A DNA stretch of 64,000 nt, from the NCBI GenBank assembly GCA_949296575.1, contig CASFPE010000027.1, positions 1 through 64,000 on the forward strand, written 5' to 3'. Positions 1 through 64,000 of this stretch are shown piece by piece (the stretch's first letter is position 1; each line of letters opens with the position of its first letter). The stretch is from an uncultured Bacteroides sp. Lineage in GTDB: Bacteria; Bacteroidota; Bacteroidia; Bacteroidales; Bacteroidaceae. A program made the position numbers and the translations under genes. The notes beneath the pieces were generated by a model. It did no database searches. It was given only the letters and a program-made list of their open reading frames with translations, and was not told the origin of the DNA.

Positions 1-44
1 GCAACTTCTCATAGAACAAACGCTTTGTCCAACCAAAGCGGGTG

Positions 45-52
45 CAAAGGTA
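45..52 (-). promoter_or_regulatory. Bacteroidota -7 box reading leftward out of the window
   Basis: On the minus strand this reads TACCTTTG, a match to the Bacteroidota sigma factor -7 consensus TAnnTTTG. It would drive a gene lying left of base 1. No convincing -33 box was found at the usual distance, so this rests on the -7 element alone. Confidence 0.45.
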
Positions 53-215
53 AGGGGGAAAAACGGGACGGCAAAGGAAAACGCGGACTTTTTTCAAAGG
101 AAAAAGCAGGAAAAAAGCAGGGAAAGGCGGAAAAGGCTGGGGAACAACGGCATAGGGGAAGAAGGGAAAAAGCAGGGAAGGAGGGGGGGGACGGGAAAGC
201 ACACATATTTATTAT
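53..215. repeat. purine-rich low-complexity tract, no gene
   Basis: About 160 bases in which the plus strand is almost entirely A and G, with recurring short phrases such as AAAAAGCAGG and AAAGGCGG. I see no credible gene between base 1 and the TetR stop at 297. Short open frames here have repetitive, lysine/glycine-rich or proline/serine-rich translations and look accidental. Confidence 0.6.
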
Positions 216-296
216 AAGGCTTATTACAAGGAGGGGGCAGGGCGGGGAGGCCAGCCGACAAGCCCATTGCTGAAGCTCTGGACCGGGACACGCAAA

Positions 297-929
297 TTAT
301 GAAGGACTTTCTCCAATAAAATGTTCAAGGACACGATTTCCAGCACATGTACTGATTCCACGCAAATATATCAATAGCACTGCTGTGGACAGTTCCGGGA
401 AAGAATATTTCGAAAGAAGTTCTGAATTTGACAAAAAATCAATCTGTTCATGCAATAGCAATTTTATTATATCAAAATCTATATCTCCTCGAAACAAGCC
501 CTGCCCAACTCCTTGTTTAAAGAAAATCATATTCTGCTCCATTGTGCTTTCCCTCAAGTCATAAACCATTTTCCGCACTTCCGGGTATTTCCCAATATCC
601 TCAAAGAAAAGCCGGTTTGTCTGAGTATAAACCTCCAATGCCTTTTGATGAAGTTTCAAAAGAATTTCCAGCACATTATAACTGCCATTGCTGATTTCTT
701 CCACATAATCATCAAACATCTTTTGGCTATACAAGACACATTCTCTAAGCAATGTCTCTTTATCACGAAATATTTCATAAAGAGTCCGCTTTGAGATTGA
801 TAACAAATTTGCTATATCATCCATTGTTATTGCTTTAATGCCCTTCTTCGTAAAAGAAGCATAAGCTGTTCTGATGATACGTTCCCGAAGTGCCTTTCGG
901 GCAGGGGACAAATTTTCTGATTCTTTCAT
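297..929 (-). CDS. TetR/AcrR family transcriptional regulator
   Basis: A 210-residue DNA-binding regulator. An N-terminal helix-turn-helix lies at about residues 12-58, including ITMDDIANLLSISKRTLY and the usual following FRDKETLL; the remainder is helical and ligand-binding-like, as in TetR proteins of normal length (about 200). The ATG overlaps the stop of the upstream asmA-like gene as ATGA, so the two are probably translationally coupled and co-transcribed. It may control its own operon or an envelope-stress or efflux response; the ligand is unknown. Family confidence is high, target unknown. Confidence 0.9.
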   Translation of the reverse strand: MKESENLSPARKALRERIIRTAYASFTKKGIKAITMDDIANLLSISKRTLYEIFRDKETLLRECVLYSQKMFDDYVEEISNGSYNVLEILLKLHQKALEVYTQTNRLFFEDIGKYPEVRKMVYDLRESTMEQNMIFFKQGVGQGLFRGDIDFDIIKLLLHEQIDFLSNSELLSKYSFPELSTAVLLIYLRGISTCAGNRVLEHFIGESPS

Positions 930-3900
930 TCCATACCGTATTTAAGTTCCATGTCTGACATCGAATGCGAACGCCCTCCTCCACGTCGCATAACGCGTTC
1001 AAAGTCACGGACAATATTCCGCCCCATGTTCATGCGCATCGTGTCCACTTTATAGATGGCGACAGGCGTCACATCGTCTTTGTATTTAGCTTTCCCCAAG
1101 CGGAACTTCATCTTATCTAAGTTACCGCTTATATTCAACCCCAATTTGAAAGGCACCGGCGACTTGAGAATCGATATATGGTAATCGAAGTTCATATCCA
1201 ATCCTTGCGTTCCGCCAACTGCCGCCTTGTAACGGTCTATTTGAACCACAAACGGATAAATGGTCACATCCCCGTCCTGCACCGTAAGATTGACGGAAAT
1301 GCTGTCGAACAGATTCCTTTCTTTATTCTTAAACAACAGCATCTTGGATATTTCCGCAAAGGTCTCCCCGTCCATCAGCACAAGGCTGTCGCCCCGGATG
1401 TTCACGGCAGCCCGGAGAGAAGGAATCTTCACGTTCATGTTAGAGTCCAGCACCGCTTCTGCCGCCGCTTCAAAATTGACCATTCCTTTAAATGAGCGCA
1501 ACATCGGGACCACACTGTCCAAAGAAGGCATGAAATCGACCAGCTTCCCGATGTTGACATCATGCAGCTTGAAGTCAAAACCTGCATATCCCCGCGCTTT
1601 CCGCCTGGCACGGTAAACCAGCGTTGCATTGATATCCGCGCCCAGCCCTTTCATGCTCAGTTCTTTCAGATGAATTGCCTGGTTACGCATATCGACCGCG
1701 CCTTTCACGTCTTCGAACACCATCTTCCCGTAAACCACGCGCCGCAAGTCCGTCTGCAACTCGAAGTCCACTTTGGGCGGCAACACGAACAATTGCATGG
1801 GCTGCTCCGTTCCCACCGTGTCCGCCTCCGCTTGCAACGTGTCTTCCGGGAAGTTCATTGCCCTTATCAATTGGTTGCAATTCAGGTTCGGTGAATAAAT
1901 GTCCAATGTGGCCCGCAGGACTTTTCCTTTCTTCAATGCGCCATAGAGGTCGTAAACTGCGCCTGAGGCCGTGACGCTCGACCGCCCGATGCGCATTGTG
2001 GCATTTTTCAGTTTGATGGCGCGGTTGCCTACTGTGACCGATGTCTTGCTCATGCGCAAGGGCAAAGCAAACTCTGGCACGGACACAAACAAGCGGTTGA
2101 ACCCGATGATGCCCCTCGGCACCCAAAGGGAATCACGCACTTTTTCGAACGTCACGCCAAAGCCGCCTTTGTCCATGCCGGCACGCATCGAATCCATCCG
2201 CCCGAACAAAGTGTCCGCCTCCAATGAAAGAGCCAATTTCGGCATCTTGTACTTTCCCTCCACGGGCGACAACGTGGCTTTGGCTTTCGTCGCGCCACAG
2301 AACAAGACGATGGAATCTCCCAAGGAAGCCTTCAGTTTGTTCAGTTCAAAGTCGCACGCCACGTTGGCTATCTTCGTGGTGTCCTGCGGGTTGGTGGACT
2401 TCACGTTTGCCTGCAAACGTTCCACAGTGGAACGGATGCTGCCCGCTTGCAACGTCATCTCGTTCACTTCCATCTTGGCTCCCAGATTGTCGTTCCCGAA
2501 GAAACGCAGCAAAGCATCGCCCGTGAAACGGAAGCCATGGCCTGCATCGGCCACTTCCAATCGGCCCATATCCACCTTCCCTCCGACCTTTATCCTCCCC
2601 AAATCTTTCTGTTGCAAGGACGAAAGGAGGCAACGCAAGCGGATGTCCGCATCCAGTGTCCCTTTCATGGAGACGCCGTCCTGCAAAGGAAACGTCTGCG
2701 ACAAGGCAGCCAAGTCCACCGCCGCCTTGGTGTTGAAGGCGATGGAAGGGTCGCCCAGCAGGTCTTGCACCTTGCCGTCGGCCGAGATGTCCGTGTGCAT
2801 TCCTTGGAACACGAACTTCTTCAAGTCCACATACGAAGGCGTTTGGCGCATCAAGTCCACATAAACGTAAGCATCCGCATCCAAACGGTCCACTCCATAC
2901 GGCGAGCCGGCGTACTTCACGGAAGCTTCTTTGACCTTCAAAGCCAAGGTCGCCACGGGCATTTGCTGTTTCCCGTACAAGCCTTTCAACGTTCCTGCGA
3001 ACGCCACCGTCCCTTCGGCATCGAACTTTTCTTTCTTCAGCACGCTTTCCGGCACCATTTCCAGCACCGTCTTGATGGAAGGCGCGTACAGGCCATACGA
3101 GAGGTCCACGTCGGCGGCATGCGCCACGGTGTCGCGCCGCAAGGTTCCTTTCAGGCCGAACTTCACGCCGTTCACCGACATCTTCGTGCCGTCCAGCGTC
3201 AAGGTCTGCGTGGCGCGGTTCCAGTCCAAGCCTGTTTCTAACTTCATGGCCACTTTGTTGAGCAGTAACTGCCCTTCCTGCCACAGCAGGATGTTCTCGT
3301 TGTCAAACGCAAGGTCCGCAAAGGAATGCCCCTTCTTCAAGCGTGCTTTCAGGGAAAGGTTGGCGTTTTTCAGGTTCGCGTAAAGCTGCGTCTCGCGGTC
3401 GTCGAACACAATGTTCGCCTTCCTCACCCGTATTTTGTTCACGTCTATCTCGCGGATGGCGAAAGCCGAATCCGCCGTGGCCGTGTCCGTTTCTGCCGCC
3501 GTCGTGTCGGCCTTCACGATGTCCCAGTTCGCCACTCTTTCTTTGTTCTTGTACGCATAGATGGAAGCGCCGTTCAAGGCCACGTAATGCAGCGTCACTT
3601 TCTGGTGCCGCAGGTAGTCGATGGGGTTGACCACCACGACGCATCTTCTGAACGACAGCAGGGAATCCGTCTTTGTCCACAACGTGTCGTTCACGGCTTT
3701 CGACACCAATGTGCCGTCGTCCAGCCGCAGGCCGAACCTTGGGAAGGTGGAAAAGAAGGTCAGTTCCACGCTTTTCATCTCCAGATGCGCGTCCAACGTC
3801 TGGTTCGCCACTTTCAGCACCACCGGGGTCAGCTTGGCGGGCGTGAACACGAAATTGACCGCCAAAGCTATCGCGCCCAGCAGCAGCACGGCCAGTGCTA

Positions 3901-3949
3901 CAACCGCCAAGGCCGATATTTTCACCACTCGTTTTGCACTCTTGTTCAT
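926..3949 (-). CDS. AsmA family envelope protein
   Basis: A 1007-residue protein with one N-terminal membrane segment (about residues 9-32) followed by a long beta-rich region of the AsmA/AsmA_2 type, anchored in the inner membrane and facing the periplasm. AsmA-like proteins are thought to act in lipid transport or outer-membrane biogenesis. The start chosen is ATG at 3949 (MNKSAKRVVK) because a -7 box TACATTTG sits just upstream at 3972-3979, inside what would be a longer reading frame beginning at 4015. It is followed by the coupled TetR gene, an arrangement suggesting feedback control of envelope functions. Confidence 0.88.
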   Translation of the reverse strand: MNKSAKRVVKISALAVVALAVLLLGAIALAVNFVFTPAKLTPVVLKVANQTLDAHLEMKSVELTFFSTFPRFGLRLDDGTLVSKAVNDTLWTKTDSLLSFRRCVVVVNPIDYLRHQKVTLHYVALNGASIYAYKNKERVANWDIVKADTTAAETDTATADSAFAIREIDVNKIRVRKANIVFDDRETQLYANLKNANLSLKARLKKGHSFADLAFDNENILLWQEGQLLLNKVAMKLETGLDWNRATQTLTLDGTKMSVNGVKFGLKGTLRRDTVAHAADVDLSYGLYAPSIKTVLEMVPESVLKKEKFDAEGTVAFAGTLKGLYGKQQMPVATLALKVKEASVKYAGSPYGVDRLDADAYVYVDLMRQTPSYVDLKKFVFQGMHTDISADGKVQDLLGDPSIAFNTKAAVDLAALSQTFPLQDGVSMKGTLDADIRLRCLLSSLQQKDLGRIKVGGKVDMGRLEVADAGHGFRFTGDALLRFFGNDNLGAKMEVNEMTLQAGSIRSTVERLQANVKSTNPQDTTKIANVACDFELNKLKASLGDSIVLFCGATKAKATLSPVEGKYKMPKLALSLEADTLFGRMDSMRAGMDKGGFGVTFEKVRDSLWVPRGIIGFNRLFVSVPEFALPLRMSKTSVTVGNRAIKLKNATMRIGRSSVTASGAVYDLYGALKKGKVLRATLDIYSPNLNCNQLIRAMNFPEDTLQAEADTVGTEQPMQLFVLPPKVDFELQTDLRRVVYGKMVFEDVKGAVDMRNQAIHLKELSMKGLGADINATLVYRARRKARGYAGFDFKLHDVNIGKLVDFMPSLDSVVPMLRSFKGMVNFEAAAEAVLDSNMNVKIPSLRAAVNIRGDSLVLMDGETFAEISKMLLFKNKERNLFDSISVNLTVQDGDVTIYPFVVQIDRYKAAVGGTQGLDMNFDYHISILKSPVPFKLGLNISGNLDKMKFRLGKAKYKDDVTPVAIYKVDTMRMNMGRNIVRDFERVMRRGGGRSHSMSDMELKYGME

Positions 3950-3971
3950 TGCTCCTTCCTTTTTAGCAAAA

Positions 3972-3979
3972 CAAATGTA
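3972..3979 (-). promoter_or_regulatory. -7 box for the asmA-tetR operon
   Basis: Minus-strand TACATTTG, about 22 bases before the chosen ATG at 3949. A TTTTG lies upstream but at a shorter distance than the consensus -33 spacing. It supports the shorter AsmA start. Confidence 0.6.
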
Positions 3980-4077
3980 AGCATTCTCTCCAAAAGTCCG
4001 GCACTTCCCGCCCAAATATTCGCGCTCTTTTCCGCATATTTAAGCATCCGCCGCTTCCACCTCCCGCAAGGAGCGTC

Positions 4078-4161
4078 CAGTTTACTGTGATAAACCCGCA
4101 ATTTTACCTGATAAACTCACAGTTTATGCCGGCAAACCCGCAGTTTGCCCCGGAATGCCGG
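4078..4161. repeat. four-unit 21-bp tandem array between divergent genes
   Basis: Four consecutive 21-base units begin at 4078, 4099, 4120 and 4141. Each starts CAGTTT (CAATTT in unit 2), and units 1-3 carry AAAC near the end (AAACCCG, AAACTCA, AAACCCG). The unit 2/3 junction forms a perfect dyad: ATAAACT at 4111-4117 and AGTTTAT at 4121-4127. It sits in the 303-base divergent gap between the asmA-like gene and dnaG. It could be an operator array or a structural repeat; function unknown. See the similar arrays near 16.0, 42.0, 47.5 and 52.2 kb. Confidence 0.7.
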
Positions 4162-4227
4162 CCCGGCTGCCCAAGAAGTTTGCGCAAAATTCCCGCACCA
4201 GGCGCAACGCCCGCTCCATATTTTTTG

Positions 4228-4235
4228 TAATTTCG
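4228..4235 (+). promoter_or_regulatory. candidate -7 box for dnaG
   Basis: TAATTTCG, one mismatch from TAnnTTTG, 17 bases before the dnaG ATG. No good -33 element was seen. A TATTTTTTG run just upstream is an alternative. Confidence 0.35.
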
Positions 4236-4252
4236 CGGGCAAAACCCAACCG

Positions 4253-6214
4253 ATGATCGACCAAGCCACCATAGACCGGATACTGAACGCAGCGCAAATC
4301 GTTGACGTCGTGTCGGAATACGTCACCCTCCGCCGCGCCGGTGTCAACTACAAGGGCCTCTGCCCTTTCCACAACGAAAAGACCCCTTCGTTCGTAGTGT
4401 CGCCCGCCAAGGGGCTGTGCAAATGCTTCAGCTGCGGGAAAGGCGGCAACGTGGTCCACTTCATCATGGAGCATGAGCAACTGTCGTACTACGACGCGCT
4501 CCGCTTCCTGGCCAAGAAATACCACATCGAAATCCACGAACGGGAACTGACCGACGAGGAGAAACAAGCCCAAAGCCTGCGCGAAAGCCTGTTCATCGTC
4601 AACCACCATGCGGCAGAGTTCTTCCAGAACGCCCTGCACGACACGCCCGAAGGAGTGGCCGTGGGCATGGAATATTTCCGGCAACGGGGCTTCCGCGACG
4701 ACATCATCCGCAAATTCCAACTGGGCTACAGCCCCGCCGCGCGCGGCGCGTTCGCCAAGGAAGCCCTGCAAAAAGGATACAAAAAAGAATACTTGGTGAA
4801 AACCGGCCTGTGCTACGAAGGCAACGACGGCCAACTGCACGACCGCTTCTGGGGAAGGGTCATCTTCCCCGTCCATACCCTGTCGGGGAAAGTCGTGGCA
4901 TTCGGGGGCCGCGTGCTGAAAACGGATGCCAAAACCGCCAAGTACGTCAACTCCCCGGAATCCGAGATTTACCACAAAAGCAACGAACTCTACGGCATCT
5001 ACCTCGCCAAGCAGGCCATCATGAAGCAGGACTGCTGCTTCCTCGTGGAGGGGTACACCGACGTCATCTCCATGCACCAGTCCGGCATCGAAAACGTCGT
5101 GGCCTCCTCCGGCACCTCGCTCACCACCGGGCAAATCCAGTTGATACACCGCTTCACCAACAACATCACCGTCCTCTACGACGGCGACAGCGCCGGCATC
5201 AAGGCATCCCTGCGCGGCATCGACATGCTCCTGAAAGAGGGCATGAACATCAAAGTGGTCCTCCTGCCCGATGGCGACGACCCCGACTCCTTTGCCCGCA
5301 AGCACAACAGCGAGGAATACCAAGCCTACATCAAGGAACACCAAATCGACTTCATCCGCTTCAAGACCAACCTCCTCCTGCAAGAAGCCGACAACGACCC
5401 CATCCGCAAGGCCGCGCTCATCAGCGACATCGTGCAAAGCATATCCGTCATCCCCGAAGCCATCAAGCGGAGCGTCTACACCAAGGAATGCAGCCAGCTG
5501 ATGCAAATCAACGAAAACATCCTGGTCGACGAAATCAACAAGCTGAAAAAAAAGCAGGCTGAGAAAGAAAACCACAAGGCCAATGCGGGAGAAGCCCCCG
5601 GCGAACAGGCCGCGCCCGCCGAAGAACCACGCCCGGCAGCCACGGCACCCCCCGCCGAAGAACTCAATGCACAAGAGAAACTCATCATGCAGCTCATCAT
5701 CCGCCACGGGGAAAAAGTCATCTGCCAACTGGCAGACGACCAAGGGAACGAAACGCCCATCACCGTCGCCGAATACATTGCCAACGACTTGTCGCGCAAT
5801 GAAATGGCCTTCCATAGCCCGCAACACCAAACCATCTTAGACGAAGTTTGCCAACACATCCACGAAAGCAACTTCCACGCCAAACGCTATTTCCTGTCGC
5901 ATCCCTCGCCGGAAATCAGCAAACTCGCGGCAGACCTCTCGAGCGACCCTTACCAACTCAGCAAACTCTACCTCAAGGACCAGCCCGACACCCCCGACGA
6001 AGAACAGCTTTACGAAGAAACCGTCCACCTAATGATTGATTTCAAGAGCTTCCTCATCAAAGACAAGCTGAAACACACCTTGCAAATGCTGCAAGACCCC
6101 CTCCTGCAAAAAGACGAACGCCGCTTCATGGAAGTCATGAAACAATACAAAGAACTGAACAGCCTCCAAAGCGAACTGGCCAAGCACCAAGGCGACCGCG
6201 TCATCCTCCCCTAA
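4253..6214 (+). CDS. dnaG: DNA primase
   Basis: A 653-residue replication primase that makes RNA primers for lagging-strand synthesis with the replicative helicase. The CHC2 zinc ribbon is intact (C37, H40, C58, C61), followed by the catalytic core with TOPRIM motifs VEGYTDVI and LYDGDSAG, then a low-complexity Glu/Ala/Pro linker near residues 440-470 and a helicase-interacting C-terminal region. Start at ATG 4253 (MIDQATID) gives the usual primase N-terminus; the frame extends upstream to 4145, but that part overlaps the repeat array and candidate promoter. It stands alone, followed by malic enzyme on its own promoter. Confidence 0.96.
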   Translation: MIDQATIDRILNAAQIVDVVSEYVTLRRAGVNYKGLCPFHNEKTPSFVVSPAKGLCKCFSCGKGGNVVHFIMEHEQLSYYDALRFLAKKYHIEIHERELTDEEKQAQSLRESLFIVNHHAAEFFQNALHDTPEGVAVGMEYFRQRGFRDDIIRKFQLGYSPAARGAFAKEALQKGYKKEYLVKTGLCYEGNDGQLHDRFWGRVIFPVHTLSGKVVAFGGRVLKTDAKTAKYVNSPESEIYHKSNELYGIYLAKQAIMKQDCCFLVEGYTDVISMHQSGIENVVASSGTSLTTGQIQLIHRFTNNITVLYDGDSAGIKASLRGIDMLLKEGMNIKVVLLPDGDDPDSFARKHNSEEYQAYIKEHQIDFIRFKTNLLLQEADNDPIRKAALISDIVQSISVIPEAIKRSVYTKECSQLMQINENILVDEINKLKKKQAEKENHKANAGEAPGEQAAPAEEPRPAATAPPAEELNAQEKLIMQLIIRHGEKVICQLADDQGNETPITVAEYIANDLSRNEMAFHSPQHQTILDEVCQHIHESNFHAKRYFLSHPSPEISKLAADLSSDPYQLSKLYLKDQPDTPDEEQLYEETVHLMIDFKSFLIKDKLKHTLQMLQDPLLQKDERRFMEVMKQYKELNSLQSELAKHQGDRVILP

Positions 6215-6325
6215 GCAGGGAAACGCCATGCCGCAGGCAACGGCCTCCATGGCAAACAGCAAGCAGATTTGCAATAATCCATATTATTTTACACATTTAA
6301 ACCGACAAATCCCGTAACTTTTCCG

Positions 6326-6333
6326 TACTTTTG
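6326..6333 (+). promoter_or_regulatory. -7 box for maeB
   Basis: TACTTTTG matches TAnnTTTG and lies 27 bases before the ATG at 6361. It overlaps a longer possible start at 6331, which argues for 6361. Confidence 0.6.
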
Positions 6334-6360
6334 GGGCAAATTAAATACATTTTATTTATT

Positions 6361-8649
6361 ATGGTCAAGATAACAAAAGAAGCAGCACTGCTGTACCATT
6401 CGCAAGGGAAACCCGGGAAAATAGAAGTGGTCCCCACCAAACCATACAGCACGCAAACAGACTTGTCGCTGGCTTATTCCCCCGGCGTGGCAGAACCCTG
6501 CCTTGAAATCGAGAAAAATCCATTAGATGCTTACAAATACACGGACAAAGGAAACTTGGTGGCCGTCATATCCAACGGCACGGCTGTCCTCGGATTGGGC
6601 GACATCGGCGCCTTGAGCGGCAAGCCCGTCATGGAAGGAAAAGGGCTGCTGTTCAAGATATATGCCGGCATCGACGTGTTCGACATCGAAGTCGACGAGA
6701 AAGACCCCGACAAATTCGTGGAAGCCGTGAAAGCCATCGCCCCCACCTTCGGCGGCATCAACCTGGAAGACATCAAAGCACCCGAATGCTTCAAGATCGA
6801 ACAACGCCTGAAAGAGGAACTGGACATCCCCGTCATGCACGACGACCAACACGGCACGGCCATCATCTCCAGCGCAGGATTGCTGAACGCCTTGGAAGTG
6901 GCCGGGAAAAAGATTGAGGACATCCGGATCGTGGTCAACGGGGCAGGCGCTTCCGCCATCTCATGCACCAAGCTCTACATCGCCTTGGGCGCGAAACTGG
7001 AAAACATCGTCATGCTCGACAGCAAAGGGGTCATCTCCCAAAGCCGCACGGACTTGAACGAACAGAAAAAGTTCTTTGCCACCGCCCGCACGGACATCCA
7101 CACCTTGGCCGAAGCCATCAAAGGCGCCGACATGTTCCTCGGATTGTCCAAAGGAAACGTCCTGACGCAGGACATGGTGCGAAGCATGGCTCCCTCGCCC
7201 ATCGTGTTCGCGCTGGCCAACCCCGTGCCGGAAATCTCTTACGAGGACGCGAAAGCCTCCCGCCCGGATGTGTTGATTGCCACGGGACGCTCCGACTACC
7301 CCAACCAAATCAACAATGTCATCGGGTTCCCCTATATTTTCCGGGGCGCCCTCGACACCCATGCGAAAGCCATCAACGAAGAAATGAAGCTGGCCGCCGT
7401 GAAAGCCATCGCCGCATTGGCGAAACAGCCCGTCCCCGACGTGGTGAATGCCGCCTACCATGTGAACAACTTCACCTTCGGCCCGGATTATTTCATCCCG
7501 AAACCCGTGGACCCGCGCCTCATCACCGATGTATCCATGGCCGTGGCCAAGGCTGCAATGGACTCAGGCGTGGCACGCACCCGCATCGAAGACTGGGATG
7601 CCTACCGCACCCGCTTGCGGGAACTGATGGGATACGAATCGAAGATGACCCGCCAACTCTATGAAACGGCGCGGAGCAACCCGCAACGTGTCGTGTTTGC
7701 CGAAGGCATCCACCCCAACATGCTGAAAGCTGCCGTCGAGGCAAAGGCCGAAGGCATCTGCCACCCCATCCTGCTGGGCAACGACGAACGCATCCAGAAG
7801 TTGGCGAAAGAATTGGATTTGAGTTTGGACGGCATTGAAATCATCAACCTGCGGCATGACAATGAAGCCGAACGCCGCGAACGTTACGCAAGGATACTGG
7901 CACGCAAACGCGCACGCGAGGGAGCCACCTACGAAGAAGCCAACGACAAGATGTTCGAGCGCAACTACTTCGGCATGATGATGGTGGAGACCGGGGAGGC
8001 CGACGCTTTCATCACCGGCGTTTACACCAAATATTCCAACACCATCAAGGTGGCCAAGGAAGTCATCGGCATCCGCGAAGGCTACAAGCATTTCGGCACC
8101 ATGCACATCCTCAACTCCAAGAAAGGAACTTACTTCCTGGCTGACACATTGATCAACCGGCACCCTGACACGGACACGCTGATTGATGTGGCACGCCTGG
8201 CGGAAGGCACCGTGCGTTTCTTCAACCACACGCCGGTCATGGCCATGTTGTCTTATTCCAACTTCGGCTCCGACCAAGTGGGAAGCCCCGCATCCGTGCA
8301 TCAAGCCGTGGAATACATGCAGAAAAACTACCCGGACTTGGCCATCGACGGCGAAATGCAAGTCAACTTTGCCATGAACACCAAGCTGCGCGATGCCAAA
8401 TACCCCTTCACGCGCCTGGCTGGGAAAGAGGTGAACACCCTGATATTCCCCAACCTCAGTTCCGCCAATTCAGGCTACAAGCTGATACAAGCCATGTGCG
8501 ACACGGAACTGATTGGGCCGATCCAGATGGGGTTGAACAAGCCTATCCACTTCACCGACTTTGAAAGTTCGGTGCGCGACATCGTGAACATCACGGCAGT
8601 AGCCGTCATCGACGCCATTGTGGAGAAGAAGAAGCAAAACAAATTGTAA
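6361..8649 (+). CDS. maeB: NADP-dependent malic enzyme with phosphotransacetylase-like C-terminus
   Basis: A 762-residue two-domain enzyme that oxidatively decarboxylates malate to pyruvate with NADP+, in the cytoplasm. Residues 1 to about 420 are the malic enzyme part (SLAYSPGVAEPC near the start, NAD(P) loop VVNGAGASAISC); about 430-762 resemble phosphate acetyltransferase (RVVFAEGIHPNMLKAA), which in MaeB enzymes acts as an allosteric acetyl-CoA sensor rather than a second active enzyme. Length matches the family (about 760). It is transcribed alone and ends at a hairpin terminator. The glutamate dehydrogenase downstream also handles NADPH balance. Confidence 0.95.
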   Translation: MVKITKEAALLYHSQGKPGKIEVVPTKPYSTQTDLSLAYSPGVAEPCLEIEKNPLDAYKYTDKGNLVAVISNGTAVLGLGDIGALSGKPVMEGKGLLFKIYAGIDVFDIEVDEKDPDKFVEAVKAIAPTFGGINLEDIKAPECFKIEQRLKEELDIPVMHDDQHGTAIISSAGLLNALEVAGKKIEDIRIVVNGAGASAISCTKLYIALGAKLENIVMLDSKGVISQSRTDLNEQKKFFATARTDIHTLAEAIKGADMFLGLSKGNVLTQDMVRSMAPSPIVFALANPVPEISYEDAKASRPDVLIATGRSDYPNQINNVIGFPYIFRGALDTHAKAINEEMKLAAVKAIAALAKQPVPDVVNAAYHVNNFTFGPDYFIPKPVDPRLITDVSMAVAKAAMDSGVARTRIEDWDAYRTRLRELMGYESKMTRQLYETARSNPQRVVFAEGIHPNMLKAAVEAKAEGICHPILLGNDERIQKLAKELDLSLDGIEIINLRHDNEAERRERYARILARKRAREGATYEEANDKMFERNYFGMMMVETGEADAFITGVYTKYSNTIKVAKEVIGIREGYKHFGTMHILNSKKGTYFLADTLINRHPDTDTLIDVARLAEGTVRFFNHTPVMAMLSYSNFGSDQVGSPASVHQAVEYMQKNYPDLAIDGEMQVNFAMNTKLRDAKYPFTRLAGKEVNTLIFPNLSSANSGYKLIQAMCDTELIGPIQMGLNKPIHFTDFESSVRDIVNITAVAVIDAIVEKKKQNKL

Positions 8650-8665
8650 AACCATCCCTGACACT

Positions 8666-8702
8666 CTTGGGCAGGATGCCATGTCCTGCCCAAGAACTTT
8701 TT
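8666..8702 (+). terminator. terminator after maeB
   Basis: An 11-bp perfect stem (8666-8676 with 8684-8694, core TTGGGCAGGA) with a 7-base loop, followed by AACTTTTT. It begins 17 bases after the maeB stop. Confidence 0.8.
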
Positions 8703-8708
8703 CCTGCC

Positions 8709-8885
8709 ATGAGAAGACCTTTGTCCAAACCGCAAGTCATCTGCCTGTTCCTTTTATGGGTAGTGTTGTGCTACATCGTCATTGCCACCGTGCCGCAACT
8801 CAACGGGCCGGTTATCCTGTCGCTCCTCATTTCGGGGGGCTTGGTTCTTATACCTTTATATAAAGCTTACAAGAAGAACAACTGA
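8709..8885 (+). CDS. small two-helix membrane protein, unknown
   Basis: A 58-residue protein starting MRRPLSKPQ with two hydrophobic stretches, about residues 10-27 and 32-49, and a lysine-rich tail (YKAYKKNN), as expected for a hairpin membrane protein with both ends in the cytoplasm. ATG 8709 is preferred over an upstream ATG at 8667, which would lie inside the maeB terminator. I recognise no family. It may be a genuine small protein expressed by read-through past the terminator, or from an unseen promoter. Moderate confidence because it is short. Confidence 0.55.
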   Translation: MRRPLSKPQVICLFLLWVVLCYIVIATVPQLNGPVILSLLISGGLVLIPLYKAYKKNN

Positions 8886-8958
8886 CCTTCCTTTTCTTCC
8901 GCCCGCAGCCTTCAAGAGTTCATTTTGACAGGTTAGTTGCATTTTTTATTCCAATTTG

Positions 8959-8989
8959 TTTGCAGTTTCAAATTTTTGATGTACTTTTG
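8959..8989 (+). promoter_or_regulatory. promoter of the first glutamate dehydrogenase
   Basis: -33 TTTG at 8959-8962 and -7 TACTTTTG at 8982-8989, 19 bases apart, an excellent Bacteroidota promoter. The leader to the ATG at 9043 is about 45-50 bases. Confidence 0.8.
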
Positions 8990-9042
8990 CAAACAAATAA
9001 AGGATTCATGGAATCAAATAACTTATCAATCAATACAAAATT

Positions 9043-10377
9043 ATGAATGCAACAAAGGTATTAGAAGATTTGAAAAGAAGGTTTCCCAACGAGCCGGAGT
9101 ACCATCAGGCCGTGGAAGAAGTGCTTACCACCATTGAAGATGAGTACAACAGACACCCGGAGTTCGACAAAGCCAACCTGATAGAGCGCCTCTGCATCCC
9201 CGACCGCGTGTATCAATTCCGAGTGACGTGGATGGACGACAAAGGATGCATCCGCACGAACATGGGCTACCGCGTGCAGCACAACAACGCCATCGGCCCC
9301 TACAAAGGCGGCATCCGCTTCCACAGTTCCGTGAACTTGGGCATCCTCAAATTCCTGGCGTTCGAGCAAACATTCAAGAACTCGCTCACCACCCTCCCGA
9401 TGGGCGGCGGAAAAGGCGGGTCTGACTTCTCGCCACGCGGCAAATCGAACGCCGAAGTGATGCGTTTCTGCCAGGCGTTCATGCTGGAACTGTGGCGGCA
9501 CATCGGGCCGGAAACCGACGTTCCTGCCGGCGACATCGGCGTAGGAGGCCGCGAAGTGGGCTACATGTTCGGCATGTACAAGAAGCTTTCCCACGAATTT
9601 TCCGGCGTGCTGACAGGCAAAGGCCGCGAATTCGGCGGCTCGCTCATCCGCCCGGAAGCCACCGGCTACGGCAACATCTACTTCTTGTTGGAGATGCTGA
9701 AGACGAGGAACATCGACATCAAAGGGAAGGTGTGCCTCGTGTCGGGCGCGGGCAACGTGGCGCAATACACCGTGGAGAAGCTCATCCAACTGGGCGCGAA
9801 GGTGGTCACCATGTCTGATTCCGACGGATACATCTATGATCCCGACGGCATCGACCGCGAAAAGTTGGACTACATCATGGAACTGAAGAACCTCTACCGG
9901 GGACGCATCCGCGAATACGCCGAGAAATACGGCTGCAAATATGTGGAAGGCGCACGCCCTTGGGGCGAAAAAGGCGACATCGCCTTGCCTTCGGCCACGC
10001 AGAACGAAATCAACGAAAGCGAGGCACGCACCCTTGTGGCCAACGGATGCATCGCAGTGAGCGAAGGCGCCAACATGCCCTCCACGCCCGGAGCCATCCG
10101 TGTGTTCCAGGAAGCCAAGCTGCTCTACGCGCCGGGCAAAGCAGCCAACGCGGGCGGTGTTTCCGTGTCGGGCTTGGAAATGACGCAAAACTCCATCAAA
10201 CTCAGCTGGAGCGCCGAGGAAGTGGATGCCAAGTTGAAAGACATCATGAAGAACATCCACGAGGCATGCGTGCAATACGGCAAGGAAGAAGACGGCTACA
10301 TCAACTACGTGAAAGGAGCCAACGTGGCCGGATTCATGAAAGTGGCCAAAGCCATGATGGCGCAAGGCATCGTGTAA
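9043..10377 (+). CDS. gdhA: glutamate dehydrogenase, probably NADP-specific
   Basis: A 444-residue hexameric-type dehydrogenase interconverting glutamate and 2-oxoglutarate plus ammonia. The substrate domain carries the catalytic-lysine region PMGGGKGGSDFSP, and the Rossmann domain has SGAGNVAQYT followed by the cofactor loop TMSDSDGY. The SDS loop resembles E. coli GdhA (ASDSSG), so I infer NADP preference and an ammonia-assimilating role. A second paralogue lies at 20870-22207 with a different loop. It has a strong own promoter and a GNRA-capped terminator. Confidence 0.95.
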   Translation: MNATKVLEDLKRRFPNEPEYHQAVEEVLTTIEDEYNRHPEFDKANLIERLCIPDRVYQFRVTWMDDKGCIRTNMGYRVQHNNAIGPYKGGIRFHSSVNLGILKFLAFEQTFKNSLTTLPMGGGKGGSDFSPRGKSNAEVMRFCQAFMLELWRHIGPETDVPAGDIGVGGREVGYMFGMYKKLSHEFSGVLTGKGREFGGSLIRPEATGYGNIYFLLEMLKTRNIDIKGKVCLVSGAGNVAQYTVEKLIQLGAKVVTMSDSDGYIYDPDGIDREKLDYIMELKNLYRGRIREYAEKYGCKYVEGARPWGEKGDIALPSATQNEINESEARTLVANGCIAVSEGANMPSTPGAIRVFQEAKLLYAPGKAANAGGVSVSGLEMTQNSIKLSWSAEEVDAKLKDIMKNIHEACVQYGKEEDGYINYVKGANVAGFMKVAKAMMAQGIV

Positions 10378-10399
10378 GGAACAAAACACTTGACAGACG

Positions 10400-10440
10400 G
10401 AAAGAGGCCGCCGCCGTGGAAACACGGGGCGGCCTCTTTC
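10400..10440 (+). terminator. terminator after gdhA
   Basis: A 13-bp perfect outer stem (10400-10412 with 10428-10440) enclosing an inner CCGTG-GAAA-CACGG hairpin with a GNRA-type loop. It begins 23 bases after the gdhA stop. A strong uridine run is lacking, so it may act partly as an RNA-stabilising end. Confidence 0.75.
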
Positions 10441-10533
10441 ATGTTCCCCGCACGCCCGCCCTGTGCTGCCGCATCCCTGCGCCACGGATACAGGCAGTTT
10501 TCCCCCGCAAACGCGCATTTTTAACTTTATTTT

Positions 10534-10564
10534 TTTGAATATTGCGTTAATGTCTTTATATTTG
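10534..10564 (+). promoter_or_regulatory. promoter of the lipoprotein/barrel pair
   Basis: -33 TTTG at 10534-10537 and -7 TATATTTG at 10557-10564, with 19 bases between them. It lies 38 bases before the ATG at 10602. Confidence 0.8.
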
Positions 10565-10601
10565 CCATCGATAAACGCATTATTAACTAAAAATTAAAAC
10601 A

Positions 10602-11696
10602 ATGAACATTTTACACGATTTTAAAGCATTGACAGCATGCGCGTTCGCACTGTTGGTGGCAAGCTGCTCGGAAGAACAAACATCCCTCGACGTGAACAGC
10701 TTCCCCGGAAAAGCACAAATCATCGGAAGTTTGGCCTACAGCGAAGGAACGGTCTTGGAAAACGGCCAGTTCAAAGAGTTGATCAAACCGGCTGCCGACA
10801 AGGAAGTTTGCCTGGAAATCAGCAACTCCGCCTACAAAACAGGCGCAGCGGGCGTCACCACATGGAAAGTGCGCACCGACGCGCAAGGGAAGTTTGAAGC
10901 CACCCTGCCCGTGCCTTCCAGCAGCACCACGGTGACCATCAAGCCGGCCGACTTCACCGGCTACTTCTACAGCGTGGCAAAAGAGAACAACAAATACGTG
11001 GCCGACACGGCTTTCGTGGTGTACCGCATGAACAGCAGCAGCAACACGAAGAGCGTTTCCGCCAACCAAATCACGTTTGCCGACCTGACGTATTCCAACG
11101 TGGAAGAACAAGAACTGGCGGAAGGCTACACGGAATACGCCACCCTGACGGGAAGAATCGGCATGAACAAGACAAGGTATTACGCCGCAGTAACCGCGCC
11201 CAACCCTTTGACACAAGAACCCATGCTGGTGAGCGCACCGGCCATCAAGTCGTATTTCGACAATGCGCCCAGCGTAAGCCTCCTTATCAAGGCCACTTAC
11301 AACGGCTATACCCGCAACTACAACTGCACGACCAACACCAACGGCATGTTCTCCGTAGACATCCCGGTGAAAGAATACCCGTGCGACATCACGTATGAAA
11401 TCGACGCGCTTCCCTTCACCGCCACTTACACAGACTATGAACGAGTGGAGAAAAAATGGGCAGCAGACGAAACCGCGCTCTACACTTACGACTACGAAGC
11501 CGTGGCCAAAGAAGGCTTTTATGCCAAACAAGCCACCGCTGTGAACGGAACCGCATCCTACACCATCCAAGGACAACCTTATGAAATCGAGGCAAAAATG
11601 ATGATATTCACCCCGTATGAAGGAACTGCCCCGGCATACACCGCAACGGCTCCTTGGGCTGAAGACCTCGACAAAGAAGAAGAAACAACCCTTTAA
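10602..11696 (+). CDS. surface or periplasmic lipoprotein, unknown function
   Basis: A 364-residue protein with a lipoprotein signal peptide (lipobox LVASC near residue 24). After the anchor come two related beta-sandwich-like halves, each of the pattern variable loop - TxxxGxF - beta strands (TDAQGKFEATLPV and TNTNGMFSVDIPV), resembling carboxypeptidase-regulatory or Ig-like modules. The C-terminal tail is acidic. It is 15 bases upstream of an outer-membrane barrel gene and probably forms a pair with it at the cell surface. I recognise no named family. Confidence 0.8.
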   Translation: MNILHDFKALTACAFALLVASCSEEQTSLDVNSFPGKAQIIGSLAYSEGTVLENGQFKELIKPAADKEVCLEISNSAYKTGAAGVTTWKVRTDAQGKFEATLPVPSSSTTVTIKPADFTGYFYSVAKENNKYVADTAFVVYRMNSSSNTKSVSANQITFADLTYSNVEEQELAEGYTEYATLTGRIGMNKTRYYAAVTAPNPLTQEPMLVSAPAIKSYFDNAPSVSLLIKATYNGYTRNYNCTTNTNGMFSVDIPVKEYPCDITYEIDALPFTATYTDYERVEKKWAADETALYTYDYEAVAKEGFYAKQATAVNGTASYTIQGQPYEIEAKMMIFTPYEGTAPAYTATAPWAEDLDKEEETTL

Positions 11697-11711
11697 ACAC
11701 CTCCTACTGAC

Positions 11712-12611
11712 ATGAAGAAAATAATCAGCATCATCATGATAGCCGCCTTGCTGCCTTTTGCAGGCGCAAGCGCGCAGGAGCAGGAAGAAAAACAATACCT
11801 GCCCGAAGCAGGCGATTGGGCATTGGGAATCGACGTGGTGCCTGTGTTGCGCTATATCGGCAACGCATTCAACGGCAACACCAACAACCAATACATCGAC
11901 AACCTTGGCGGCGAGCCGTTTGTGAACCAGAACAAGCGCTTCAACTCCCGCCAACTGATGCCGGACGTGTCCATCCAAGGAAAGTACATGATCACCGACG
12001 AATGGGGCGTGCGCGCCAATGTGGGCCTGATGTTCCGCTCCATTTATGACAACCGTTACGCCACCGACGACAAAGCCGCAGCCCTCAACCCGCTGAGCAA
12101 TGACAAAGTGGTTGACAAAGCCCGCTACCGGAAGAACGGCATGAGCATCATGGCGGGCGGCGAATACCGCAAGGGAACGAAGCGTGTGCAGGGAGTGTTC
12201 GGCATGGGCGTGTTGTTCGCTTTCCAGAACGACAACACCACTTACACGTATGGAAACGAGATGACGGACATCAACCAGCAGCCCACCACGGCGTTTCAAA
12301 CGAGCGACGTGTACGACAACAACAACTACCGCCTGACGAAGACCAACGGCGAAGGTTCCGATTTCTACGTGGGCATCACGGGAAGCGCGGGCATCGAGTG
12401 GTTCGTGGCTCCGAAGATTTCCCTCGGCGCGGAAGTCAACCTGAGCCTTTATTACATCTTCGGCAACCAGACGTATGAGGAGCGCGAAGGCTACAATGCC
12501 GCATTGGGCAAGGTGGAAACCATCACCAACCTCAATTCGCCCCGCTACCGCGAACTCTACATCGGCACCGAAAGCCTCGGAGGCTCGCTGAACATGACGT
12601 TCTATTTCTGA
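11712..12611 (+). CDS. outer-membrane beta-barrel protein, unknown substrate
   Basis: A 299-residue protein with a signal peptide ending near GASAQ and an alternating hydrophobic pattern (GVRANVGLMF, DFYVGITGSAGIEWF, ISLGAEVNLSLYY) ending in aromatic TFYF, the hallmark of a BamA-inserted barrel. No plug or TonB box was seen, so it is not a SusC-type transporter. Co-transcribed with the preceding lipoprotein and followed closely by a terminator. Likely an envelope structural or binding pair; substrate unknown. Confidence 0.8.
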   Translation: MKKIISIIMIAALLPFAGASAQEQEEKQYLPEAGDWALGIDVVPVLRYIGNAFNGNTNNQYIDNLGGEPFVNQNKRFNSRQLMPDVSIQGKYMITDEWGVRANVGLMFRSIYDNRYATDDKAAALNPLSNDKVVDKARYRKNGMSIMAGGEYRKGTKRVQGVFGMGVLFAFQNDNTTYTYGNEMTDINQQPTTAFQTSDVYDNNNYRLTKTNGEGSDFYVGITGSAGIEWFVAPKISLGAEVNLSLYYIFGNQTYEEREGYNAALGKVETITNLNSPRYRELYIGTESLGGSLNMTFYF

Positions 12612-12650
12612 CCATAAGCCGCCGCAAAGGCTTTGCATAGATTCAAAAGG

Positions 12651-12683
12651 AAGGGGATGCGCCTCGCGAAGGCGCATCCCCTT
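12651..12683 (+). terminator. terminator cassette, copy 1
   Basis: A 14-bp perfect stem (12651-12664 with 12670-12683) with a 5-base CGCGA loop. The same hairpin with its flanks (upstream AAAGGCTTTGC, downstream CTTCGCGTCC) recurs at 15821-15859. It terminates the lipoprotein/barrel operon. From here to 12872 I see no gene. Confidence 0.8.
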
Positions 12684-12872
12684 CTTCGCGTCCATTCCTT
12701 GCTCATCCCTTATTCCAATCGCAAACGTTGCTTCAATCGGCAAATCCCCGACAATAGCAACATCCACCTAATTGCAGATGCATCCGCTTTGCAAATCCTC
12801 CACAAACAGATGCATTTCAAGGCAAGGAAAGGCAAAGCTCCTGTCCGATGCAAAAAATTAACAGGCTCTTAT

Positions 12873-12903
12873 TTTGCATTATTCCTGACTTTCACTATTT
12901 TTG
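12873..12903 (+). promoter_or_regulatory. promoter of a candidate noncoding RNA
   Basis: -33 TTTG at 12873-12876 and -7 TATTTTTG at 12896-12903, with 19 bases between them. No gene follows; instead there is a highly structured RNA-like segment ending at a terminator. Confidence 0.75.
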
Positions 12904-12908
12904 CAATG

Positions 12909-13218
12909 TTTCTCTTGCAGAAGCCACGCAAGTGGCGGAGTGAGGGAACTATATATGGAAAAGGCGTTTATCTGACGCTTTGTGCTTGACACTCTGAAAT
13001 CTCGCAAGTTTCAATCCTGTCAAAGGCAAAGCAACGATAGATGTCCTCGGGGTATGTTATACAGCCCTTATGGCATCTGCTTGCTTCAAGCAAGCGTGCA
13101 TGATGGGTCTATATACATATCGGCGTGGGCTTCTGCGTTGCTCGTTTCGACAGGATGGGCAATGCGAGAGCCTCAGAGTGTGGGACGGGTAACGGATGAG
13201 AACTCCCACGCTTTTTTT
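12909..13218 (+). ncRNA. candidate structured noncoding RNA of about 310 nt
   Basis: Bounded by a canonical promoter and by a terminator (stem 13180-13185 with 13204-13209, then seven T at 13212-13218). It contains a 5' hairpin GCCAC-GCAA-GTGGC (12923-12936) and a long closing stem in four perfect blocks: 12989-12997 with 13173-13181, 13000-13006 with 13163-13169, 13014-13021 with 13149-13156, and 13030-13036 with 13136-13142. An apical hairpin lies at 13079-13095. A long rod with internal loops resembles 6S RNA in outline, but I cannot assign a family. No convincing coding frame runs through it. Confidence 0.6.
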
Positions 13219-13292
13219 GTATATAGCCGTTAGTTATCAATCATTTCGTTCGGATTAGGGAGTTTCCGAATTTACTAACAAAACACAGTAAT

Positions 13293-13481
13293 ATGGAAAA
13301 CCCGAAAAAAGCAAAGTCACATTAGAGCAACTGGCCGTTTAATGCTGCCAAAGCCGAAACGTTCCGCAACAGGAACATCGGCATGGCAGAAGAAGATGCC
13401 ACCGGCAAGGTGCATCCTGTCATTCCCCAATTTGTAAAATTCTTAAAACAGTGTAATTATGAAAATGATGTTAGATTCTGA
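13293..13481 (+). pseudogene. small gene broken by two frameshifts
   Basis: A start MENPKKAK at 13293 runs into a stop at once, but shifting frame gives a continuous reading: VTLEQLAV, then FNAAKAETFRNRNIGMAEE and on through HPVIPQFVKFLKQC to a stop at 13481. This implies loss of one base near 13315 and two near 13338 relative to an intact gene of about 65 residues. The 3' end overlaps the start of the next gene. The family is not recognised. Alternatively it is a coincidental run, but the amino-acid quality argues for a decayed gene. Confidence 0.5.
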
Positions 13482-13725
13482 ACTGATAGCGTTTCTCAAC
13501 AAGCTTGCGGACGTAAACACGGATAACATGTCGCTGCCTGAAACAGTAGTTAAAATCAAAGACCTCTCCACTGTGTCAGACGAGAACTGCAAGTGGGCAT
13601 TGCTGAATAACAATAGCTATATTGCTATTCTGCGAAATGGGGACGGAGTGCCGTTCACTTGCCCGAAAGAAGGAATAGAAAGTTTCCTGTCCACATTAAA
13701 AGAAGACAAAGCGGAAAACATTTGA
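13459..13725 (+). CDS. hypothetical small protein
   Basis: An 88-residue soluble, acidic protein (MKMMLDSELIAFLNKLADV at the start, ending KEDKAENI) with no signal peptide or membrane segment. Charge and periodicity suggest a helical N-terminus and a small alpha/beta body (WALLNNNSYIAILRNGDG). It overlaps the frameshifted pseudogene by 23 bases and follows the candidate noncoding RNA. No family recognised. Context suggests it belongs to the accessory stretch rather than the core genome. Confidence 0.6.
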   Translation: MKMMLDSELIAFLNKLADVNTDNMSLPETVVKIKDLSTVSDENCKWALLNNNSYIAILRNGDGVPFTCPKEGIESFLSTLKEDKAENI

Positions 13726-13864
13726 ATGTGTTTGCAATGAACAGGGAGGCCAAACAGCCGGTGCAGATTGCCAACTTTGCATTTTGATGCAAGGGCAATC
13801 GGGCATTGGCTGCTTGCCACCTAAAAACCGGCAATAGTCATCAACCTTTTAAATTAAACTTATC

Positions 13865-15781
13865 ATGAATAGAAATTTATTATTGGCTATAACATGGATG
13901 TTTGCCAGCTTTTCAGCATACTCCCAACAAACATCCATGACCGTTGACAACCAAACACCCGGATGGCTGTCAAGCAAAATCGTATATACCGACCAACGAA
14001 CGCTCAAGAACCTAAAAGTCACAGGATATATCAATTCAACTGATTTACAGTTTATTGGACAACTTATCGCAAAATACAGTTTAGACGGAAGATTGGACTT
14101 AGAAGATGCGAATGTCATTGCTTCAGATGCAATGGGAGAAGACAGCGTCCTTACTGAAGACATGTTTGGGATTAAGGGTTCAGGTTCAAAAAAACTAAAA
14201 CATTTAATCCTTCCGCTATCTGCAAAAAAAAGCGACAATTGTATGGGAAGCTACTTATCGGTTGACACATTAACAGCTGGAGGATGCGCCATGCACATCA
14301 TAAAAGGCGGTGCGTTTCGCCCAAGTATGATAACTAACCTTATATTAAGGGAGGGAACCGACACCATCAGGGATGGAGCTTTAGACAGCCCCGACACTCG
14401 TATTCCTTCCTCTCTCAAAAAAGTTAAATTTCCTTCTACTTTAAAATATATAGGAGAAAGGTCTTTTTACCAAGCAAGCTTAGATACTTTTTCTTTAAAC
14501 GACAATATTGAAACAATTGGCGACGAGGCGTTCTCTGGCATTCCTTATACTCCAGACACCATTATTCTACCCAAGAATTTAAAAACTTATTATATAACAT
14601 CGTTCAATCGGAAAGCAGGACAAACAATATACATTCCTAAAAGTGTAACGAGGGTTCAATATACTAACAATCAGATCTTAAGGTCTATTGTATTTCATCT
14701 TGAAAGCCCAACTCCCATGCAGTTCTATTATTCTGGTTCTTATCTCAAATGCCTCGAATATTGCACTGTTTATGTACCCAAAGGCAGCCTTGACCTATAT
14801 AAAAATGAAGATTATTTCCCCTATACAAATAATCCATGGAGTTATGCACAATTATTATTAGAAGAGCCATGCCCTGTTGAAAATGTCAGTTTGGATAAGA
14901 CGAGTGCGACACTGAAAATTGGAGAAACCTTAAGCCTTCATGCAACGGTATCTCCTGACAACGCTGATGACCCATCCCTGAAATGGAGTTCTGACGATGA
15001 AACAGTCGCTACAGTGGATGCCACCGGAAAAGTCGTAGCATTAAAATCTGGCAAAACCAACATCAACGTGGTTTCTGTTGACAATCCCAATGCGAAGGAT
15101 ATTTGCACAATAAATGTCATCAACCCCGTGCAGGAAATCAAATTAGATGCTAAGAATATTTCTTTAAATGTTGGAGATGAAAAGCAACTCAAGGTATCCA
15201 TCACGCCCACCGATGCCGACAACAAGGAGGTGTCGTGGACTTCGAGCAATGAAGAAATCGCAACAGTGGGCAACGACGGCACGGTTACAGGGAAAAAAGC
15301 CGGGACAGCCATCATAACAGTGATGTCGGCAGAAAACGAAGACATTAAGGATGAATGCGAAATTACGGTCTTGCAACCCGTCACGGGCATCATGTTGGAC
15401 CGTAACGAAGCCATGCTCAACCAAATAGGGGCGACCCTGCAACTTACGGCCATCGTCCTGCCGGAAGATGCATCCAACAAAGAAGTTCGTTGGAGCAGTT
15501 CCGAAGAAAGCGTATGTTCGGTGTCAAGCAATGGAACGATTGTGGCTTTGGGCAACGGCACATCCATCATCACTGCGACAACGGTTGACAATGGTTTCGT
15601 TGCTGTTTGCGCAGTGACTGTTGACACCAACGCGACGGGAATCAGCAACATTGAGAACATAAACGAGAACGACATCGAATCGTATTACACCATCGACGGC
15701 CGCCGCATTGCATCACCGCAAAAAGGATTGAACATCATCAGGCTGAAAGACGGAACGGTTAAAAAGATAATCGTAAAGTAA
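13865..15781 (+). CDS. BspA-like leucine-rich repeat and BIG2 surface protein
   Basis: A 638-residue secreted protein: signal peptide to about residue 20 (FASFSAYSQQ), a BspA-type leucine-rich region (about 90-330; LKKVKFPSTLKYIGERSF, IETIGDEAFSGIP), three tandem BIG2 Ig-like domains (about 340-590; repeating SWTSSNEEIATVGNDGTVTG and close variants), and a short C-terminal tail YYTIDGRRI...GLNIIRLKDG...KIIVK typical of Bacteroidales surface-sorted proteins. Adhesion is a reasonable role by family. The first half is visibly AT-richer than the Ig part, suggesting a mosaic. A terminator cassette identical to the one at 12.65 kb follows. Confidence 0.85.
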   Translation: MNRNLLLAITWMFASFSAYSQQTSMTVDNQTPGWLSSKIVYTDQRTLKNLKVTGYINSTDLQFIGQLIAKYSLDGRLDLEDANVIASDAMGEDSVLTEDMFGIKGSGSKKLKHLILPLSAKKSDNCMGSYLSVDTLTAGGCAMHIIKGGAFRPSMITNLILREGTDTIRDGALDSPDTRIPSSLKKVKFPSTLKYIGERSFYQASLDTFSLNDNIETIGDEAFSGIPYTPDTIILPKNLKTYYITSFNRKAGQTIYIPKSVTRVQYTNNQILRSIVFHLESPTPMQFYYSGSYLKCLEYCTVYVPKGSLDLYKNEDYFPYTNNPWSYAQLLLEEPCPVENVSLDKTSATLKIGETLSLHATVSPDNADDPSLKWSSDDETVATVDATGKVVALKSGKTNINVVSVDNPNAKDICTINVINPVQEIKLDAKNISLNVGDEKQLKVSITPTDADNKEVSWTSSNEEIATVGNDGTVTGKKAGTAIITVMSAENEDIKDECEITVLQPVTGIMLDRNEAMLNQIGATLQLTAIVLPEDASNKEVRWSSSEESVCSVSSNGTIVALGNGTSIITATTVDNGFVAVCAVTVDTNATGISNIENINENDIESYYTIDGRRIASPQKGLNIIRLKDGTVKKIIVK

Positions 15782-15820
15782 GATAGCGACAGCCCTCAAA
15801 AAGGCTTTGCTTTGACCCAA

Positions 15821-15859
15821 AAGAAGGGGATGCGCCTCGCGAAGGCGCATCCCCTTCTT
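15821..15859 (+). terminator. terminator cassette, copy 2
   Basis: A 17-bp perfect stem (15821-15837 with 15843-15859), loop CGCGA. The hairpin and flanks repeat the cassette at 12651-12683, so the intervening 3.2 kb is bracketed by direct repeats. Confidence 0.8.
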
Positions 15860-15915
15860 CGCGTCCGGCGCACGAACGGTTCAGGGGAAAGCCCCGCATG
15901 CTTCACATGAAATTT

Positions 15916-16079
15916 CCTGCACGATTAATAATCTTCTGCCGTGACGATTAATAATCGTACACGTGTACGATTATTAATCGTGCAGGAAAAAGTTCAGGAA
16001 GATTTCGCAAAAGTTCTTAGAACAATTTCAAAAACCTTCTAAACATTCTCCTCAAACATTGGAATGATTTGCCCAAACC
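15916..16079. repeat. palindromic two-state repeat element with ~22-bp phased units
   Basis: A perfect 38-base palindrome spans 15944-15981. The left arm sequence also occurs once more outside, at 15916-15933, and is complementary over 18 bases to 15969-15986, so two mutually exclusive stems are possible. The three arm cores (GATTAATAATC or its complement) begin at 15923, 15946 and 15969, exactly 23 bases apart. Rightward follow degenerate units of 21-24 bases marked by CAAA at 16008, 16029, 16053 and 16074. An inverted copy lies at 41928-42075. No gene is present between 15782 and 16326. Confidence 0.75.
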
Positions 16080-16160
16080 TTTGGAGACACAGACAAGCAC
16101 CTCGCCTGCTCCATCAAAAAAAATGCGATAGTTGAATGCCATATCACGGCTCCTTTTTTG

Positions 16161-16168
16161 TATTTTTG
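16161..16168 (+). promoter_or_regulatory. candidate -7 box for the YhcG-like gene
   Basis: TATTTTTG matches the -7 consensus but lies about 160 bases before the ATG at 16327 and lacks a well-spaced -33 element. Confidence 0.3.
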
Positions 16169-16326
16169 CATTTGGATTGAAGCAACGCCTTTCCAAGACA
16201 TACGAAAACATCAAGTATTTGGAAACATCGAAAATTTTCAAATTGCATACTCAGATGGCATAATGGCTGTTTTACCCATTCAGCAAGCCCATCATCTCTT
16301 ACTTTCATAAAAAAACATCAAATAAC

Positions 16327-17460
16327 ATGAGACAAATCCAAGAATATGCAGATGCTGCAAAAATTATAAAGGAAGCGATATTGCAAAGCCAATATCGTGC
16401 TGCTTCTCTTGCTAACAAAGAACAACTGTCTCTTTATTATGGCATCGGCAAATATGTCTCTGAAAACTCCCGTAATGGCTTTTGGGGCAAAGGTGCAATT
16501 GAAAGCATCAGCCAACAATTACAGAAAGAACTACCCGGACTTCGCGGATTCTCTGCTGCGAACATCAAATTTATGCGTCAATTCTATGAGGCTTGGTGCG
16601 ATGATTTGAAATCGCTAACTGCAGTTAGCGAAATTGGAAATGGAAAGTCGCTAACCGATGTTAGCGAAATAGACACCCAACTATTGATTCCTTCCGGAAA
16701 CATTCAAAAAGAGAGTTTTGATGCTGCTTCATTCTTGGGCTTAGGATTTACGCACCACATGATTATTGTCCGCAAGGCCCAATCGCTTGCCGAACGCCTG
16801 TTCTACATTCGTCAAGCCATTGCAAACAAATGGAACAAAGAGGTGTTAGCCGCAAGAATTGAGGATGATTTGTTTCATCACCAAGGAGAGATGGCAAACA
16901 ATTTCACACAAAAAATGCCTGATGCACGACAGTCATTGAAAGCCATCGGAATGTTCAAAGATGAATATCTTTTGGACTTCATCAATGTAGAGGAACTTGG
17001 TGAACGGGATAAAGCAGACATCGACGAGCGCGTAATAGAACAGGAAATTATACACAACATCAAGAAGTTCATTCTCACCTTTGGCCACGATTTTGCATTT
17101 GTTGGCAATCAGTACAGATTAGAGGTGTGCGGAGTAGAACATTTTCCCGACCTGATATTCTTTAACCGGGAGTTGAATGCACTTGTTGTCATTGAATTAA
17201 AGAAAGGCGCGTTCAAACCTTCTTATTTAGGACAGTTATGCACCTACCTTCGTTTAGTGGATGACCAAATGCGCAAGCCACACGAAAATCCATCAATAGG
17301 CATAGTGCTATGCAAAAGTGCAAATAAAAAATATGTAGAGTATGTAATCCAAGACTATGACAAGCCATTAGGCGTTGCAACATACAAAACTTCGGATGAA
17401 ATGCCGGAAAAATTGAAACAAGCATTGCCTGACACAGAAGAACTGAAGAAACTGCTATAA
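16327..17460 (+). CDS. DUF1016/YhcG-like PD-(D/E)xK nuclease domain protein
   Basis: A 377-residue protein with an N-terminal DUF1016 helical domain (about 1-170, including LSLYYGIGKYVSEN and GLRGFSAANIKFMRQFYEA) and a C-terminal PD-(D/E)xK nuclease fold with FPDLIFFN near residue 275 and the catalytic VVIELKKG downstream. This family is widespread, often mobile, and annotated as a putative nuclease linked to defence or DNA processing. The linker contains two in-frame 36-base repeats, each carrying a palindrome (see the separate entry). The gene is AT-rich compared with its neighbours, consistent with horizontal acquisition. Confidence 0.88.
   Translation: MRQIQEYADAAKIIKEAILQSQYRAASLANKEQLSLYYGIGKYVSENSRNGFWGKGAIESISQQLQKELPGLRGFSAANIKFMRQFYEAWCDDLKSLTAVSEIGNGKSLTDVSEIDTQLLIPSGNIQKESFDAASFLGLGFTHHMIIVRKAQSLAERLFYIRQAIANKWNKEVLAARIEDDLFHHQGEMANNFTQKMPDARQSLKAIGMFKDEYLLDFINVEELGERDKADIDERVIEQEIIHNIKKFILTFGHDFAFVGNQYRLEVCGVEHFPDLIFFNRELNALVVIELKKGAFKPSYLGQLCTYLRLVDDQMRKPHENPSIGIVLCKSANKKYVEYVIQDYDKPLGVATYKTSDEMPEKLKQALPDTEELKKLL
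16613..16666. repeat. in-gene 36-bp tandem repeat with palindromes
   Basis: Two units 36 bases (12 codons) apart. The first is a perfect 18-base palindrome at 16613-16630 (CGCTAACTGCAGTTAGCG). The second has arms CGCTAAC at 16649-16655 and GTTAGCG at 16660-16666. They encode SLTAVSEI and SLTDVSEI in the linker of the nuclease protein. Confidence 0.8.
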
Positions 17461-17606
17461 CCTAAAAAAGCCATGCTTGAAAGCAGAGCAATGGAGAATA
17501 CGCAAATAAGACAACTGCCAAGCCATTACTGCAAAAACAGATTGTTCGCCCAAAATCCTTTGTACAAGGCACCAACAAAAGTTTTCCAGAATCACATAAA
17601 CATCCA

Positions 17607-20588
17607 TTAACCGGGCTGCGCATCGGCAACCTCCGGCAGCATCACCACGCCCATTTTCTTCTTCCCGTCCATCTTCACCACCAAAGGATGGCTGAAATGC
17701 ACGTGGCGCAGATATTGCGTCTCGTGGGCCGCCGGGAGGCTGTTCAGGAAGTCTTGGTTGTACACCCCGTCGTTGCAGTAGGCGTTGATGGTGAAATAGC
17801 CTACGCCGAACGAAGTCAAGTTCTGGAAGAAGTGCGTTCCTTGGCTGGGATCCACGCGGTAATTGGTAAGCCCGGCCTCCACAATGACGCGGGCCGCCGA
17901 AATGTGCGGCCACTTCACCGGGATTCCTAACCAAGTGTCGCTGCTCCCCCAGCGTCCGGGGCCTATCAATATATAATGCTTTCCGCTCTCTAAAAAGGTG
18001 CGGTTCAGTTCTTCTATCTCGGATGCAATCAGGCTGTTGCGCGAAGCGCTGTAGCCTTCCGTCTTGACATACACCACATCGCAGATGTCGTCCATCACGC
18101 CATGCCCCAACGAATTGTTGGAACGCAGCAGGACCTCCTCGTCTTTCACCTGTGAAAGATCCTCATCGAGCATCTCCTTGCTGTCCACGATAGGGCGTAT
18201 CTGCAAGAGGTAGAACGTGCCGCTGCGGCCGTTCTCGCGGTCGAGCGTGACGGCAAATTCAATCTCCACCGGGCGCATCATGGATTCCTGCCCGTTGGCC
18301 AGCACCAATTGCAGCACGCGGGCAAGGGGAAAGACATCGTGCTGGAGGATGTTGGCGAACGTGATCAACTTGCGGCCTCCGGGGTAATACCCGTCACGGA
18401 TCACCTGGTCATACGGGTCGTAAGTGGAGGCGATGTAGCGCAGGGAACCGTCGTTTTCCGCTTCCTTCACGGGAAGTTTCAGGAGGTTGAAGCCGTCGTC
18501 TATCGAGAAGTTGTCGCCCGCGTTCTTCATGTCCAAGGCATAGAAGCGTGTCTGCGTCTCCCGCAACGCGATTTCCATCTCGCTGGTCTGCAAAATCTGG
18601 TGCGGATGGTAAGGGGAGAAACGCAGGGTCAAGCCGCCGTCCACGATGTATTTTCCCAATCCCAACGCCAGGCTCACGGTGCCTTCTTCCGGCTTCTCGT
18701 CGCCTATCGGGTAATAATTCAACGAGCGGGCCACGCCCGACATGGAGGGATAGAAGCGGTCGCCGTACTGGTTGCCCACCACTTCTTGCAGGATAACGGC
18801 CATTTTCTCCTGATCGATCAGGTTGGAAGTCGCCTGCATGTAAGCCTTGCTGTCGCGGTAATACACCGACGCATACACGCCCTTGATGGCATCGCTCAGC
18901 ATGCGGAGCATCTCGTATTTGTCATCCAGGTAAGGAATCATGTAGGTGGAGTAGATGCCGGCAAAGGGCTGGTAGTGCGAATCCTCCAACAGGCTGGACG
19001 AACGGATGGCAATGGGCGACTTCACCACGTCGAACAAGGCGAAGAAGTCTTCCACCAAGCGGTCGGGCAGCTTCGCTTTCAGGAAGTATTTCAATATCAC
19101 GTCGTCGGGCGCATCCGACAAGGCAACCTGGTACAGCCCGTTCATGTCCATGAATTCATCGAACACATCCGTGCAAAGCACCACGGTCTTGGGGATGGCC
19201 ACTTCCGCATTTTCAAACTGGTCGAACTCCGGGTGGTGCTTGATCATGTTGTCGATGAAAGCCAGGCCACGCCCTTTCCCGCCCAACGAGCCTTCGCCGA
19301 TGCGGGCAAAGTTGGAGTAACGGTCGAAGCGGTCGCGCTTGAAAATGGCCACCACCCCCTGGTTCTTCACCTTGCGGTAGCGCACGATGGAGTCGAAAAT
19401 AATCTGCCGGTGCGCGTCCACGTCCTGAAGGCTGTCCCAACTGATTTGCTTCAGGAACTCGGCCACCGGGAAGATGGCCCGCGAATAGAGCCATCGCGAG
19501 ATGTGGTTGCGGCGGATGTGGTAGAGGAACGATTCCTTGGGGACGGCGAAAATGATGTTTTGCAGTTCCTTCAGGTTGCGCACGCGGGCAATCTCCTCCC
19601 TCGTGTCGGGGTTGCGGAACACAAAGTCGCCGAAGCCGAAATTATCCGAGACGGCCTGCCGCAGGTCGATGTCCATCTTCTTGGAGTTCTTGTCGATGAA
19701 GCTCGCATTGAAGCGATGGGCATACACTTGGTTCTCTGTCTCCGACGACTGGATGATAATCGGGATGAATTCATCACGGCTGCGCACGTCGCGGCACAGC
19801 TTGATGCCGGCCAAAGGATCGGTCACGCCGTTGCGCGGGAAACGCACGTCGGTGATGATGCCCAGCATGTTGTTGGCATACTTCTCGTAGAGCGTCCACG
19901 CTTCTTCATACGAACGCACCAGCACAATCTTGGGGCGGCCCCGCATGCGCAGCGTCTGCTGGTGGGGGTTCAAGGCTTCCGTGGAAAACTCCTGGCTTTG
20001 CTTCAGCACGAACCTGAACAAGTATGGCAGCACGGACGAATAAAAGCGGATGGAATCTTCCACCAGCATGATGACCTGCACGCCCACTTCCTCCACGTCA
20101 TGCTCCAAGTTCATCTTGTCCTCTATCAGTTTGATGATGGACAACAACAGGTCGGTGTTGCCCAACCAGCAGAACACGTATTCGAACATGCTCAGGTCTT
20201 CATGCTCGATGCGCTGCGTGATGCCGTGCGAGAAAGGCGTCAACACCACCAACGGGATGTGTTCGTACTTCTTCTTGATGTTACGGGCTATCTGGAAACT
20301 GTCGCAATTGTCCGTGCCCGGCATGCAAATCACCAAGTCGAAAGGAATGTTGTCCAGCTGCTTCCAAGCCTCATCCTCCGTGGACACTTGCGTGAAGCGC
20401 GGGGGATAGCGCAGGCTGAGGTCCATGTACTCATTGAATATCTTCTCGTCGATGCGCCCGTCGTCTTCCAACATGAAAGCGTCGTAGGGATTGGCCACCA
20501 ACAGGACATTGAAGATGCGCTTCGTCATCAAGCTGACAAACGACGTGTCCTTGAAATACAACTGGCTTAGTTTAAACTTGCTGAGCAT
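17607..20588 (-). CDS. receiver-like and PEP/pyruvate-binding domain protein
   Basis: A 993-residue cytoplasmic protein. Residues about 24-130 and 150-330 look like two receiver-type alpha/beta domains (LVICMPGTDN, GIITDVRFPRNG). From about 425 to 800 there is a PPDK N-terminal, ATP-grasp-type PEP/pyruvate-binding domain (GSLGGKGRGLAFID near 430, IRSSSLLEDSHYQPFAGIYS near 530, LLQIRPIVDS near 796). The last 190 residues are of unknown type. The phosphohistidine and TIM-barrel domains of real PEP synthase or PPDK are absent, so it cannot complete that reaction alone. It lies between the two glutamate dehydrogenases. Confidence 0.8.
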   Translation of the reverse strand: MLSKFKLSQLYFKDTSFVSLMTKRIFNVLLVANPYDAFMLEDDGRIDEKIFNEYMDLSLRYPPRFTQVSTEDEAWKQLDNIPFDLVICMPGTDNCDSFQIARNIKKKYEHIPLVVLTPFSHGITQRIEHEDLSMFEYVFCWLGNTDLLLSIIKLIEDKMNLEHDVEEVGVQVIMLVEDSIRFYSSVLPYLFRFVLKQSQEFSTEALNPHQQTLRMRGRPKIVLVRSYEEAWTLYEKYANNMLGIITDVRFPRNGVTDPLAGIKLCRDVRSRDEFIPIIIQSSETENQVYAHRFNASFIDKNSKKMDIDLRQAVSDNFGFGDFVFRNPDTREEIARVRNLKELQNIIFAVPKESFLYHIRRNHISRWLYSRAIFPVAEFLKQISWDSLQDVDAHRQIIFDSIVRYRKVKNQGVVAIFKRDRFDRYSNFARIGEGSLGGKGRGLAFIDNMIKHHPEFDQFENAEVAIPKTVVLCTDVFDEFMDMNGLYQVALSDAPDDVILKYFLKAKLPDRLVEDFFALFDVVKSPIAIRSSSLLEDSHYQPFAGIYSTYMIPYLDDKYEMLRMLSDAIKGVYASVYYRDSKAYMQATSNLIDQEKMAVILQEVVGNQYGDRFYPSMSGVARSLNYYPIGDEKPEEGTVSLALGLGKYIVDGGLTLRFSPYHPHQILQTSEMEIALRETQTRFYALDMKNAGDNFSIDDGFNLLKLPVKEAENDGSLRYIASTYDPYDQVIRDGYYPGGRKLITFANILQHDVFPLARVLQLVLANGQESMMRPVEIEFAVTLDRENGRSGTFYLLQIRPIVDSKEMLDEDLSQVKDEEVLLRSNNSLGHGVMDDICDVVYVKTEGYSASRNSLIASEIEELNRTFLESGKHYILIGPGRWGSSDTWLGIPVKWPHISAARVIVEAGLTNYRVDPSQGTHFFQNLTSFGVGYFTINAYCNDGVYNQDFLNSLPAAHETQYLRHVHFSHPLVVKMDGKKKMGVVMLPEVADAQPG

Positions 20589-20618
20589 GCTTTAAATACG
20601 TCTTTACTTTTCTATATG

Positions 20619-20626
20619 CAAAAATA
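20619..20626 (-). promoter_or_regulatory. -7 box for the receiver/PPDK-N gene
   Basis: Minus-strand TATTTTTG, 30 bases before the ATG at 20588. No correctly spaced -33 box was found. Confidence 0.5.
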
Positions 20627-20797
20627 GTGAAAATCAAAACGACGGCATCATCTTCCATCCATTTTCTCCACTCTGCAAGGAAAAGCACGCCTCTCTCCCG
20701 CCCTCTTGCTATCAGAAAACGAAAGCAAAGAATGACATTTTATCATTATTTAAGCAAAATATCAGCGAAAACATGGTGCCTTTGCAAAATATATCCC

Positions 20798-20805
20798 TAT
20801 ATTTG
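20798..20805 (+). promoter_or_regulatory. -7 box for the second glutamate dehydrogenase
   Basis: TATATTTG with a TTTG at 20781-20784, only 13 bases upstream, which is shorter than usual. The predicted leader is about 60 bases. Confidence 0.5.
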
Positions 20806-20869
20806 CAGTCAGAAGATTGACATTTTGATTAAAGACAATTGTTCAACATAACCTAACAAATATAATATT

Positions 20870-22207
20870 ATGAACATCGAACGTATCATGTCCTCTTTAG
20901 AGGCAAAACATCCCGGCGAATCTGAATACCTTCAGGCAGTAAGAGAAGTGCTTCTTTCCATAGAAGACATTTACAACCAACACCCGGAATTTGAAAAAGC
21001 CAAAATCATCGAACGGCTGGTTGAACCCGACCGCATCTTCACATTCCGCGTGACGTGGGTGGACGACAAAGGCGAAGTGCAGACCAACTTGGGCTACCGC
21101 GTGCAGTTCAACAACGCCATCGGCCCGTACAAAGGCGGCATCCGTTTCCACGCTTCCGTCAACCTTTCCATCCTGAAATTCTTAGGTTTCGAGCAAACAT
21201 TCAAGAACGCCCTGACCACGCTCCCGATGGGCGGCGGCAAAGGCGGTTCCGACTTCTCGCCCCGTGGCAAGAGCGATGCCGAAATCATGCGGTTCTGCCA
21301 GGCATTCATCCTTGAACTGTGGCGCCACTTAGGCCCTGACATGGACGTGCCTGCCGGAGACATCGGCGTGGGAGGCCGCGAAGTGGGCTACATGTTCGGC
21401 ATGTATAAGAAACTCACCCGCGAATTTACCGGCACATTCACAGGGAAAGGACTGGAATTCGGCGGTTCGCTGATACGCCCGGAAGCCACAGGTTTCGGCG
21501 GCCTTTACTTTGTGAACCAGATGCTGAAAACGAAAGGCATCGACATCAAAGGGAAGACGGTGGCCATCTCCGGCTTTGGAAACGTAGCATGGGGCGCAGC
21601 CACCAAGGCCACTCAATTGGGCGCAAAGGTCATCACCATCTCCGGGCCTGACGGCTACATCTATGACCCCGACGGCATCAGCGGCGAAAAGATAGACTAC
21701 ATGTTGGAACTCCGCGCTTCAGGCAACGACATCGTGGCCCCGTATGCAGAGAAATACCCGAACGCACAATTCGTTCCGGGCCGCCGCCCGTGGGAAGTGA
21801 AGGCGGACATCGCACTGCCTTGCGCCACCCAGAACGAGCTGAACGGCGAGGACGCACAACACTTGATTGACAACCACGTGACCTGCATCGGCGAAATCTC
21901 CAACATGGGATGCACGCCCGAAGCCATCGACAAGTTCATCGAACACAAGATGCTGTATGCGCCGGGCAAGGCAGTCAACGCCGGCGGCGTAGCAACATCC
22001 GGGCTTGAAATGTCGCAAAACGCCATGCATTTAAGCTGGTCGGCCGAAGAAGTGGACCAAAAGCTGCACGGCATCATGTACGGCATCCACGAGCAATGCG
22101 TGAAATACGGCACCGAACCTGACGGGTACATCAACTACGTGAAAGGCGCCAACATTGCCGGATTCATGAAAGTGGCGCACGCCATGATGGGACAAGGCAT
22201 CATCTGA
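20870..22207 (+). CDS. glutamate dehydrogenase, probably NAD-specific
   Basis: A 445-residue paralogue of the enzyme at 9043-10377, collinear over its whole length, with the same catalytic block PMGGGKGGSDFSP. Its Rossmann segment reads ISGFGNVAWGAATKATQLG followed by TISGPDGY, matching the P. gingivalis NAD-dependent enzyme as I remember it, rather than the SDSDG loop of the first copy. I therefore infer NAD preference and a glutamate-fermenting or bidirectional role. It has its own promoter and terminator, so the two copies can be regulated separately. Confidence 0.93.
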   Translation: MNIERIMSSLEAKHPGESEYLQAVREVLLSIEDIYNQHPEFEKAKIIERLVEPDRIFTFRVTWVDDKGEVQTNLGYRVQFNNAIGPYKGGIRFHASVNLSILKFLGFEQTFKNALTTLPMGGGKGGSDFSPRGKSDAEIMRFCQAFILELWRHLGPDMDVPAGDIGVGGREVGYMFGMYKKLTREFTGTFTGKGLEFGGSLIRPEATGFGGLYFVNQMLKTKGIDIKGKTVAISGFGNVAWGAATKATQLGAKVITISGPDGYIYDPDGISGEKIDYMLELRASGNDIVAPYAEKYPNAQFVPGRRPWEVKADIALPCATQNELNGEDAQHLIDNHVTCIGEISNMGCTPEAIDKFIEHKMLYAPGKAVNAGGVATSGLEMSQNAMHLSWSAEEVDQKLHGIMYGIHEQCVKYGTEPDGYINYVKGANIAGFMKVAHAMMGQGII

Positions 22208-22286
22208 CGCCTCCAAACGGATTCCTTTACATAGTACATATAAAGGCATAGATTCTCGTTTAGTTGTATTTGTATTTTGTATAAGC

Positions 22287-22324
22287 GCGTTGCCCCCTCT
22301 TGTGAAAAAGGGGGCAACGCTTTT
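22287..22324 (+). terminator. terminator after the second glutamate dehydrogenase
   Basis: A 12-bp perfect stem, GCGTTGCCCCCT at 22287-22298 with its complement at 22309-22320, loop CTTGTGAAAA, followed by TTTTC. Confidence 0.85.
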
Positions 22325-22345
22325 CTTATAAAAGGAGATTTATGA

Positions 22346-22366
22346 AAAGAAAAAGCCCTGATGGGC
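22346..22366 (-). terminator. weak terminator candidate for the fimbrial operon
   Basis: On the minus strand, GCCC-ATCA-GGGC is followed by TTTTTCTTTTC. The stem is only 4 bp, so this is tentative. It lies 43 bases after the stop of the last fimbrial gene. Confidence 0.35.
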
Positions 22367-22408
22367 CGCGGTGCCGCACCGGTCAGTCCATGGGCGGCAT
22401 GCGGCTCA

Positions 22409-25400
22409 TCAATAAGCCATGAGTTTAAAATTATGCTTTGTGCCGTCAGCAAGCACCACAGAAACAATCTGCAAATCTCTTTGCAAACGCACTTGCACTT
22501 CGACAGACGGATGCACTTTCAACGAAGAATACACGCGGCCATCCATGCCATACACGGTGACGCCCACAATCTCGCTGCCCACCGTCTTCACTGTGGCATC
22601 CGCGCCTTGGGTGGTGACAAACACTTCGTTGCCAGCCCCTTCCTCTTTCCACAAGGCCACATCCACCAAAGAATACCTCCCAATGCTCGATTCACCGGAA
22701 GCAAGGGCTATTTCTTCGTCAAGGGCATAAGTATCGCCCGTGCTGTTGTCGCGCAACACATAGCGGGAACTGTCAAAACCATTTTCTTCTACGAAACGCA
22801 AAACCAGCATGTCGGCCTCCGCCGTGCAAATGGCAAGAGGAACTTCCGCCATTCCTTCAATCGAAAGGATGTCATAAGCAACGCTGCCCGACACAGCAAA
22901 TACGCCCACTGAAGGCTTCACTTCCGCATCCATCAACGATGCTACCGCATCCACACCGCCAATGCCTGCAAGCAACACCCCGGACTCGGCATGCCCATTG
23001 CCGGCAAGAACCCGCAAAGCCGGGATGGCGGATGACTGCAACGTGCTTTCGCCCGTCAGCATTTCTTCCGTGAAAAGGATTTCTTTTTCCGCAGAAGCCG
23101 ACTCGAAAGTCACGAAGAATGATTGCATCGGCTCTATTCTCGTCACGCCTTCTGCATTGGACAACAGGTCGCGGCTCACGGAATGCACGGTGTTGCCATC
23201 ATACACTTTCACCGACTCTACCCCTTCATTGCCGGCAATGAAAGCGGCAATGTCAATGCGGCTCATGAACGGATTGCCCACCAGGAAGTCGGCCGTTGAG
23301 GTGCCGGTGCCGGTGCGCAATGTCACAGCAAGCGGCAACACATTGGTATATACCTTGCGGGTCTCGCCTTCGTAATCGAAAGTCATCGGCATGCTTTCCT
23401 CTGCCTCCTGCTCATAGATGAACCGGCCGGCGTCCGTTTTGTCGAGATTCTCGCTGGCGGCAAGCATCTCGCCGTCATAATCACTGTAATAATTGTAGGA
23501 CGTATGCAATTTCGGGAAACGGAACACGAATTTATGGTTGCCCGGAAGTGCCTGGTTGTCCACCCAAAGCGAGAATCCATTGGCCATCGGGTAAAGATAG
23601 TTCAACGCATTGAAATTCTTGGACCACTCTGCCTTGTTGATTTCCGCATGGCCCAAGTCGGCTTCCGTATCGATGCCCACTTGCGTTGTGGCGCCGTCAA
23701 ACAACCGTGCCGGGGCTGTTGTTGCCCAAAGGCGTTGGTAAACACGCGGGTTGAAACGGTTCTGAGGCATGTTTTCTGCCGTGAAATCGGTAAAGTAGTC
23801 CGGATTCCCTTCGTCGGCAGGGACAAACATGTCGCCTGTGTACATGTTCTTCAAAGGTGCCGACAAAAGGTAATAACGATTCGGGTCAAGTTCCATTTCC
23901 ACCCATGCTTTGCTGTAATTGAGGCTGGCCGGGCAATCCACGGCCGCCCGCGATTGGAAATAAATCCGGTCGCAACAATATTCATCCGCTTCGGCCACAT
24001 CGGCAGGAAGCAACGGATATTTGGCGGCATCGCTGGTAATCACGACATCCGTGCAGCAATAAGGCGAACCGGCCGTCCAGTTGTTCCATTCGTTCCAGTC
24101 CGTATTCACCGGGGCGGCTTTCCACTCCGTGTAAAGCGGATGCACGGCATAAGGTGCCGTATCTACAATGTTGTGGCTGCCGTCGTAGAAAATCATGTTG
24201 AAACGGCCGACGGTGTTCAACGTGTAAGTCACCGTAAAGTAACCTTCCCTATCTACCGGCAATTCCTGCTCCACAATCCCTTGTTCAGGCATCGAAAGGA
24301 AATACTTGGTGCCTGCAAGCCCTTTCCCGGATATCGTCATCTCGTCGCCTTGGCAAATCTGGCTCACTTCAAGGTCGCCGATGCTGGTGAAACAACTTTC
24401 AGGGTCTTCGCAGTCGGGGATGCCATCGCCATCTGTATCGCCGCGCAGGAACATTCCATAAAAATACTGGAAGTCCAATACTCCGGCAACGCTGGCCACC
24501 TCAATCTGCACTTCATCGTAACGGGCTTTCGGCTGCAAAATAAGAATGCTCTTGTCGCCATAGCCTATCACATTCACGCCCAACACATTCCAGTTCGTGA
24601 ACTCGTCACCCGTAGGGTTGCCTTGATAATAGGTCCGCACCGTCAACCATTTTCCGGCATTCACTCCGGCAAGATAGGTGTTGTTATCTACCACGATGCA
24701 CAACTGGTGGCGGAAGTCAAGCGTGTAGCCCGGCTTCACAGAGAACACGGTGCCGCCCCCTACGGTCACTGAATTCACGACGGCCATGGCCGTTTCAAGA
24801 TCGCCATCGATAAAGAAACTCAAATTATCGTTCACACCGGCCACCGAAACCACACTTCCTTGCTCGCCCGTGGAGATGGAAGCGCCGGAACCACCGGGCT
24901 CAGCCGAAATGATTTGCACGCCACAACCAAAAGGACCGCCGCAATCTTCATTCTCAGGATTGAGGATTTCCTTGAACGGATAATAAATGTTCAGCGTGGA
25001 CACCGTGAGGTTCAAAAAACCGGCTTTCCAAAGCATGATTTCATCCACCTTGATGGGTTCGCCATTGCTGTCTTTCATCGTGGGATCCACTTCCACACAG
25101 AAACGCATCTTCTGCTGGCGGTTGTCGCCCGCAAGACCCACAGACACGACATCCGTTTCTGTTATCACTTTCTCAAACACTTGGTTACCATCGTGATAAC
25201 CCCGTATCAAGAAGAACTGCAAGGCACTTACGTCCAAGCCCTCCGACTCCAATTCCACCATGAAGCCCAGCTTGGCGGGATACTGCTCAGTGGCTGCATC
25301 ATAAATCAACGAACCGTCGGTGGTCTTCACGCCGACAATCATCAGATTGTTGGCCACGGAAAGGCCGGAGATATAAGTCGCGCAATTATTATAATCATCG

Positions 25401-26989
25401 TCCAAGATATAATCCACGTTCTCTCTGTCGGTCAGTGAAAGCAACGAACCGCTCGTGCCATGCAAATCGTCGGTAAGGGCATACGGGCCTTCTATCGCCT
25501 CATCGAGGTTCACAAGCGGCCGGCCGCAAATATCGTCGGCTTCCGAACCAATCACCTCGCCTTTGTTGATGACCACCGTTTCAAAACAGCCGTCACTGGC
25601 GGTGGCACGGAAAATGTAGTCGCCATTGATGTCCATGTTGCTCACGTATCCTCCATCAGTCACCGTCACTTTCGAACCATCAGGCGCACTCTCAAGCGAC
25701 CATGTCACCGACAATGCCTGGTTCGACTCCAACTGTATGGAAGTCTGCGCTTCGCAAAGGTTGGTATCAAAAGTCGGATTGATGTCGCAATGATGGTTCA
25801 CATCCGGCGCCTCGCGCACAAAGCCATAATACACGCCCATTGCGCCAACGTTTACCGACAACACCGTGTGGAAACGGATTTCTGCCCCTGAATAGTCCAC
25901 ACTCGATACAATGGAGGCCATTCCATTCTCTCCACCGGCCACCGACAAACCCAGCACGCCGCCCGACACGGTTTCTCTCTGCACTTCATCCCCATTGCGG
26001 TCAAACAACACGATGTCTATCCATGCACCCACATTCAGTGCCAGAAGATTGCCGGCTTTGTACTTGAAGCCCACTTCTGAACCAGCCTTGAATACTTCTT
26101 CATCACCGGAATTGCCGACACACAACTTCACACCGCCTTGGTAACCAGCAGCAATAATCGGCGTAAGCGTTGCATAATCAGAGTCATAATCATCATTGGT
26201 AAGGTTCTCGATTTGATCGGACAACAACGGGAAAGGAATGCCAAGCAACACCGGGTTCCATCCTTCTGCCGAGTCGAAATAATAATCCGGCCCCATGCTT
26301 GCCAACCCGCCATCGGTCAACTTGATTTCCTTCTCTTTGCCCACAAAAGCATATTTCACCAGCCAAGTGCTGCCCACATCCAAGGCCACACCTCCGCCAT
26401 CCACAAGACACACTTCATCGAAGTCCCAATCGGAAGTAGCCGTAAGATAAATGTTGGCATCGTCTGTACCCGGAACGGAAATCAGCGACAAGCCGATGCC
26501 TCCTGCACTCAATCCTTCTTCCACGTCTTTCCGCCCCATCTCCTGGCCATCGCGATAAAAATAGATATCCATGGTTGCAATCACCTCCAACGACAGCACG
26601 CTGCTGCCCGAAGAAGCCACCACGCAGAATCCTGCTTCCGTGCCGGCGGCATAATAATTGTTCATGTCGCGCACGCTGACTATCGGGTTGATCCCGATAC
26701 CTGCACCTACTATCTTCGGGAAGGCCGTGTAGTTATTGAGATCCTCATCGGTCAGATTGTCCAAATCTTCAATCCACGAGCCTACGCCTACCACCGTGAC
26801 CAGCTTGTTGGCCACGCATCCGCGCCCCACCAAAGCATGCCGGTTCGTAAGATAATTCGCAGCATCGGGATTCACTTGCTGCCACAACGGACGGCCTGGT
26901 TCCAAAGGATTCCCATCGTCCTGCGCCTGCATCTGCCTCGGGAACAGGGCAGATGCCAAAACTGCAATGCATATCAGATATTTCTTCAT
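22409..26989 (-). CDS. giant fimbria-associated surface protein, likely tip adhesin
   Basis: A 1526-residue secreted protein, last gene of the fimbrial operon. Signal peptide MKKYLICIAVLASALFP to about residue 23; then repeated beta-rich modules with a recurrent GxGxxVGS/DLxNLTDEDLNNY pattern; a thrombospondin type 3-like calcium motif DTDGDGIPDCEDPE near residue 860; and a C-terminal domain ending YGMDGRVYSSL...VLADGTKHNFKL, which resembles a type IX secretion sorting domain. Position and size match the large tip component (as Mfa5) of type V pili, but I see no von Willebrand domain. ATG 26989 is preferred over an upstream TTG at 26998. Confidence 0.8.
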   Translation of the reverse strand: MKKYLICIAVLASALFPRQMQAQDDGNPLEPGRPLWQQVNPDAANYLTNRHALVGRGCVANKLVTVVGVGSWIEDLDNLTDEDLNNYTAFPKIVGAGIGINPIVSVRDMNNYYAAGTEAGFCVVASSGSSVLSLEVIATMDIYFYRDGQEMGRKDVEEGLSAGGIGLSLISVPGTDDANIYLTATSDWDFDEVCLVDGGGVALDVGSTWLVKYAFVGKEKEIKLTDGGLASMGPDYYFDSAEGWNPVLLGIPFPLLSDQIENLTNDDYDSDYATLTPIIAAGYQGGVKLCVGNSGDEEVFKAGSEVGFKYKAGNLLALNVGAWIDIVLFDRNGDEVQRETVSGGVLGLSVAGGENGMASIVSSVDYSGAEIRFHTVLSVNVGAMGVYYGFVREAPDVNHHCDINPTFDTNLCEAQTSIQLESNQALSVTWSLESAPDGSKVTVTDGGYVSNMDINGDYIFRATASDGCFETVVINKGEVIGSEADDICGRPLVNLDEAIEGPYALTDDLHGTSGSLLSLTDRENVDYILDDDYNNCATYISGLSVANNLMIVGVKTTDGSLIYDAATEQYPAKLGFMVELESEGLDVSALQFFLIRGYHDGNQVFEKVITETDVVSVGLAGDNRQQKMRFCVEVDPTMKDSNGEPIKVDEIMLWKAGFLNLTVSTLNIYYPFKEILNPENEDCGGPFGCGVQIISAEPGGSGASISTGEQGSVVSVAGVNDNLSFFIDGDLETAMAVVNSVTVGGGTVFSVKPGYTLDFRHQLCIVVDNNTYLAGVNAGKWLTVRTYYQGNPTGDEFTNWNVLGVNVIGYGDKSILILQPKARYDEVQIEVASVAGVLDFQYFYGMFLRGDTDGDGIPDCEDPESCFTSIGDLEVSQICQGDEMTISGKGLAGTKYFLSMPEQGIVEQELPVDREGYFTVTYTLNTVGRFNMIFYDGSHNIVDTAPYAVHPLYTEWKAAPVNTDWNEWNNWTAGSPYCCTDVVITSDAAKYPLLPADVAEADEYCCDRIYFQSRAAVDCPASLNYSKAWVEMELDPNRYYLLSAPLKNMYTGDMFVPADEGNPDYFTDFTAENMPQNRFNPRVYQRLWATTAPARLFDGATTQVGIDTEADLGHAEINKAEWSKNFNALNYLYPMANGFSLWVDNQALPGNHKFVFRFPKLHTSYNYYSDYDGEMLAASENLDKTDAGRFIYEQEAEESMPMTFDYEGETRKVYTNVLPLAVTLRTGTGTSTADFLVGNPFMSRIDIAAFIAGNEGVESVKVYDGNTVHSVSRDLLSNAEGVTRIEPMQSFFVTFESASAEKEILFTEEMLTGESTLQSSAIPALRVLAGNGHAESGVLLAGIGGVDAVASLMDAEVKPSVGVFAVSGSVAYDILSIEGMAEVPLAICTAEADMLVLRFVEENGFDSSRYVLRDNSTGDTYALDEEIALASGESSIGRYSLVDVALWKEEGAGNEVFVTTQGADATVKTVGSEIVGVTVYGMDGRVYSSLKVHPSVEVQVRLQRDLQIVSVVLADGTKHNFKLMAY

Positions 26990-27000
26990 AATCGTCAACC

Positions 27001-28302
27001 TTAATTAAGTTCATGGGAAAGCACGTTCTCGGAAGAACCGGTCAGCACATATTTGTGGTTGCGCCGGAAATAGAACACGTTGTTGTGGGCATCGGGAGAA
27101 ATGACTCCCGTGGCACCTTCCCCGTCGTGATACGTTTTATTATCTACATGAATCTGGCCATTGTAAGCGGTATAATGAGATATGCCAAGGGCTTCTTCCC
27201 GCGTTGCAAAAAAGCGTACGGCCAATTCCATTTTAGCCGGAAGCACAAATGCCGTGAACTTCAGCTTACGGCTGCTTTCCTCTGAACTAACGGTTTTATA
27301 ATCTATTGCGGTATATTCTCCTGTAAAATCATCCCAAACACCAGGCAAACCAGTATAAACATAATTGGGTACCATGGAGAAAGGAGCCAAAAAATCATCG
27401 TAAGAAGAAAGCCCCGTTTCTGTCATTACATTTTTCGCAAACAAAGCACCATCCATAATCGTCCAAGGATCATAGAGAATGCCGTCTTCAATTTGCTGAA
27501 GCGTCAGTTCCACTTGAACCTTTGCCACACCACGATAAAGAATACCTGTCAAAGGCACTGATTTGTTGTATTCGCCATCAGCACCCAATTCAGCAAACTT
27601 GATAATCTCATCGCCCGATTCCGTGGTGCAATAACCATAGAAAAACTCCGGCACAAATGCCATTTTCCGATTAGCAAAATTAGGCACATCTGTTTCGCCA
27701 TTCATCGTAGAAATATACGACCAAATATCGCCCACCTTGACTGTTGCCTTGAAGTCTTCAAAGGTCGTGACATCCTCTAAATTCAGCGTAAACAGGTTCT
27801 GCTCACCGTCAGCAAACACATTTCCACTGCGGCCTGCATTCTCACGCTGGCTGTCGTAGGCAATGGCCACCACGCGGTATTCGTAACCATACACTTTACG
27901 AAGCTTTCCCTGCGCGGTGAAGTTCTCGCCCCGATTGCCTTTCACGCAATCCACCGTGTAATCATTGGTAGGGTCGTATGTGAATGGTGCGTCATTCGTG
28001 CCGCCCTGCAATTGGTCGTCCATATCCTTGCGGCGGAAAGTCACGATGCGAACCTTGTCGGCATTGGTCTCGTCCCAACCGTCCACCTCCACAGTGGTTT
28101 CCTGTCCCGGAGGCGGTACACGGGTCGCCGCATCCTGTTGCCATGCGGTGCCGAAAGTTATCGTCACCGCCACTTCGGCCACACTGCTTTCCCATTCATC
28201 CAAAGCATCGTTGCTATCGGCACATCCTGCCAGCACACACGCGCAGGCAAAAGCAACCGCGACTGCTTTACATCTGCTTTTCTTTTCAAAAATCATCGCC
28301 AT
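27001..28302 (-). CDS. fimbrillin-like lipoprotein, accessory subunit
   Basis: A 433-residue lipoprotein (lipobox VLAGC, Cys27) with two-domain beta-sandwich character typical of FimA/Mfa-type subunits: an early strand TITFGTAWQQ, a basic segment after it, and repeated beta strands to the C-terminus SSENVLSHELN. Its stop lies 11 bases before the tip-adhesin ATG. In type V pili such subunits are exported as lipoproteins, trimmed near the N-terminus by an Arg/Lys-specific protease and polymerised by donor-strand exchange. Its place near the tip gene suggests an adaptor role. Exact subfamily uncertain. Confidence 0.72.
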   Translation of the reverse strand: MAMIFEKKSRCKAVAVAFACACVLAGCADSNDALDEWESSVAEVAVTITFGTAWQQDAATRVPPPGQETTVEVDGWDETNADKVRIVTFRRKDMDDQLQGGTNDAPFTYDPTNDYTVDCVKGNRGENFTAQGKLRKVYGYEYRVVAIAYDSQRENAGRSGNVFADGEQNLFTLNLEDVTTFEDFKATVKVGDIWSYISTMNGETDVPNFANRKMAFVPEFFYGYCTTESGDEIIKFAELGADGEYNKSVPLTGILYRGVAKVQVELTLQQIEDGILYDPWTIMDGALFAKNVMTETGLSSYDDFLAPFSMVPNYVYTGLPGVWDDFTGEYTAIDYKTVSSEESSRKLKFTAFVLPAKMELAVRFFATREEALGISHYTAYNGQIHVDNKTYHDGEGATGVISPDAHNNVFYFRRNHKYVLTGSSENVLSHELN

Positions 28303-28322
28303 AAGTCACCCTCTCCCTCTAT

Positions 28323-29588
28323 TTATTTAATGTCAAAATGATGCGTATCTTCAAAATCCGGATCCACCTCTATATGAATATTGGCTTCACCTGTCTCGGC
28401 GGCAATGTTGTTGAACGCCCCGTTCATATTGACCCGCACATTGGAATAAGAATAAAAGCAAAACTTTCCGGCATTGCCATCGTAGACCACCAAGTCAGAA
28501 CCATGCTTCAATGAAGCATCCACCACGTTGTAAGCGGTGGCATCCGTTCCCGTCAGGTACTGGCTGGTTTGCGGAAGCAAATCGAACTCCCTTGCCGCTT
28601 CACCATGGGCAAAGACAACCCGCATCTTCAAATGCATTCCCACTTCGCTCGGCAGCAGGAAAGAAGAAAGCGTGGCCGTTTCCTCGCCTTCCGCCACATC
28701 TACCGCATCGAGCAGCACAAAATCATTGCCCGATGTTTTCGCTGCATCGGTCACGGCATGCACCGGATAATTGGCGCCATGCGTGCCGTTCAACGTGATT
28801 TCCATCGGATAATGGTCGGCATAAAGCTCCAACCTCGTCACCATCTCTGTGGGAATCTCCGTGACGGTCAGGTTCACTTGGCTCACAATACGGAAAATGC
28901 GGCCTTCAAGGTTGCCGGTACGATAGTCATCACGAATGTTGTACCAATAATACACGTCCGGCTCTTTCCCAAAATCAGAGTTCCAATTGTCATCATAAAG
29001 ATGCAAAATGCCATAATACAATTCCGGAGTGGAACAAGAAGTCTCGTTGATACGAATAGTGGAATTTGTGCGTTTCTCTATATGGGCAGTGAATTTCGAT
29101 TTGTCAGCCTCCGTGTAAGCCAACGCCGTGTTATACAAATATACATAATTGTGATTTTTCCCCACTGAGACCTGTGCATCCGCATATGCGTTACGTCCCA
29201 TGATGCCTAACTCAATCGGCGTAGGCACAGACACATAAGGGGAAACAGATTCGTCTGTCTGATACACATATTCATCATCCTCTGGCCATGCGCCGCCCCC
29301 TATAACATCCCAGCCTTCTGAGATGAAGAACGGATACACTTCCAAAAGGTCGGCATGGCACGTGCCAGGCACTTGCGGCCCGGAAGCCTCATCATCAGGA
29401 GCCACATAACGCGTTGTGGCCGTTATGTCGCCATTCCCTCCGCACACCACAATGCTTCCATGCCCGCCAAGCGGTTCTTCCATGCCCGCCAATTCTTCTT
29501 TGTCGCAGGAGGCCAGAAGCATCACCACCGACAACACCACGGCCCATGCCCGCCTGCCTGCCCCATATTTCACACCTAACATTTCCAT
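28323..29588 (-). CDS. fimbrial accessory lipoprotein, DUF5119-like
   Basis: A 421-residue lipoprotein with a hydrophobic signal and lipobox LLASC (near residue 28 from this start), followed by a beta-rich body with LELYADHYPMEITLNG and FDLLPQTSQYLTG, which I associate with DUF5119 proteins found in Bacteroidales fimbrial loci. Start choice: GTG 29600 and ATGs at 29591, 29588 and 29582 are possible; a GGAG at 29595-29598 (minus strand) gives the best spacing to 29588. Probably an accessory or tip subunit, co-transcribed with its neighbours (20-base gap downstream). Confidence 0.72.
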   Translation of the reverse strand: MEMLGVKYGAGRRAWAVVLSVVMLLASCDKEELAGMEEPLGGHGSIVVCGGNGDITATTRYVAPDDEASGPQVPGTCHADLLEVYPFFISEGWDVIGGGAWPEDDEYVYQTDESVSPYVSVPTPIELGIMGRNAYADAQVSVGKNHNYVYLYNTALAYTEADKSKFTAHIEKRTNSTIRINETSCSTPELYYGILHLYDDNWNSDFGKEPDVYYWYNIRDDYRTGNLEGRIFRIVSQVNLTVTEIPTEMVTRLELYADHYPMEITLNGTHGANYPVHAVTDAAKTSGNDFVLLDAVDVAEGEETATLSSFLLPSEVGMHLKMRVVFAHGEAAREFDLLPQTSQYLTGTDATAYNVVDASLKHGSDLVVYDGNAGKFCFYSYSNVRVNMNGAFNNIAAETGEANIHIEVDPDFEDTHHFDIK

Positions 29589-29612
29589 CATATTCTCCAC
29601 AATTATGTCTTT

Positions 29613-30728
29613 TTACATCGCAATATCGATATCTGCCTGCCAATTTCCATCGACAATGATGTCGCCTGTGCCGCCAAGTCCCTGCGGCTCGTCCACGTTG
29701 GCCGACTTGCTGCCAATCGTATAAATCCAGTTGGCACGCACAGGGAAATCATAAGTGTAATCGTCGGGGGCAGGGTTACCTGTCGCAATCTTCACACGAC
29801 GGTCGGCTACCGTCCCGTCGCCAGATGTAAGCCGTAAAGTGAATGTACCCGTTTGTTGCGGCATGGGCAACATGTACACCGCGCCATACACGCTTCCCCG
29901 CTGCTTGGCAACCACTGTGCCATCGGGCAAGGCCATGCTCTCTGCCGCAAGGATTTCTTCGGTGACAGGCATCGAAAGGATGGTTTTCGTGTCTTCTCCC
30001 AACTGTGCATTGCCGAAATCGGCTCCTTCTTCTTGCTTGCAGAGAGGCACATTGGAATATTGCGCAACCGCACCCACCAGTTCGATCTTCGTTACTCCTT
30101 CCGGCACATCCGTGACGTAACACATCACGCCTGCCACCCTGCGACGCAGTTCCACCGTCACGGTGAGGTCGTCAACAGTGTTCCATGCGGCGACAGTAAA
30201 GCCCGCCATCAATTCAGCCTGGGCAATGTCGGCCACCGTCTTCCCATCGGCAAGCACGGCATAAGCTTCGGAAAGCAACGTGCCTGTGGACACTCCGTCG
30301 CCCGCCACAATGGCTTCCGGGAGATGATAAGCAGTGGCAGCGCCACATTTTGAAACATCCGGCAAACGGTCAGCCGTCAAAGGATTGTCCAAACCAACGG
30401 CCAGGAAAGTGTAATCGCCCGCAGGAAGGTCGGCCACCAACTTATAATACTGTGCCGCCTCTGTGCCTTCCTGCGCACGCCACATCACGTTCTCGCTGGC
30501 CACACAACGTGCCGATGAAGCTTCCGTTCCTTGGAACACATAGAGATGCACATACGTGACATGCTGCAAATCATCGCTTCCGGCAAGCGAGACACGGGTA
30601 TCCGGCTCGCCCGACGACTGCAAGGCAATCGTGATTGCTGCACTGCCGCCCGCTTCGGGCAAACCGTCATGACACCCGCAAAAAGCGCAAAACGTCAAGA
30701 TGAATAATAATATACGCGCTAATTTCAT
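29613..30728 (-). CDS. fimbrillin-family lipoprotein, minor subunit
   Basis: A 371-residue lipoprotein (lipobox AFCGC, Cys19) with FimA-type features: ITIALQSSGEPDTRVSLAG at the mature N-terminus, where cleavage after Arg would expose the donor-strand groove, then VTYVHLYVFQG and repeated beta strands. ATG 30728 (MKLARILLF) is preferred over an in-frame GTG at 30734. It follows the putative major subunit after a 100-base gap containing hairpins, suggesting lower expression as a minor subunit. Confidence 0.75.
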   Translation of the reverse strand: MKLARILLFILTFCAFCGCHDGLPEAGGSAAITIALQSSGEPDTRVSLAGSDDLQHVTYVHLYVFQGTEASSARCVASENVMWRAQEGTEAAQYYKLVADLPAGDYTFLAVGLDNPLTADRLPDVSKCGAATAYHLPEAIVAGDGVSTGTLLSEAYAVLADGKTVADIAQAELMAGFTVAAWNTVDDLTVTVELRRRVAGVMCYVTDVPEGVTKIELVGAVAQYSNVPLCKQEEGADFGNAQLGEDTKTILSMPVTEEILAAESMALPDGTVVAKQRGSVYGAVYMLPMPQQTGTFTLRLTSGDGTVADRRVKIATGNPAPDDYTYDFPVRANWIYTIGSKSANVDEPQGLGGTGDIIVDGNWQADIDIAM

Positions 30729-30752
30729 ATCCACAAACCTGTTTTTTTAATT

Positions 30753-30805
30753 GTGACGGGAAGGGGAACATTCAACCCCTTGCCGCCTGTTCCATAAGGG
30801 AACTG
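30753..30805 (-). other. hairpin-rich spacer after the major fimbrillin gene
   Basis: In the transcript this segment can form GTTCC-CTTAT-GGAAC-type and AAGGGG...CCCCTT stems (arms near 30759-30764 and 30776-30781) without a following uridine run. It may shield the 3' end of the major-subunit message or partly attenuate the genes downstream. Confidence 0.4.
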
Positions 30806-30831
30806 CCGCGCAGCCCCTTACGCCTTATCTA

Positions 30832-32130
30832 TTAATCAAGAACCATTCCGGAGATGTGTTCCCACTCACCGCTCACCTTGATGATGAGTTGCTGGCCCTT
30901 ATTCAAATCTGCCGGGTCGTCCTCATCTGTTTCATCATCATCCGGATCCGGGTTTTCACCGCCATTGTCGCCGGCTTGGCGCATGCCGAGTGTATAGAGG
31001 TGGTTGCGAAGGATGCTGTAAGAAGACACGGAAGTCTCATTGGATGTGTTTTCGCTCGCCTTCGTCACGTCCGTCACATTGCCTTGTGCTTCCGCCAGGT
31101 TCACGTTCCAGTATCTCAAGATGTTGCCGCCATTGTCAAGCAACTGCAACTGCAAAGTGTTGGCTGCGCTTGCCACAGCAGCGAACGGAACCAAGAACTT
31201 GCCTGCAAACACAGAACCTTTTTGGAAAGAAACGCCGCTTTCTGAAATGGGCGAAGCCCAAGTGTCGCTTTCATTATAAAGGTCATCGTCATTGCTGTCG
31301 CCTGCGGTGAACCAGTCCTTAAGGGTGATGCTGTAAACCACAAAAGCCTTTGTAGTGCCATCGTTGAAGAACACATCTGATTCATCCGAAGCGGAAGTCT
31401 TGCCATTGACCGCATTATCCGTTGCAAAGCCATCAAGCAGCACTTGCGTGTTCTTGGCAGCAGCCACCAAACGCAAAGTCACAGCTTCTTCCCCTTTCGG
31501 GCCTACGGCCGGGATGTTGGTAAAGTAGCCATAAGTGCCTGCCACTTGGCGCTTCAGCAAGATTGTTTTTGTGAAAGTCTCGCCATTGGCTGTAACTTCA
31601 AACGTTCCATTCTCATCCGTGCAGCCTCCTGCAAAGATTTCCTCTGCATCACCGCTTGTCGTTGCCGTAACAGCGGATGCCAAGGCTTCACCTTTATCCA
31701 ATCCGGAAAACTCGACATCGTAAGTATAAACGCTGCTGGTTGCAGTATAACCAATGGCGTATGCCTTGTAAGTGCCGGCATCCAGCTTGTCATCACCTTT
31801 CAACTCAATAGTCGTCTGGCGGGATTCGCCGCCGTCCACCGTGATGATGTTGCCATCCTCTGTCATCCAACCCGGAATTTCTTTCTCGTAAGCAATCGTG
31901 TTGCCGTCGGTATTGATAATAAAGAAATGCACCTTCTCAATGTCCTGATCAGCTGTTTCGCTATACAACGAACGGCCCGCACGGGTGGTTAACCCGTCTT
32001 CATTGGTAACAGCCACTGTGAACACTTGGCTGTCGGCCTCAAAAGCCGGCACATTTTCATCTTCGCTACATGCTGTTGCCAGTGCCATGACCGACAAGGC
32101 AGCAAAACCATACAATAAACACTTTTTCAT
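30832..32130 (-). CDS. major fimbrial subunit, Mfa1/FimA type
   Basis: A 432-residue lipoprotein precursor (lipobox ALATAC, Cys21). A candidate Arg cleavage site follows the first strand (FTVAVTNEDGLTTRAGR), as in type V pilins, then VHFFIINTDGN and two beta-sandwich domains. An acidic linker (NPDPDDDETDEDDP) precedes a conserved C-terminal strand QQLIIKVSGEWEHISGMVLD, suited to donor-strand polymerisation. Position directly after the FimB/Mfa2-type anchor is the canonical order. It likely forms the fimbrial shaft. Confidence 0.85.
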   Translation of the reverse strand: MKKCLLYGFAALSVMALATACSEDENVPAFEADSQVFTVAVTNEDGLTTRAGRSLYSETADQDIEKVHFFIINTDGNTIAYEKEIPGWMTEDGNIITVDGGESRQTTIELKGDDKLDAGTYKAYAIGYTATSSVYTYDVEFSGLDKGEALASAVTATTSGDAEEIFAGGCTDENGTFEVTANGETFTKTILLKRQVAGTYGYFTNIPAVGPKGEEAVTLRLVAAAKNTQVLLDGFATDNAVNGKTSASDESDVFFNDGTTKAFVVYSITLKDWFTAGDSNDDDLYNESDTWASPISESGVSFQKGSVFAGKFLVPFAAVASAANTLQLQLLDNGGNILRYWNVNLAEAQGNVTDVTKASENTSNETSVSSYSILRNHLYTLGMRQAGDNGGENPDPDDDETDEDDPADLNKGQQLIIKVSGEWEHISGMVLD

Positions 32131-32183
32131 CTTAAAAAACTAACTAATTAAACAAATCAATATACTATAATCACTCTCTAATT

Positions 32184-33086
32184 TTAATCCATTTCCAGCC
32201 CATGAATGCTTTCCCAACGGGAATCGACCAACATGAACACCTCGCATGCGCCCGTCTCCGTGTTGTAATCATAACGCACCACCGTGATATGATTGCGCGA
32301 CAACGGCAAATTCACAGGCGCCGGTTCACACACCGGATGGATGCGTGAAGCATCATCGTAGAAATTGACATCCAACACAGATGCCTCCCCATCGGAAGAA
32401 GGCGCCAAATAAGTGTCCGTCAGAATCCGAGGTTCACCGTTCCATTCGTGCATCGTGCAAACGGTTCCAATGCCTTCATACTCCCATCGGCTGTTCACAA
32501 GCCCCGCCACATTGGCAATGGTCTTGTCGCTCCAGTTCACATCAACGGGCAAATTGACAACTTCGATCAGCAGCTTCCCTTTCACGCGCTCCAAATCCAC
32601 GTAATGCGTGCCATGCCTGTAATCATAATCAAGAGTATCGCACACCATGTAGACATCGGCTCCTTCCACGCTTTCCGGATGCAACACTGAAGAACGCACC
32701 CCGCCAGCATTGCCAATCGTTGCTTCTTCTGGCAAGTTGCCCCATGCCGTAACGATGTATTTGCCAAACGGCAGCTCTGCATCAAGGCCCTCGCATGCCA
32801 CTTGCAGGGCATCGCCTTCCACATTGGAAATGCGTTTCTCGGCAATGACTTCACGAGTCTCATAATCCTCCACTACATAATAAAGCGTATGGATGAACGA
32901 ACTGAACGGCTCGTCATCGTCCCGCCGCGCATCTAAACCTGCTGCCGCCACCTCGTCGATGTTGTCGTAGTTCTTATCTTCCACGCCCAACATGATTTGC
33001 AAAGGCGGGCAAGGCTGCAAGTCCTCGCGCACACATGCCCCCAGTGCGGCCAGCAAAACCAACAATATCCAAATATTCCGAACCAT
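32184..33086 (-). CDS. FimB/Mfa2 family fimbrial anchor lipoprotein
   Basis: A 300-residue lipoprotein (LLAALGAC, Cys18; then VREDLQPCPP, typical of the family). The anchor subunit stays in the outer membrane, terminates shaft growth and controls length. Near the N-terminus HTLYYVVEDYETREVI marks the first beta domain, and the protein ends with a strand like that of the major subunit (VFMLVDSRWESIHGLEMD). Located immediately upstream of the shaft gene with a 53-base gap, as in P. gingivalis mfa2/fimB relatives. Confidence 0.83.
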   Translation of the reverse strand: MVRNIWILLVLLAALGACVREDLQPCPPLQIMLGVEDKNYDNIDEVAAAGLDARRDDDEPFSSFIHTLYYVVEDYETREVIAEKRISNVEGDALQVACEGLDAELPFGKYIVTAWGNLPEEATIGNAGGVRSSVLHPESVEGADVYMVCDTLDYDYRHGTHYVDLERVKGKLLIEVVNLPVDVNWSDKTIANVAGLVNSRWEYEGIGTVCTMHEWNGEPRILTDTYLAPSSDGEASVLDVNFYDDASRIHPVCEPAPVNLPLSRNHITVVRYDYNTETGACEVFMLVDSRWESIHGLEMD

Positions 33087-33101
33087 TGTAATCTTTTGCC
33101 T

Positions 33102-34871
33102 TTATTTATATATCGCTGCACGGAACTCCACGCAGTTGCGATAAGGTTTAAAATCATATTCTATCTTGGCCCGTTCGCGCAAGGCAACATCTTCAGCCGC
33201 CTTGGCGATATGCCCCAATGCATCCGCATCTTCTCCCAAACGAGCCGAGACCATGGCTCTCACATACTCGCATTGGGGAGAGTTTGAGCGAACCGATTCC
33301 ATGATGGCAGCGGCTTCTTCGTTCTTGTTCACGCTCAATGCCATGATTGCACTGTTGACATCCTTGAACGGAGCCAGCAATTCGTAAGCCTCGTCCAACT
33401 GGCGCATCTGCGCTTTCACCAGTCCCAGATTGTAACGTGCCTCAGGGTCTTCCACATTCATTTCCAAAAGTTCCACCGCCTTCTCGTATTCATTGCGGTA
33501 CACATAAAGGGTCGCTCTCGTCTTCAAGGTTTCTTTGCTATATCCTTCCACGCTCTCGAACACTTCCCTTGCTTCTTCCTTTTTCCCCTCGCGCAGCAAC
33601 AGCACGGCCAAATTGTTGGCCGCCACATGCGATTGCGGGAAATAATGAAGAATGGTGCGGTAAACCTCCATCTTCTCGGCATCGGTCTCTTTCAAAGTGG
33701 AAACCCGCAGCAATTCATCTTCACTGAAAGCATCCGGACGCTTGCCATACATGTCCAACAATTCTTCATCGGTCGTGAAACTTCTTATCTGGTAGGAATA
33801 AACATATTCCACGTTACGGTCTTTCTGCAAATAATTGTCCCGGATTCTTCCCCAACACCCCAAGCGGCGGATGTAATATTCCTGCACATCATCGTTACGG
33901 TCGGCATATTTCTCCAGAATCCGCGCCACAGCTGTCGTGTCGGCATCGCCTGCCGCACGCATCGCCTCCAATACAGGAAGCCATCCTTCCGGGCGGGAAG
34001 TCACCGAAAAGAGCTTCTGCACAGATGCAGGGATGTCAAGTTTGTCTATCAACCATTTCATGGCTGAATTGGCACGATTGCGCGCCAAAGGCGTATTGAT
34101 GCGCAACGACCCATCGGCAGATGCCACACCGGTAATCTTCACGTATTCAAGCGAAGCCAATGAATCCGACAATACCGGCTCCAATTTGGCCAACATCGAA
34201 TCCAATTCCGCCGCATTATTCCCCAACTCCGGACGGATGTCATACCGATTGATGATGAACTGCAAACGTGCCACCCCCTTGCCGCTTCGGATTTTCGGCT
34301 TTATCTCAAACACAGGTTCTATCCAATCCACCTTCCAATCGTCCATGTCGATAAGCGACACCGGATTGTTCAGCCCAGCAAGGTGAAGCGTATCAATGCC
34401 GCTGCATACCCCGCAGCCATCGGTAGAAACATGCGCCATCACCTCACCGGCCTCTACGCCTTCCGGCAACTGAATGGTCTGATGATAAGGAATCGTGCAA
34501 GCTTTCCGGTTGTCCACCTCTTTCGCCTTTCCGGCCAACGGGTCTTCTTCTCCTTCAAGCACAGCAGCACGCTCTGCTTTCTTCACGAATACAGGCGCGT
34601 CAAGCACCACCTCCTCATACTTCCTCACCAAGCTGTCGCCACTATAAAGCACCGGAGAAATATAGAGCCGGGAACGTTTGGAGAAATACCGGGCCGGGAC
34701 ATTGAACGTGACATCCAAGTCTGCCTCCCGTGCCGAATCGAGCGTAAGCATCTGCACACCCGGCTCCACGCTTATATGCTTTCCTCCGCGATGCGTGGCA
34801 CATCCGCCCAAAACCATTGCGCCTGTTGCCAACAAGGCAAAAGGAACTGTCGTATTCTTACTGAATTTCAT
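33102..34871 (-). CDS. OmpA/DUF3868-like fimbrial operon lipoprotein with TPR region
   Basis: A 589-residue lipoprotein (VLGGC, Cys24). The first part, with YFSKRSRLYISPVL and LPEGVEAGEVMAHVS, resembles DUF3868; the middle (about 220-330) has an OmpA-like peptidoglycan-binding pattern (IRPELGNNAAELDSMLAKL, ITGVASADGSLRIN, LARNRANSAMKWL); the last third is helical with tetratricopeptide-like repeats (LFLL-free ARYNLGLVKAQMRQLDEAYE). Such proteins accompany DUF3575 and Mfa-type genes in Bacteroidales and may tether the assembly platform to the wall. Confidence 0.8.
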   Translation of the reverse strand: MKFSKNTTVPFALLATGAMVLGGCATHRGGKHISVEPGVQMLTLDSAREADLDVTFNVPARYFSKRSRLYISPVLYSGDSLVRKYEEVVLDAPVFVKKAERAAVLEGEEDPLAGKAKEVDNRKACTIPYHQTIQLPEGVEAGEVMAHVSTDGCGVCSGIDTLHLAGLNNPVSLIDMDDWKVDWIEPVFEIKPKIRSGKGVARLQFIINRYDIRPELGNNAAELDSMLAKLEPVLSDSLASLEYVKITGVASADGSLRINTPLARNRANSAMKWLIDKLDIPASVQKLFSVTSRPEGWLPVLEAMRAAGDADTTAVARILEKYADRNDDVQEYYIRRLGCWGRIRDNYLQKDRNVEYVYSYQIRSFTTDEELLDMYGKRPDAFSEDELLRVSTLKETDAEKMEVYRTILHYFPQSHVAANNLAVLLLREGKKEEAREVFESVEGYSKETLKTRATLYVYRNEYEKAVELLEMNVEDPEARYNLGLVKAQMRQLDEAYELLAPFKDVNSAIMALSVNKNEEAAAIMESVRSNSPQCEYVRAMVSARLGEDADALGHIAKAAEDVALRERAKIEYDFKPYRNCVEFRAAIYK

Positions 34872-34883
34872 AAGCCATCCAAG

Positions 34884-35435
34884 TTAAAACATGTAAATAA
34901 CAGAGAGTGCGGCTTTCGTCGGCCCCAAATAATCTTTATGGCGCGCCTCCACGCATTTCTTGCACGGCACGCGCGGACTTTCATCATACCACAAACGGGC
35001 ATAGCCCAATCCCAAAGCCAATTCAAGGTTCCAGTGCGGAGACAATATCCAGTTGTAACCATACGTCAGGCCGCCTCCCGCAAGATAACCGTCATAACGC
35101 TTCTCATTGAAGCCTCCAAAATATTGTGCGCCATGCAGGTGCAAACCCAAGAAATGCCCTTCAAACTTCTCGCAAAACCAATAACGCAATTCCGGCTGCG
35201 CCAACCAAAACCGCATTTTCTTATCATCTTTGAATGTCCAAGGATTGTAAGCAGCCATTGCCTCCAAGGTGACTTTCCGCCCAAGCGCAAGCTCCACTGC
35301 TGCATTAGGAGTTGTTGTAAGCCAATAAAGGGCATTCGTTTTCACTGCTACTATTTGGGATTTTGCTTTCATGCAAGGAAAAAGCACAACAAAAAGAGCA
35401 ACAAGGCAACCGATTTTACAGCTTAACGTATTCAT
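34884..35435 (-). CDS. DUF3575 outer-membrane protein
   Basis: A 183-residue protein, first gene of the fimbrial operon. A signal peptide to about residue 26 (FPCMKAKSQ) is followed by beta-barrel strands with conserved VKTNALYWLTTTPNAAVEL, EGHFLGLHLHGAQYF and GGGLTYGYNWILSPHWNLEL, ending IYMF. This is the DUF3575 pattern seen at the head of many Bacteroidales fimbrial loci. Role by context: outer-membrane component of fimbria assembly. Twelve bases separate it from the next gene. Confidence 0.85.
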   Translation of the reverse strand: MNTLSCKIGCLVALFVVLFPCMKAKSQIVAVKTNALYWLTTTPNAAVELALGRKVTLEAMAAYNPWTFKDDKKMRFWLAQPELRYWFCEKFEGHFLGLHLHGAQYFGGFNEKRYDGYLAGGGLTYGYNWILSPHWNLELALGLGYARLWYDESPRVPCKKCVEARHKDYLGPTKAALSVIYMF

Positions 35436-35461
35436 TAAAAAACCATTTCTGTTTGCGGCTG

Positions 35462-35469
35462 CAAAAGTA
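35462..35469 (-). promoter_or_regulatory. -7 box for the fimbrial operon
   Basis: Minus-strand TACTTTTG, 26 bases before the DUF3575 ATG at 35435. A good -33 box was not seen, which would fit a promoter needing an activator such as the adjacent AraC protein. Confidence 0.6.
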
Positions 35470-35570
35470 CAGTTAATGGAATGGGCAGAGGTTACGAAAA
35501 AGAGGCAAAAAGTTACGATTTCATGTCAAAAAGCAGAGTTCTCCGCCTACACCTTATTTAATATAAGGCT

Positions 35571-36422
35571 TCAGAAAGACTCCAACCGCAATTCGGTCGG
35601 AGTTTTCCCGAATTGGCGTTTGCAGAAATTAGAGAAATATTGCAGCGAAGAGAACCCGTAATCTTCTGAAATTTCATTAATCGTCTTCAACGATGTTTTA
35701 AGGTCACGGATAACCAGTTCGCACTTTCTGTCAAGCAGCCATTCATTCACCGGCTTCTTGAATTCATGTTTGAATTTTCGTTGAAAAGTTGAGACAGTCA
35801 TATTGGCAAGCGAAGCAAATTGCCTGATATCGACAAACTCCCTGTAATGTTCCAATACAAACTTACGGAAGTCTGCGTCGATGCCCAAAATCGGAGAAAA
35901 CATTCTTGCCAAATCCTCTTTCGAATAGTAAGCGCGCAACAAAAGAAAAAGCTCCTGCAACTTCAACTGATGGAAATGGGCACACAGAATGCCGTCGTCC
36001 ATGCAATCGCCCAACAGGCACAGGAAATCGTGCAAACGGTCGCAAATGTGCAAAGGAACAATGGGTTCCTCTTTCACGTCGCCATCCATCATTGCAGCCA
36101 GATTCTCCAACGTATAAATATTGCAAAATTTCGGGGCATCCGAAAATGAGCAGCACATGACCTCAGTTTCGCGCAACTGCTTGCCATAAAAATTCATTCC
36201 CGAAGGAACCAAAAAGAAACTGCGCCCGCCTACAACTTCCACAGGCTGGCGGCCCAACTTTACTTCAATCTCTCCGTCCGCCACGAAACACAACATCGAA
36301 CGACCCATCTCCAAGAAAATAGGGGGCGAATCGTCCTTCAACTTAAAATACTTGAATACAGTTTGTTGAGGCACATTATAATTGTAACATGTCTTATGTT
36401 CCTCCTCGTAAAATATAGACAT
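35571..36422 (-). CDS. AraC family transcriptional regulator
   Basis: A 283-residue regulator with an N-terminal cupin-like sensor half (LCFVADGEIEVKLGRQPVEV) and a C-terminal double helix-turn-helix (about 180-283: IRQFASLANMTVSTFQRKFK, then TINEISEDYGFSSLQYFSNF). ATG 36422 is chosen over 36485 because a -7 box TACATTTG at 36448-36455 lies between them. It reads toward the fimbrial operon from just upstream and is the obvious candidate to control it; the inducer is unknown. Confidence 0.88.
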   Translation of the reverse strand: MSIFYEEEHKTCYNYNVPQQTVFKYFKLKDDSPPIFLEMGRSMLCFVADGEIEVKLGRQPVEVVGGRSFFLVPSGMNFYGKQLRETEVMCCSFSDAPKFCNIYTLENLAAMMDGDVKEEPIVPLHICDRLHDFLCLLGDCMDDGILCAHFHQLKLQELFLLLRAYYSKEDLARMFSPILGIDADFRKFVLEHYREFVDIRQFASLANMTVSTFQRKFKHEFKKPVNEWLLDRKCELVIRDLKTSLKTINEISEDYGFSSLQYFSNFCKRQFGKTPTELRLESF

Positions 36423-36447
36423 ATTCCCAATATTTATCCTATTTGTA

Positions 36448-36455
36448 CAAATGTA
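36448..36455 (-). promoter_or_regulatory. -7 box for the araC-type gene
   Basis: Minus-strand TACATTTG, 25 bases upstream of ATG 36422. It decides the start codon choice. Confidence 0.6.
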
Positions 36456-36643
36456 CGGCACAAAAACTGGATAAAATATTATCAAATATAATAATTTTCT
36501 AATTCAACTTAACAATGCGCACAAAAGGAACACCCAAAAAACAAGTCGGCCCATGCAAACCCGCCCCTCCATGAAAAACATCCATAGCCGGAAACCCCGC
36601 CACCTTTCTTTGCGCACACTGGGAGAATCTCACGATTTTTCCC

Positions 36644-36651
36644 TAAATTTG
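36644..36651 (+). promoter_or_regulatory. -7 box for the GNAT-ibrA-ibrB operon
   Basis: TAAATTTG, 22 bases before the ATG at 36674. No well-spaced -33 element. Confidence 0.55.
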
Positions 36652-36673
36652 CGCCCAATATATCAATATAAGA

Positions 36674-37066
36674 ATGAACATCCAGCAATTAAACGGCACC
36701 GACCCGCAACTTTTCCAACTGGTCGCACCTTTGGTGATGAATCCCAAAGTGCTGAAACAAAACCTGAACTACCCGTTCCGCACATCAGAATCATTCCAAT
36801 GGTTCATTGCCACCGACCACCAGGAAGTCGTCGGCTTCCTCCCGGTCGAGACAAAAGGCCCGCAGGCCAAAATCAACAACTATTACATAAAAGAGAACGA
36901 TGCCGCCATTTTGGACAGCCTGCTGAAACAGGCCATCCAGGCAATGTCTGCCGACTACCTGCTCATCTCCATCACGCAGGCAAAAGACATCGACACATTC
37001 AAGGCCAACCAATTCAACATTGCCCATGAATGGAAGAAGTTCGTAAAAATGATTTGGGAAGGATGA
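36674..37066 (+). CDS. small GNAT-like protein upstream of ibrAB
   Basis: A 130-residue protein with an alpha/beta arrangement recalling GNAT acetyltransferases (WFIATDHQEVVGFLPVE, then AKINNYYI and the helix LLKQAIQAM), but without a clear acetyl-CoA P-loop (Q/R-x-x-G-x-G/A). It could be a degenerate or substrate-recognition homologue. Its stop overlaps the start of the next gene as ATGA, so all three genes of the operon are coupled and likely act together. Confidence 0.65.
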   Translation: MNIQQLNGTDPQLFQLVAPLVMNPKVLKQNLNYPFRTSESFQWFIATDHQEVVGFLPVETKGPQAKINNYYIKENDAAILDSLLKQAIQAMSADYLLISITQAKDIDTFKANQFNIAHEWKKFVKMIWEG

Positions 37067-38361
37067 AAAAGACGGCAACCAACAAAAACGTGTACGAACT
37101 GGCGCAAGAAAGGCTGGCGTTCATCTTCAAAGAGTTCGACAACATCTATGTTTCTTTCTCCGGCGGGAAAGACAGCGGGGTGCTGCTCAACCTGTGCCTC
37201 GACTTCATGCGAAAGAACAACATCACGCGGAAACTCGGCGTGTACCACATGGACTACGAGGCCCAGTACCAAATGACGACGGAATATGTGGACCGCACTT
37301 TTGAAAAGAACAAAGACCTGATTGAAGTGTACCGCGTATGCGTCCCCTTCCGCGTGCCTACCTGCGCCTCCATGTACCAGGAATATTGGCGGCCATGGGA
37401 CGAAGCATCGCGCAACATCTGGGTGCGCGAACGCCCGTTGGACTGCTGGGTAAAAGAAGATTTCAGCTTTTACAATGAACAAATGTGGGATTATGAATTC
37501 CAAGTGGAGTTCGCGCAATGGCTGCACAAGAAGAAAGACGCCACGCGCACTTGCTGCCTTGTCGGCATACGCACGCAAGAAAGCTTCAACCGCTGGCGCA
37601 CCATTTACAGCCCGAACCGCTACAACACCTACCACCGCCTGACGTGGACCCACCACATATGGCCGGACGTTTACAATGCATATCCCATCTATGACTGGAA
37701 GACCACCGACATTTGGGTGGCCAACGGGAAGTTCAAATGGGATTACAACAAGCTCTACGACTTGTATTACCTGGCAGGAGTCCCCATTGAGAAACAACGC
37801 GTGGCCAGCCCGTTCATCTCTGCTGCCCAAGAAACGCTGAAACTGTACAAAGCCATCGACCCCCAGACATGGGCAAAGATGGTGGGACGCGTCAATGGCG
37901 TCAACTTCGCAGGCATTTATGGAGGCACCAAAGCCATGGGATGGCAAAGCATCAAATTGCCTCCCGGATACACTTGGAAGAAATACATGTATTTCCTTTT
38001 AGACACGCTGCCCGAAGAAACCCGGAAAAGATATCTGGAAAAACTGGCTGTAAGCATCGACTTCTGGAAGACAAAAGGCGGGTGCCTTTCAAAAGAAACC
38101 ATCGAAAAGCTGCGCGAGGCCGGAGTGGATTTCCACGTTGAACACACCACCAATTACAAGACGGACAAAAAGCCGGTCAAGATGGATTACCTGGACGACA
38201 TCAACATTCCGGAATTCCGGGAGATACCGACCTACAAAAGAATGTGCATCTGCATCATGAAGAACGACCATGCATGCAAGTACATGGGCTTTGCATTGAC
38301 CAAGTCCGAGAGAGAGAGAAGGAAACGAATCATTGAAAAATACAAGCATATATTCACATGA
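37063..38361 (+). CDS. IbrA-like PAPS-reductase-family protein (DUF3440)
   Basis: A 432-residue PP-loop ATPase of the phosphoadenosine phosphosulfate reductase superfamily. The P-loop SGGKDSG lies near residues 33-39, followed by YHMDYEAQYQ. A C-terminal DUF3440-type region includes KMDYLDDINIPEFREIPTY. It has several cysteines (CASMYQ, RTCCLVGIRTQ, KRMCICIM). PP-loop enzymes adenylate a substrate or move sulfur onto nucleobases or DNA. Partner IbrB follows with an ATGA overlap. The actual substrate is unknown; the E. coli IbrA/IbrB pair was described as regulators of immunoglobulin-binding genes. Confidence 0.85.
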   Translation: MKKTATNKNVYELAQERLAFIFKEFDNIYVSFSGGKDSGVLLNLCLDFMRKNNITRKLGVYHMDYEAQYQMTTEYVDRTFEKNKDLIEVYRVCVPFRVPTCASMYQEYWRPWDEASRNIWVRERPLDCWVKEDFSFYNEQMWDYEFQVEFAQWLHKKKDATRTCCLVGIRTQESFNRWRTIYSPNRYNTYHRLTWTHHIWPDVYNAYPIYDWKTTDIWVANGKFKWDYNKLYDLYYLAGVPIEKQRVASPFISAAQETLKLYKAIDPQTWAKMVGRVNGVNFAGIYGGTKAMGWQSIKLPPGYTWKKYMYFLLDTLPEETRKRYLEKLAVSIDFWKTKGGCLSKETIEKLREAGVDFHVEHTTNYKTDKKPVKMDYLDDINIPEFREIPTYKRMCICIMKNDHACKYMGFALTKSERERRKRIIEKYKHIFT

Positions 38362-38888
38362 GGGAAATAAAAGAATTCAAAAGCCCTGTGTACGACGTCA
38401 TCGCAGTGCCTGTGGAGAAAGTAAGAGCCAACAGCTATAACCCCAACCATGTGGCGCCGCCGGAAATGAAACTGCTGGAACTTTCCATTTGGGAGGACGG
38501 CTACACCATGCCTTGCGTGTGCTATTACATCAAGGATGAAGACGTGTATGAAATCGTGGACGGGTTCCACAGGTTCTTGGTTTTAAAAAATTCAAAAAGG
38601 ATTTACGACCGCGAGAAAGGGCTCCTGCCCGTTGTTGTCATCAACAAAGACATCTCCAACCGCATGGCTTCCACCATCCGCCACAACCGCGCAAGAGGCG
38701 TACACAGCATTGACCTGATGTGCGACATCGTGGCTGAACTGACCAAATCCGGCATGTCGGACGCATGGATCATGAAAAACATCGGGATGGACCGCGACGA
38801 GCTGCTGCGCTTGAAGCAAATATCCGGGCTTGCCGAACTTTTCGCCGACAAGGACTTCAGCATCCCTGAAGCGAATTTGTTCAAATAA
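38358..38888 (+). CDS. IbrB-like ParB-domain protein
   Basis: A 176-residue protein with a ParB/sulfiredoxin-type N-terminal domain: VPVEKVRANSYNPN, PEMKLLELSIWEDGYT, IVDGFHRFLVL, and the ParB-box-like TIRHNRARG, then an HTH-like segment (GMSDAWIMKNIGMDRDELL). This fold binds nucleotides and in related proteins hydrolyses CTP or acts on DNA. It is invariably paired with IbrA here by an ATGA overlap, suggesting a complex. Not a chromosome partition ParB: too short, no ParA partner, no parS seen nearby. Confidence 0.85.
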   Translation: MREIKEFKSPVYDVIAVPVEKVRANSYNPNHVAPPEMKLLELSIWEDGYTMPCVCYYIKDEDVYEIVDGFHRFLVLKNSKRIYDREKGLLPVVVINKDISNRMASTIRHNRARGVHSIDLMCDIVAELTKSGMSDAWIMKNIGMDRDELLRLKQISGLAELFADKDFSIPEANLFK

Positions 38889-38910
38889 AACCGCCGCACG
38901 CCGCATTTTA

Positions 38911-38942
38911 TTTGCGTATCCTTTCCAAATAAACTATTTTTG
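38911..38942 (+). promoter_or_regulatory. promoter for the coiled-coil protein / yicC / gmk / nadD group
   Basis: -33 TTTG at 38911-38914 and -7 TATTTTTG at 38935-38942, with 20 bases between them. It lies 14 bases before the ATG at 38957. Confidence 0.75.
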
Positions 38943-38956
38943 CCGCCATTAAACAG

Positions 38957-39838
38957 ATGAGCATGGAAAAGAAAAAAAACTTCATCACCGCCTCTATCGC
39001 CATACTGGCCATCGCGGTGGTTGCCATCACCTTCCTGCTGGTGCGCGAGCGGCAAGCGAAAAACGACATGGCCCTGCTGTTCGAATTGGAGAAAGAAGAA
39101 ATGGAAAACGAATACACGCGTTTTGCCAACCAATACGACGAACTGCAATACCAAATATCCAACGACTCCCTCATCAAGGTGCTGGAAAACGAGAAACTCA
39201 AGACACAACGCCTGCTGGAAGAACTGCGCTCCGTGAAAACAACCAACGCGCGCGAAATCATGAGGCTGAAAAAGGAACTGGCCACCGTGCGTTCCGTACT
39301 GCGCACTTACGTCGTGCAAATCGATTCGCTCAACCGCCTCAACCAGGAACTGGCCGAGGAGAACAAGGCCGTCAAACGGAAATACAACGAAGCGACGCGG
39401 CAAATCAGCAGCCTTTCGGAAGAAACCAAGATGCTGAACGAGAAAGTGGAACTGGCTTCGCAATTAGACGCCACCCACATACAGACGCTGCCCATGAACA
39501 AAAGGGGAAAGAAAGCGCGGAGAGTGAAAGACGTGGTGAAATTCGCCATCAGCTTCACCATCAGCAAGAATATCAGCGCCGAAACCGGGGAGAAAGACAT
39601 CTACCTGCGGATTACCAAACCCGACAACAGCGTGCTGGCCAAAAGCAACGCCCACACATTCCCCTACGAGAACAAAGAACTGGCCTACTCCATCAAAAAG
39701 AACATTGAATACACCGGCGAAGAACAGGAGGTCACCGCATACTGGGATGTGGAAGAATACCTGTATGCCGGCGAATACCGGGTGGACATATTCGCCGACG
39801 GCATCCTCATCGGCACCAGCCATTTCACGTTGAATTAA
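38957..39838 (+). CDS. membrane-anchored coiled-coil protein, unknown
   Basis: A 293-residue protein with one N-terminal membrane segment (about residues 9-29), a long heptad-rich coiled coil (about 35-175: EKEEMENEYTRFANQYDEL, NRLNQELAEENKAV), and a C-terminal beta domain (about 195-293) ending with a Bacteroidales-typical YAGEYRVDIFADG motif. Likely periplasm-facing. Proteins of this form precede yicC in other Bacteroidales as I recall, so linkage may be functional, but no role is known to me. Confidence 0.75.
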   Translation: MSMEKKKNFITASIAILAIAVVAITFLLVRERQAKNDMALLFELEKEEMENEYTRFANQYDELQYQISNDSLIKVLENEKLKTQRLLEELRSVKTTNAREIMRLKKELATVRSVLRTYVVQIDSLNRLNQELAEENKAVKRKYNEATRQISSLSEETKMLNEKVELASQLDATHIQTLPMNKRGKKARRVKDVVKFAISFTISKNISAETGEKDIYLRITKPDNSVLAKSNAHTFPYENKELAYSIKKNIEYTGEEQEVTAYWDVEEYLYAGEYRVDIFADGILIGTSHFTLN

Positions 39839-39863
39839 CCCGAACATCAAAAAAAGCTCCATT

Positions 39864-40739
39864 ATGATACAGTCCATGACAGGATACGGCAAGGCCACCG
39901 CCACATTTGCCGGCAAAAAAATAACCATCGAGATAAAGTCGCTCAACAGCAAGGCTATGGACCTTTCCACCCGCATCGCCCCTGCATACCGGGAAAAGGA
40001 AATAGAAATCAGGAACATCATCGCCAAGGCCCTGGAGCGCGGAAAGGTGGATTGCAGCGTCTATGTGGAAAAAGACGCGGACGAGGCCGCAACCCCCATC
40101 AACGCCGCTCTGGTGGAAAACTACTACAACCAAATAAAAACCATCGCAGAGACTTGCCACATCCCCCTGCCCGAAGACTGGTTTGCCACCCTGCTCCGCA
40201 TGCCCGACGTGCTGACGAAGAATGAAACGCAGGAACTGGACGAGGAAGAATGGGCCGTAGTAAAGGAAACGCTCGAAGAAGCCTTGGAGCAACTGGCCGC
40301 TTTCCGCAGGCAAGAAGGGGAAGCGCTGGAGCGGAAATTCAACGAAAAGATAGGCAACATCGAACGCCTCTTGAAAAGCATCGAGCCTTATGAGCAGGAA
40401 CGGGTGGGCAAAATCAGGGAACGCATCGTGGAATCGCTGAAGAAAATACCGGAAGCCGAATACGACAAGAACCGCCTGGAACAGGAACTGATTTACTACA
40501 TCGAGAAGCTGGACATCAACGAAGAAAAGCAACGCCTGGCCAACCACCTGAAATATTTCCGCGAAACCATGGCGCAAGGCAGCGGGCAGGGAAAGAAATT
40601 GGGGTTCATCGCGCAGGAAATGGGCCGCGAAATCAACACCACCGGGAGCAAATCCAACCACGCAGAGATGCAAAACATCGTGGTGCAAATGAAAGACGAA
40701 CTGGAGCAAATCAAGGAACAAGTGTTGAACGTAATGTAA
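39864..40739 (+). CDS. yicC: YicC family RNase/adaptor protein
   Basis: A 291-residue protein with the diagnostic N-terminus IQSMTGYGKA and a C-terminal DUF1732 region including ILTGSKSN-like GSKSNHAEMQNIVVQMKDEL. YicC proteins are endoribonucleases or adaptors acting in RNA decay in bacteria. Full family length. It is 12 bases ahead of guanylate kinase, and the yicC-gmk linkage is common. Active-site residues cannot be checked beyond the conserved C-terminal acidic helix. Confidence 0.92.
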   Translation: MIQSMTGYGKATATFAGKKITIEIKSLNSKAMDLSTRIAPAYREKEIEIRNIIAKALERGKVDCSVYVEKDADEAATPINAALVENYYNQIKTIAETCHIPLPEDWFATLLRMPDVLTKNETQELDEEEWAVVKETLEEALEQLAAFRRQEGEALERKFNEKIGNIERLLKSIEPYEQERVGKIRERIVESLKKIPEAEYDKNRLEQELIYYIEKLDINEEKQRLANHLKYFRETMAQGSGQGKKLGFIAQEMGREINTTGSKSNHAEMQNIVVQMKDELEQIKEQVLNVM

Positions 40740-40751
40740 CAAAGAAACCGC

Positions 40752-41324
40752 ATGGCAGGCAAACTCATCATCTTCTCCGCGCCGTCAGGCTCCGGCAAGT
40801 CCACCATCATCCACTACCTGTTGGAGCAAAACCTCCGCCTGGCGTTCTCCATTTCCGCCACCAGCCGCCCGCCGCGAGGCAATGAACGGGACGGGGTGGA
40901 CTATTATTTCCTCACGCCGGAAGCGTTCCGCGCACACATCGCCGCCAACGATTTCCTGGAATACGAGGAGGTTTACGAGGACCGTTTCTATGGAACGCTG
41001 AAAGCCCCCGTTGAACGCCAGCTGCAGGAAGGGACGAATGTGGTGTTCGACGTGGATGTAGTGGGCGGGTGCAACATAAAGAAATACTACGGCGACCGCG
41101 CCCTTTCCATCTTCATACAGCCACCCGGCATCGAAGAATTGCGGAAACGACTCGTGGGGCGCGGCACGGATTCGCCCGAAACCATCGAGAAACGGCTCGA
41201 AAAAGCCCGTTTTGAGTTAGGGTTCGCCGGGAAGTTCGACCGCATCATCATCAACGACGACCTGGAAAAAGCCCAAGCCGAAGCCTTAAGCATCGTGCGC
41301 AACTTCATCCGCGATGGGAAGTAA
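40752..41324 (+). CDS. gmk: guanylate kinase
   Basis: A 190-residue enzyme phosphorylating GMP to GDP with ATP, in the cytoplasm. Walker [11 protein letters not shown] at residues about 9-18, the GMP-binding [20 protein letters not shown] block, and the lid arginines in [13 protein letters not shown]. Length matches bacterial Gmk (about 190-205). It overlaps nadD by 11 bases, so the two are translationally coupled. Confidence 0.96.
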
Positions 41325-41895
41325 GACCGGCATATTCGGCGGCTCGTTCAACCCCGTCCACATCGGCCACCTGGCTTTGGCCAATTACCTGTGCGAATAC
41401 GAGGGAATAGACGAACTGTGGTTCATGGTCAGCCCCCAGAATCCATTCAAGAAAGACAGCCGCCTGCTGGACGACCACGCCCGCCTCGCCCTCGTGCGCG
41501 CCGCCATCCAAGGCTACCCCCGCTTCAAAGCCTCCGACTTCGAGTTCCGCCTCCCCCGTCCTTCCTACACCGTCCACACGTTGCAAGCCCTGCACGAAGC
41601 CTTCCCGCAACGCAGCTTCTGCCTCATCATGGGCACCGACAACTGGCTCCGTTTCCCCGAATGGAAAAGCCCGGAGCGCATCCTCGCCCTTTGCAGCATC
41701 CTTATCTACCCGCGCAAAGGCTTCCCCGTAAACGAAGCGGCACTGCCCGCCAACGTGAGAATGAGCCATGCCGCCCCCCAGATGGAAATCAGTTCCACCT
41801 TCATCCGCGAAGCCATCCGCGAAGGAAAAGACGTCCGTTTCTTCCTGCCCGAAGCCATCCGCCACGAAGCCGTCCGCCTCTACGGAAAAGGATGA
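41314..41895 (+). CDS. nadD: nicotinate-nucleotide adenylyltransferase
   Basis: A 193-residue nucleotidyltransferase converting nicotinate mononucleotide and ATP to deamido-NAD in NAD synthesis. The signature [11 protein letters not shown] (residues about 9-19) and the C-terminal [13 protein letters not shown] block are intact. It begins inside the 3' end of gmk. Its product pathway supplies the NAD pools used by the dehydrogenases and the bifurcating hydrogenase elsewhere in the window. Confidence 0.95.
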
Positions 41896-41927
41896 AGCAC
41901 CAAATCCTCCCAAGGATTTTGCAAAAA

Positions 41928-42075
41928 CATTGAAACATTTGAGGCAAAGCATAGAAACATTTTCCAGAAAATTCAAAAAGATTGCCGGACTTCATCATGA
42001 ACCTTTCCATGCACGATTAATAATCGTACACGTGTACGATTATTAATCGTCACGGCGGAAGATTATTAATCGTGC
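41928..42075. repeat. palindromic two-state repeat element, inverted copy
   Basis: Carries the same perfect 38-base palindrome as 15944-15981, here at 42013-42050, plus a third arm: 42011-42025 is complementary to 42061-42075. Arm cores begin at 42015, 42038 and 42061, exactly 23 bases apart. To the left are four 22-base degenerate units starting at 41928, 41950, 41972 and 41994, the first two sharing CAtnGAAACATTT. The orientation is opposite to the copy at 15916. The gap 41896-42317 has no other gene, only this element and the transketolase promoter. Confidence 0.75.
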
Positions 42076-42283
42076 CGGAATCACATGCAGAAAGATTCAG
42101 GAACCGGCCAATGAAATATCACGATTTTTCATTGCAAATCCACAACTTCATTCAAACGAAAACCGCCTGCCTGCGGCATCCGCCTGTTCCAAATACCGCT
42201 TGCGGAGCAATGCAAACATCAGTATTTGCAGATGTGAGAACTAAAAAAATGCCACCATGCACAGGATATTCATACAATTCCAT

Positions 42284-42291
42284 TATCTTTG
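42284..42291 (+). promoter_or_regulatory. -7 box for the transketolase-rpiB operon
   Basis: TATCTTTG, 26 bases before the ATG at 42318. No clear -33 box. Confidence 0.55.
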
Positions 42292-42317
42292 CACGAAACC
42301 ATAAATCTTTTTCAAAC

Positions 42318-44336
42318 ATGAACGAAAACAAAGTGATGAACCGTGCTGCCGACAACATACGCATCTTGGCAGCTTCTATGGTGGAAAAAGCTAAATCCGG
42401 ACATCCGGGCGGCGCAATGGGTGGCGCCGACTTTATAAACGTGCTTTACTCGGAATTCCTGGAATACGACCCTGAAAATCCGGCATGGATTGCACGCGAC
42501 CGTTTCTTCCTCGACCCGGGACACATGTCGCCCATGCTGTATTCCACATTGGCCCTCGCCGGCAAGTTCACCATGGACGAGCTGAAAGAATTCCGCCAAT
42601 GGGGCAGCCCTACGCCAGGACACCCGGAAGTAAGCGTGGAAAGAGGCATAGAAAACACCTCAGGCCCGTTAGGACAGGGGCATGCTTACGCCGTCGGAGC
42701 AGCCATCGCTGCCAAATTCCTGCAAGCCCGTTTCGGGGAAGTGATGAACCACACGATATATGCATTCATCTCTGACGGAGGAGTGCAGGAAGAAATATCA
42801 CAAGGCGCCGGAAGGCTCGCCGGCCACTTGGGCTTGGACAACCTAATCATGTTCTACGACTCCAACGACATCCAGCTTTCCACAGCCACCAATGCCGTGA
42901 CCAGCGAAGATGTAGCAAAAAAATATGAAGCTTGGAACTGGAAAGTAATCACCATCAACGGGAACGACGTGGACCAAATACGCCAAGCCTTGAAGGAAGC
43001 CAAAGCTGAAAAGGAACGCCCGACTCTCATCATCGGAAAAACCATCATGGGGAAAGGCGCTATCACCGAAAACGGAGAGAACTTTGAACGCAAATGCTCC
43101 ACACACGGGCAACCGCTAAGCGCAAGCGGCGCATCGTATGAAGCAACCATCAAACATTTAGGCGGCAACCCTGCAGAACCCTTCCAAATATTCCCGGAAG
43201 TAAAAGAACTGTATGCGAAACGCGCCGCAGAACTGAAAGGAATCGTGGCACGCAAAAACGAAAGCAAAGCCAAATGGGCAAAAGAAAACCCGGAACTGGC
43301 AGCCAAGTTAGAATTGTTCTTCTCAGGGAAAGCCCCCGAAGTGGACTGGGACTCCATCCAACAAAAGCCGGACAATGCCACAAGAAACGCATCAGCCACT
43401 GTATTGGGCGCGTTGGCCGCACAAGTAGAAAACATGGTGGTGGCATCTGCCGACCTCTCCAATTCTGACAAAACAGACGGGTTCCTCAAGAAAACACACG
43501 CTTTCACCAAAGGCGACTTCACCGGCGCTTTCCTGCAAGCCGGCGTTTCAGAACTGACCATGGCCTGCGCATGCATTGGCATGTCGCTGCATGGAGGCGT
43601 CATCCCGGCATGTGCCACATTCTTCGTATTCTCCGATTACATGAAACCTGCTGTCCGCATGGCCTGCCTGATGGAACAACCTGTCAAATTCATCTGGAGC
43701 CACGATGCGTTCCGCGTGGGCGAAGACGGGCCTACCCATGAACCCGTGGAACAAGAAGCGCAAATCCGCCTGATGGAAAAACTGAAAAACCACAAAGGAC
43801 ATAACTCCATGCTGGTACTCCGTCCCGCCGATGCGGAAGAAACAACCGGCGCATGGAGACTGGCAATGGAAAACACGCATACGCCAACCGCTTTGATCCT
43901 TTCGCGCCAGAACATAAAGAACCTGCCAGAAGGCAATGACTACAAAGCCATGGACAAAGGGGCTTACATTGTGGCTGGTTCAGACGCAAACCCGGATGTC
44001 ATACTTGTAGCCTCCGGCTCCGAAGTATCCACCTTGATTGCCGGTGCCGAACTTCTTCGGAAAGACAACATCAAGGTACGCATCGTATCCGCGCCTTCTG
44101 AAGGCCTGTTCCGCAGCCAAAGCAAAGAATACCAAGAATCCGTCATCCCGGCAGGTGCAAAAGTATTTGGCCTGACTGCCGGACTGCCCGTCACCTTGGA
44201 AGGCTTGGTTGGCGCCAACGGAAGGGTGTACGGCATGAAATCGTTCGGGTATTCAGCGCCCTACAAAGTATTGGACGAGAAGTTAGGCTTCACCGCCGAA
44301 AATGTTTACAAAGAAGTCAAAACGATGCTGGCATGA
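42318..44336 (+). CDS. tkt: transketolase
   Basis: A 672-residue thiamine-diphosphate enzyme of the pentose phosphate pathway, moving two-carbon units between sugar phosphates. The N-terminal half has KSGHPGGAMGGADF, GPLGQGHAYAVGAA and the ThDP motif SDGGVQEEISQGAG; the pyrimidine half has VVASADLSNSDKT and FSDYMKPAVRMA. ATG 42318 (MNENKVMNRAADN) gives a normal N-terminus and sits just after the -7 box; frames starting upstream run through the repeat region. It overlaps rpiB by ATGA. Confidence 0.95.
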   Translation: MNENKVMNRAADNIRILAASMVEKAKSGHPGGAMGGADFINVLYSEFLEYDPENPAWIARDRFFLDPGHMSPMLYSTLALAGKFTMDELKEFRQWGSPTPGHPEVSVERGIENTSGPLGQGHAYAVGAAIAAKFLQARFGEVMNHTIYAFISDGGVQEEISQGAGRLAGHLGLDNLIMFYDSNDIQLSTATNAVTSEDVAKKYEAWNWKVITINGNDVDQIRQALKEAKAEKERPTLIIGKTIMGKGAITENGENFERKCSTHGQPLSASGASYEATIKHLGGNPAEPFQIFPEVKELYAKRAAELKGIVARKNESKAKWAKENPELAAKLELFFSGKAPEVDWDSIQQKPDNATRNASATVLGALAAQVENMVVASADLSNSDKTDGFLKKTHAFTKGDFTGAFLQAGVSELTMACACIGMSLHGGVIPACATFFVFSDYMKPAVRMACLMEQPVKFIWSHDAFRVGEDGPTHEPVEQEAQIRLMEKLKNHKGHNSMLVLRPADAEETTGAWRLAMENTHTPTALILSRQNIKNLPEGNDYKAMDKGAYIVAGSDANPDVILVASGSEVSTLIAGAELLRKDNIKVRIVSAPSEGLFRSQSKEYQESVIPAGAKVFGLTAGLPVTLEGLVGANGRVYGMKSFGYSAPYKVLDEKLGFTAENVYKEVKTMLA

Positions 44337-44770
44337 AAACAATAGGATTGGCATGCGACCACGCAGGCTTCGCACTCATGACATTTGTCAAAGGCTGGCT
44401 GGAAAAGAAAGGATGGGCATACAAGGACTTTGGCACCCATTCTGCGGAAAGCGTGGACTATCCGGACTATGCCCACCCCTTGGCCCATGCCGTGGAAAAC
44501 GGGGAGTGCCATCCGGGAATAGCCATCTGCGGAAGCGGGAACGGCATCAATATGACGCTGAACAAGCACCAAGGCATACGTGCCGCGCTTTGCTGGACAC
44601 CTGAAATTGCCCATCTGGCACGGCAGCACAATGATGCCAACGTGCTGGTCATGCCCGGAAGGTTCATCACAGAAGATATAGCAGCCGCCATCTTGGACGA
44701 GTTCTTCAGCACGGCATTCGAAGGCGGGCGCCACCAAAGGCGCATCGACAAAATACCGGTAAGGCAATAA
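44333..44770 (+). CDS. rpiB: ribose 5-phosphate isomerase B
   Basis: A 145-residue enzyme interconverting ribose 5-phosphate and ribulose 5-phosphate. N-terminal LACDHAGFALM and the active-site ICGSGNGINMTLNK and GIRAALCWTPE segments are typical of RpiB/LacAB proteins. Coupled to transketolase by ATGA overlap, so the non-oxidative pentose phosphate steps are made together. The transcript ends at a long hairpin between convergent genes. Confidence 0.94.
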   Translation: MKTIGLACDHAGFALMTFVKGWLEKKGWAYKDFGTHSAESVDYPDYAHPLAHAVENGECHPGIAICGSGNGINMTLNKHQGIRAALCWTPEIAHLARQHNDANVLVMPGRFITEDIAAAILDEFFSTAFEGGRHQRRIDKIPVRQ

Positions 44771-44787
44771 GTCTGCATACCTTTAAT

Positions 44788-44830
44788 AATGAAACAGCCC
44801 GGCCTCAAATTGAGGCCGGGCTGTTTCATT
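44788..44830. terminator. bidirectional terminator between rpiB and the BspA-like gene
   Basis: A 21-bp perfect inverted repeat (44788-44808 with 44810-44830) around one central base, GC-rich inside and AT-rich at both ends, so it can work on both strands for the convergent genes. Confidence 0.88.
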
Positions 44831-44856
44831 ATATAAATATAACAACTTTCACCATA

Positions 44857-47244
44857 CTACCTGTTCACTACCTTAAATGTGTGAACTGTTCCACCTGCAC
44901 GGACATTGACAAACAAGATGCCTTCTACATCCGTATGGAACACGATGCTGCCCTCAGCACCTTCCACTGCTTGGAGCATGCGCCCTGTCACATCATACAA
45001 ACGGACATCACAACCGGCCAAAGCCCCCAAATGCACTTCGATGCTGCCTGCATGGGCCGTCACCGTGCATGCACCGGCCACTTCGTCGATGCTGTTGTCG
45101 TTGGAACCGATGTAGTGGATGACAATTTCGGCATTCTCATCACCGTTGCTGTTCTTCACGATGCTGGCCGGGATGACAAGGTAATAATCCGCACCCATTT
45201 CCAAATCTATCGGCTGCACGCCTTCCATGTATTCGTCCCACGGGAACACGTTCACATAGTCGCTGCCCGTATAAACGTTCCATCCCCATTCGGGAGTGAT
45301 GATCTCACCGGCCTGGGCATCCCCTTTGCGAAGCACGATGTCCGGGTTCGGGTCGATGGAAGTCACGCTTTGGCCGAAGCTTACCTCCACAGTCCCCAAC
45401 GATTCCAACTCTGAACCATCGGCAGGATTCACCGTTTCGTAAGTGAACGGAACTGGCGTGTAGCCCACATAGTGCAGCACAATCTTCTGGTTCAATGCGC
45501 CGGCTGCGTTTCGGAACGTCCCTGCCGGGATGACGAAGGTGTATTCCTCGCCTGCCTCCAACGCAAAGGTTTGGTTGTAGTAGTCGTAATCCTGCCCAAC
45601 GATGCCCACGGTGTTGGGTTCGTCTTCTTCCGTGGCGAGCCAGTAGTTGTCCGGCTCTATCAATGTGCCGGTCAGTTCATCGCCTTTATACAACTTGGCT
45701 TCCGGCTGGGTTTCCACAATAGTCACTTCTTCGGGGAAGGTGATCAGCACCTTGCCGAGTTCTTTCAACTCCGTGCCATCGGCAGGGTCAAAGGATGCGG
45801 GCAGGAACACGGCCGGCTGGTCGTCCACGATTTCGTCGAAGCTGCCGCTCCAGTCATAATCGCTCTCGTATGCCTCCTTTGCACCGGCCGGCACATGCAG
45901 CACAGGATTCGGGCCGATAGAATAGAACGGATGGTCATAAGAATCGTACCAGTTCAGCGTGGCAGGCTCAGCCCCCAAGCAATACACATCCGTCAAGGCC
46001 GAACACAAATAGAAAGCATACGTGTCAATCACGGTGATGCCCGCCGGGATGGTAACTTTCTTCAGGTTGGGCATCCGCGCCATGGTGCCTTCGTAAATCG
46101 TGGTCATGCCTTCGGGCAGCACAATTTCTTCTAAACCGCAACCTTGCAAAGCGTATGTTCCCATGAAAACCAACGAGGCGGGGAAGTTCATTTCTTTCAA
46201 GGAAGAACAGTTAATGAAAGCATTGTTATCGAAAGCCCGCATGGTCTCCGGCAACGTTACTTTCGTTAACGAGGTTGCGCCGTCGAACGCGCCGCCGCTG
46301 ATGCCCACGCAGCCATCGGCCACCGTCACTTCCGTCACCGTCGATTTGGGCGGAAAGGCGTAGAGCAACGTCTTGTCGGCACTGTACAGGATGCCATCCA
46401 CGAGGGTCAGCCCCGTGTTGCCTTCTGCCAATTCAAAGCCGGACACATTCGTGGCACCAAACACGCCGTTGCCCAAGCTCTTCACCCCGGCAGGGATGGT
46501 GACGGTACCTTCCAAGGCTGTACATTCATTGAACAAAAAGTCCGGAAGGGTTTCCAATTGGGTGGCAGGCGTCATATCCACCTCGGCCAATGCCTCGCAC
46601 TGGCGGAACGTGCCTTCGTCCATCGTGCGAAGGTTCGCGCCAAAGGTGACTTTCGCCAAGTTCGGGCAACGTTGGAACACGTTGCTGCCCACCGTCTCGC
46701 ACGCATCGGGGAAGGTGAACTCCGCAATGCCGGATCTGTAGAAACTGCCGCCGCCGATGGATTTCACCGTGGAAGGCAGCGTGATGGACTGCAACGCACT
46801 GCTCATGTAGAAGCAATCATCGGGGATCTCCGTGATGCCCTCCGGCAGATCGATGGAAGGCAAAGACTCCATGTAAGCAAAAGCGTAAGCCCCCAAGGTG
46901 CGGAGGTTCTCCGACACCACCAATTCCGTGACAGCACCTGCATCATTCATGCCGCTGTACGCCACCTCGGTAATCGTGTTGGGCATCACGACCTTGGTCG
47001 TCACATTATTATAACTGAACGCATCCTCCAAGATGCTCGTCACGGTATAAGTCTTTCCGCCATTCTCCACCGTTTCCGGTATAATCACTTCCGGCAATTC
47101 GTTGGCATTGCTCAACCCCGCCGTCGTCTCGCCGGTCACTGTAAACTCCATCCCTTCGTAGGTGAACACCGCCGGTTCACTCTCTTGGGCATTCAAGCCA
47201 CATAGTGCAGCCGTAGCCAGCACAGTAAGTAACAATCTTTTCAT
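44857..47244 (-). CDS. BspA-like leucine-rich repeat surface protein with C-terminal sorting domain
   Basis: A 795-residue secreted protein. Signal peptide to about residue 20; BspA LRR_5 repeats from about 95 to 420 (SIDLPEGITEIPDDCFYMS, SITLPSTVKSIGGGSFYRS); two related beta modules each opening with PADGTELKELGKVLITF / PADGSELESLGTVEVSF; and a C-terminal domain CDVRLYDVTGRMLQAV...GTVHTFKVVNR, resembling the type IX secretion sorting domain. Likely surface adhesin by family. Own promoter; it shares a terminator with rpiB. Confidence 0.87.
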   Translation of the reverse strand: MKRLLLTVLATAALCGLNAQESEPAVFTYEGMEFTVTGETTAGLSNANELPEVIIPETVENGGKTYTVTSILEDAFSYNNVTTKVVMPNTITEVAYSGMNDAGAVTELVVSENLRTLGAYAFAYMESLPSIDLPEGITEIPDDCFYMSSALQSITLPSTVKSIGGGSFYRSGIAEFTFPDACETVGSNVFQRCPNLAKVTFGANLRTMDEGTFRQCEALAEVDMTPATQLETLPDFLFNECTALEGTVTIPAGVKSLGNGVFGATNVSGFELAEGNTGLTLVDGILYSADKTLLYAFPPKSTVTEVTVADGCVGISGGAFDGATSLTKVTLPETMRAFDNNAFINCSSLKEMNFPASLVFMGTYALQGCGLEEIVLPEGMTTIYEGTMARMPNLKKVTIPAGITVIDTYAFYLCSALTDVYCLGAEPATLNWYDSYDHPFYSIGPNPVLHVPAGAKEAYESDYDWSGSFDEIVDDQPAVFLPASFDPADGTELKELGKVLITFPEEVTIVETQPEAKLYKGDELTGTLIEPDNYWLATEEDEPNTVGIVGQDYDYYNQTFALEAGEEYTFVIPAGTFRNAAGALNQKIVLHYVGYTPVPFTYETVNPADGSELESLGTVEVSFGQSVTSIDPNPDIVLRKGDAQAGEIITPEWGWNVYTGSDYVNVFPWDEYMEGVQPIDLEMGADYYLVIPASIVKNSNGDENAEIVIHYIGSNDNSIDEVAGACTVTAHAGSIEVHLGALAGCDVRLYDVTGRMLQAVEGAEGSIVFHTDVEGILFVNVRAGGTVHTFKVVNR

Positions 47245-47271
47245 AATCTTACAATTTTAAAAGTCCAAGAG

Positions 47272-47306
47272 CAAATATAGTGACATTTATTATAAAAGCA
47301 AGCAAA
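47272..47306 (-). promoter_or_regulatory. promoter of the BspA-like gene
   Basis: Minus-strand -7 TATATTTG at 47272-47279 and -33 TTTG at 47303-47306, 23 bases apart. About 28 bases before the ATG at 47244. Confidence 0.6.
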
Positions 47307-47404
47307 TCTACGGACTTTATCAGAAAAACTTTAAAAAAACGCCCGCACAAGCGTGCAAAGACGGCGGGATGAACAACCCCGGACACCTCCATGGGAACTT
47401 CCAT

Positions 47405-47588
47405 CCATGCGGGCAAGAACTTCAAGACTGCTTGGAAGAAACTTCCATTCGCACGGGTGAAAATTTCTGCCGTCGTCGTCATTTATACAAATGACGACGA
47501 CATTTTCACAAACGACGACGACGGCTGCACAGGCAGCGACGACAGCAGAAAGAGGTGCGCGGCTGGCCGGAAGTTCCCATGCGGGCAA
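47405..47588. repeat. 21-bp phased GAC-rich array flanked by direct repeats
   Basis: Cores GTCGTCGTC (47472), GACGACGAC (47493), GACGACGAC (47514) and AGCGACGAC (47535) recur at exactly 21 bases. The first is inverted, giving two exclusive stems: 47472-47484 with 47489-47501 (13 bp) or 47469-47480 with 47514-47525 (12 bp). A 12-base direct repeat CCATGCGGGCAA brackets the region at 47405-47416 and 47577-47588. This is the divergent gap between the BspA-like gene and hydB; no gene is seen. Confidence 0.7.
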
Positions 47589-47658
47589 ACGGGAGTTCCT
47601 GCCCGGCCAAACACAATTTAGAAACAGTATAAAATACGCATAATATCCGCATATTCTT

Positions 47659-47688
47659 TTTGCCCATCGACGCATTTGCTTACCTTTG
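47659..47688 (+). promoter_or_regulatory. promoter of the hydBAC operon
   Basis: -33 TTTG at 47659-47662 and -7 TACCTTTG at 47681-47688, with 18 bases between them. Only 23 bases separate the -7 box from the ATG at 47712, so the leader is short. Confidence 0.8.
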
Positions 47689-47711
47689 CCAAAAACCTTA
47701 ATCCAGTACCT

Positions 47712-49619
47712 ATGAAGATAGTATCCCTTAACGACCTTCAACAAATCAAGAAAAAGGCAGAAGCCCTGCTCTCCCTGCGCGAAGCCAGCGACAAGGAAGC
47801 ACAGGAACAAGCCTGCGGGCTGGCATCAGGCACCACGCACATGCAGGTCCTGATATGCGGAGGCACAGGCTGCAAAGCCTCATCAAGCCACCTCATCGCC
47901 GAAAACTTCAACAAGTTGCTCCAAAAGTATGAAATCAGCGACAAGATTGACGTCATCACCACCGGCTGCTTCGGATTCTGCGAGAAAGGCCCCATCGTGA
48001 AAATCATCCCGGACAACACTTTCTACACGCAAGTGACGCCGGACGACGTGGAAGAAATCGTGTCCAAGCACATCATCAGCGGAAACAAAGTAGAACGCCT
48101 GCTCTATGTGGATCCCAAGAACGGGCAACACGTGAGCGACTCCAAGCACATGGACTTCTACCGGAAGCAAATGCGCATCGCACTGCGCAATTGCGGCACC
48201 ATCGACCCGGAAAACATCGAGGAATACATCGCCCGCGACGGCTACATGGCCTTGGCCGACTGCCTGCTCCACAAAAAGCCCATGGAAGTCATCGACCTCA
48301 TCAAAAAATCCGGCCTCAGGGGAAGAGGAGGCGGCGGATTCCCCACCGGGCTGAAATGGGAATTCGCCCACAAGCAAGAATCCGACATCAAATACGTGGT
48401 GTGCAACGCTGATGAAGGAGACCCCGGCGCCTTCATGGACCGCTCCATCATGGAAGGCGACCCTCACTCCATCGTAGAGGCCATGACCGTGTGCGGGTAC
48501 TCCATCGGGGCGCCCAAGGGATTGGTCTACATCCGCGCGGAATACCCCTTGGCCATCCAACGCCTGAGGATAGCCATCAAACAAGCCCGCGAATACGGGC
48601 TGCTGGGAGAAAGAATATTCGGGACAGACTTCTCTTTCGACATCGAGATACGCTACGGTGCAGGAGCATTCGTGTGCGGGGAGGAGACCGCCCTCATCCA
48701 CTCCATGGAAGGCAAGCGCGGCGAACCCACCCTGAAGCCGCCCTTTCCCGCCGAGTCCGGCTACCTGGGCAAGCCGACGAACGTGAACAACGTGGAGACT
48801 TTCGCCAACATCCCCATCATCCTAACCAAAGGGCCGGAATGGTTCGCCTCCATCGGCACGGAAAAATCGAAAGGCACCAAAGTGTTCGCCCTGGCAGGAA
48901 AAATCAACAACGTGGGGCTCATTGAAGTACCCATGGGAACCACCCTGCGCGAAGTCATCTACGACATCGGCGGCGGCATCAAGAACGGCAAGAAGTTCAA
49001 GGCTGTGCAGACCGGCGGGCCCTCCGGCGGATGCCTCACCGAAAAGCATCTGGACACGCCCATCGACTTCGACAACCTGCTCGCCGCAGGCTCCATGATG
49101 GGCAGCGGCGGCATGATCGTCATGGACGAGGACGACTGCATGGTGTCCGTGGCGCGCTTCTACCTCGACTTCACCGTGGAAGAATCCTGCGGGAAATGCA
49201 CCCCCTGCCGCATCGGCAACAAGCGGCTGCTGGAACTGCTGAACAAAATCACCGAAGGCAAAGCCACGGAAAAAGACCTGGAAACGCTCTCCACCCTCGG
49301 CAAGGTCATCAAGGACACTGCCTTGTGCGGGTTGGGGCAGACATCGCCCAACCCCGTGCTGTCCACCCTCGACAACTTCTACGAGGAATACGCGGAACAC
49401 GTGCGCGACCACAAGTGCCGCGCCAAGCAATGCAAGGCGTTGCTCACCTACTCCATCAACCCCGACCTGTGCATCGGGTGCCACCTGTGTTTCAAGCACT
49501 GCCCTGCCAACGCCATCGCGGGCGACATCCGCAAACCGCACTCCATCAATCCCGACCTCTGCATCAAATGCGGGATGTGCATGGCACGCTGCAAATTCAA
49601 AGCTATATCCGTCTGCTAA
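47712..49619 (+). CDS. hydB: NAD(P)-linked [FeFe] hydrogenase, NuoF-like subunit
   Basis: A 635-residue flavin and Fe-S subunit that exchanges electrons between NADH and the hydrogenase core. An N-terminal thioredoxin-like [2Fe-2S] domain (ICGGTGC near residue 46, TTGCFGFCEKGP), then the NuoF fold with FMN/NADH loop RGRGGGGFPTGLKW near 203, a [4Fe-4S] site ESCGKCTPCRIG near 490, and a C-terminal two-cluster ferredoxin (LCIGCHLCFKHC, LCIKCGMCMARC). This layout is that of HydB/HndC in trimeric electron-bifurcating hydrogenases. First gene of a three-gene operon. ATG 47712 follows the promoter. Confidence 0.93.
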   Translation: MKIVSLNDLQQIKKKAEALLSLREASDKEAQEQACGLASGTTHMQVLICGGTGCKASSSHLIAENFNKLLQKYEISDKIDVITTGCFGFCEKGPIVKIIPDNTFYTQVTPDDVEEIVSKHIISGNKVERLLYVDPKNGQHVSDSKHMDFYRKQMRIALRNCGTIDPENIEEYIARDGYMALADCLLHKKPMEVIDLIKKSGLRGRGGGGFPTGLKWEFAHKQESDIKYVVCNADEGDPGAFMDRSIMEGDPHSIVEAMTVCGYSIGAPKGLVYIRAEYPLAIQRLRIAIKQAREYGLLGERIFGTDFSFDIEIRYGAGAFVCGEETALIHSMEGKRGEPTLKPPFPAESGYLGKPTNVNNVETFANIPIILTKGPEWFASIGTEKSKGTKVFALAGKINNVGLIEVPMGTTLREVIYDIGGGIKNGKKFKAVQTGGPSGGCLTEKHLDTPIDFDNLLAAGSMMGSGGMIVMDEDDCMVSVARFYLDFTVEESCGKCTPCRIGNKRLLELLNKITEGKATEKDLETLSTLGKVIKDTALCGLGQTSPNPVLSTLDNFYEEYAEHVRDHKCRAKQCKALLTYSINPDLCIGCHLCFKHCPANAIAGDIRKPHSINPDLCIKCGMCMARCKFKAISVC

Positions 49620-49631
49620 ACCTGTAACACC

Positions 49632-51395
49632 ATGGAAAAACAAGTCACACTGCAAATAGACCACCATTTCATCACCGTGCCTGAAGGCAGCACCATCTTG
49701 GAAGCCGCCCGCGAGATAGGCATCGACATCCCCACCTTGTGCCACATCGACCTGAAAGGCACGTGCGTGAAGAACAACCCCGCCTCGTGCCGCATCTGCG
49801 TCGTCGAAGTGGAAGGCCGGCGCAACCTCGCCCCGGCATGCGCCACCCGCTGCACCGAGGGCATGAAGGTGCATACCAGCACGCTGCGCGTGATGAACGC
49901 GAGGAAAATCGTGGCCGAGCTTATCTTGTCCGACCACCCCAACGAGTGCCTCACCTGCCCCAAGTCCGGCAACTGCGAACTGCAGACATTGGCGTTGCGC
50001 TTCAATATCCGCGAGATGCCATTCAACGGCGGGGAACTGTCCGCACGCAAGCGGGAAACCACGTCGTCCATCATCCGCAACATGGACAAGTGCATCTTCT
50101 GCCGCCGGTGCGAAAGCGTGTGCAACGACGTGCAGACCGTGGGAGCCATCGGCGCCATACGCCGGGGCTTCAACACCACGATAGCCCCCGCCTTCGACAA
50201 GATGATGGCCGACAGCGAATGCACCTACTGCGGGCAGTGCGTGGCTGTATGCCCCGTGGGCGCCCTCACCGAACGCGACCACACCAACCGCCTCCTGGAA
50301 GACTTGGCCAACCCGCAGAAGACCGTCATCGTGCAGACCGCGCCGGCCGTGCGCGCCGCATTGGGAGAGGAGTTCGGCATGCCTCCCGGCACCCTCGTCA
50401 CCGGCAAGATGGTCTATGCCCTGCGGGAACTGGGGTTCGACTATGTGTTCGACACCGACTTCGCCGCCGACCTCACCATCATGGAGGAGGGCGCGGAGAT
50501 ACTGAACCGCCTCGGCCGCTACCTGGACGGCGACACATCCGTGCGCCTGCCCATCCTGACCTCCTGCTGCCCGGCGTGGGTGAACTTCTTCGAACACCAG
50601 TTCCCCGACCTGCTCGACATCCCGTCCACCGCACGGTCGCCGCAGCAGATGTTCGGTTCCGTGGCCAAGCACGTGTGGGCGAAGAAGACGGGCATCCCTG
50701 CGGAACAGCTCGTCGTGGTCTCCATCATGCCCTGCCTGGCCAAGAAGTATGAATGCGACCGCGAGGAATTCAAGCCCGGCGGCATCCCCGACGTGGACTA
50801 CTCCATCACCACCCGCGAACTGGCCCGCCTCATCAAACGGGCGAACATCGGCTTCACGCTCCTGCCCGACGCAGAGTTCGACAACCCGATGGGCGCCTCC
50901 ACCGGCGCGGGCGCCATCTTCGGCGCCACGGGCGGCGTGATGGAAGCCGCCCTCCGCACTGTCTACGAGACGTACACGGGAAAGGCGCTCCAGAAGGTGG
51001 ACTTCGAGCAGGTGCGCGGGCTGGAAGGCGTGCGCCATGCCAACATCGACCTCGGCGGCTTCGAGCTGAAGGTGGGCATCGCCCACGGCCTGGGCAACGC
51101 CCGCCACCTCCTTGAGAACGTCCGCAACGGCCGGAACGAATACCACGTCATCGAAATCATGGCATGCCCCGGAGGCTGTATCGGGGGAGGAGGGCAGCCC
51201 CTGCACCACGGCAACTCCTCCATCCTCTACGCGCGGGCCAACGCCCTCTACCGCGAGGACGCCAACAAGCCCCTGCGCAAGTCGCACGAGAACCCCTACA
51301 TCAAGGAACTCTACGAGGAATGCCTCGGCAAGCCCCTCAGCGAGGAGGCCGAACGCCTCCTGCACACGCATTATTTCAACAAATCCATTAACTGA
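49632..51395 (+). CDS. hydA: [FeFe] hydrogenase catalytic subunit, group A
   Basis: A 587-residue catalytic subunit. N-terminal [2Fe-2S] domain (SCRICVVEV), a His-ligated cluster segment (HPNECLTCPKSGNC), two [4Fe-4S] motifs (CIFCRRCESVC, CTYCGQCVAVC) and the H-cluster domain with TSCCPAWVNF near 309, MPCLAKKYEC near 365 and MACPGGCIGGGGQP near 508. All cluster ligands of group A enzymes appear present. It reduces protons or oxidises H2; with HydB and HydC it probably couples ferredoxin and NADH. Twelve bases after hydB. Confidence 0.95.
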   Translation: MEKQVTLQIDHHFITVPEGSTILEAAREIGIDIPTLCHIDLKGTCVKNNPASCRICVVEVEGRRNLAPACATRCTEGMKVHTSTLRVMNARKIVAELILSDHPNECLTCPKSGNCELQTLALRFNIREMPFNGGELSARKRETTSSIIRNMDKCIFCRRCESVCNDVQTVGAIGAIRRGFNTTIAPAFDKMMADSECTYCGQCVAVCPVGALTERDHTNRLLEDLANPQKTVIVQTAPAVRAALGEEFGMPPGTLVTGKMVYALRELGFDYVFDTDFAADLTIMEEGAEILNRLGRYLDGDTSVRLPILTSCCPAWVNFFEHQFPDLLDIPSTARSPQQMFGSVAKHVWAKKTGIPAEQLVVVSIMPCLAKKYECDREEFKPGGIPDVDYSITTRELARLIKRANIGFTLLPDAEFDNPMGASTGAGAIFGATGGVMEAALRTVYETYTGKALQKVDFEQVRGLEGVRHANIDLGGFELKVGIAHGLGNARHLLENVRNGRNEYHVIEIMACPGGCIGGGGQPLHHGNSSILYARANALYREDANKPLRKSHENPYIKELYEECLGKPLSEEAERLLHTHYFNKSIN

Positions 51396-51409
51396 AATAC
51401 CTTGAAGAC

Positions 51410-51883
51410 ATGGCTGACAATTTACCTTGCAACATCATAGAGCAGGTGCAGACCATCTGCGACAAGCACGGGAACAACCCCGGCGAACTCATCAACATCC
51501 TCCACGAGGCACAGCACCTCATGGGATACCTCCCGGAGGAGATGCAGCGCGTCATCGCGCGGAAGCTCAACATACCGGTGTCGAAGGTCTACGGCGTGGT
51601 CACCTTCTACACCTTCTTCACCATGACCCCCAAGGGGAAATACCCCATCTCCGTGTGCATGGGGACGGCCTGCTACGTGCGCGGCTCCGAGAAGCTGCTG
51701 GAGGAGTTCAAGCGGCTGCTCGGCATCGAGGTGGGCGAGACGACCCCCGACGGGAAGTTCTCCCTCGACTGCCTGCGCTGCGTGGGCGCCTGCGGCCTGG
51801 CCCCCGTGGTGATGATCGGCGAGAAGGTGTACGGCCGCCTCCAGCCCATCGACGTGAAGAAGATACTCGACGAGTTCGAGTAA
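51410..51883 (+). CDS. hydC: [FeFe] hydrogenase NuoE-like subunit
   Basis: A 157-residue subunit of the NuoE/24-kDa type with one [2Fe-2S] cluster: CMGTACYVRG near 83 and LDCLRCVGACGLAPVV near 122. Helical N-terminus with ILHEAQHLMGYLPEEMQ. It completes the HydBAC trimer. An operon order of B-A-C with gaps of 12 and 14 bases suggests stoichiometric expression. A terminator follows. Confidence 0.95.
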   Translation: MADNLPCNIIEQVQTICDKHGNNPGELINILHEAQHLMGYLPEEMQRVIARKLNIPVSKVYGVVTFYTFFTMTPKGKYPISVCMGTACYVRGSEKLLEEFKRLLGIEVGETTPDGKFSLDCLRCVGACGLAPVVMIGEKVYGRLQPIDVKKILDEFE

Positions 51884-51913
51884 GCCCCGCGCAGTAACAT
51901 ATTTACACATCGC

Positions 51914-51960
51914 AGCCCGCACGGCCTTCCCGGAAAGGAGCCATGCGGGCTTCCGTTTTT
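51914..51960 (+). terminator. terminator after hydC
   Basis: AGCCCGCA at 51914-51921 pairs with TGCGGGCT at 51944-51951, with further pairing inside, and is followed by TTCCGTTTTT. Confidence 0.8.
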
Positions 51961-52049
51961 CCCGGCGGCAGCCCCGCCATTGCCCCGCAAGGAACATCCC
52001 CCCGCCCCGCAAAACATGCCCCACAGCCCCGTGTGGAGGGGGTGAAACC

Positions 52050-52325
52050 ATGAAGCGCAACAGCCACCCTCCATGAAGCGCAACAGCACCCCTTGCTGAA
52101 GCGCAACAGCAGCCCCCCATGGTGCGCGTCATGAAGGGTTCACCTTGCGCGTCATGGCAGTGCCATGGTGCGCGTCATCACCAGCTCGCCTTGCGCGTCA
52201 TCCGCCCGCCGCCTCGCGCATGGTAAACAGCCCTTACAGCGCGGCATACGGGGGCCGCCCCGCGCATCACGAAGGCAGCAGGGTGCGCGCCATCCGGGCA
52301 GCACCGTGCGCACCGCCGACGGCAC
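52050..52325. repeat. 12-unit, exactly 23-bp phased GCGC array
   Basis: GCGC occurs at 52055, 52078, 52101, 52124, 52147, 52170, 52193, 52216, 52239, 52262, 52285 and 52308, each exactly 23 bases after the last. Units 1-3 share (A/C)TGAA-GCGC-AACAG; units 4-7 share GCGC-GTCAT, close to the reverse complement of the first type; units 8-12 keep little beyond GCGC. The 9-base spacer half of each unit varies freely. GC-rich degenerate units may continue left to about 51981. It fills the gap between the hydC terminator and the copA promoter and contains no credible gene. Confidence 0.85.
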
Positions 52326-52423
52326 AGGCCGCCACACCTATTTATATATATGCACGCAAAGGCAACGACGGAAATCTATAAAGATTATCCATCATTCTAT
52401 AAGGCGCGGACGGGGCATTTCCC

Positions 52424-52431
52424 TATCTTTG
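52424..52431 (+). promoter_or_regulatory. -7 box for copA-fur
   Basis: TATCTTTG, 18 bases before the ATG at 52450; no clear -33 box. Confidence 0.6.
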
Positions 52432-52449
52432 CGCCGAAAAAGATGCAAC

Positions 52450-54948
52450 ATGGAAGCAAAGGATAAAACGAAAGCCACCTTCCCCGTCACAGGCATGAGC
52501 TGCGCCGCCTGCGCGGCACGGGTGGGCAAAGCCCTCGGCAAGCAGCCGGGGGTGGAGGAAGCCAGCGTGAACTACGCCACGGCACAGGCCACCGTCACCT
52601 ACGACCCGTGCCGGTGCAGCCCCGCCGCCTTGGAGGCCGCCGTGCGCGAGGCCGGGTACGGGCTGCTGGTGCAACAGGGCAAGGAAGCGGAGCAGGCCGC
52701 CGCCCGGCAGCGAGGGCGGAGCTACCGGCAACTGCGCCGCCAGACCATTGCCGCCATCGCCCTGGCCGCGCCCGTGGCCGTATTAGGCATGGCTTTCATG
52801 GACACGGCATGGGCGGGATACGTGTCGTGGGCCTTGGCCACCGCCGTGGTGTTCGGCTGCGGGCGGAGGTTCTACGCCAACGCCTTCCGCCAGCTGCGCC
52901 ACGGCAGCTCCAACATGGACACCCTCGTGGCCGCCAGCACGGGCATCGCCTACCTGTTCAGCACGGCCAACCTGCTTTTCCCGGAGTTCTGGCTGAAGAA
53001 AGGCATAGAGCCGCACGCCTATTTCGAGTCGGCCAGCGTCATCATCGCCTTCATCCTCCTGGGAAGGCTCTTGGAAGAACGCGCCAAGCAGAAGACTTCC
53101 GACGCCATCCGCGCACTGGCCGGGCTGCAACCGTCCACCGTCACCCTCGCCGCCCCGCAGGGCGAACGCACCGTCCCCGTGGAGGAAGCGCGCCCCGGCG
53201 ACCTCGTCGTCGTGCGGCCCGGCGAACGCATCGGCATGGACGGCACGGTGGAAGAAGGGCAGTCATACGTAGACGAAAGCATGCTCACCGGCGAGCCTGT
53301 CCCCGTGGCCAAGCAGCCGGGCGAGCCCGTCTATGCCGGCACCATCAACCAGCGGGGCAGCTTCCGCTTCCGCGCCACCAAGCCCAGCGCAGGCACCCTC
53401 TTGTCGCAAATCATCCGCATGGTGCAGGACGCGCAAGGGTCGAAAGCCCCCGTGCAGCAACTGGCGGACAAGGTGGCCGCCGTCTTCGTGCCGGCCATCA
53501 TCGGCATCGCCGCGCTGTCGTTCGTCCTGTGGGTGGCGCTCGCCCCTGCGGACGGGTTCACCCACGGCCTGCTCGCCATGGTCACCGTCCTCATCATCGC
53601 CTGCCCCTGCGCCCTTGGGCTGGCCACCCCCACCGCCCTCATCGTGGGCATCGGCAAAGGAGCGCGCGAAGGTATCCTTGTGAAAGACGCCGCCACCCTG
53701 GAGGTGGCGCGCAAGATAGACACCCTCCTGCTCGACAAGACCGGCACCCTCACCGAAGGCCGCCCCGCCGTGGACGGCACGGCATGGGCCGCCCCTTCAG
53801 AGGAGATGCGCGACATCCTGCACAGCCTTGAGAAGCTGTCGGAACACCCCTTGGCGGAGGCCGTCGTGCAATCCCTGCCCCATGCCCGCACGCTCCCCGT
53901 GGAGCAGTTCGAAAGCATCCCCGGCAAGGGCGTGAAAGGGCGCGTCAACGGGCAAGGCTATTACGCCGGCAACGCCGCCCTGCTCCAACAGCACGGCATT
54001 GCCATCCCGAAGAAGCTGGAAGACGATGCCGGACGCTGGGCCGCAGAGGCCAAGACCGTCATCTGGTTCGCCAACGCACGGGAAGCACTGGCCGCCATCG
54101 CCGTCACCGACCGGATAAAGCCCACCTCCCGCCAGGCCGTCCGCCTCCTGGAGGGCATGGGCATCACCGTCCACATGATCACCGGCGACCATCCCCGCGC
54201 CGCCCAGGCCGCCGCCCGGCAGGCAGGCATCACCCATTTCCAGGCCGGGATGCTGCCGCAGGACAAGGCCGCCTTCGTCAAGCAACTGCAAGCCCAAGGC
54301 CACCGCGTGGGCATGGCAGGCGACGGCATCAACGACAGCGCCGCCCTCGCCCAGGCCGACCTCAGCATCGCCATGGGAAAAGGCAGCGACATCGCCATCC
54401 ACGCCTCCATGGCGACCATCCTCTCGTCCGACCTCATGAAGATACCCGCCATGGTGCGCCTCTCGCAACTCACCGTCCGAACCATCCGCCAGAACCTGTT
54501 CTGGGCATTCATATACAACCTGGCAGGAGTGCCCATCGCCGCCGGGGCATTGTACCCCCTGTGCGGCTTCCTCCTCAACCCGATGATAGGCGGGGCCGCC
54601 ATGGCCTTCAGCAGCGTCAGCGTAGTGGCCAACAGCCTCCGCCTGCGCGGAAAACGGCTGAACGCCCCGGCCACAGGCGTCCCGGCAACCACGCCGCCCG
54701 CGCCCGAAGAAGAAAACCAACCAACAGGCAACATCATGAAGAAAGAACTCAACGTAGAAGGAATGATGTGCAACCACTGCCGCAAGCACGTGGAAGACGC
54801 ACTCAACAGCATCGAAGGCATCCGTGCCACCGTCACATTGGAACCGCCCGTCGCCGTCGTGGAATACAGCGGGAAAGAACCCTCCTTGGACGAACTCCAG
54901 CAAGCAGTGTCCGGCAAGGCGGGCGACTACAAACTGTCCGCACGATGA
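52450..54948 (+). CDS. copA: copper-type P1B ATPase with N- and C-terminal metal-binding domains
   Basis: An 832-residue heavy-metal exporting ATPase in the inner membrane. N-terminal HMA domain with [11 protein letters not shown] (residues about 16-26), membrane segments from about 100, phosphatase TGEP, transmembrane metal site [10 protein letters not shown] near 385, phosphorylation motif DKTGTLTEG near 430, and hinge [14 protein letters not shown] indicates Cu(I) or Ag(I). A second, complete HMA domain ([13 protein letters not shown]) follows a Pro-rich linker at about 763-832 and starts with an internal ATG (54736), so it may also be made alone as a chaperone. ATG 52450 is chosen; an earlier start would read through the 23-bp array. 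Confidence 0.93.
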
Positions 54949-55382
54949 ACGGGGCAGATTCTGGCAGCATCAGCGGCATGATGGGGCAACGGGGCATCAA
55001 GCCCACCCCCAACCGCATCCTCGTGCTACGGGCCATGCTGGCGGCAGCCCGCCCCGTATCGCTCCCCGAACTGGAGGCGATACTGGAAACGATGGACAAG
55101 TCCAGCATCTTCCGGGTGCTGGGTATCTTCGTCCGCCACCACCTCGTCCACGCCATAGAGGACGGCAGCGGCATGTCGAAGTACGAAGTATGCCACGGGG
55201 AGCGGGAATGCACCCTCGACGACATGCACACGCACTTCTATTGCGAGTCCTGCCACCGCATTTTCTGCTTCCCAAGCATCCATGTCCCGGCCATCACCCT
55301 GCCCGAAGGCTTCGTCATGACCTCCGTCAACTACATGGTGAAGGGCATCTGCGCCCATTGCGCCAGCAAGCCCCGCAAGTAG
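54945..55382 (+). CDS. Fur family transcriptional regulator
   Basis: A 145-residue metal- or peroxide-responsive repressor type. Winged-helix N-terminus ([19 protein letters not shown] and [20 protein letters not shown]), and a dimerisation half with [14 protein letters not shown] and GICAHC, giving two CxxC pairs for structural zinc. Its ATG overlaps the copA stop (ATGA), so a Fur-type rather than CsoR- or CueR-type regulator is coupled to a copper pump. Which metal it senses cannot be told from the sequence alone. Confidence 0.9.
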
Positions 55383-55436
55383 CATAATTGCCGCCCTGTT
55401 TTCCCTTTTCCATACACAAGGATGCATTATTTCTGC

Positions 55437-55444
55437 TATATTTG
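55437..55444 (+). promoter_or_regulatory. -7 box for the GH2-esterase pair
   Basis: TATATTTG, 35 bases before the ATG at 55480; no clear -33 box. Confidence 0.55.
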
Positions 55445-55479
55445 CAGGCAGTTTACAACCTTTAATAACCAAAAACCTC

Positions 55480-57903
55480 ATGACGCACAGCAAAGCATTA
55501 TTTACAACATGGATGCTGCTCGCAATCATCACATGCATCCCGCTGCAAGCCCAAGTATCTTTCGGCACACCCCAAAAGTTCAACGAGCAATGGCTTTTCA
55601 GCCTCACAGACGATTCCTTAAGCCGCCGCAACGACTACGACGACAGCCACTGGCGCAAGCTCGACTTGCCACACGACTGGTCCATCGAAGGGCAACTGTC
55701 GCCTTCATTGGCAAGTTGCACAGGCTACCTCCCCGGGGGCATAGGATGGTACCGGAAACACTTCACAATAACCGACTCCATGCCCCGCCATTACATTTAT
55801 TTCGAAGGAGCATACAACCGAAGCGAAGTCTACCTGAACGGCCACCTGTTAGGGAAACGGCCGAATGGCTACATATCTTTCATGTACGACATGACCCCAT
55901 ACCTGAAAGAAGGCGACAACGTCCTGGCCGTGCGCATCGACCATAGCCGACATGCCGACTCACGCTGGTACACAGGGTCAGGCATTTACCGTGACGTATG
56001 GATGATATCTGCCCCCAACATCCATTTTGCCCAATGGGGAATAGGATGGCAGGCAACATCCATTACAGACAAACGAGCCACGGTAACGGTCAGCATGGAA
56101 GTAGAGAAACACATCGCCGCCACAGGGGAATTAGAGGCATCCGCTACACTGTATGACGCTTCAGGCAAACAGATAGCCCAAAGCCAATCATGCGCTTTTA
56201 GCAAAGAAAAAGGGACAGCTAAGGGAACAGTAACATTAAATGTATCAAAACCACACCGCTGGAACTTGGATGCCCCTTACCTCTACACATTGAGAACCGA
56301 ACTCAAGCTTGGCGGGAAATGCATCGACCGTTGCGAAACAAGCGTAGGACTTCGTACACTCCAATTCGACCCCGACAACGGTTTCGCCCTCAATGGGAAC
56401 CGAATGAAAGTAAAAGGCGTATGCCTCCATCACGATGCAGGCGTACTGGGGGCAGTCGTTCCGCCTGAAGTATGGGAACGCCGCCTGAAGAACCTGAAGA
56501 AGATAGGAGCAAACGCAATTCGGATGAGCCATAACCCACAAGCGCCTATCGTGTATGACTTGTGCGACCGCCTTGGCTTCCTGGTCATTGACGAAGCTTC
56601 CGACGAATGGGAGTTTCCCAAGCGCAAATGGATAAAAGGCTGGAACGTCGGTGAGCCTGGTTACGATGGTTCCTTCGACTTCTTCAACGAATGGATAGAG
56701 CAAGACGTTACAGACATGGTACGCCGGGACCGCAACCATCCCTCTATATTCTTATGGAGCATCGGCAATGAAGTGGACTATCCGAACGATCCCTATTCAC
56801 ACCCCATCCTGAATGGCACCACCATCAACCAGCCCATGTTCGGAGGATACAAGCCAGATGCACCGGACGCAATGCGCATCGGCGCCATTGCCCAACGCTT
56901 GGCAGCCTGCGTCCGTGCAGTCGATACCTCCCGTCCTGTCACAGGAGCATTGGCAGGCGTTGTCATGTCCAACCAAACAACCTACCCCGAAGCAGTAGAC
57001 ATAGTCGGATACAATTATACGGAAAACCGTTACGATGAAGATCATGCCACCTATCCTGACCGCATCATCTATGGCAGTGAGACAAAACCAGGAATCGAAG
57101 CATGGCATGCCGTACGCGAAAGAGATTTCATATTCGGGCAATTCGTCTGGACCGGCACTGATTACTTAGGCGAATCAGGGCAATGGCCTTCACGCGGATT
57201 ATACACCGGGCTACTTGACCTCGGCAGCTTTCCCAAACCCCGTGGCTATTTTCAAGCATCGCTGTGGAGCGAAATGCCCATGGCTTATATCGGCACCTAC
57301 CCCATCAATCCTGGAGACAAATGGCTGTCAACAGACGCTTGGGATTCATGGAATTACGAACTTGGGCAATTAATCCGCGTAGTATGCTACACCAATGCCC
57401 CCCAAGCCCGTCTCCTGCTCAATGGAGAAGTGGCAGGAGAAATGAAACCCTATGATGACAATACAGGTATCATCTATTGGGACATACCCTATGCACCTGG
57501 AGAATTGCGTGTTGAAGGATGCGGCATAAACGGAGAAACACTATCTTCGTATGCCATTAAAACATCAGGACGCCCTTATGCTTTGCGTGCTTATGCAGAT
57601 GCCACGACATTGCCCACCAACAAAGCCGTAGCCCACATCGTCATAGAAGTGGTGGATGAGAACGGAGTTATCGTGAAACTTGGAGACAATGACATTGCTT
57701 GCCACATAGAAGGCCCCGCCCGCCTGTTAGGATTAGAAGGGTCAAATAATAGTGACATGGACAACTACAGGGACAACCATCATCGAGCCTACCATGGGCG
57801 ATTATTGGCCTACATACAAACAACAGGCAAAGAGGATGATATCCGCATCTCATTCACATCACCCCTGTTAAAAGGCACTCAAGTAACTTTAAAAGCTAAA
57901 TAA
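55480..57903 (+). CDS. GH2 family glycosidase, beta-galactosidase-like
   Basis: An 807-residue secreted glycoside hydrolase. Signal peptide to about residue 25; GH2 sugar-binding domain with RKLDLPHDWSIEGQL and GGIGWYRKHF; Ig-like domain; TIM barrel with KGVCLHHDAGVLG, MSHNPQAP, acid/base Glu in WSIGNEVDYPN near 430 and nucleophile Glu in YGSETKPG near 533; then C-terminal beta domains. The retained motifs are those of beta-galactosidase-like GH2 enzymes, but glucuronidase or other specificities are possible. It is followed after 3 bases by a secreted SGNH esterase, a likely partner removing esters from the same glycan. No SusCD pair is present here. Confidence 0.9.
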   Translation: MTHSKALFTTWMLLAIITCIPLQAQVSFGTPQKFNEQWLFSLTDDSLSRRNDYDDSHWRKLDLPHDWSIEGQLSPSLASCTGYLPGGIGWYRKHFTITDSMPRHYIYFEGAYNRSEVYLNGHLLGKRPNGYISFMYDMTPYLKEGDNVLAVRIDHSRHADSRWYTGSGIYRDVWMISAPNIHFAQWGIGWQATSITDKRATVTVSMEVEKHIAATGELEASATLYDASGKQIAQSQSCAFSKEKGTAKGTVTLNVSKPHRWNLDAPYLYTLRTELKLGGKCIDRCETSVGLRTLQFDPDNGFALNGNRMKVKGVCLHHDAGVLGAVVPPEVWERRLKNLKKIGANAIRMSHNPQAPIVYDLCDRLGFLVIDEASDEWEFPKRKWIKGWNVGEPGYDGSFDFFNEWIEQDVTDMVRRDRNHPSIFLWSIGNEVDYPNDPYSHPILNGTTINQPMFGGYKPDAPDAMRIGAIAQRLAACVRAVDTSRPVTGALAGVVMSNQTTYPEAVDIVGYNYTENRYDEDHATYPDRIIYGSETKPGIEAWHAVRERDFIFGQFVWTGTDYLGESGQWPSRGLYTGLLDLGSFPKPRGYFQASLWSEMPMAYIGTYPINPGDKWLSTDAWDSWNYELGQLIRVVCYTNAPQARLLLNGEVAGEMKPYDDNTGIIYWDIPYAPGELRVEGCGINGETLSSYAIKTSGRPYALRAYADATTLPTNKAVAHIVIEVVDENGVIVKLGDNDIACHIEGPARLLGLEGSNNSDMDNYRDNHHRAYHGRLLAYIQTTGKEDDIRISFTSPLLKGTQVTLKAK

Positions 57904-57906
57904 ACC

Positions 57907-58749
57907 ATGAACAGAAAACTATCAGCATGTTTCTTGGCAGCGTTGTTGCTGTCGGCAGAAGCACATCCTTTCCCGGCCATAAGCACGGGAACAACAGAAC
58001 AAACGGTGGCCGTCACCAGCCATCCATGGAAAGGGAAACGGGTGGCCTTCTTGGGCGACTCCATCACAGACAAGAAGCATGTGGGCACCACCAAGTGTTA
58101 CTGGGAATACTTGGCAGAGATGTTAGGTCTGGAACCCTTGGTCTACGGCATCAACGGCAATCAATGGGACGGTATCCTGAAGCAAGCCCAACGGCTGCTG
58201 GAGGAGCAGGGCAACAACGTGGATGCCATCATCATCTTCGCAGGAACCAACGACTACAATGGAGGCGTTCCCATCGGCGAGTGGTTCACGGAGACAGAGA
58301 TGGAAACCGTCGTGGGAGGTCCCCGAACCACCGTACGCAAGCACCGCACCCCGGTAATGGCCGAAACCACTTTCAAAGGCCGCATCAACATCGCCATGGA
58401 TTACATCAAAACCCACTTTCCCACCCAGCAAATCATCCTGATGACACCGTTACACAGGGCATACGCACGCTTCAGCGACCAAAACATCCAGCCCGACGAG
58501 AACTTCGCCAATAAATTAGGGCTATATATCGATGAATACGTCCGTACCATCAAAGAGGCAGGCAACATATGGGCAGCACCGGTAATCGACCTCAACAGCA
58601 TCAGCGGGCTGTTCCCCATGAACGATGCCCACGCCCCTTACTTCCACAAGACGGATACCGACCGCCTCCACCCTAATGCCGAAGGACACCGCCGCATGGC
58701 AAAAGCCATCTGCTACCAGCTGCTGGCCTACCCCGCATCGTTCGATTAA
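57907..58749 (+). CDS. secreted SGNH/GDSL hydrolase, probable carbohydrate esterase
   Basis: A 280-residue protein with an N-terminal signal peptide and the SGNH blocks: GDSIT (Ser near residue 48), Gly in VYGINGNQWDG, FAGTNDYNGG, and the Asp-His pair in DRLHPNAEG near 252-257. Such enzymes remove acetyl or other acyl groups from polysaccharides. Encoded 3 bases after the GH2 gene, so the two are co-translated and probably act on one substrate outside the cytoplasm. Substrate not determinable. Confidence 0.87.
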   Translation: MNRKLSACFLAALLLSAEAHPFPAISTGTTEQTVAVTSHPWKGKRVAFLGDSITDKKHVGTTKCYWEYLAEMLGLEPLVYGINGNQWDGILKQAQRLLEEQGNNVDAIIIFAGTNDYNGGVPIGEWFTETEMETVVGGPRTTVRKHRTPVMAETTFKGRINIAMDYIKTHFPTQQIILMTPLHRAYARFSDQNIQPDENFANKLGLYIDEYVRTIKEAGNIWAAPVIDLNSISGLFPMNDAHAPYFHKTDTDRLHPNAEGHRRMAKAICYQLLAYPASFD

Positions 58750-58792
58750 GCACAAAAGGCCGGCAAAGAGAAGCGATATCGAGGAATAGCAC

Positions 58793-58800
58793 TATCTTTG
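58793..58800 (+). promoter_or_regulatory. -7 box for the group B hydrogenase operon
   Basis: TATCTTTG, 28 bases before the ATG at 58829; no clear -33 box. Confidence 0.55.
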
Positions 58801-58828
58801 CGGCCTTAATCACCTAAACACCTATTGT

Positions 58829-60298
58829 ATGGCATTTGCAAACAACATCATGATCGTACGCCACCGGCTACTGACCGAACTCGTAAAACTCTGGTGCAAG
58901 GGCGAACTGGCAGAAAAGATAGACCGCCTGCCCATAGAGCTAAGCCCCCGCAGGTCCAAGCATGCAGGACGCTGCTGCGTACATAAAGAACGCGCTGTAT
59001 GGAAATACAAGTCACTGCCGCTGCTGGGATGGGACATGGACGACGAAGACGACGAACTGACCCCATTGTCAGACTATGCCAAGCGCATGCAAGAACGTGC
59101 GGCCACCGGCCACCCGAAAAGCAACATCCTGTGCGTGATAGACGAGGCATGCTCTGCATGCGTGCAAGTGAACTACGAAGTAACGAACCTGTGCCGGGGA
59201 TGCACAGCAAGAAGCTGCCAAAGCAACTGCCCGAAGAAAGCTGTCCATGCGCACGAAAACGGGCAAGCATACATCGACCACGATGCCTGCGTCAGTTGCG
59301 GTATCTGCTACAACAGCTGCCCCTACCATGCCATCGTTTACATCCCCGTTCCGTGCGAGGAAGCATGCCCCGTGAAAGCCATCAGCAAGGACGAGAAAGG
59401 AATAGAACACATTGACGAGACGAAGTGCATCTATTGCGGCAAATGCCTGAACGCATGTCCCTTTGGCGCCATATTCGAAGTATCCCAGGTATTCGACATC
59501 CTGTACAACCTACGCGAAGGGAAGAAGATGGCAGCCATCGTGGCGCCCTCCATCCTCGGGCAGTTCGACGCGCCGGCAGAGAAGGTGTACGGCGCACTGC
59601 GTGAACTTGGCTTTGCCGACGTGATAGAAGTGGCCCAAGGTGCCATGGAGACCGTGGCGCATGAAGCCAAGGAACTGACCGAAAAGCTGGACGGAGGCCA
59701 AAACTTCATGACCACCTCCTGCTGCCCCTCATACATTGAATTAGTTCGCAAAAGCATGCCCCACATGGCCGCCTTCGTGTCGGCCACCGGCTCGCCCATG
59801 TACTACGCCGCCCGCATCGCCAAGCAGAAACACCCCGATGCCAAAGTGGTGTTCATCGGCCCGTGCGTGGCAAAGCGCAAGGAAGCGCAACGCGACGAGG
59901 CCGTGGACTACGTGATGACATTCGAGGAAGTCGCGTCCGTGTTCGACGGCATGGGCATCCGCATAGAAGAAGCGCAACCCTTCCCCATCGACTTCACCTC
60001 CGTGCGCGAAGCCCACGGTTTCGCACAAGCCGGAGGCGTGGCCCGCGCCGTGGCCAGCTACCTGAAAGCGGAAGGCAAGATATCAGCTGTGCAAGTGTCC
60101 GACCTCAACAAGAAGAACATCAACTTGCTGCGGGCATGGGCAAGGACAGGAAAAGCCCCCGCCCAATTCGTGGAAGTCATGGCATGCGAAGGCGGGTGCA
60201 TCACCGGGCCGTGCGCACACAACGAACTGGCGGCAGGCAAACGCCTGTTCGCACGCGAACTGGAGAAACAGGAACGGACATATGATTCACCTGATTGA
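58829..60298 (+). CDS. [FeFe] hydrogenase, group B type
   Basis: A 489-residue monomeric-looking [FeFe] hydrogenase. An N-terminal region includes CSACVQVNYEVTNLCRGC and CQSNCPKKAV, then ferredoxin clusters CVSCGICYNSCP and CIYCGKCLNACP, then the H-cluster domain with TTSCCPSYIE near 294, GPCVAKRKEA near 344 and VMACEGGCITGP near 449. The altered L2 (GPC) and L3 (lacking GGGQ) motifs set it apart from the group A enzyme at 49632 and fit group B. It probably pairs with ferredoxin; direction in vivo is unknown. It overlaps hydE by 17 bases. Confidence 0.9.
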   Translation: MAFANNIMIVRHRLLTELVKLWCKGELAEKIDRLPIELSPRRSKHAGRCCVHKERAVWKYKSLPLLGWDMDDEDDELTPLSDYAKRMQERAATGHPKSNILCVIDEACSACVQVNYEVTNLCRGCTARSCQSNCPKKAVHAHENGQAYIDHDACVSCGICYNSCPYHAIVYIPVPCEEACPVKAISKDEKGIEHIDETKCIYCGKCLNACPFGAIFEVSQVFDILYNLREGKKMAAIVAPSILGQFDAPAEKVYGALRELGFADVIEVAQGAMETVAHEAKELTEKLDGGQNFMTTSCCPSYIELVRKSMPHMAAFVSATGSPMYYAARIAKQKHPDAKVVFIGPCVAKRKEAQRDEAVDYVMTFEEVASVFDGMGIRIEEAQPFPIDFTSVREAHGFAQAGGVARAVASYLKAEGKISAVQVSDLNKKNINLLRAWARTGKAPAQFVEVMACEGGCITGPCAHNELAAGKRLFARELEKQERTYDSPD

Positions 60299-61322
60299 CA
60301 AGCTCTGCGAGGAACGCCGCCTGCCGCCCGACGGATACAGGCGGCTATTGGACTGCCGCGACGGACACACCTTGGGATACCTGCAACAGCGGGCGCAAGA
60401 GACCGCCGTGCGCCACTTCGGCCACGAGATATACATACGGGGGCTGATCGAGACAGGCAACCGATGCCGCAACAACTGCTACTACTGCGGCATACGGGCG
60501 GGCAACACCGCCCTCACGCGCTACACGCTCTCCCCCGATGAAGTGCTGGCCTGCTGCCGCCGAGGGCATGCCTTGGGCTTCCGCACCTTCGTGCTGCAAA
60601 GCGGCGAACAGCCCCCCTCGGCCGACCGCCCGCTGGCCGCCTTGGTAGAAGCCATCCACCGCGAGTTCCCCGACTGCGCCATCACCCTCTCCGTAGGCGA
60701 AAGGAGCCGGGAGGCTTACGCCATGTTCCGCCGGGCAGGAGCCACGCGCTACCTGCTCCGCCATGAGACAAGGAACGAGGCGCACTACGCCTCCCTCCAC
60801 CCGCCGGGGATGTCGCTCCGCCACCGGTTGGAATGCCTGCGGACGCTCAAGGAACTCGGCTACCAGACCGGCACGGGGATGATGGCGGGCAGCCCCGGGC
60901 AGACCACGGCCCACCTCGTGGAGGACTTGCTCTTCATCGAAGCCTTCCAGCCGGAGATGGTGGGCATAGGCCCGTTCATCCCCCACCACGGCACACCCTT
61001 TGCCCGCCACCCCGCCGGAAGCCTGGACACCACCCTGCGCCTGCTGTCCATCATCCGCCTGATGCTGCCCGGCGTGCTGCTGCCCGCTACCACCGCACTG
61101 GCCACCCTCTGCCCGGACGGGCGCGAGCGGGGCATACTGGCCGGCGCCAACGTGGTGATGCCCAACCTGTCGCCGCCCGCCCGGCGGGGGCTCTACGACC
61201 TCTACGACCACAAAGCCTGCACCGGCGCGGAGAGCGCCGGCGGGCTGCGCGAACTGGAACAACAACTGAACCGCATCGGTTACACCATATCTAAAGAGAA
61301 AGGAGACTATCGACATGTATAA
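60282..61322 (+). CDS. hydE: [FeFe] hydrogenase maturase HydE
   Basis: A 346-residue radical SAM enzyme that builds part of the H-cluster dithiolate bridge. The SAM-cluster motif GNRCRNNCYYCGIR gives Cys 62, 66 and 69. Downstream TLSVGERSREAY and GTGMMAGSPGQT belong to the TIM barrel and SAM site. Starts inside the end of the hydrogenase gene and overlaps hydG by 8 bases, so the hydrogenase and its maturases are one transcriptional and translational unit. Confidence 0.95.
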   Translation: MIHLIDKLCEERRLPPDGYRRLLDCRDGHTLGYLQQRAQETAVRHFGHEIYIRGLIETGNRCRNNCYYCGIRAGNTALTRYTLSPDEVLACCRRGHALGFRTFVLQSGEQPPSADRPLAALVEAIHREFPDCAITLSVGERSREAYAMFRRAGATRYLLRHETRNEAHYASLHPPGMSLRHRLECLRTLKELGYQTGTGMMAGSPGQTTAHLVEDLLFIEAFQPEMVGIGPFIPHHGTPFARHPAGSLDTTLRLLSIIRLMLPGVLLPATTALATLCPDGRERGILAGANVVMPNLSPPARRGLYDLYDHKACTGAESAGGLRELEQQLNRIGYTISKEKGDYRHV

Positions 61323-62727
61323 ACCCGAATCCGGAAAGGCAGAGGAGTTCATCTGCCACCAAGAGATACTCGACACGCTGGCCTACGCCGACGAGAACCA
61401 CGCCAACCGCCCGCTCATCGACGGCATCCTGCGCAAGGCCGCCCTCGGCAAGGGCATCGGCCACCGCGAGGCATCCGTGCTGCTGGCCTGCACGGACCCC
61501 GAAGTGTGGGAACACATCTATGCGCTGGCCCGCCGCATCAAGGAGACGCTCTACGGCAACCGCATCGTCATGTTCGCCCCGCTGTACCTCTCCAACTACT
61601 GCGTCAACAGCTGCACCTATTGCCCCTACCATGCCCAGAACAAGGGCATCCCCCGCCGCAAGCTCACCCAGGAGGAGATACGCCGCGAAGTGACGGCCTT
61701 GCAGGACATGGGCCACAAGCGGCTGGCCATCGAGGCGGGCGAGGACCCGAAGAACAACCCCATCGGCTACATCCTGGAGTCCATCCGCACCATCTACGCT
61801 ACGCGCCACCGCAACGGGGCCATACGCCGGGTGAACGTGAACATCGCCGCCACCACCGTGGACGACTACCGGCAGCTGAAGGAGGCGGGCATCGGCACCT
61901 ACATCCTCTTCCAAGAGACCTACCACCGCGAGAACTACCTTAGGCTGCACCCACGCGGCCCCAAGGGCGACTACGCCTGGCACACCGAAGCCATGGACCG
62001 CGCCATGCAGGGGGGCATCGACGACGTGGGCCTCGGCGTGCTGTTCGGCCTGAGCGACTGCCGCTACGACCTGGCCGGGCTGCTCATGCACGCCGAACAC
62101 CTGGAGGCCGCCTTCGGCGTGGGGCCGCACACCATCAGCGTGCCGCGCATCTGCCCGGCCGACGACATCGACACCGCCCTGTTCCCCAACGCCGTCCCCG
62201 ACGAGCTGTTCTGCCGCATCGTGGCCCTGCTCCGCGTGGCCGTCCCCTACACGGGCATGATTGTCTCCACCCGCGAGGGGGAAGCCACCCGCCGCCGCGC
62301 CCTCGAACTGGGCGTGTCGCAAATCAGCGGGGGGTCGCGCACCACGGTAGGCGGCTATGCCCAAGGGGGCGACGAGGCGTCCGCACAGTTCGACATCAGC
62401 GACCGCCGCACCCTCGACGAGGTGGTGGCCTGGCTGCTCGGCCTCGGCTGCATCCCCAGCTTCTGCACGGCCTGCTACCGCGAGGGGCGCACCGGCGACC
62501 GCTTCATGGCCTTGGCCAAGACGGGCAAAATCGCCGCATGCTGCACCCCCAACGCCCTGCTCACCCTCAAGGAATACGCTATGGACTACGCCTCGCCCGC
62601 CACGCGGGAGAAGGCGCTGCAACTCATCGAACGCGAGCTGGAGGCCCTGCCCTCCATGGCCGTGCGCGAGACGGCGCGCCGCCGCCTGGAAGCCATCGGC
62701 CTCGGGGCAAGGGACTTCCGCTTCTAA
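61315..62727 (+). CDS. hydG: [FeFe] hydrogenase maturase HydG
   Basis: A 470-residue radical SAM tyrosine lyase that makes the CO and cyanide ligands of the H-cluster. The motif NYCVNSCTYCPYHAQN supplies CxxxCxxC near residues 96-103, and the C-terminal auxiliary cluster Cys appear in SFCTACYREG near 385 and AACCTPNAL. ISGGSRTTVGGY is family-typical. Length is right for HydG. Downstream hydF begins 11 bases after its stop. Confidence 0.95.
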   Translation: MYKPESGKAEEFICHQEILDTLAYADENHANRPLIDGILRKAALGKGIGHREASVLLACTDPEVWEHIYALARRIKETLYGNRIVMFAPLYLSNYCVNSCTYCPYHAQNKGIPRRKLTQEEIRREVTALQDMGHKRLAIEAGEDPKNNPIGYILESIRTIYATRHRNGAIRRVNVNIAATTVDDYRQLKEAGIGTYILFQETYHRENYLRLHPRGPKGDYAWHTEAMDRAMQGGIDDVGLGVLFGLSDCRYDLAGLLMHAEHLEAAFGVGPHTISVPRICPADDIDTALFPNAVPDELFCRIVALLRVAVPYTGMIVSTREGEATRRRALELGVSQISGGSRTTVGGYAQGGDEASAQFDISDRRTLDEVVAWLLGLGCIPSFCTACYREGRTGDRFMALAKTGKIAACCTPNALLTLKEYAMDYASPATREKALQLIERELEALPSMAVRETARRRLEAIGLGARDFRF

Positions 62728-62738
62728 ACCCCCACGCC

Positions 62739-63914
62739 ATGGACATGCCACGCTCCGAACGCACGCGCATCATCATCATAGGCCGGTGCAACGCCGGCAA
62801 GTCTGCCCTGGCCAACGCCATCGCCGGGCAAGAGGTGGCCATCACCTCCCCCGTGGCCGGCACCACCACCGACCCCGTGGCCAAGGCCGTGGAACTGCCC
62901 GGCCTGGGCGCCTGCGTCATCACCGACACGCCGGGCCTCGACGACGGCACCCCCCTCGGCCGCCAGCGCATGGAACGCACCCGGCAGGCCCTCAACACCG
63001 CCGACATCGCCATCATCGCAGCCCCCCGCGCGGAATGCGGCGAACTGGAACGCCGGTGCGCCGCCGAGCTGCGCCGCCGGGGCATCCCCTTCATCACCGT
63101 GGCCACCTTCATGCAGCACATCCTCAGCTACCAGAACCACACGTGGGAGGATGCGCCGCTCGTCCACGCCAACGCCTGCACCGGCAAAGGCATCGGCAAA
63201 GTGGTGGCCGCCCTCGCCTGCCTGCGCCCCGCGCCCGGCGACGCGCCCCGCACCATCGCCGCCCACCTCGTGGAGCCCGGCGGCACGGTGCTGCTCGTCA
63301 TGCCGCAAGACGCGCAAGCCCCCAAGGGGAGGCTCATCCTGCCCCAGTCGCAAGTGCTGCGCGAACTCCTCGGCGCGGGCATCAACGCCCTGTGCTGCAC
63401 GCCGCAGACGATGCCCCAAGCCCTCGCCGCCCTGCGGCGCACGCCCGACCTCACCATCACCGACTCGCAGGCGTTCCGCGAGGTGGACGCCCGCCTGCCC
63501 CGCCGCGCCCGCCTCACCTCCTTCTCCATCCTCATGGCGCGCTACAAGGGCGACATCGCCGTCCTCGCCGAGGGCGCCCGCGCCATCGATGCGCTCACCC
63601 CCCGGTCGCGCGTGCTGATAGCCGAAGCCTGCGCCCACGTCCCCCAAGGGGAGGACATCGGCCGCGTGCAGCTGCCCCGCCTGCTGCGCCAGCGGGCGGG
63701 CGACGGCCTGGGCATCGACATCGTGGCGGGCGACGCATTCCCCGCCGACCTGCGGGGCTACAGCCTCGTCGTCCACTGCGGCGCCTGCATGTTCAACCGC
63801 GCCCACATGATGGCCCGCATCCGGCAGGCCCGCGAGCAGGGCGTGCCTATCACCAACTACGGCGTGGCCATCGCCTACCTGCAAGGCATCCTGCCCCGCA
63901 TGGTGTGGGAATGA
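62739..63914 (+). CDS. hydF: [FeFe] hydrogenase maturation GTPase HydF
   Basis: A 391-residue GTPase scaffold that carries the immature di-iron subcluster and loads it into apo-hydrogenase. G1 IGRCNAGKSALANAI (residues about 14-28), switch TTTDPV, G3 DTPGLDD, a dimerisation middle domain, and a C-terminal Fe-S-binding block with VVHCGACMFNRAHMM near 346. ATG 62739 is used, with a second ATG two codons later; a longer frame would lie inside hydG. Very GC-rich. It completes the hydEGF set needed by both hydrogenases in the window. Confidence 0.94.
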   Translation: MDMPRSERTRIIIIGRCNAGKSALANAIAGQEVAITSPVAGTTTDPVAKAVELPGLGACVITDTPGLDDGTPLGRQRMERTRQALNTADIAIIAAPRAECGELERRCAAELRRRGIPFITVATFMQHILSYQNHTWEDAPLVHANACTGKGIGKVVAALACLRPAPGDAPRTIAAHLVEPGGTVLLVMPQDAQAPKGRLILPQSQVLRELLGAGINALCCTPQTMPQALAALRRTPDLTITDSQAFREVDARLPRRARLTSFSILMARYKGDIAVLAEGARAIDALTPRSRVLIAEACAHVPQGEDIGRVQLPRLLRQRAGDGLGIDIVAGDAFPADLRGYSLVVHCGACMFNRAHMMARIRQAREQGVPITNYGVAIAYLQGILPRMVWE

Positions 63915-64000
63915 AGGCAGCGGCCAGTAGTCAGTAGATAGTAGTCAGTAGTTAGAATACAGAAGCCAAGAAGGATGGCCGGGCCGCGAAACCTTGCGGC
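63915..64000. other. post-hydF intergenic start, short TAGTCAGTAG repeats
   Basis: No gene starts here. AGTAGTCAGTAG-like phrases recur three times at about 63925-63954. No terminator was seen within the window. Confidence 0.5.

Follow-up and report, generated by a model that had tools for sequence, protein, structure and literature searches.

A genus-restricted intergenic element carries phased 23-bp arrays whose repeat sequence differs between sister species

In the window analysed here, a stretch of 64,000 nucleotides from an uncultured Bacteroides sp., the array that lies between the genes 'hydC' and copA forms the repeat block of a single copy of a non-coding intergenic element that is dispersed in the genome and restricted to its genus. 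The element is a BrickBuilt-like modular repeat, probably kept for its phased dyad symmetry at gene boundaries, by means of protein docking or hairpins. The 23-bp rhythm persists in a sister species even at sites where another repeat sequence has taken over, an indication that spacing and symmetry may matter more than the letters themselves. That this modular element evolves in concert and that selection sees its 23-bp lattice of dyads, as docking sites or as hairpins, is the reading we favour, at slightly better than an even chance.

The array of the window consists of twelve GCGC (52055, 52078 and so on to 52308; span 52055-52311) spaced by exactly 23 bp. The locus is organized as follows.

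51410..51883, plus strand: upstream gene 'hydC', a NuoE/HoxE-like [2Fe-2S] thioredoxin-fold subunit (Pfam PF01257, E 2.7e-52; NCBIfam HoxE/NuoE models), whose 3' end faces the leader of the window copy
51894..51909, plus strand: leader start motif GTAACATATTTACACA, consensus GTAAtagATTgnnACA (alignment of 25 leaders)
51937..51963, plus strand: intrinsic-terminator-like stem and T run inside the leader of the window copy (terminator scan)
52007..52046, unstranded: conserved hairpin block AAAACATGCCCCACA..TGTGGAGGGGGTG, kept in 25 aligned copies
52007..52238, unstranded: module common to non-orthologous sites, 91% identical to contig C7 71118-71349, the identity being confined to these positions and the flanks unrelated
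52055..52215, unstranded: array of seven 23-bp units, each made of GCGC, a half-site, a variable spacer of ~7 bp and a half-site
52216..52238, unstranded: tail unit GCGCATGGTAAACAGCCCTTACA
52239..52311, unstranded: four extra in-phase units past the tail (GCGC at 52239, 52262, 52285 and 52308)
52424..52431, plus strand: TATCTTTG, a candidate −7 box read from the sequence
52450..54948, plus strand: downstream gene CopA, a copper-translocating P-type ATPase (Pfam E1-E2_ATPase, HMA and Hydrolase; TIGR01511 above cut-off)

The consensus of the Bacteroidota −7 box is TAnnTTTG; TATCTTTG matches it, and the array thus presumably lies upstream of the likely copA promoter. The start and tail motifs of the element, compared by eye with the same consensus, did not fit it as promoters. 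No Rfam 15 family scored over its gathering score anywhere in the window.

The first-pass annotation had taken the regular spacing to be non-random, and this was borne out. Among the 387 GCGC of the window the longest equally spaced run (periods 8 to 80) was 12, compared with 3 once the array had been removed; the run never exceeded 3 in 40 dinucleotide-shuffled versions of the window, or 4 when the local 440 bp were shuffled 1000 times. A chance origin, or tandem duplication of the ordinary kind followed by drift, might account for the fact that non-core positions average only 40% identity between units, but it is refuted by the shuffles and by the constraint on the core columns described below; the homologous arrays present at many other sites also speak against it, and its probability is practically nil. 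The part that is invariant within the window array amounts to 4 bp. Most other positions indeed differ between units, as had been stated, except that columns 7 (C in 11/12), 8 (A in 10/12) and 18 (C in 11/12) are nearly fixed as well. What had been described as units flipping orientation is better understood as a few alternative half-sites placed to the left or to the right of the GCGC dyad centre (AACAGC, GTCATG and ATGGTA; CATGAT, GCTGAA and CACCTT).

About 15 copies of the element are present in the genome of the window and 10 in that of the sister species; both are draft assemblies of 84-85% completeness, probably metagenome bins, and ~400 kb of stretches were sampled from each. It was absent from the 397 other genomes of the family (399 searched, including the two of the genus), and the hairpin block, at up to 3 mismatches, occurred in 2/399 genomes, both of this genus. 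A unique local feature is ruled out by the many copies elsewhere in the genome: with the stretch 52000-52400, eight further copies and shorter fragments were recovered from the same genome. The proposed search for GCGC(N19)GCGC was positive in the genome itself, where four GCGC at 23 bp matched 58 times and the reversed control 5 times, but it revealed no excess in the 397 others: five in phase were found in 4/397 genomes outside the genus, in unrelated sequences, against 6/397 for the reversed control. A 23-bp spacing of GCGC is therefore rejected as a signal common to the Bacteroidaceae. In other genera of the family, genomes G367, G326, G298 and G151 (L141, L149, L140 and L138) do contain 23-bp arrays built on a GCGC core but unrelated in sequence, that of G326 being made of GAGGTGCGCACCTC dyads.

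Each copy comprises a variable leader, the conserved hairpin, usually seven 23-bp units and a fixed tail unit (GCGCATGGTAAACAGyCCTTACA). Copies were set in phase on the common hairpin block (AAAACATGCCCCACAggccctTGTGGAGGGGGTG), followed by the units and by the tail unit GCGCATGGTAAACAGTCCTTACA; the unit centres are spaced by exactly 23 bp, in phase with the hairpin. The leader start motif is located ~130-160 bp ahead of the hairpin in most copies of the 25-leader alignment. Irrespective of the array type, about half of the copies, including that of the window, have an offset of 199 (seven units) between hairpin and tail motif; in most of the remaining ones it is 176 or 130, which are whole-unit steps. 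Between type A paralogs identity reached 89% in the hairpin and 87% in the array, compared with 69% in the leader and 70% downstream (shuffled baseline, 68%). The flanks of these dispersed copies are unrelated, and the flanking genes examined all lie outside the element, which means that the copies are intergenic. A weak match to the hairpin block occurs beyond the end of the window (C27:64138), and a CAGTAGT-type microsatellite, present at 63925-63955 of the window, is also found just upstream of the leaders of C11a, C11b, C34a and C25.

Copies with the same hairpin bear different units on one 23-bp phase, and the following types were distinguished.

Type A: GCGC with mixed half-sites (window copy)
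Type B: unit ACCATGCGCATGGT
Type C: unit ACCCATGCATGGGT
Type D: unit ACCACAATTGTGGT
Type E: GTAC-N5-GTAC

On the same lattice, the cores of other copies are TGCA/TGCG or AATT-like. The consensus units of types B, C and D contain perfect 7-bp arms, that is 14-bp dyads (P 0.0004-0.0016). The type A dyad is imperfect: its junction palindrome is not significant, and the two positions beside GCGC pair less often than random pairing predicts. Types B-D are palindromes without a loop, and the E/F arrays have loops of 5 nt. The C25 array is mixed, with a first repeat of type C and the rest of type D. When whole units were treated as circular, palindromicity was not significant in most copies because the spacer is not symmetrical, and a permutation test did not separate a junction palindrome from an intra-unit hairpin. 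We also rejected a chain of 9-codon mini-ORFs, each sharing ATGA with the next (27-4=23), since it suits only part of the type A units and breaks down in types B-D.

We then compared homologous units. In the nine type A copies of the window genome, 1/32 core columns was polymorphic versus 56/152 of the others (Fisher, 4e-5), and the non-core box columns were less polymorphic than the spacer columns (2e-5); paralogous units are related and not independent, and these P values are thus optimistic. When homologous units of sister copies are compared, columns 1-3 and 7-9 are invariant and the spacer (11-17) is not; in this comparison the constrained block is larger than GCGC alone. The sister species has two type A copies, in which core and non-core changes per site were about equal (3/20 versus 12/95 and 2/24 versus 17/114) and the core showed no clear constraint, meaning that the constraint on GCGC is not general. 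Selection on an invariant core, as suggested at first, thus agrees with the paralogs of the window genome, but not with the broken GCGC of the sister species or with the other cores found elsewhere.

Nine pairs of orthologous sites, with upstream flanks of 79-92% identity, could be compared between the two species; both flanks were shown to be orthologous at C27, C7, C34b and C30b, and the upstream flank only at the other five. The array type differs at 7/9 of these sites.

C27/g1C5 (window locus) and C7/g1C3: type A in both species, with whole-unit losses and substitutions
C11a, C11b and C34a: type A in this genome, type C in the sister
C35: type A in this genome, type B in the sister
C34b: type A in this genome, type D in the sister
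C25: type D in this genome, type C in the sister
C30b: type C in this genome, type B in the sister

The clearest swap is C30b/g1C25, where leader and downstream regions are homologous and the array is replaced between hairpin and tail. Hairpin, tail and phase are kept at the swapped sites, and often the number of units as well. At the window locus the sister's array has lost whole 23-bp units and undergone substitutions, with GCGC broken in several units, no other clear indel and the phase intact; the strict 23-bp phase, for which a comparison with relatives had been proposed, thus survives it. Orthologous sites examined for an empty state were occupied, rearranged or held another array, and no clean empty site was seen. 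Copies within a species are more alike than copies at the same site across species, which amounts to concerted evolution. Both assemblies being drafts, mis-joined repeats could mimic some of the swaps.

A dedicated system that exchanges array cassettes at fixed chromosomal sites, with hairpin and tail as borders, would explain the type differences at 7/9 sites as well as the conservation of hairpin, tail, phase and, often, unit number. These observations come from two draft genomes, however; mixed arrays such as that of C25 fit gradual homogenisation, and ordinary recombination suffices, so that we hold such a system to be very unlikely. The dedicated diversifying process initially envisaged is weakly suggested by the same 7/9 differences, which gene conversion or unequal recombination could also explain.

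The 3' side of ispF carries, in both species, 23-bp arrays with a GTAC-N5-GTAC stem (L251:8640-8880 here; L236:690-980 in the sister). The fifth stem pair is G-C in 9/9 units here and C-G in 8/8 units of the sister, and the C14 site displays the same flip (G-C here, one unit excepted, versus C-G). The flip is a compensatory change common to the units of an array and to two sites. Arrays of this kind at C14 and ispF are leaderless, except C14 in the window genome. In the sister a single array lies between ispF and a prephenate-dehydrogenase-like gene (L236); here the two genes are on separate contigs (C29 and C18), each adjacent to an array (L251 and L025), so that a rearrangement may have had its breakpoint at arrays.

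Most copies have their leader side turned towards the 3' end of a gene. Downstream of the elements, besides copA, there are often genes of the BspA-type LRR kind (C20, C11a, C34a and C30a) or of the HU family (an HU-HIG gene at C11b and a second match adjoining C25). Arrays fold better than shuffled sequences in nearly all copies (mean z of about -4.2 on one strand and -2.8 on the other), with a greater advantage on the strand of the upstream gene in 16/20 copies; leaders are mostly no better folded than shuffles (z about -0.5). An element acting as RNA, whose read-through or dedicated transcripts would fold into a row of hairpins and terminate transcription or protect the upstream mRNA at its 3' end, as BIME/REP clusters do, is consistent with this orientation and this strand bias. 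It is also consistent with the 5-nt loops of the E/F arrays and with the hairpin block, which on the minus strand forms a terminator-like stem (52038-52019) followed by CATGTTTT (terminator scan). In intra-unit pairing A-C mismatches are depleted and G-T mismatches are not, a slight indication that the pairing takes place in RNA from the same strand as the upstream gene. Against it, types B-D are palindromic without a loop, and the plus-strand RNA of the window copy reaches a z of only -0.85; this copy has a terminator-like stem before its array and the likely copA promoter after it, and transcription of the array is therefore hypothetical. We thus find a role as RNA doubtful. The window copy is also among the least symmetrical, and its low symmetry (the z of -0.85, with a type A junction palindrome that is not significant) counts against the selection on dyads that we favour.

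How the element relates to known systems was considered next. REP/BIME of enterobacteria are extragenic palindromic clusters, located mostly at gene 3' ends and evolving in concert; the present units are likewise palindromic and extragenic (14-bp perfect dyads in B-D, imperfect in type A), whereas REP units are longer, are joined by linkers within BIMEs and do not follow a strict 23-bp lattice. Iterons are direct repeats about two helical turns apart, found at replication origins beside a rep gene and sharing one recognised sequence; the element is similar in its phased direct repeats and differs in its many chromosomal copies of several types. CRISPR arrays combine near-identical repeats longer than ~20 bp with unique spacers and cas genes, and their constant and variable parts alternate at a constant period, as they do here. 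The present unit is however 23 bp long with a constant part of 4-16 bp, and a CRISPR array is ruled out by the 4-bp invariant part within the array and by spacers that are homologous between copies.

The statement that no such Bacteroidota element had been described overlooked BrickBuilt of Porphyromonas gingivalis, which consists of a leader, tandem 23-nt repeats without spacers and a tail, in 19 copies that are always intergenic (PMC4596501). Whole BrickBuilt units are gained or lost between strains, stem-loops are predicted, terminator-like sites lie nearby and one copy adjoins an HU-family gene, PF00216 (PMC4596501). The present element shares the 23-nt tandem unit, the dispersed intergenic copies (~15 and 10) and, for two copies, the proximity of HU-family genes; hairpin block and tail unit flank the repeats in most of the 25 copies, the upstream leader being poorly conserved (69% in type A paralogs). 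It differs in its units, since the 40% average identity at non-core positions of the window compares with 0-11% mismatches within a BrickBuilt element (PMC4596501), and in that one lattice is occupied by several array types, which are swapped at orthologous sites; neither feature is described for BrickBuilt. The IS5-type terminal repeat of BrickBuilt, GAGACCTTTGCA (PMC4596501), was matched in the vicinity of the copies with 2-5 mismatches at best, no better than in shuffled sequence. The element thus resembles BrickBuilt and is not filed as a member, because the BrickBuilt terminal repeat is absent and the likeness is one of described architecture.

That architecture was termed MITE-like by its authors (PMC4596501), and a selfish or neutral repeat has to be weighed: a MITE-like element that trapped a 23-bp minisatellite, was copied around, was made uniform by gene conversion and does nothing for the host. 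The dispersed intergenic copies with common end blocks, the BrickBuilt-like architecture and the whole-unit changes in array length agree with it, and slippage and unequal exchange working in whole units would account for the phase. Neither the column-specific constraint on the boxes nor a dyad symmetry that outlasts sequence replacement is expected of neutral repeats; moreover no BrickBuilt-like terminal inverted repeats were found, and sites are common to both species with no clean empty one. Such an origin is possible, if on the improbable side.

In the reading that we favour, of a modular element whose dyad lattice is seen by selection, arrays would spread to other existing sites as the stretch between the common hairpin and tail recombines or is converted, and their length would change in whole units through unequal exchange. 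Selection would then see the regular row of dyads, one per ~2.2 helical turns, which is the least certain step. The dyads would most likely be docked by a dimeric DNA-binding protein or else act as hairpins, and they would act at gene boundaries, between a 3' end and the promoter that follows it. The presence of several array types per genome fits poorly with one sequence-specific protein and speaks rather for a structural role, or for no role at all.

A period scan (13-60, blind to palindromes) was run on Bacteroidales only, namely 464 kb of the window genome, 400 kb of the sister and 1.44 Mb of other Bacteroidales. Arrays at 21-23 bp made up 12/13 in the window genome and 14/16 in the sister; in the other Bacteroidales 22 bp was the commonest period, with 15/37 matches, four of which are runs of N. 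Some of the arrays sit in open frames and may be coding. The arrays of these other Bacteroidales (L041, L042, L046, L047, L099 and other loci) are degenerate and unrelated in sequence, and several are strongly palindromic. A second dispersed family, made of ACGATTAATAATCGT palindromes exactly 23 bp apart and usually three in number, was observed at 15921-15981 and 42013-42073 of the window and in roughly 40 places of its genome (75 matches, both strands counted); its counterpart in the sister is formed by ACGATTACTAATCGT arrays, likewise at 23 bp. Our literature search found no description of a general class of 21-23-bp arrays.

A wider reading, which we regard as unlikely, is that 23-bp phase and dyad symmetry are themselves selected at fixed intergenic sites while the repeat sequence in its entirety is swapped or converted in each species. 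The driver would be either a trans-acting factor that recognises one dyad per 23 bp or a dedicated exchange of cassettes. If this were true, the 21-23-bp phased, often palindromic intergenic arrays of Bacteroidales, unrelated in sequence, would form one unrecognised class. Independently of this wider reading, the element links BrickBuilt, an isolated curiosity of P. gingivalis, to a broader pattern in which Bacteroidales intergenic repeats are phased at about two helical turns and their symmetry can outlive their sequence. A functional lattice would point to a novel nucleoid-associated protein or boundary system; a non-functional one would make the element a clear example, in bacteria, of concerted evolution of the satellite kind at orthologous sites.
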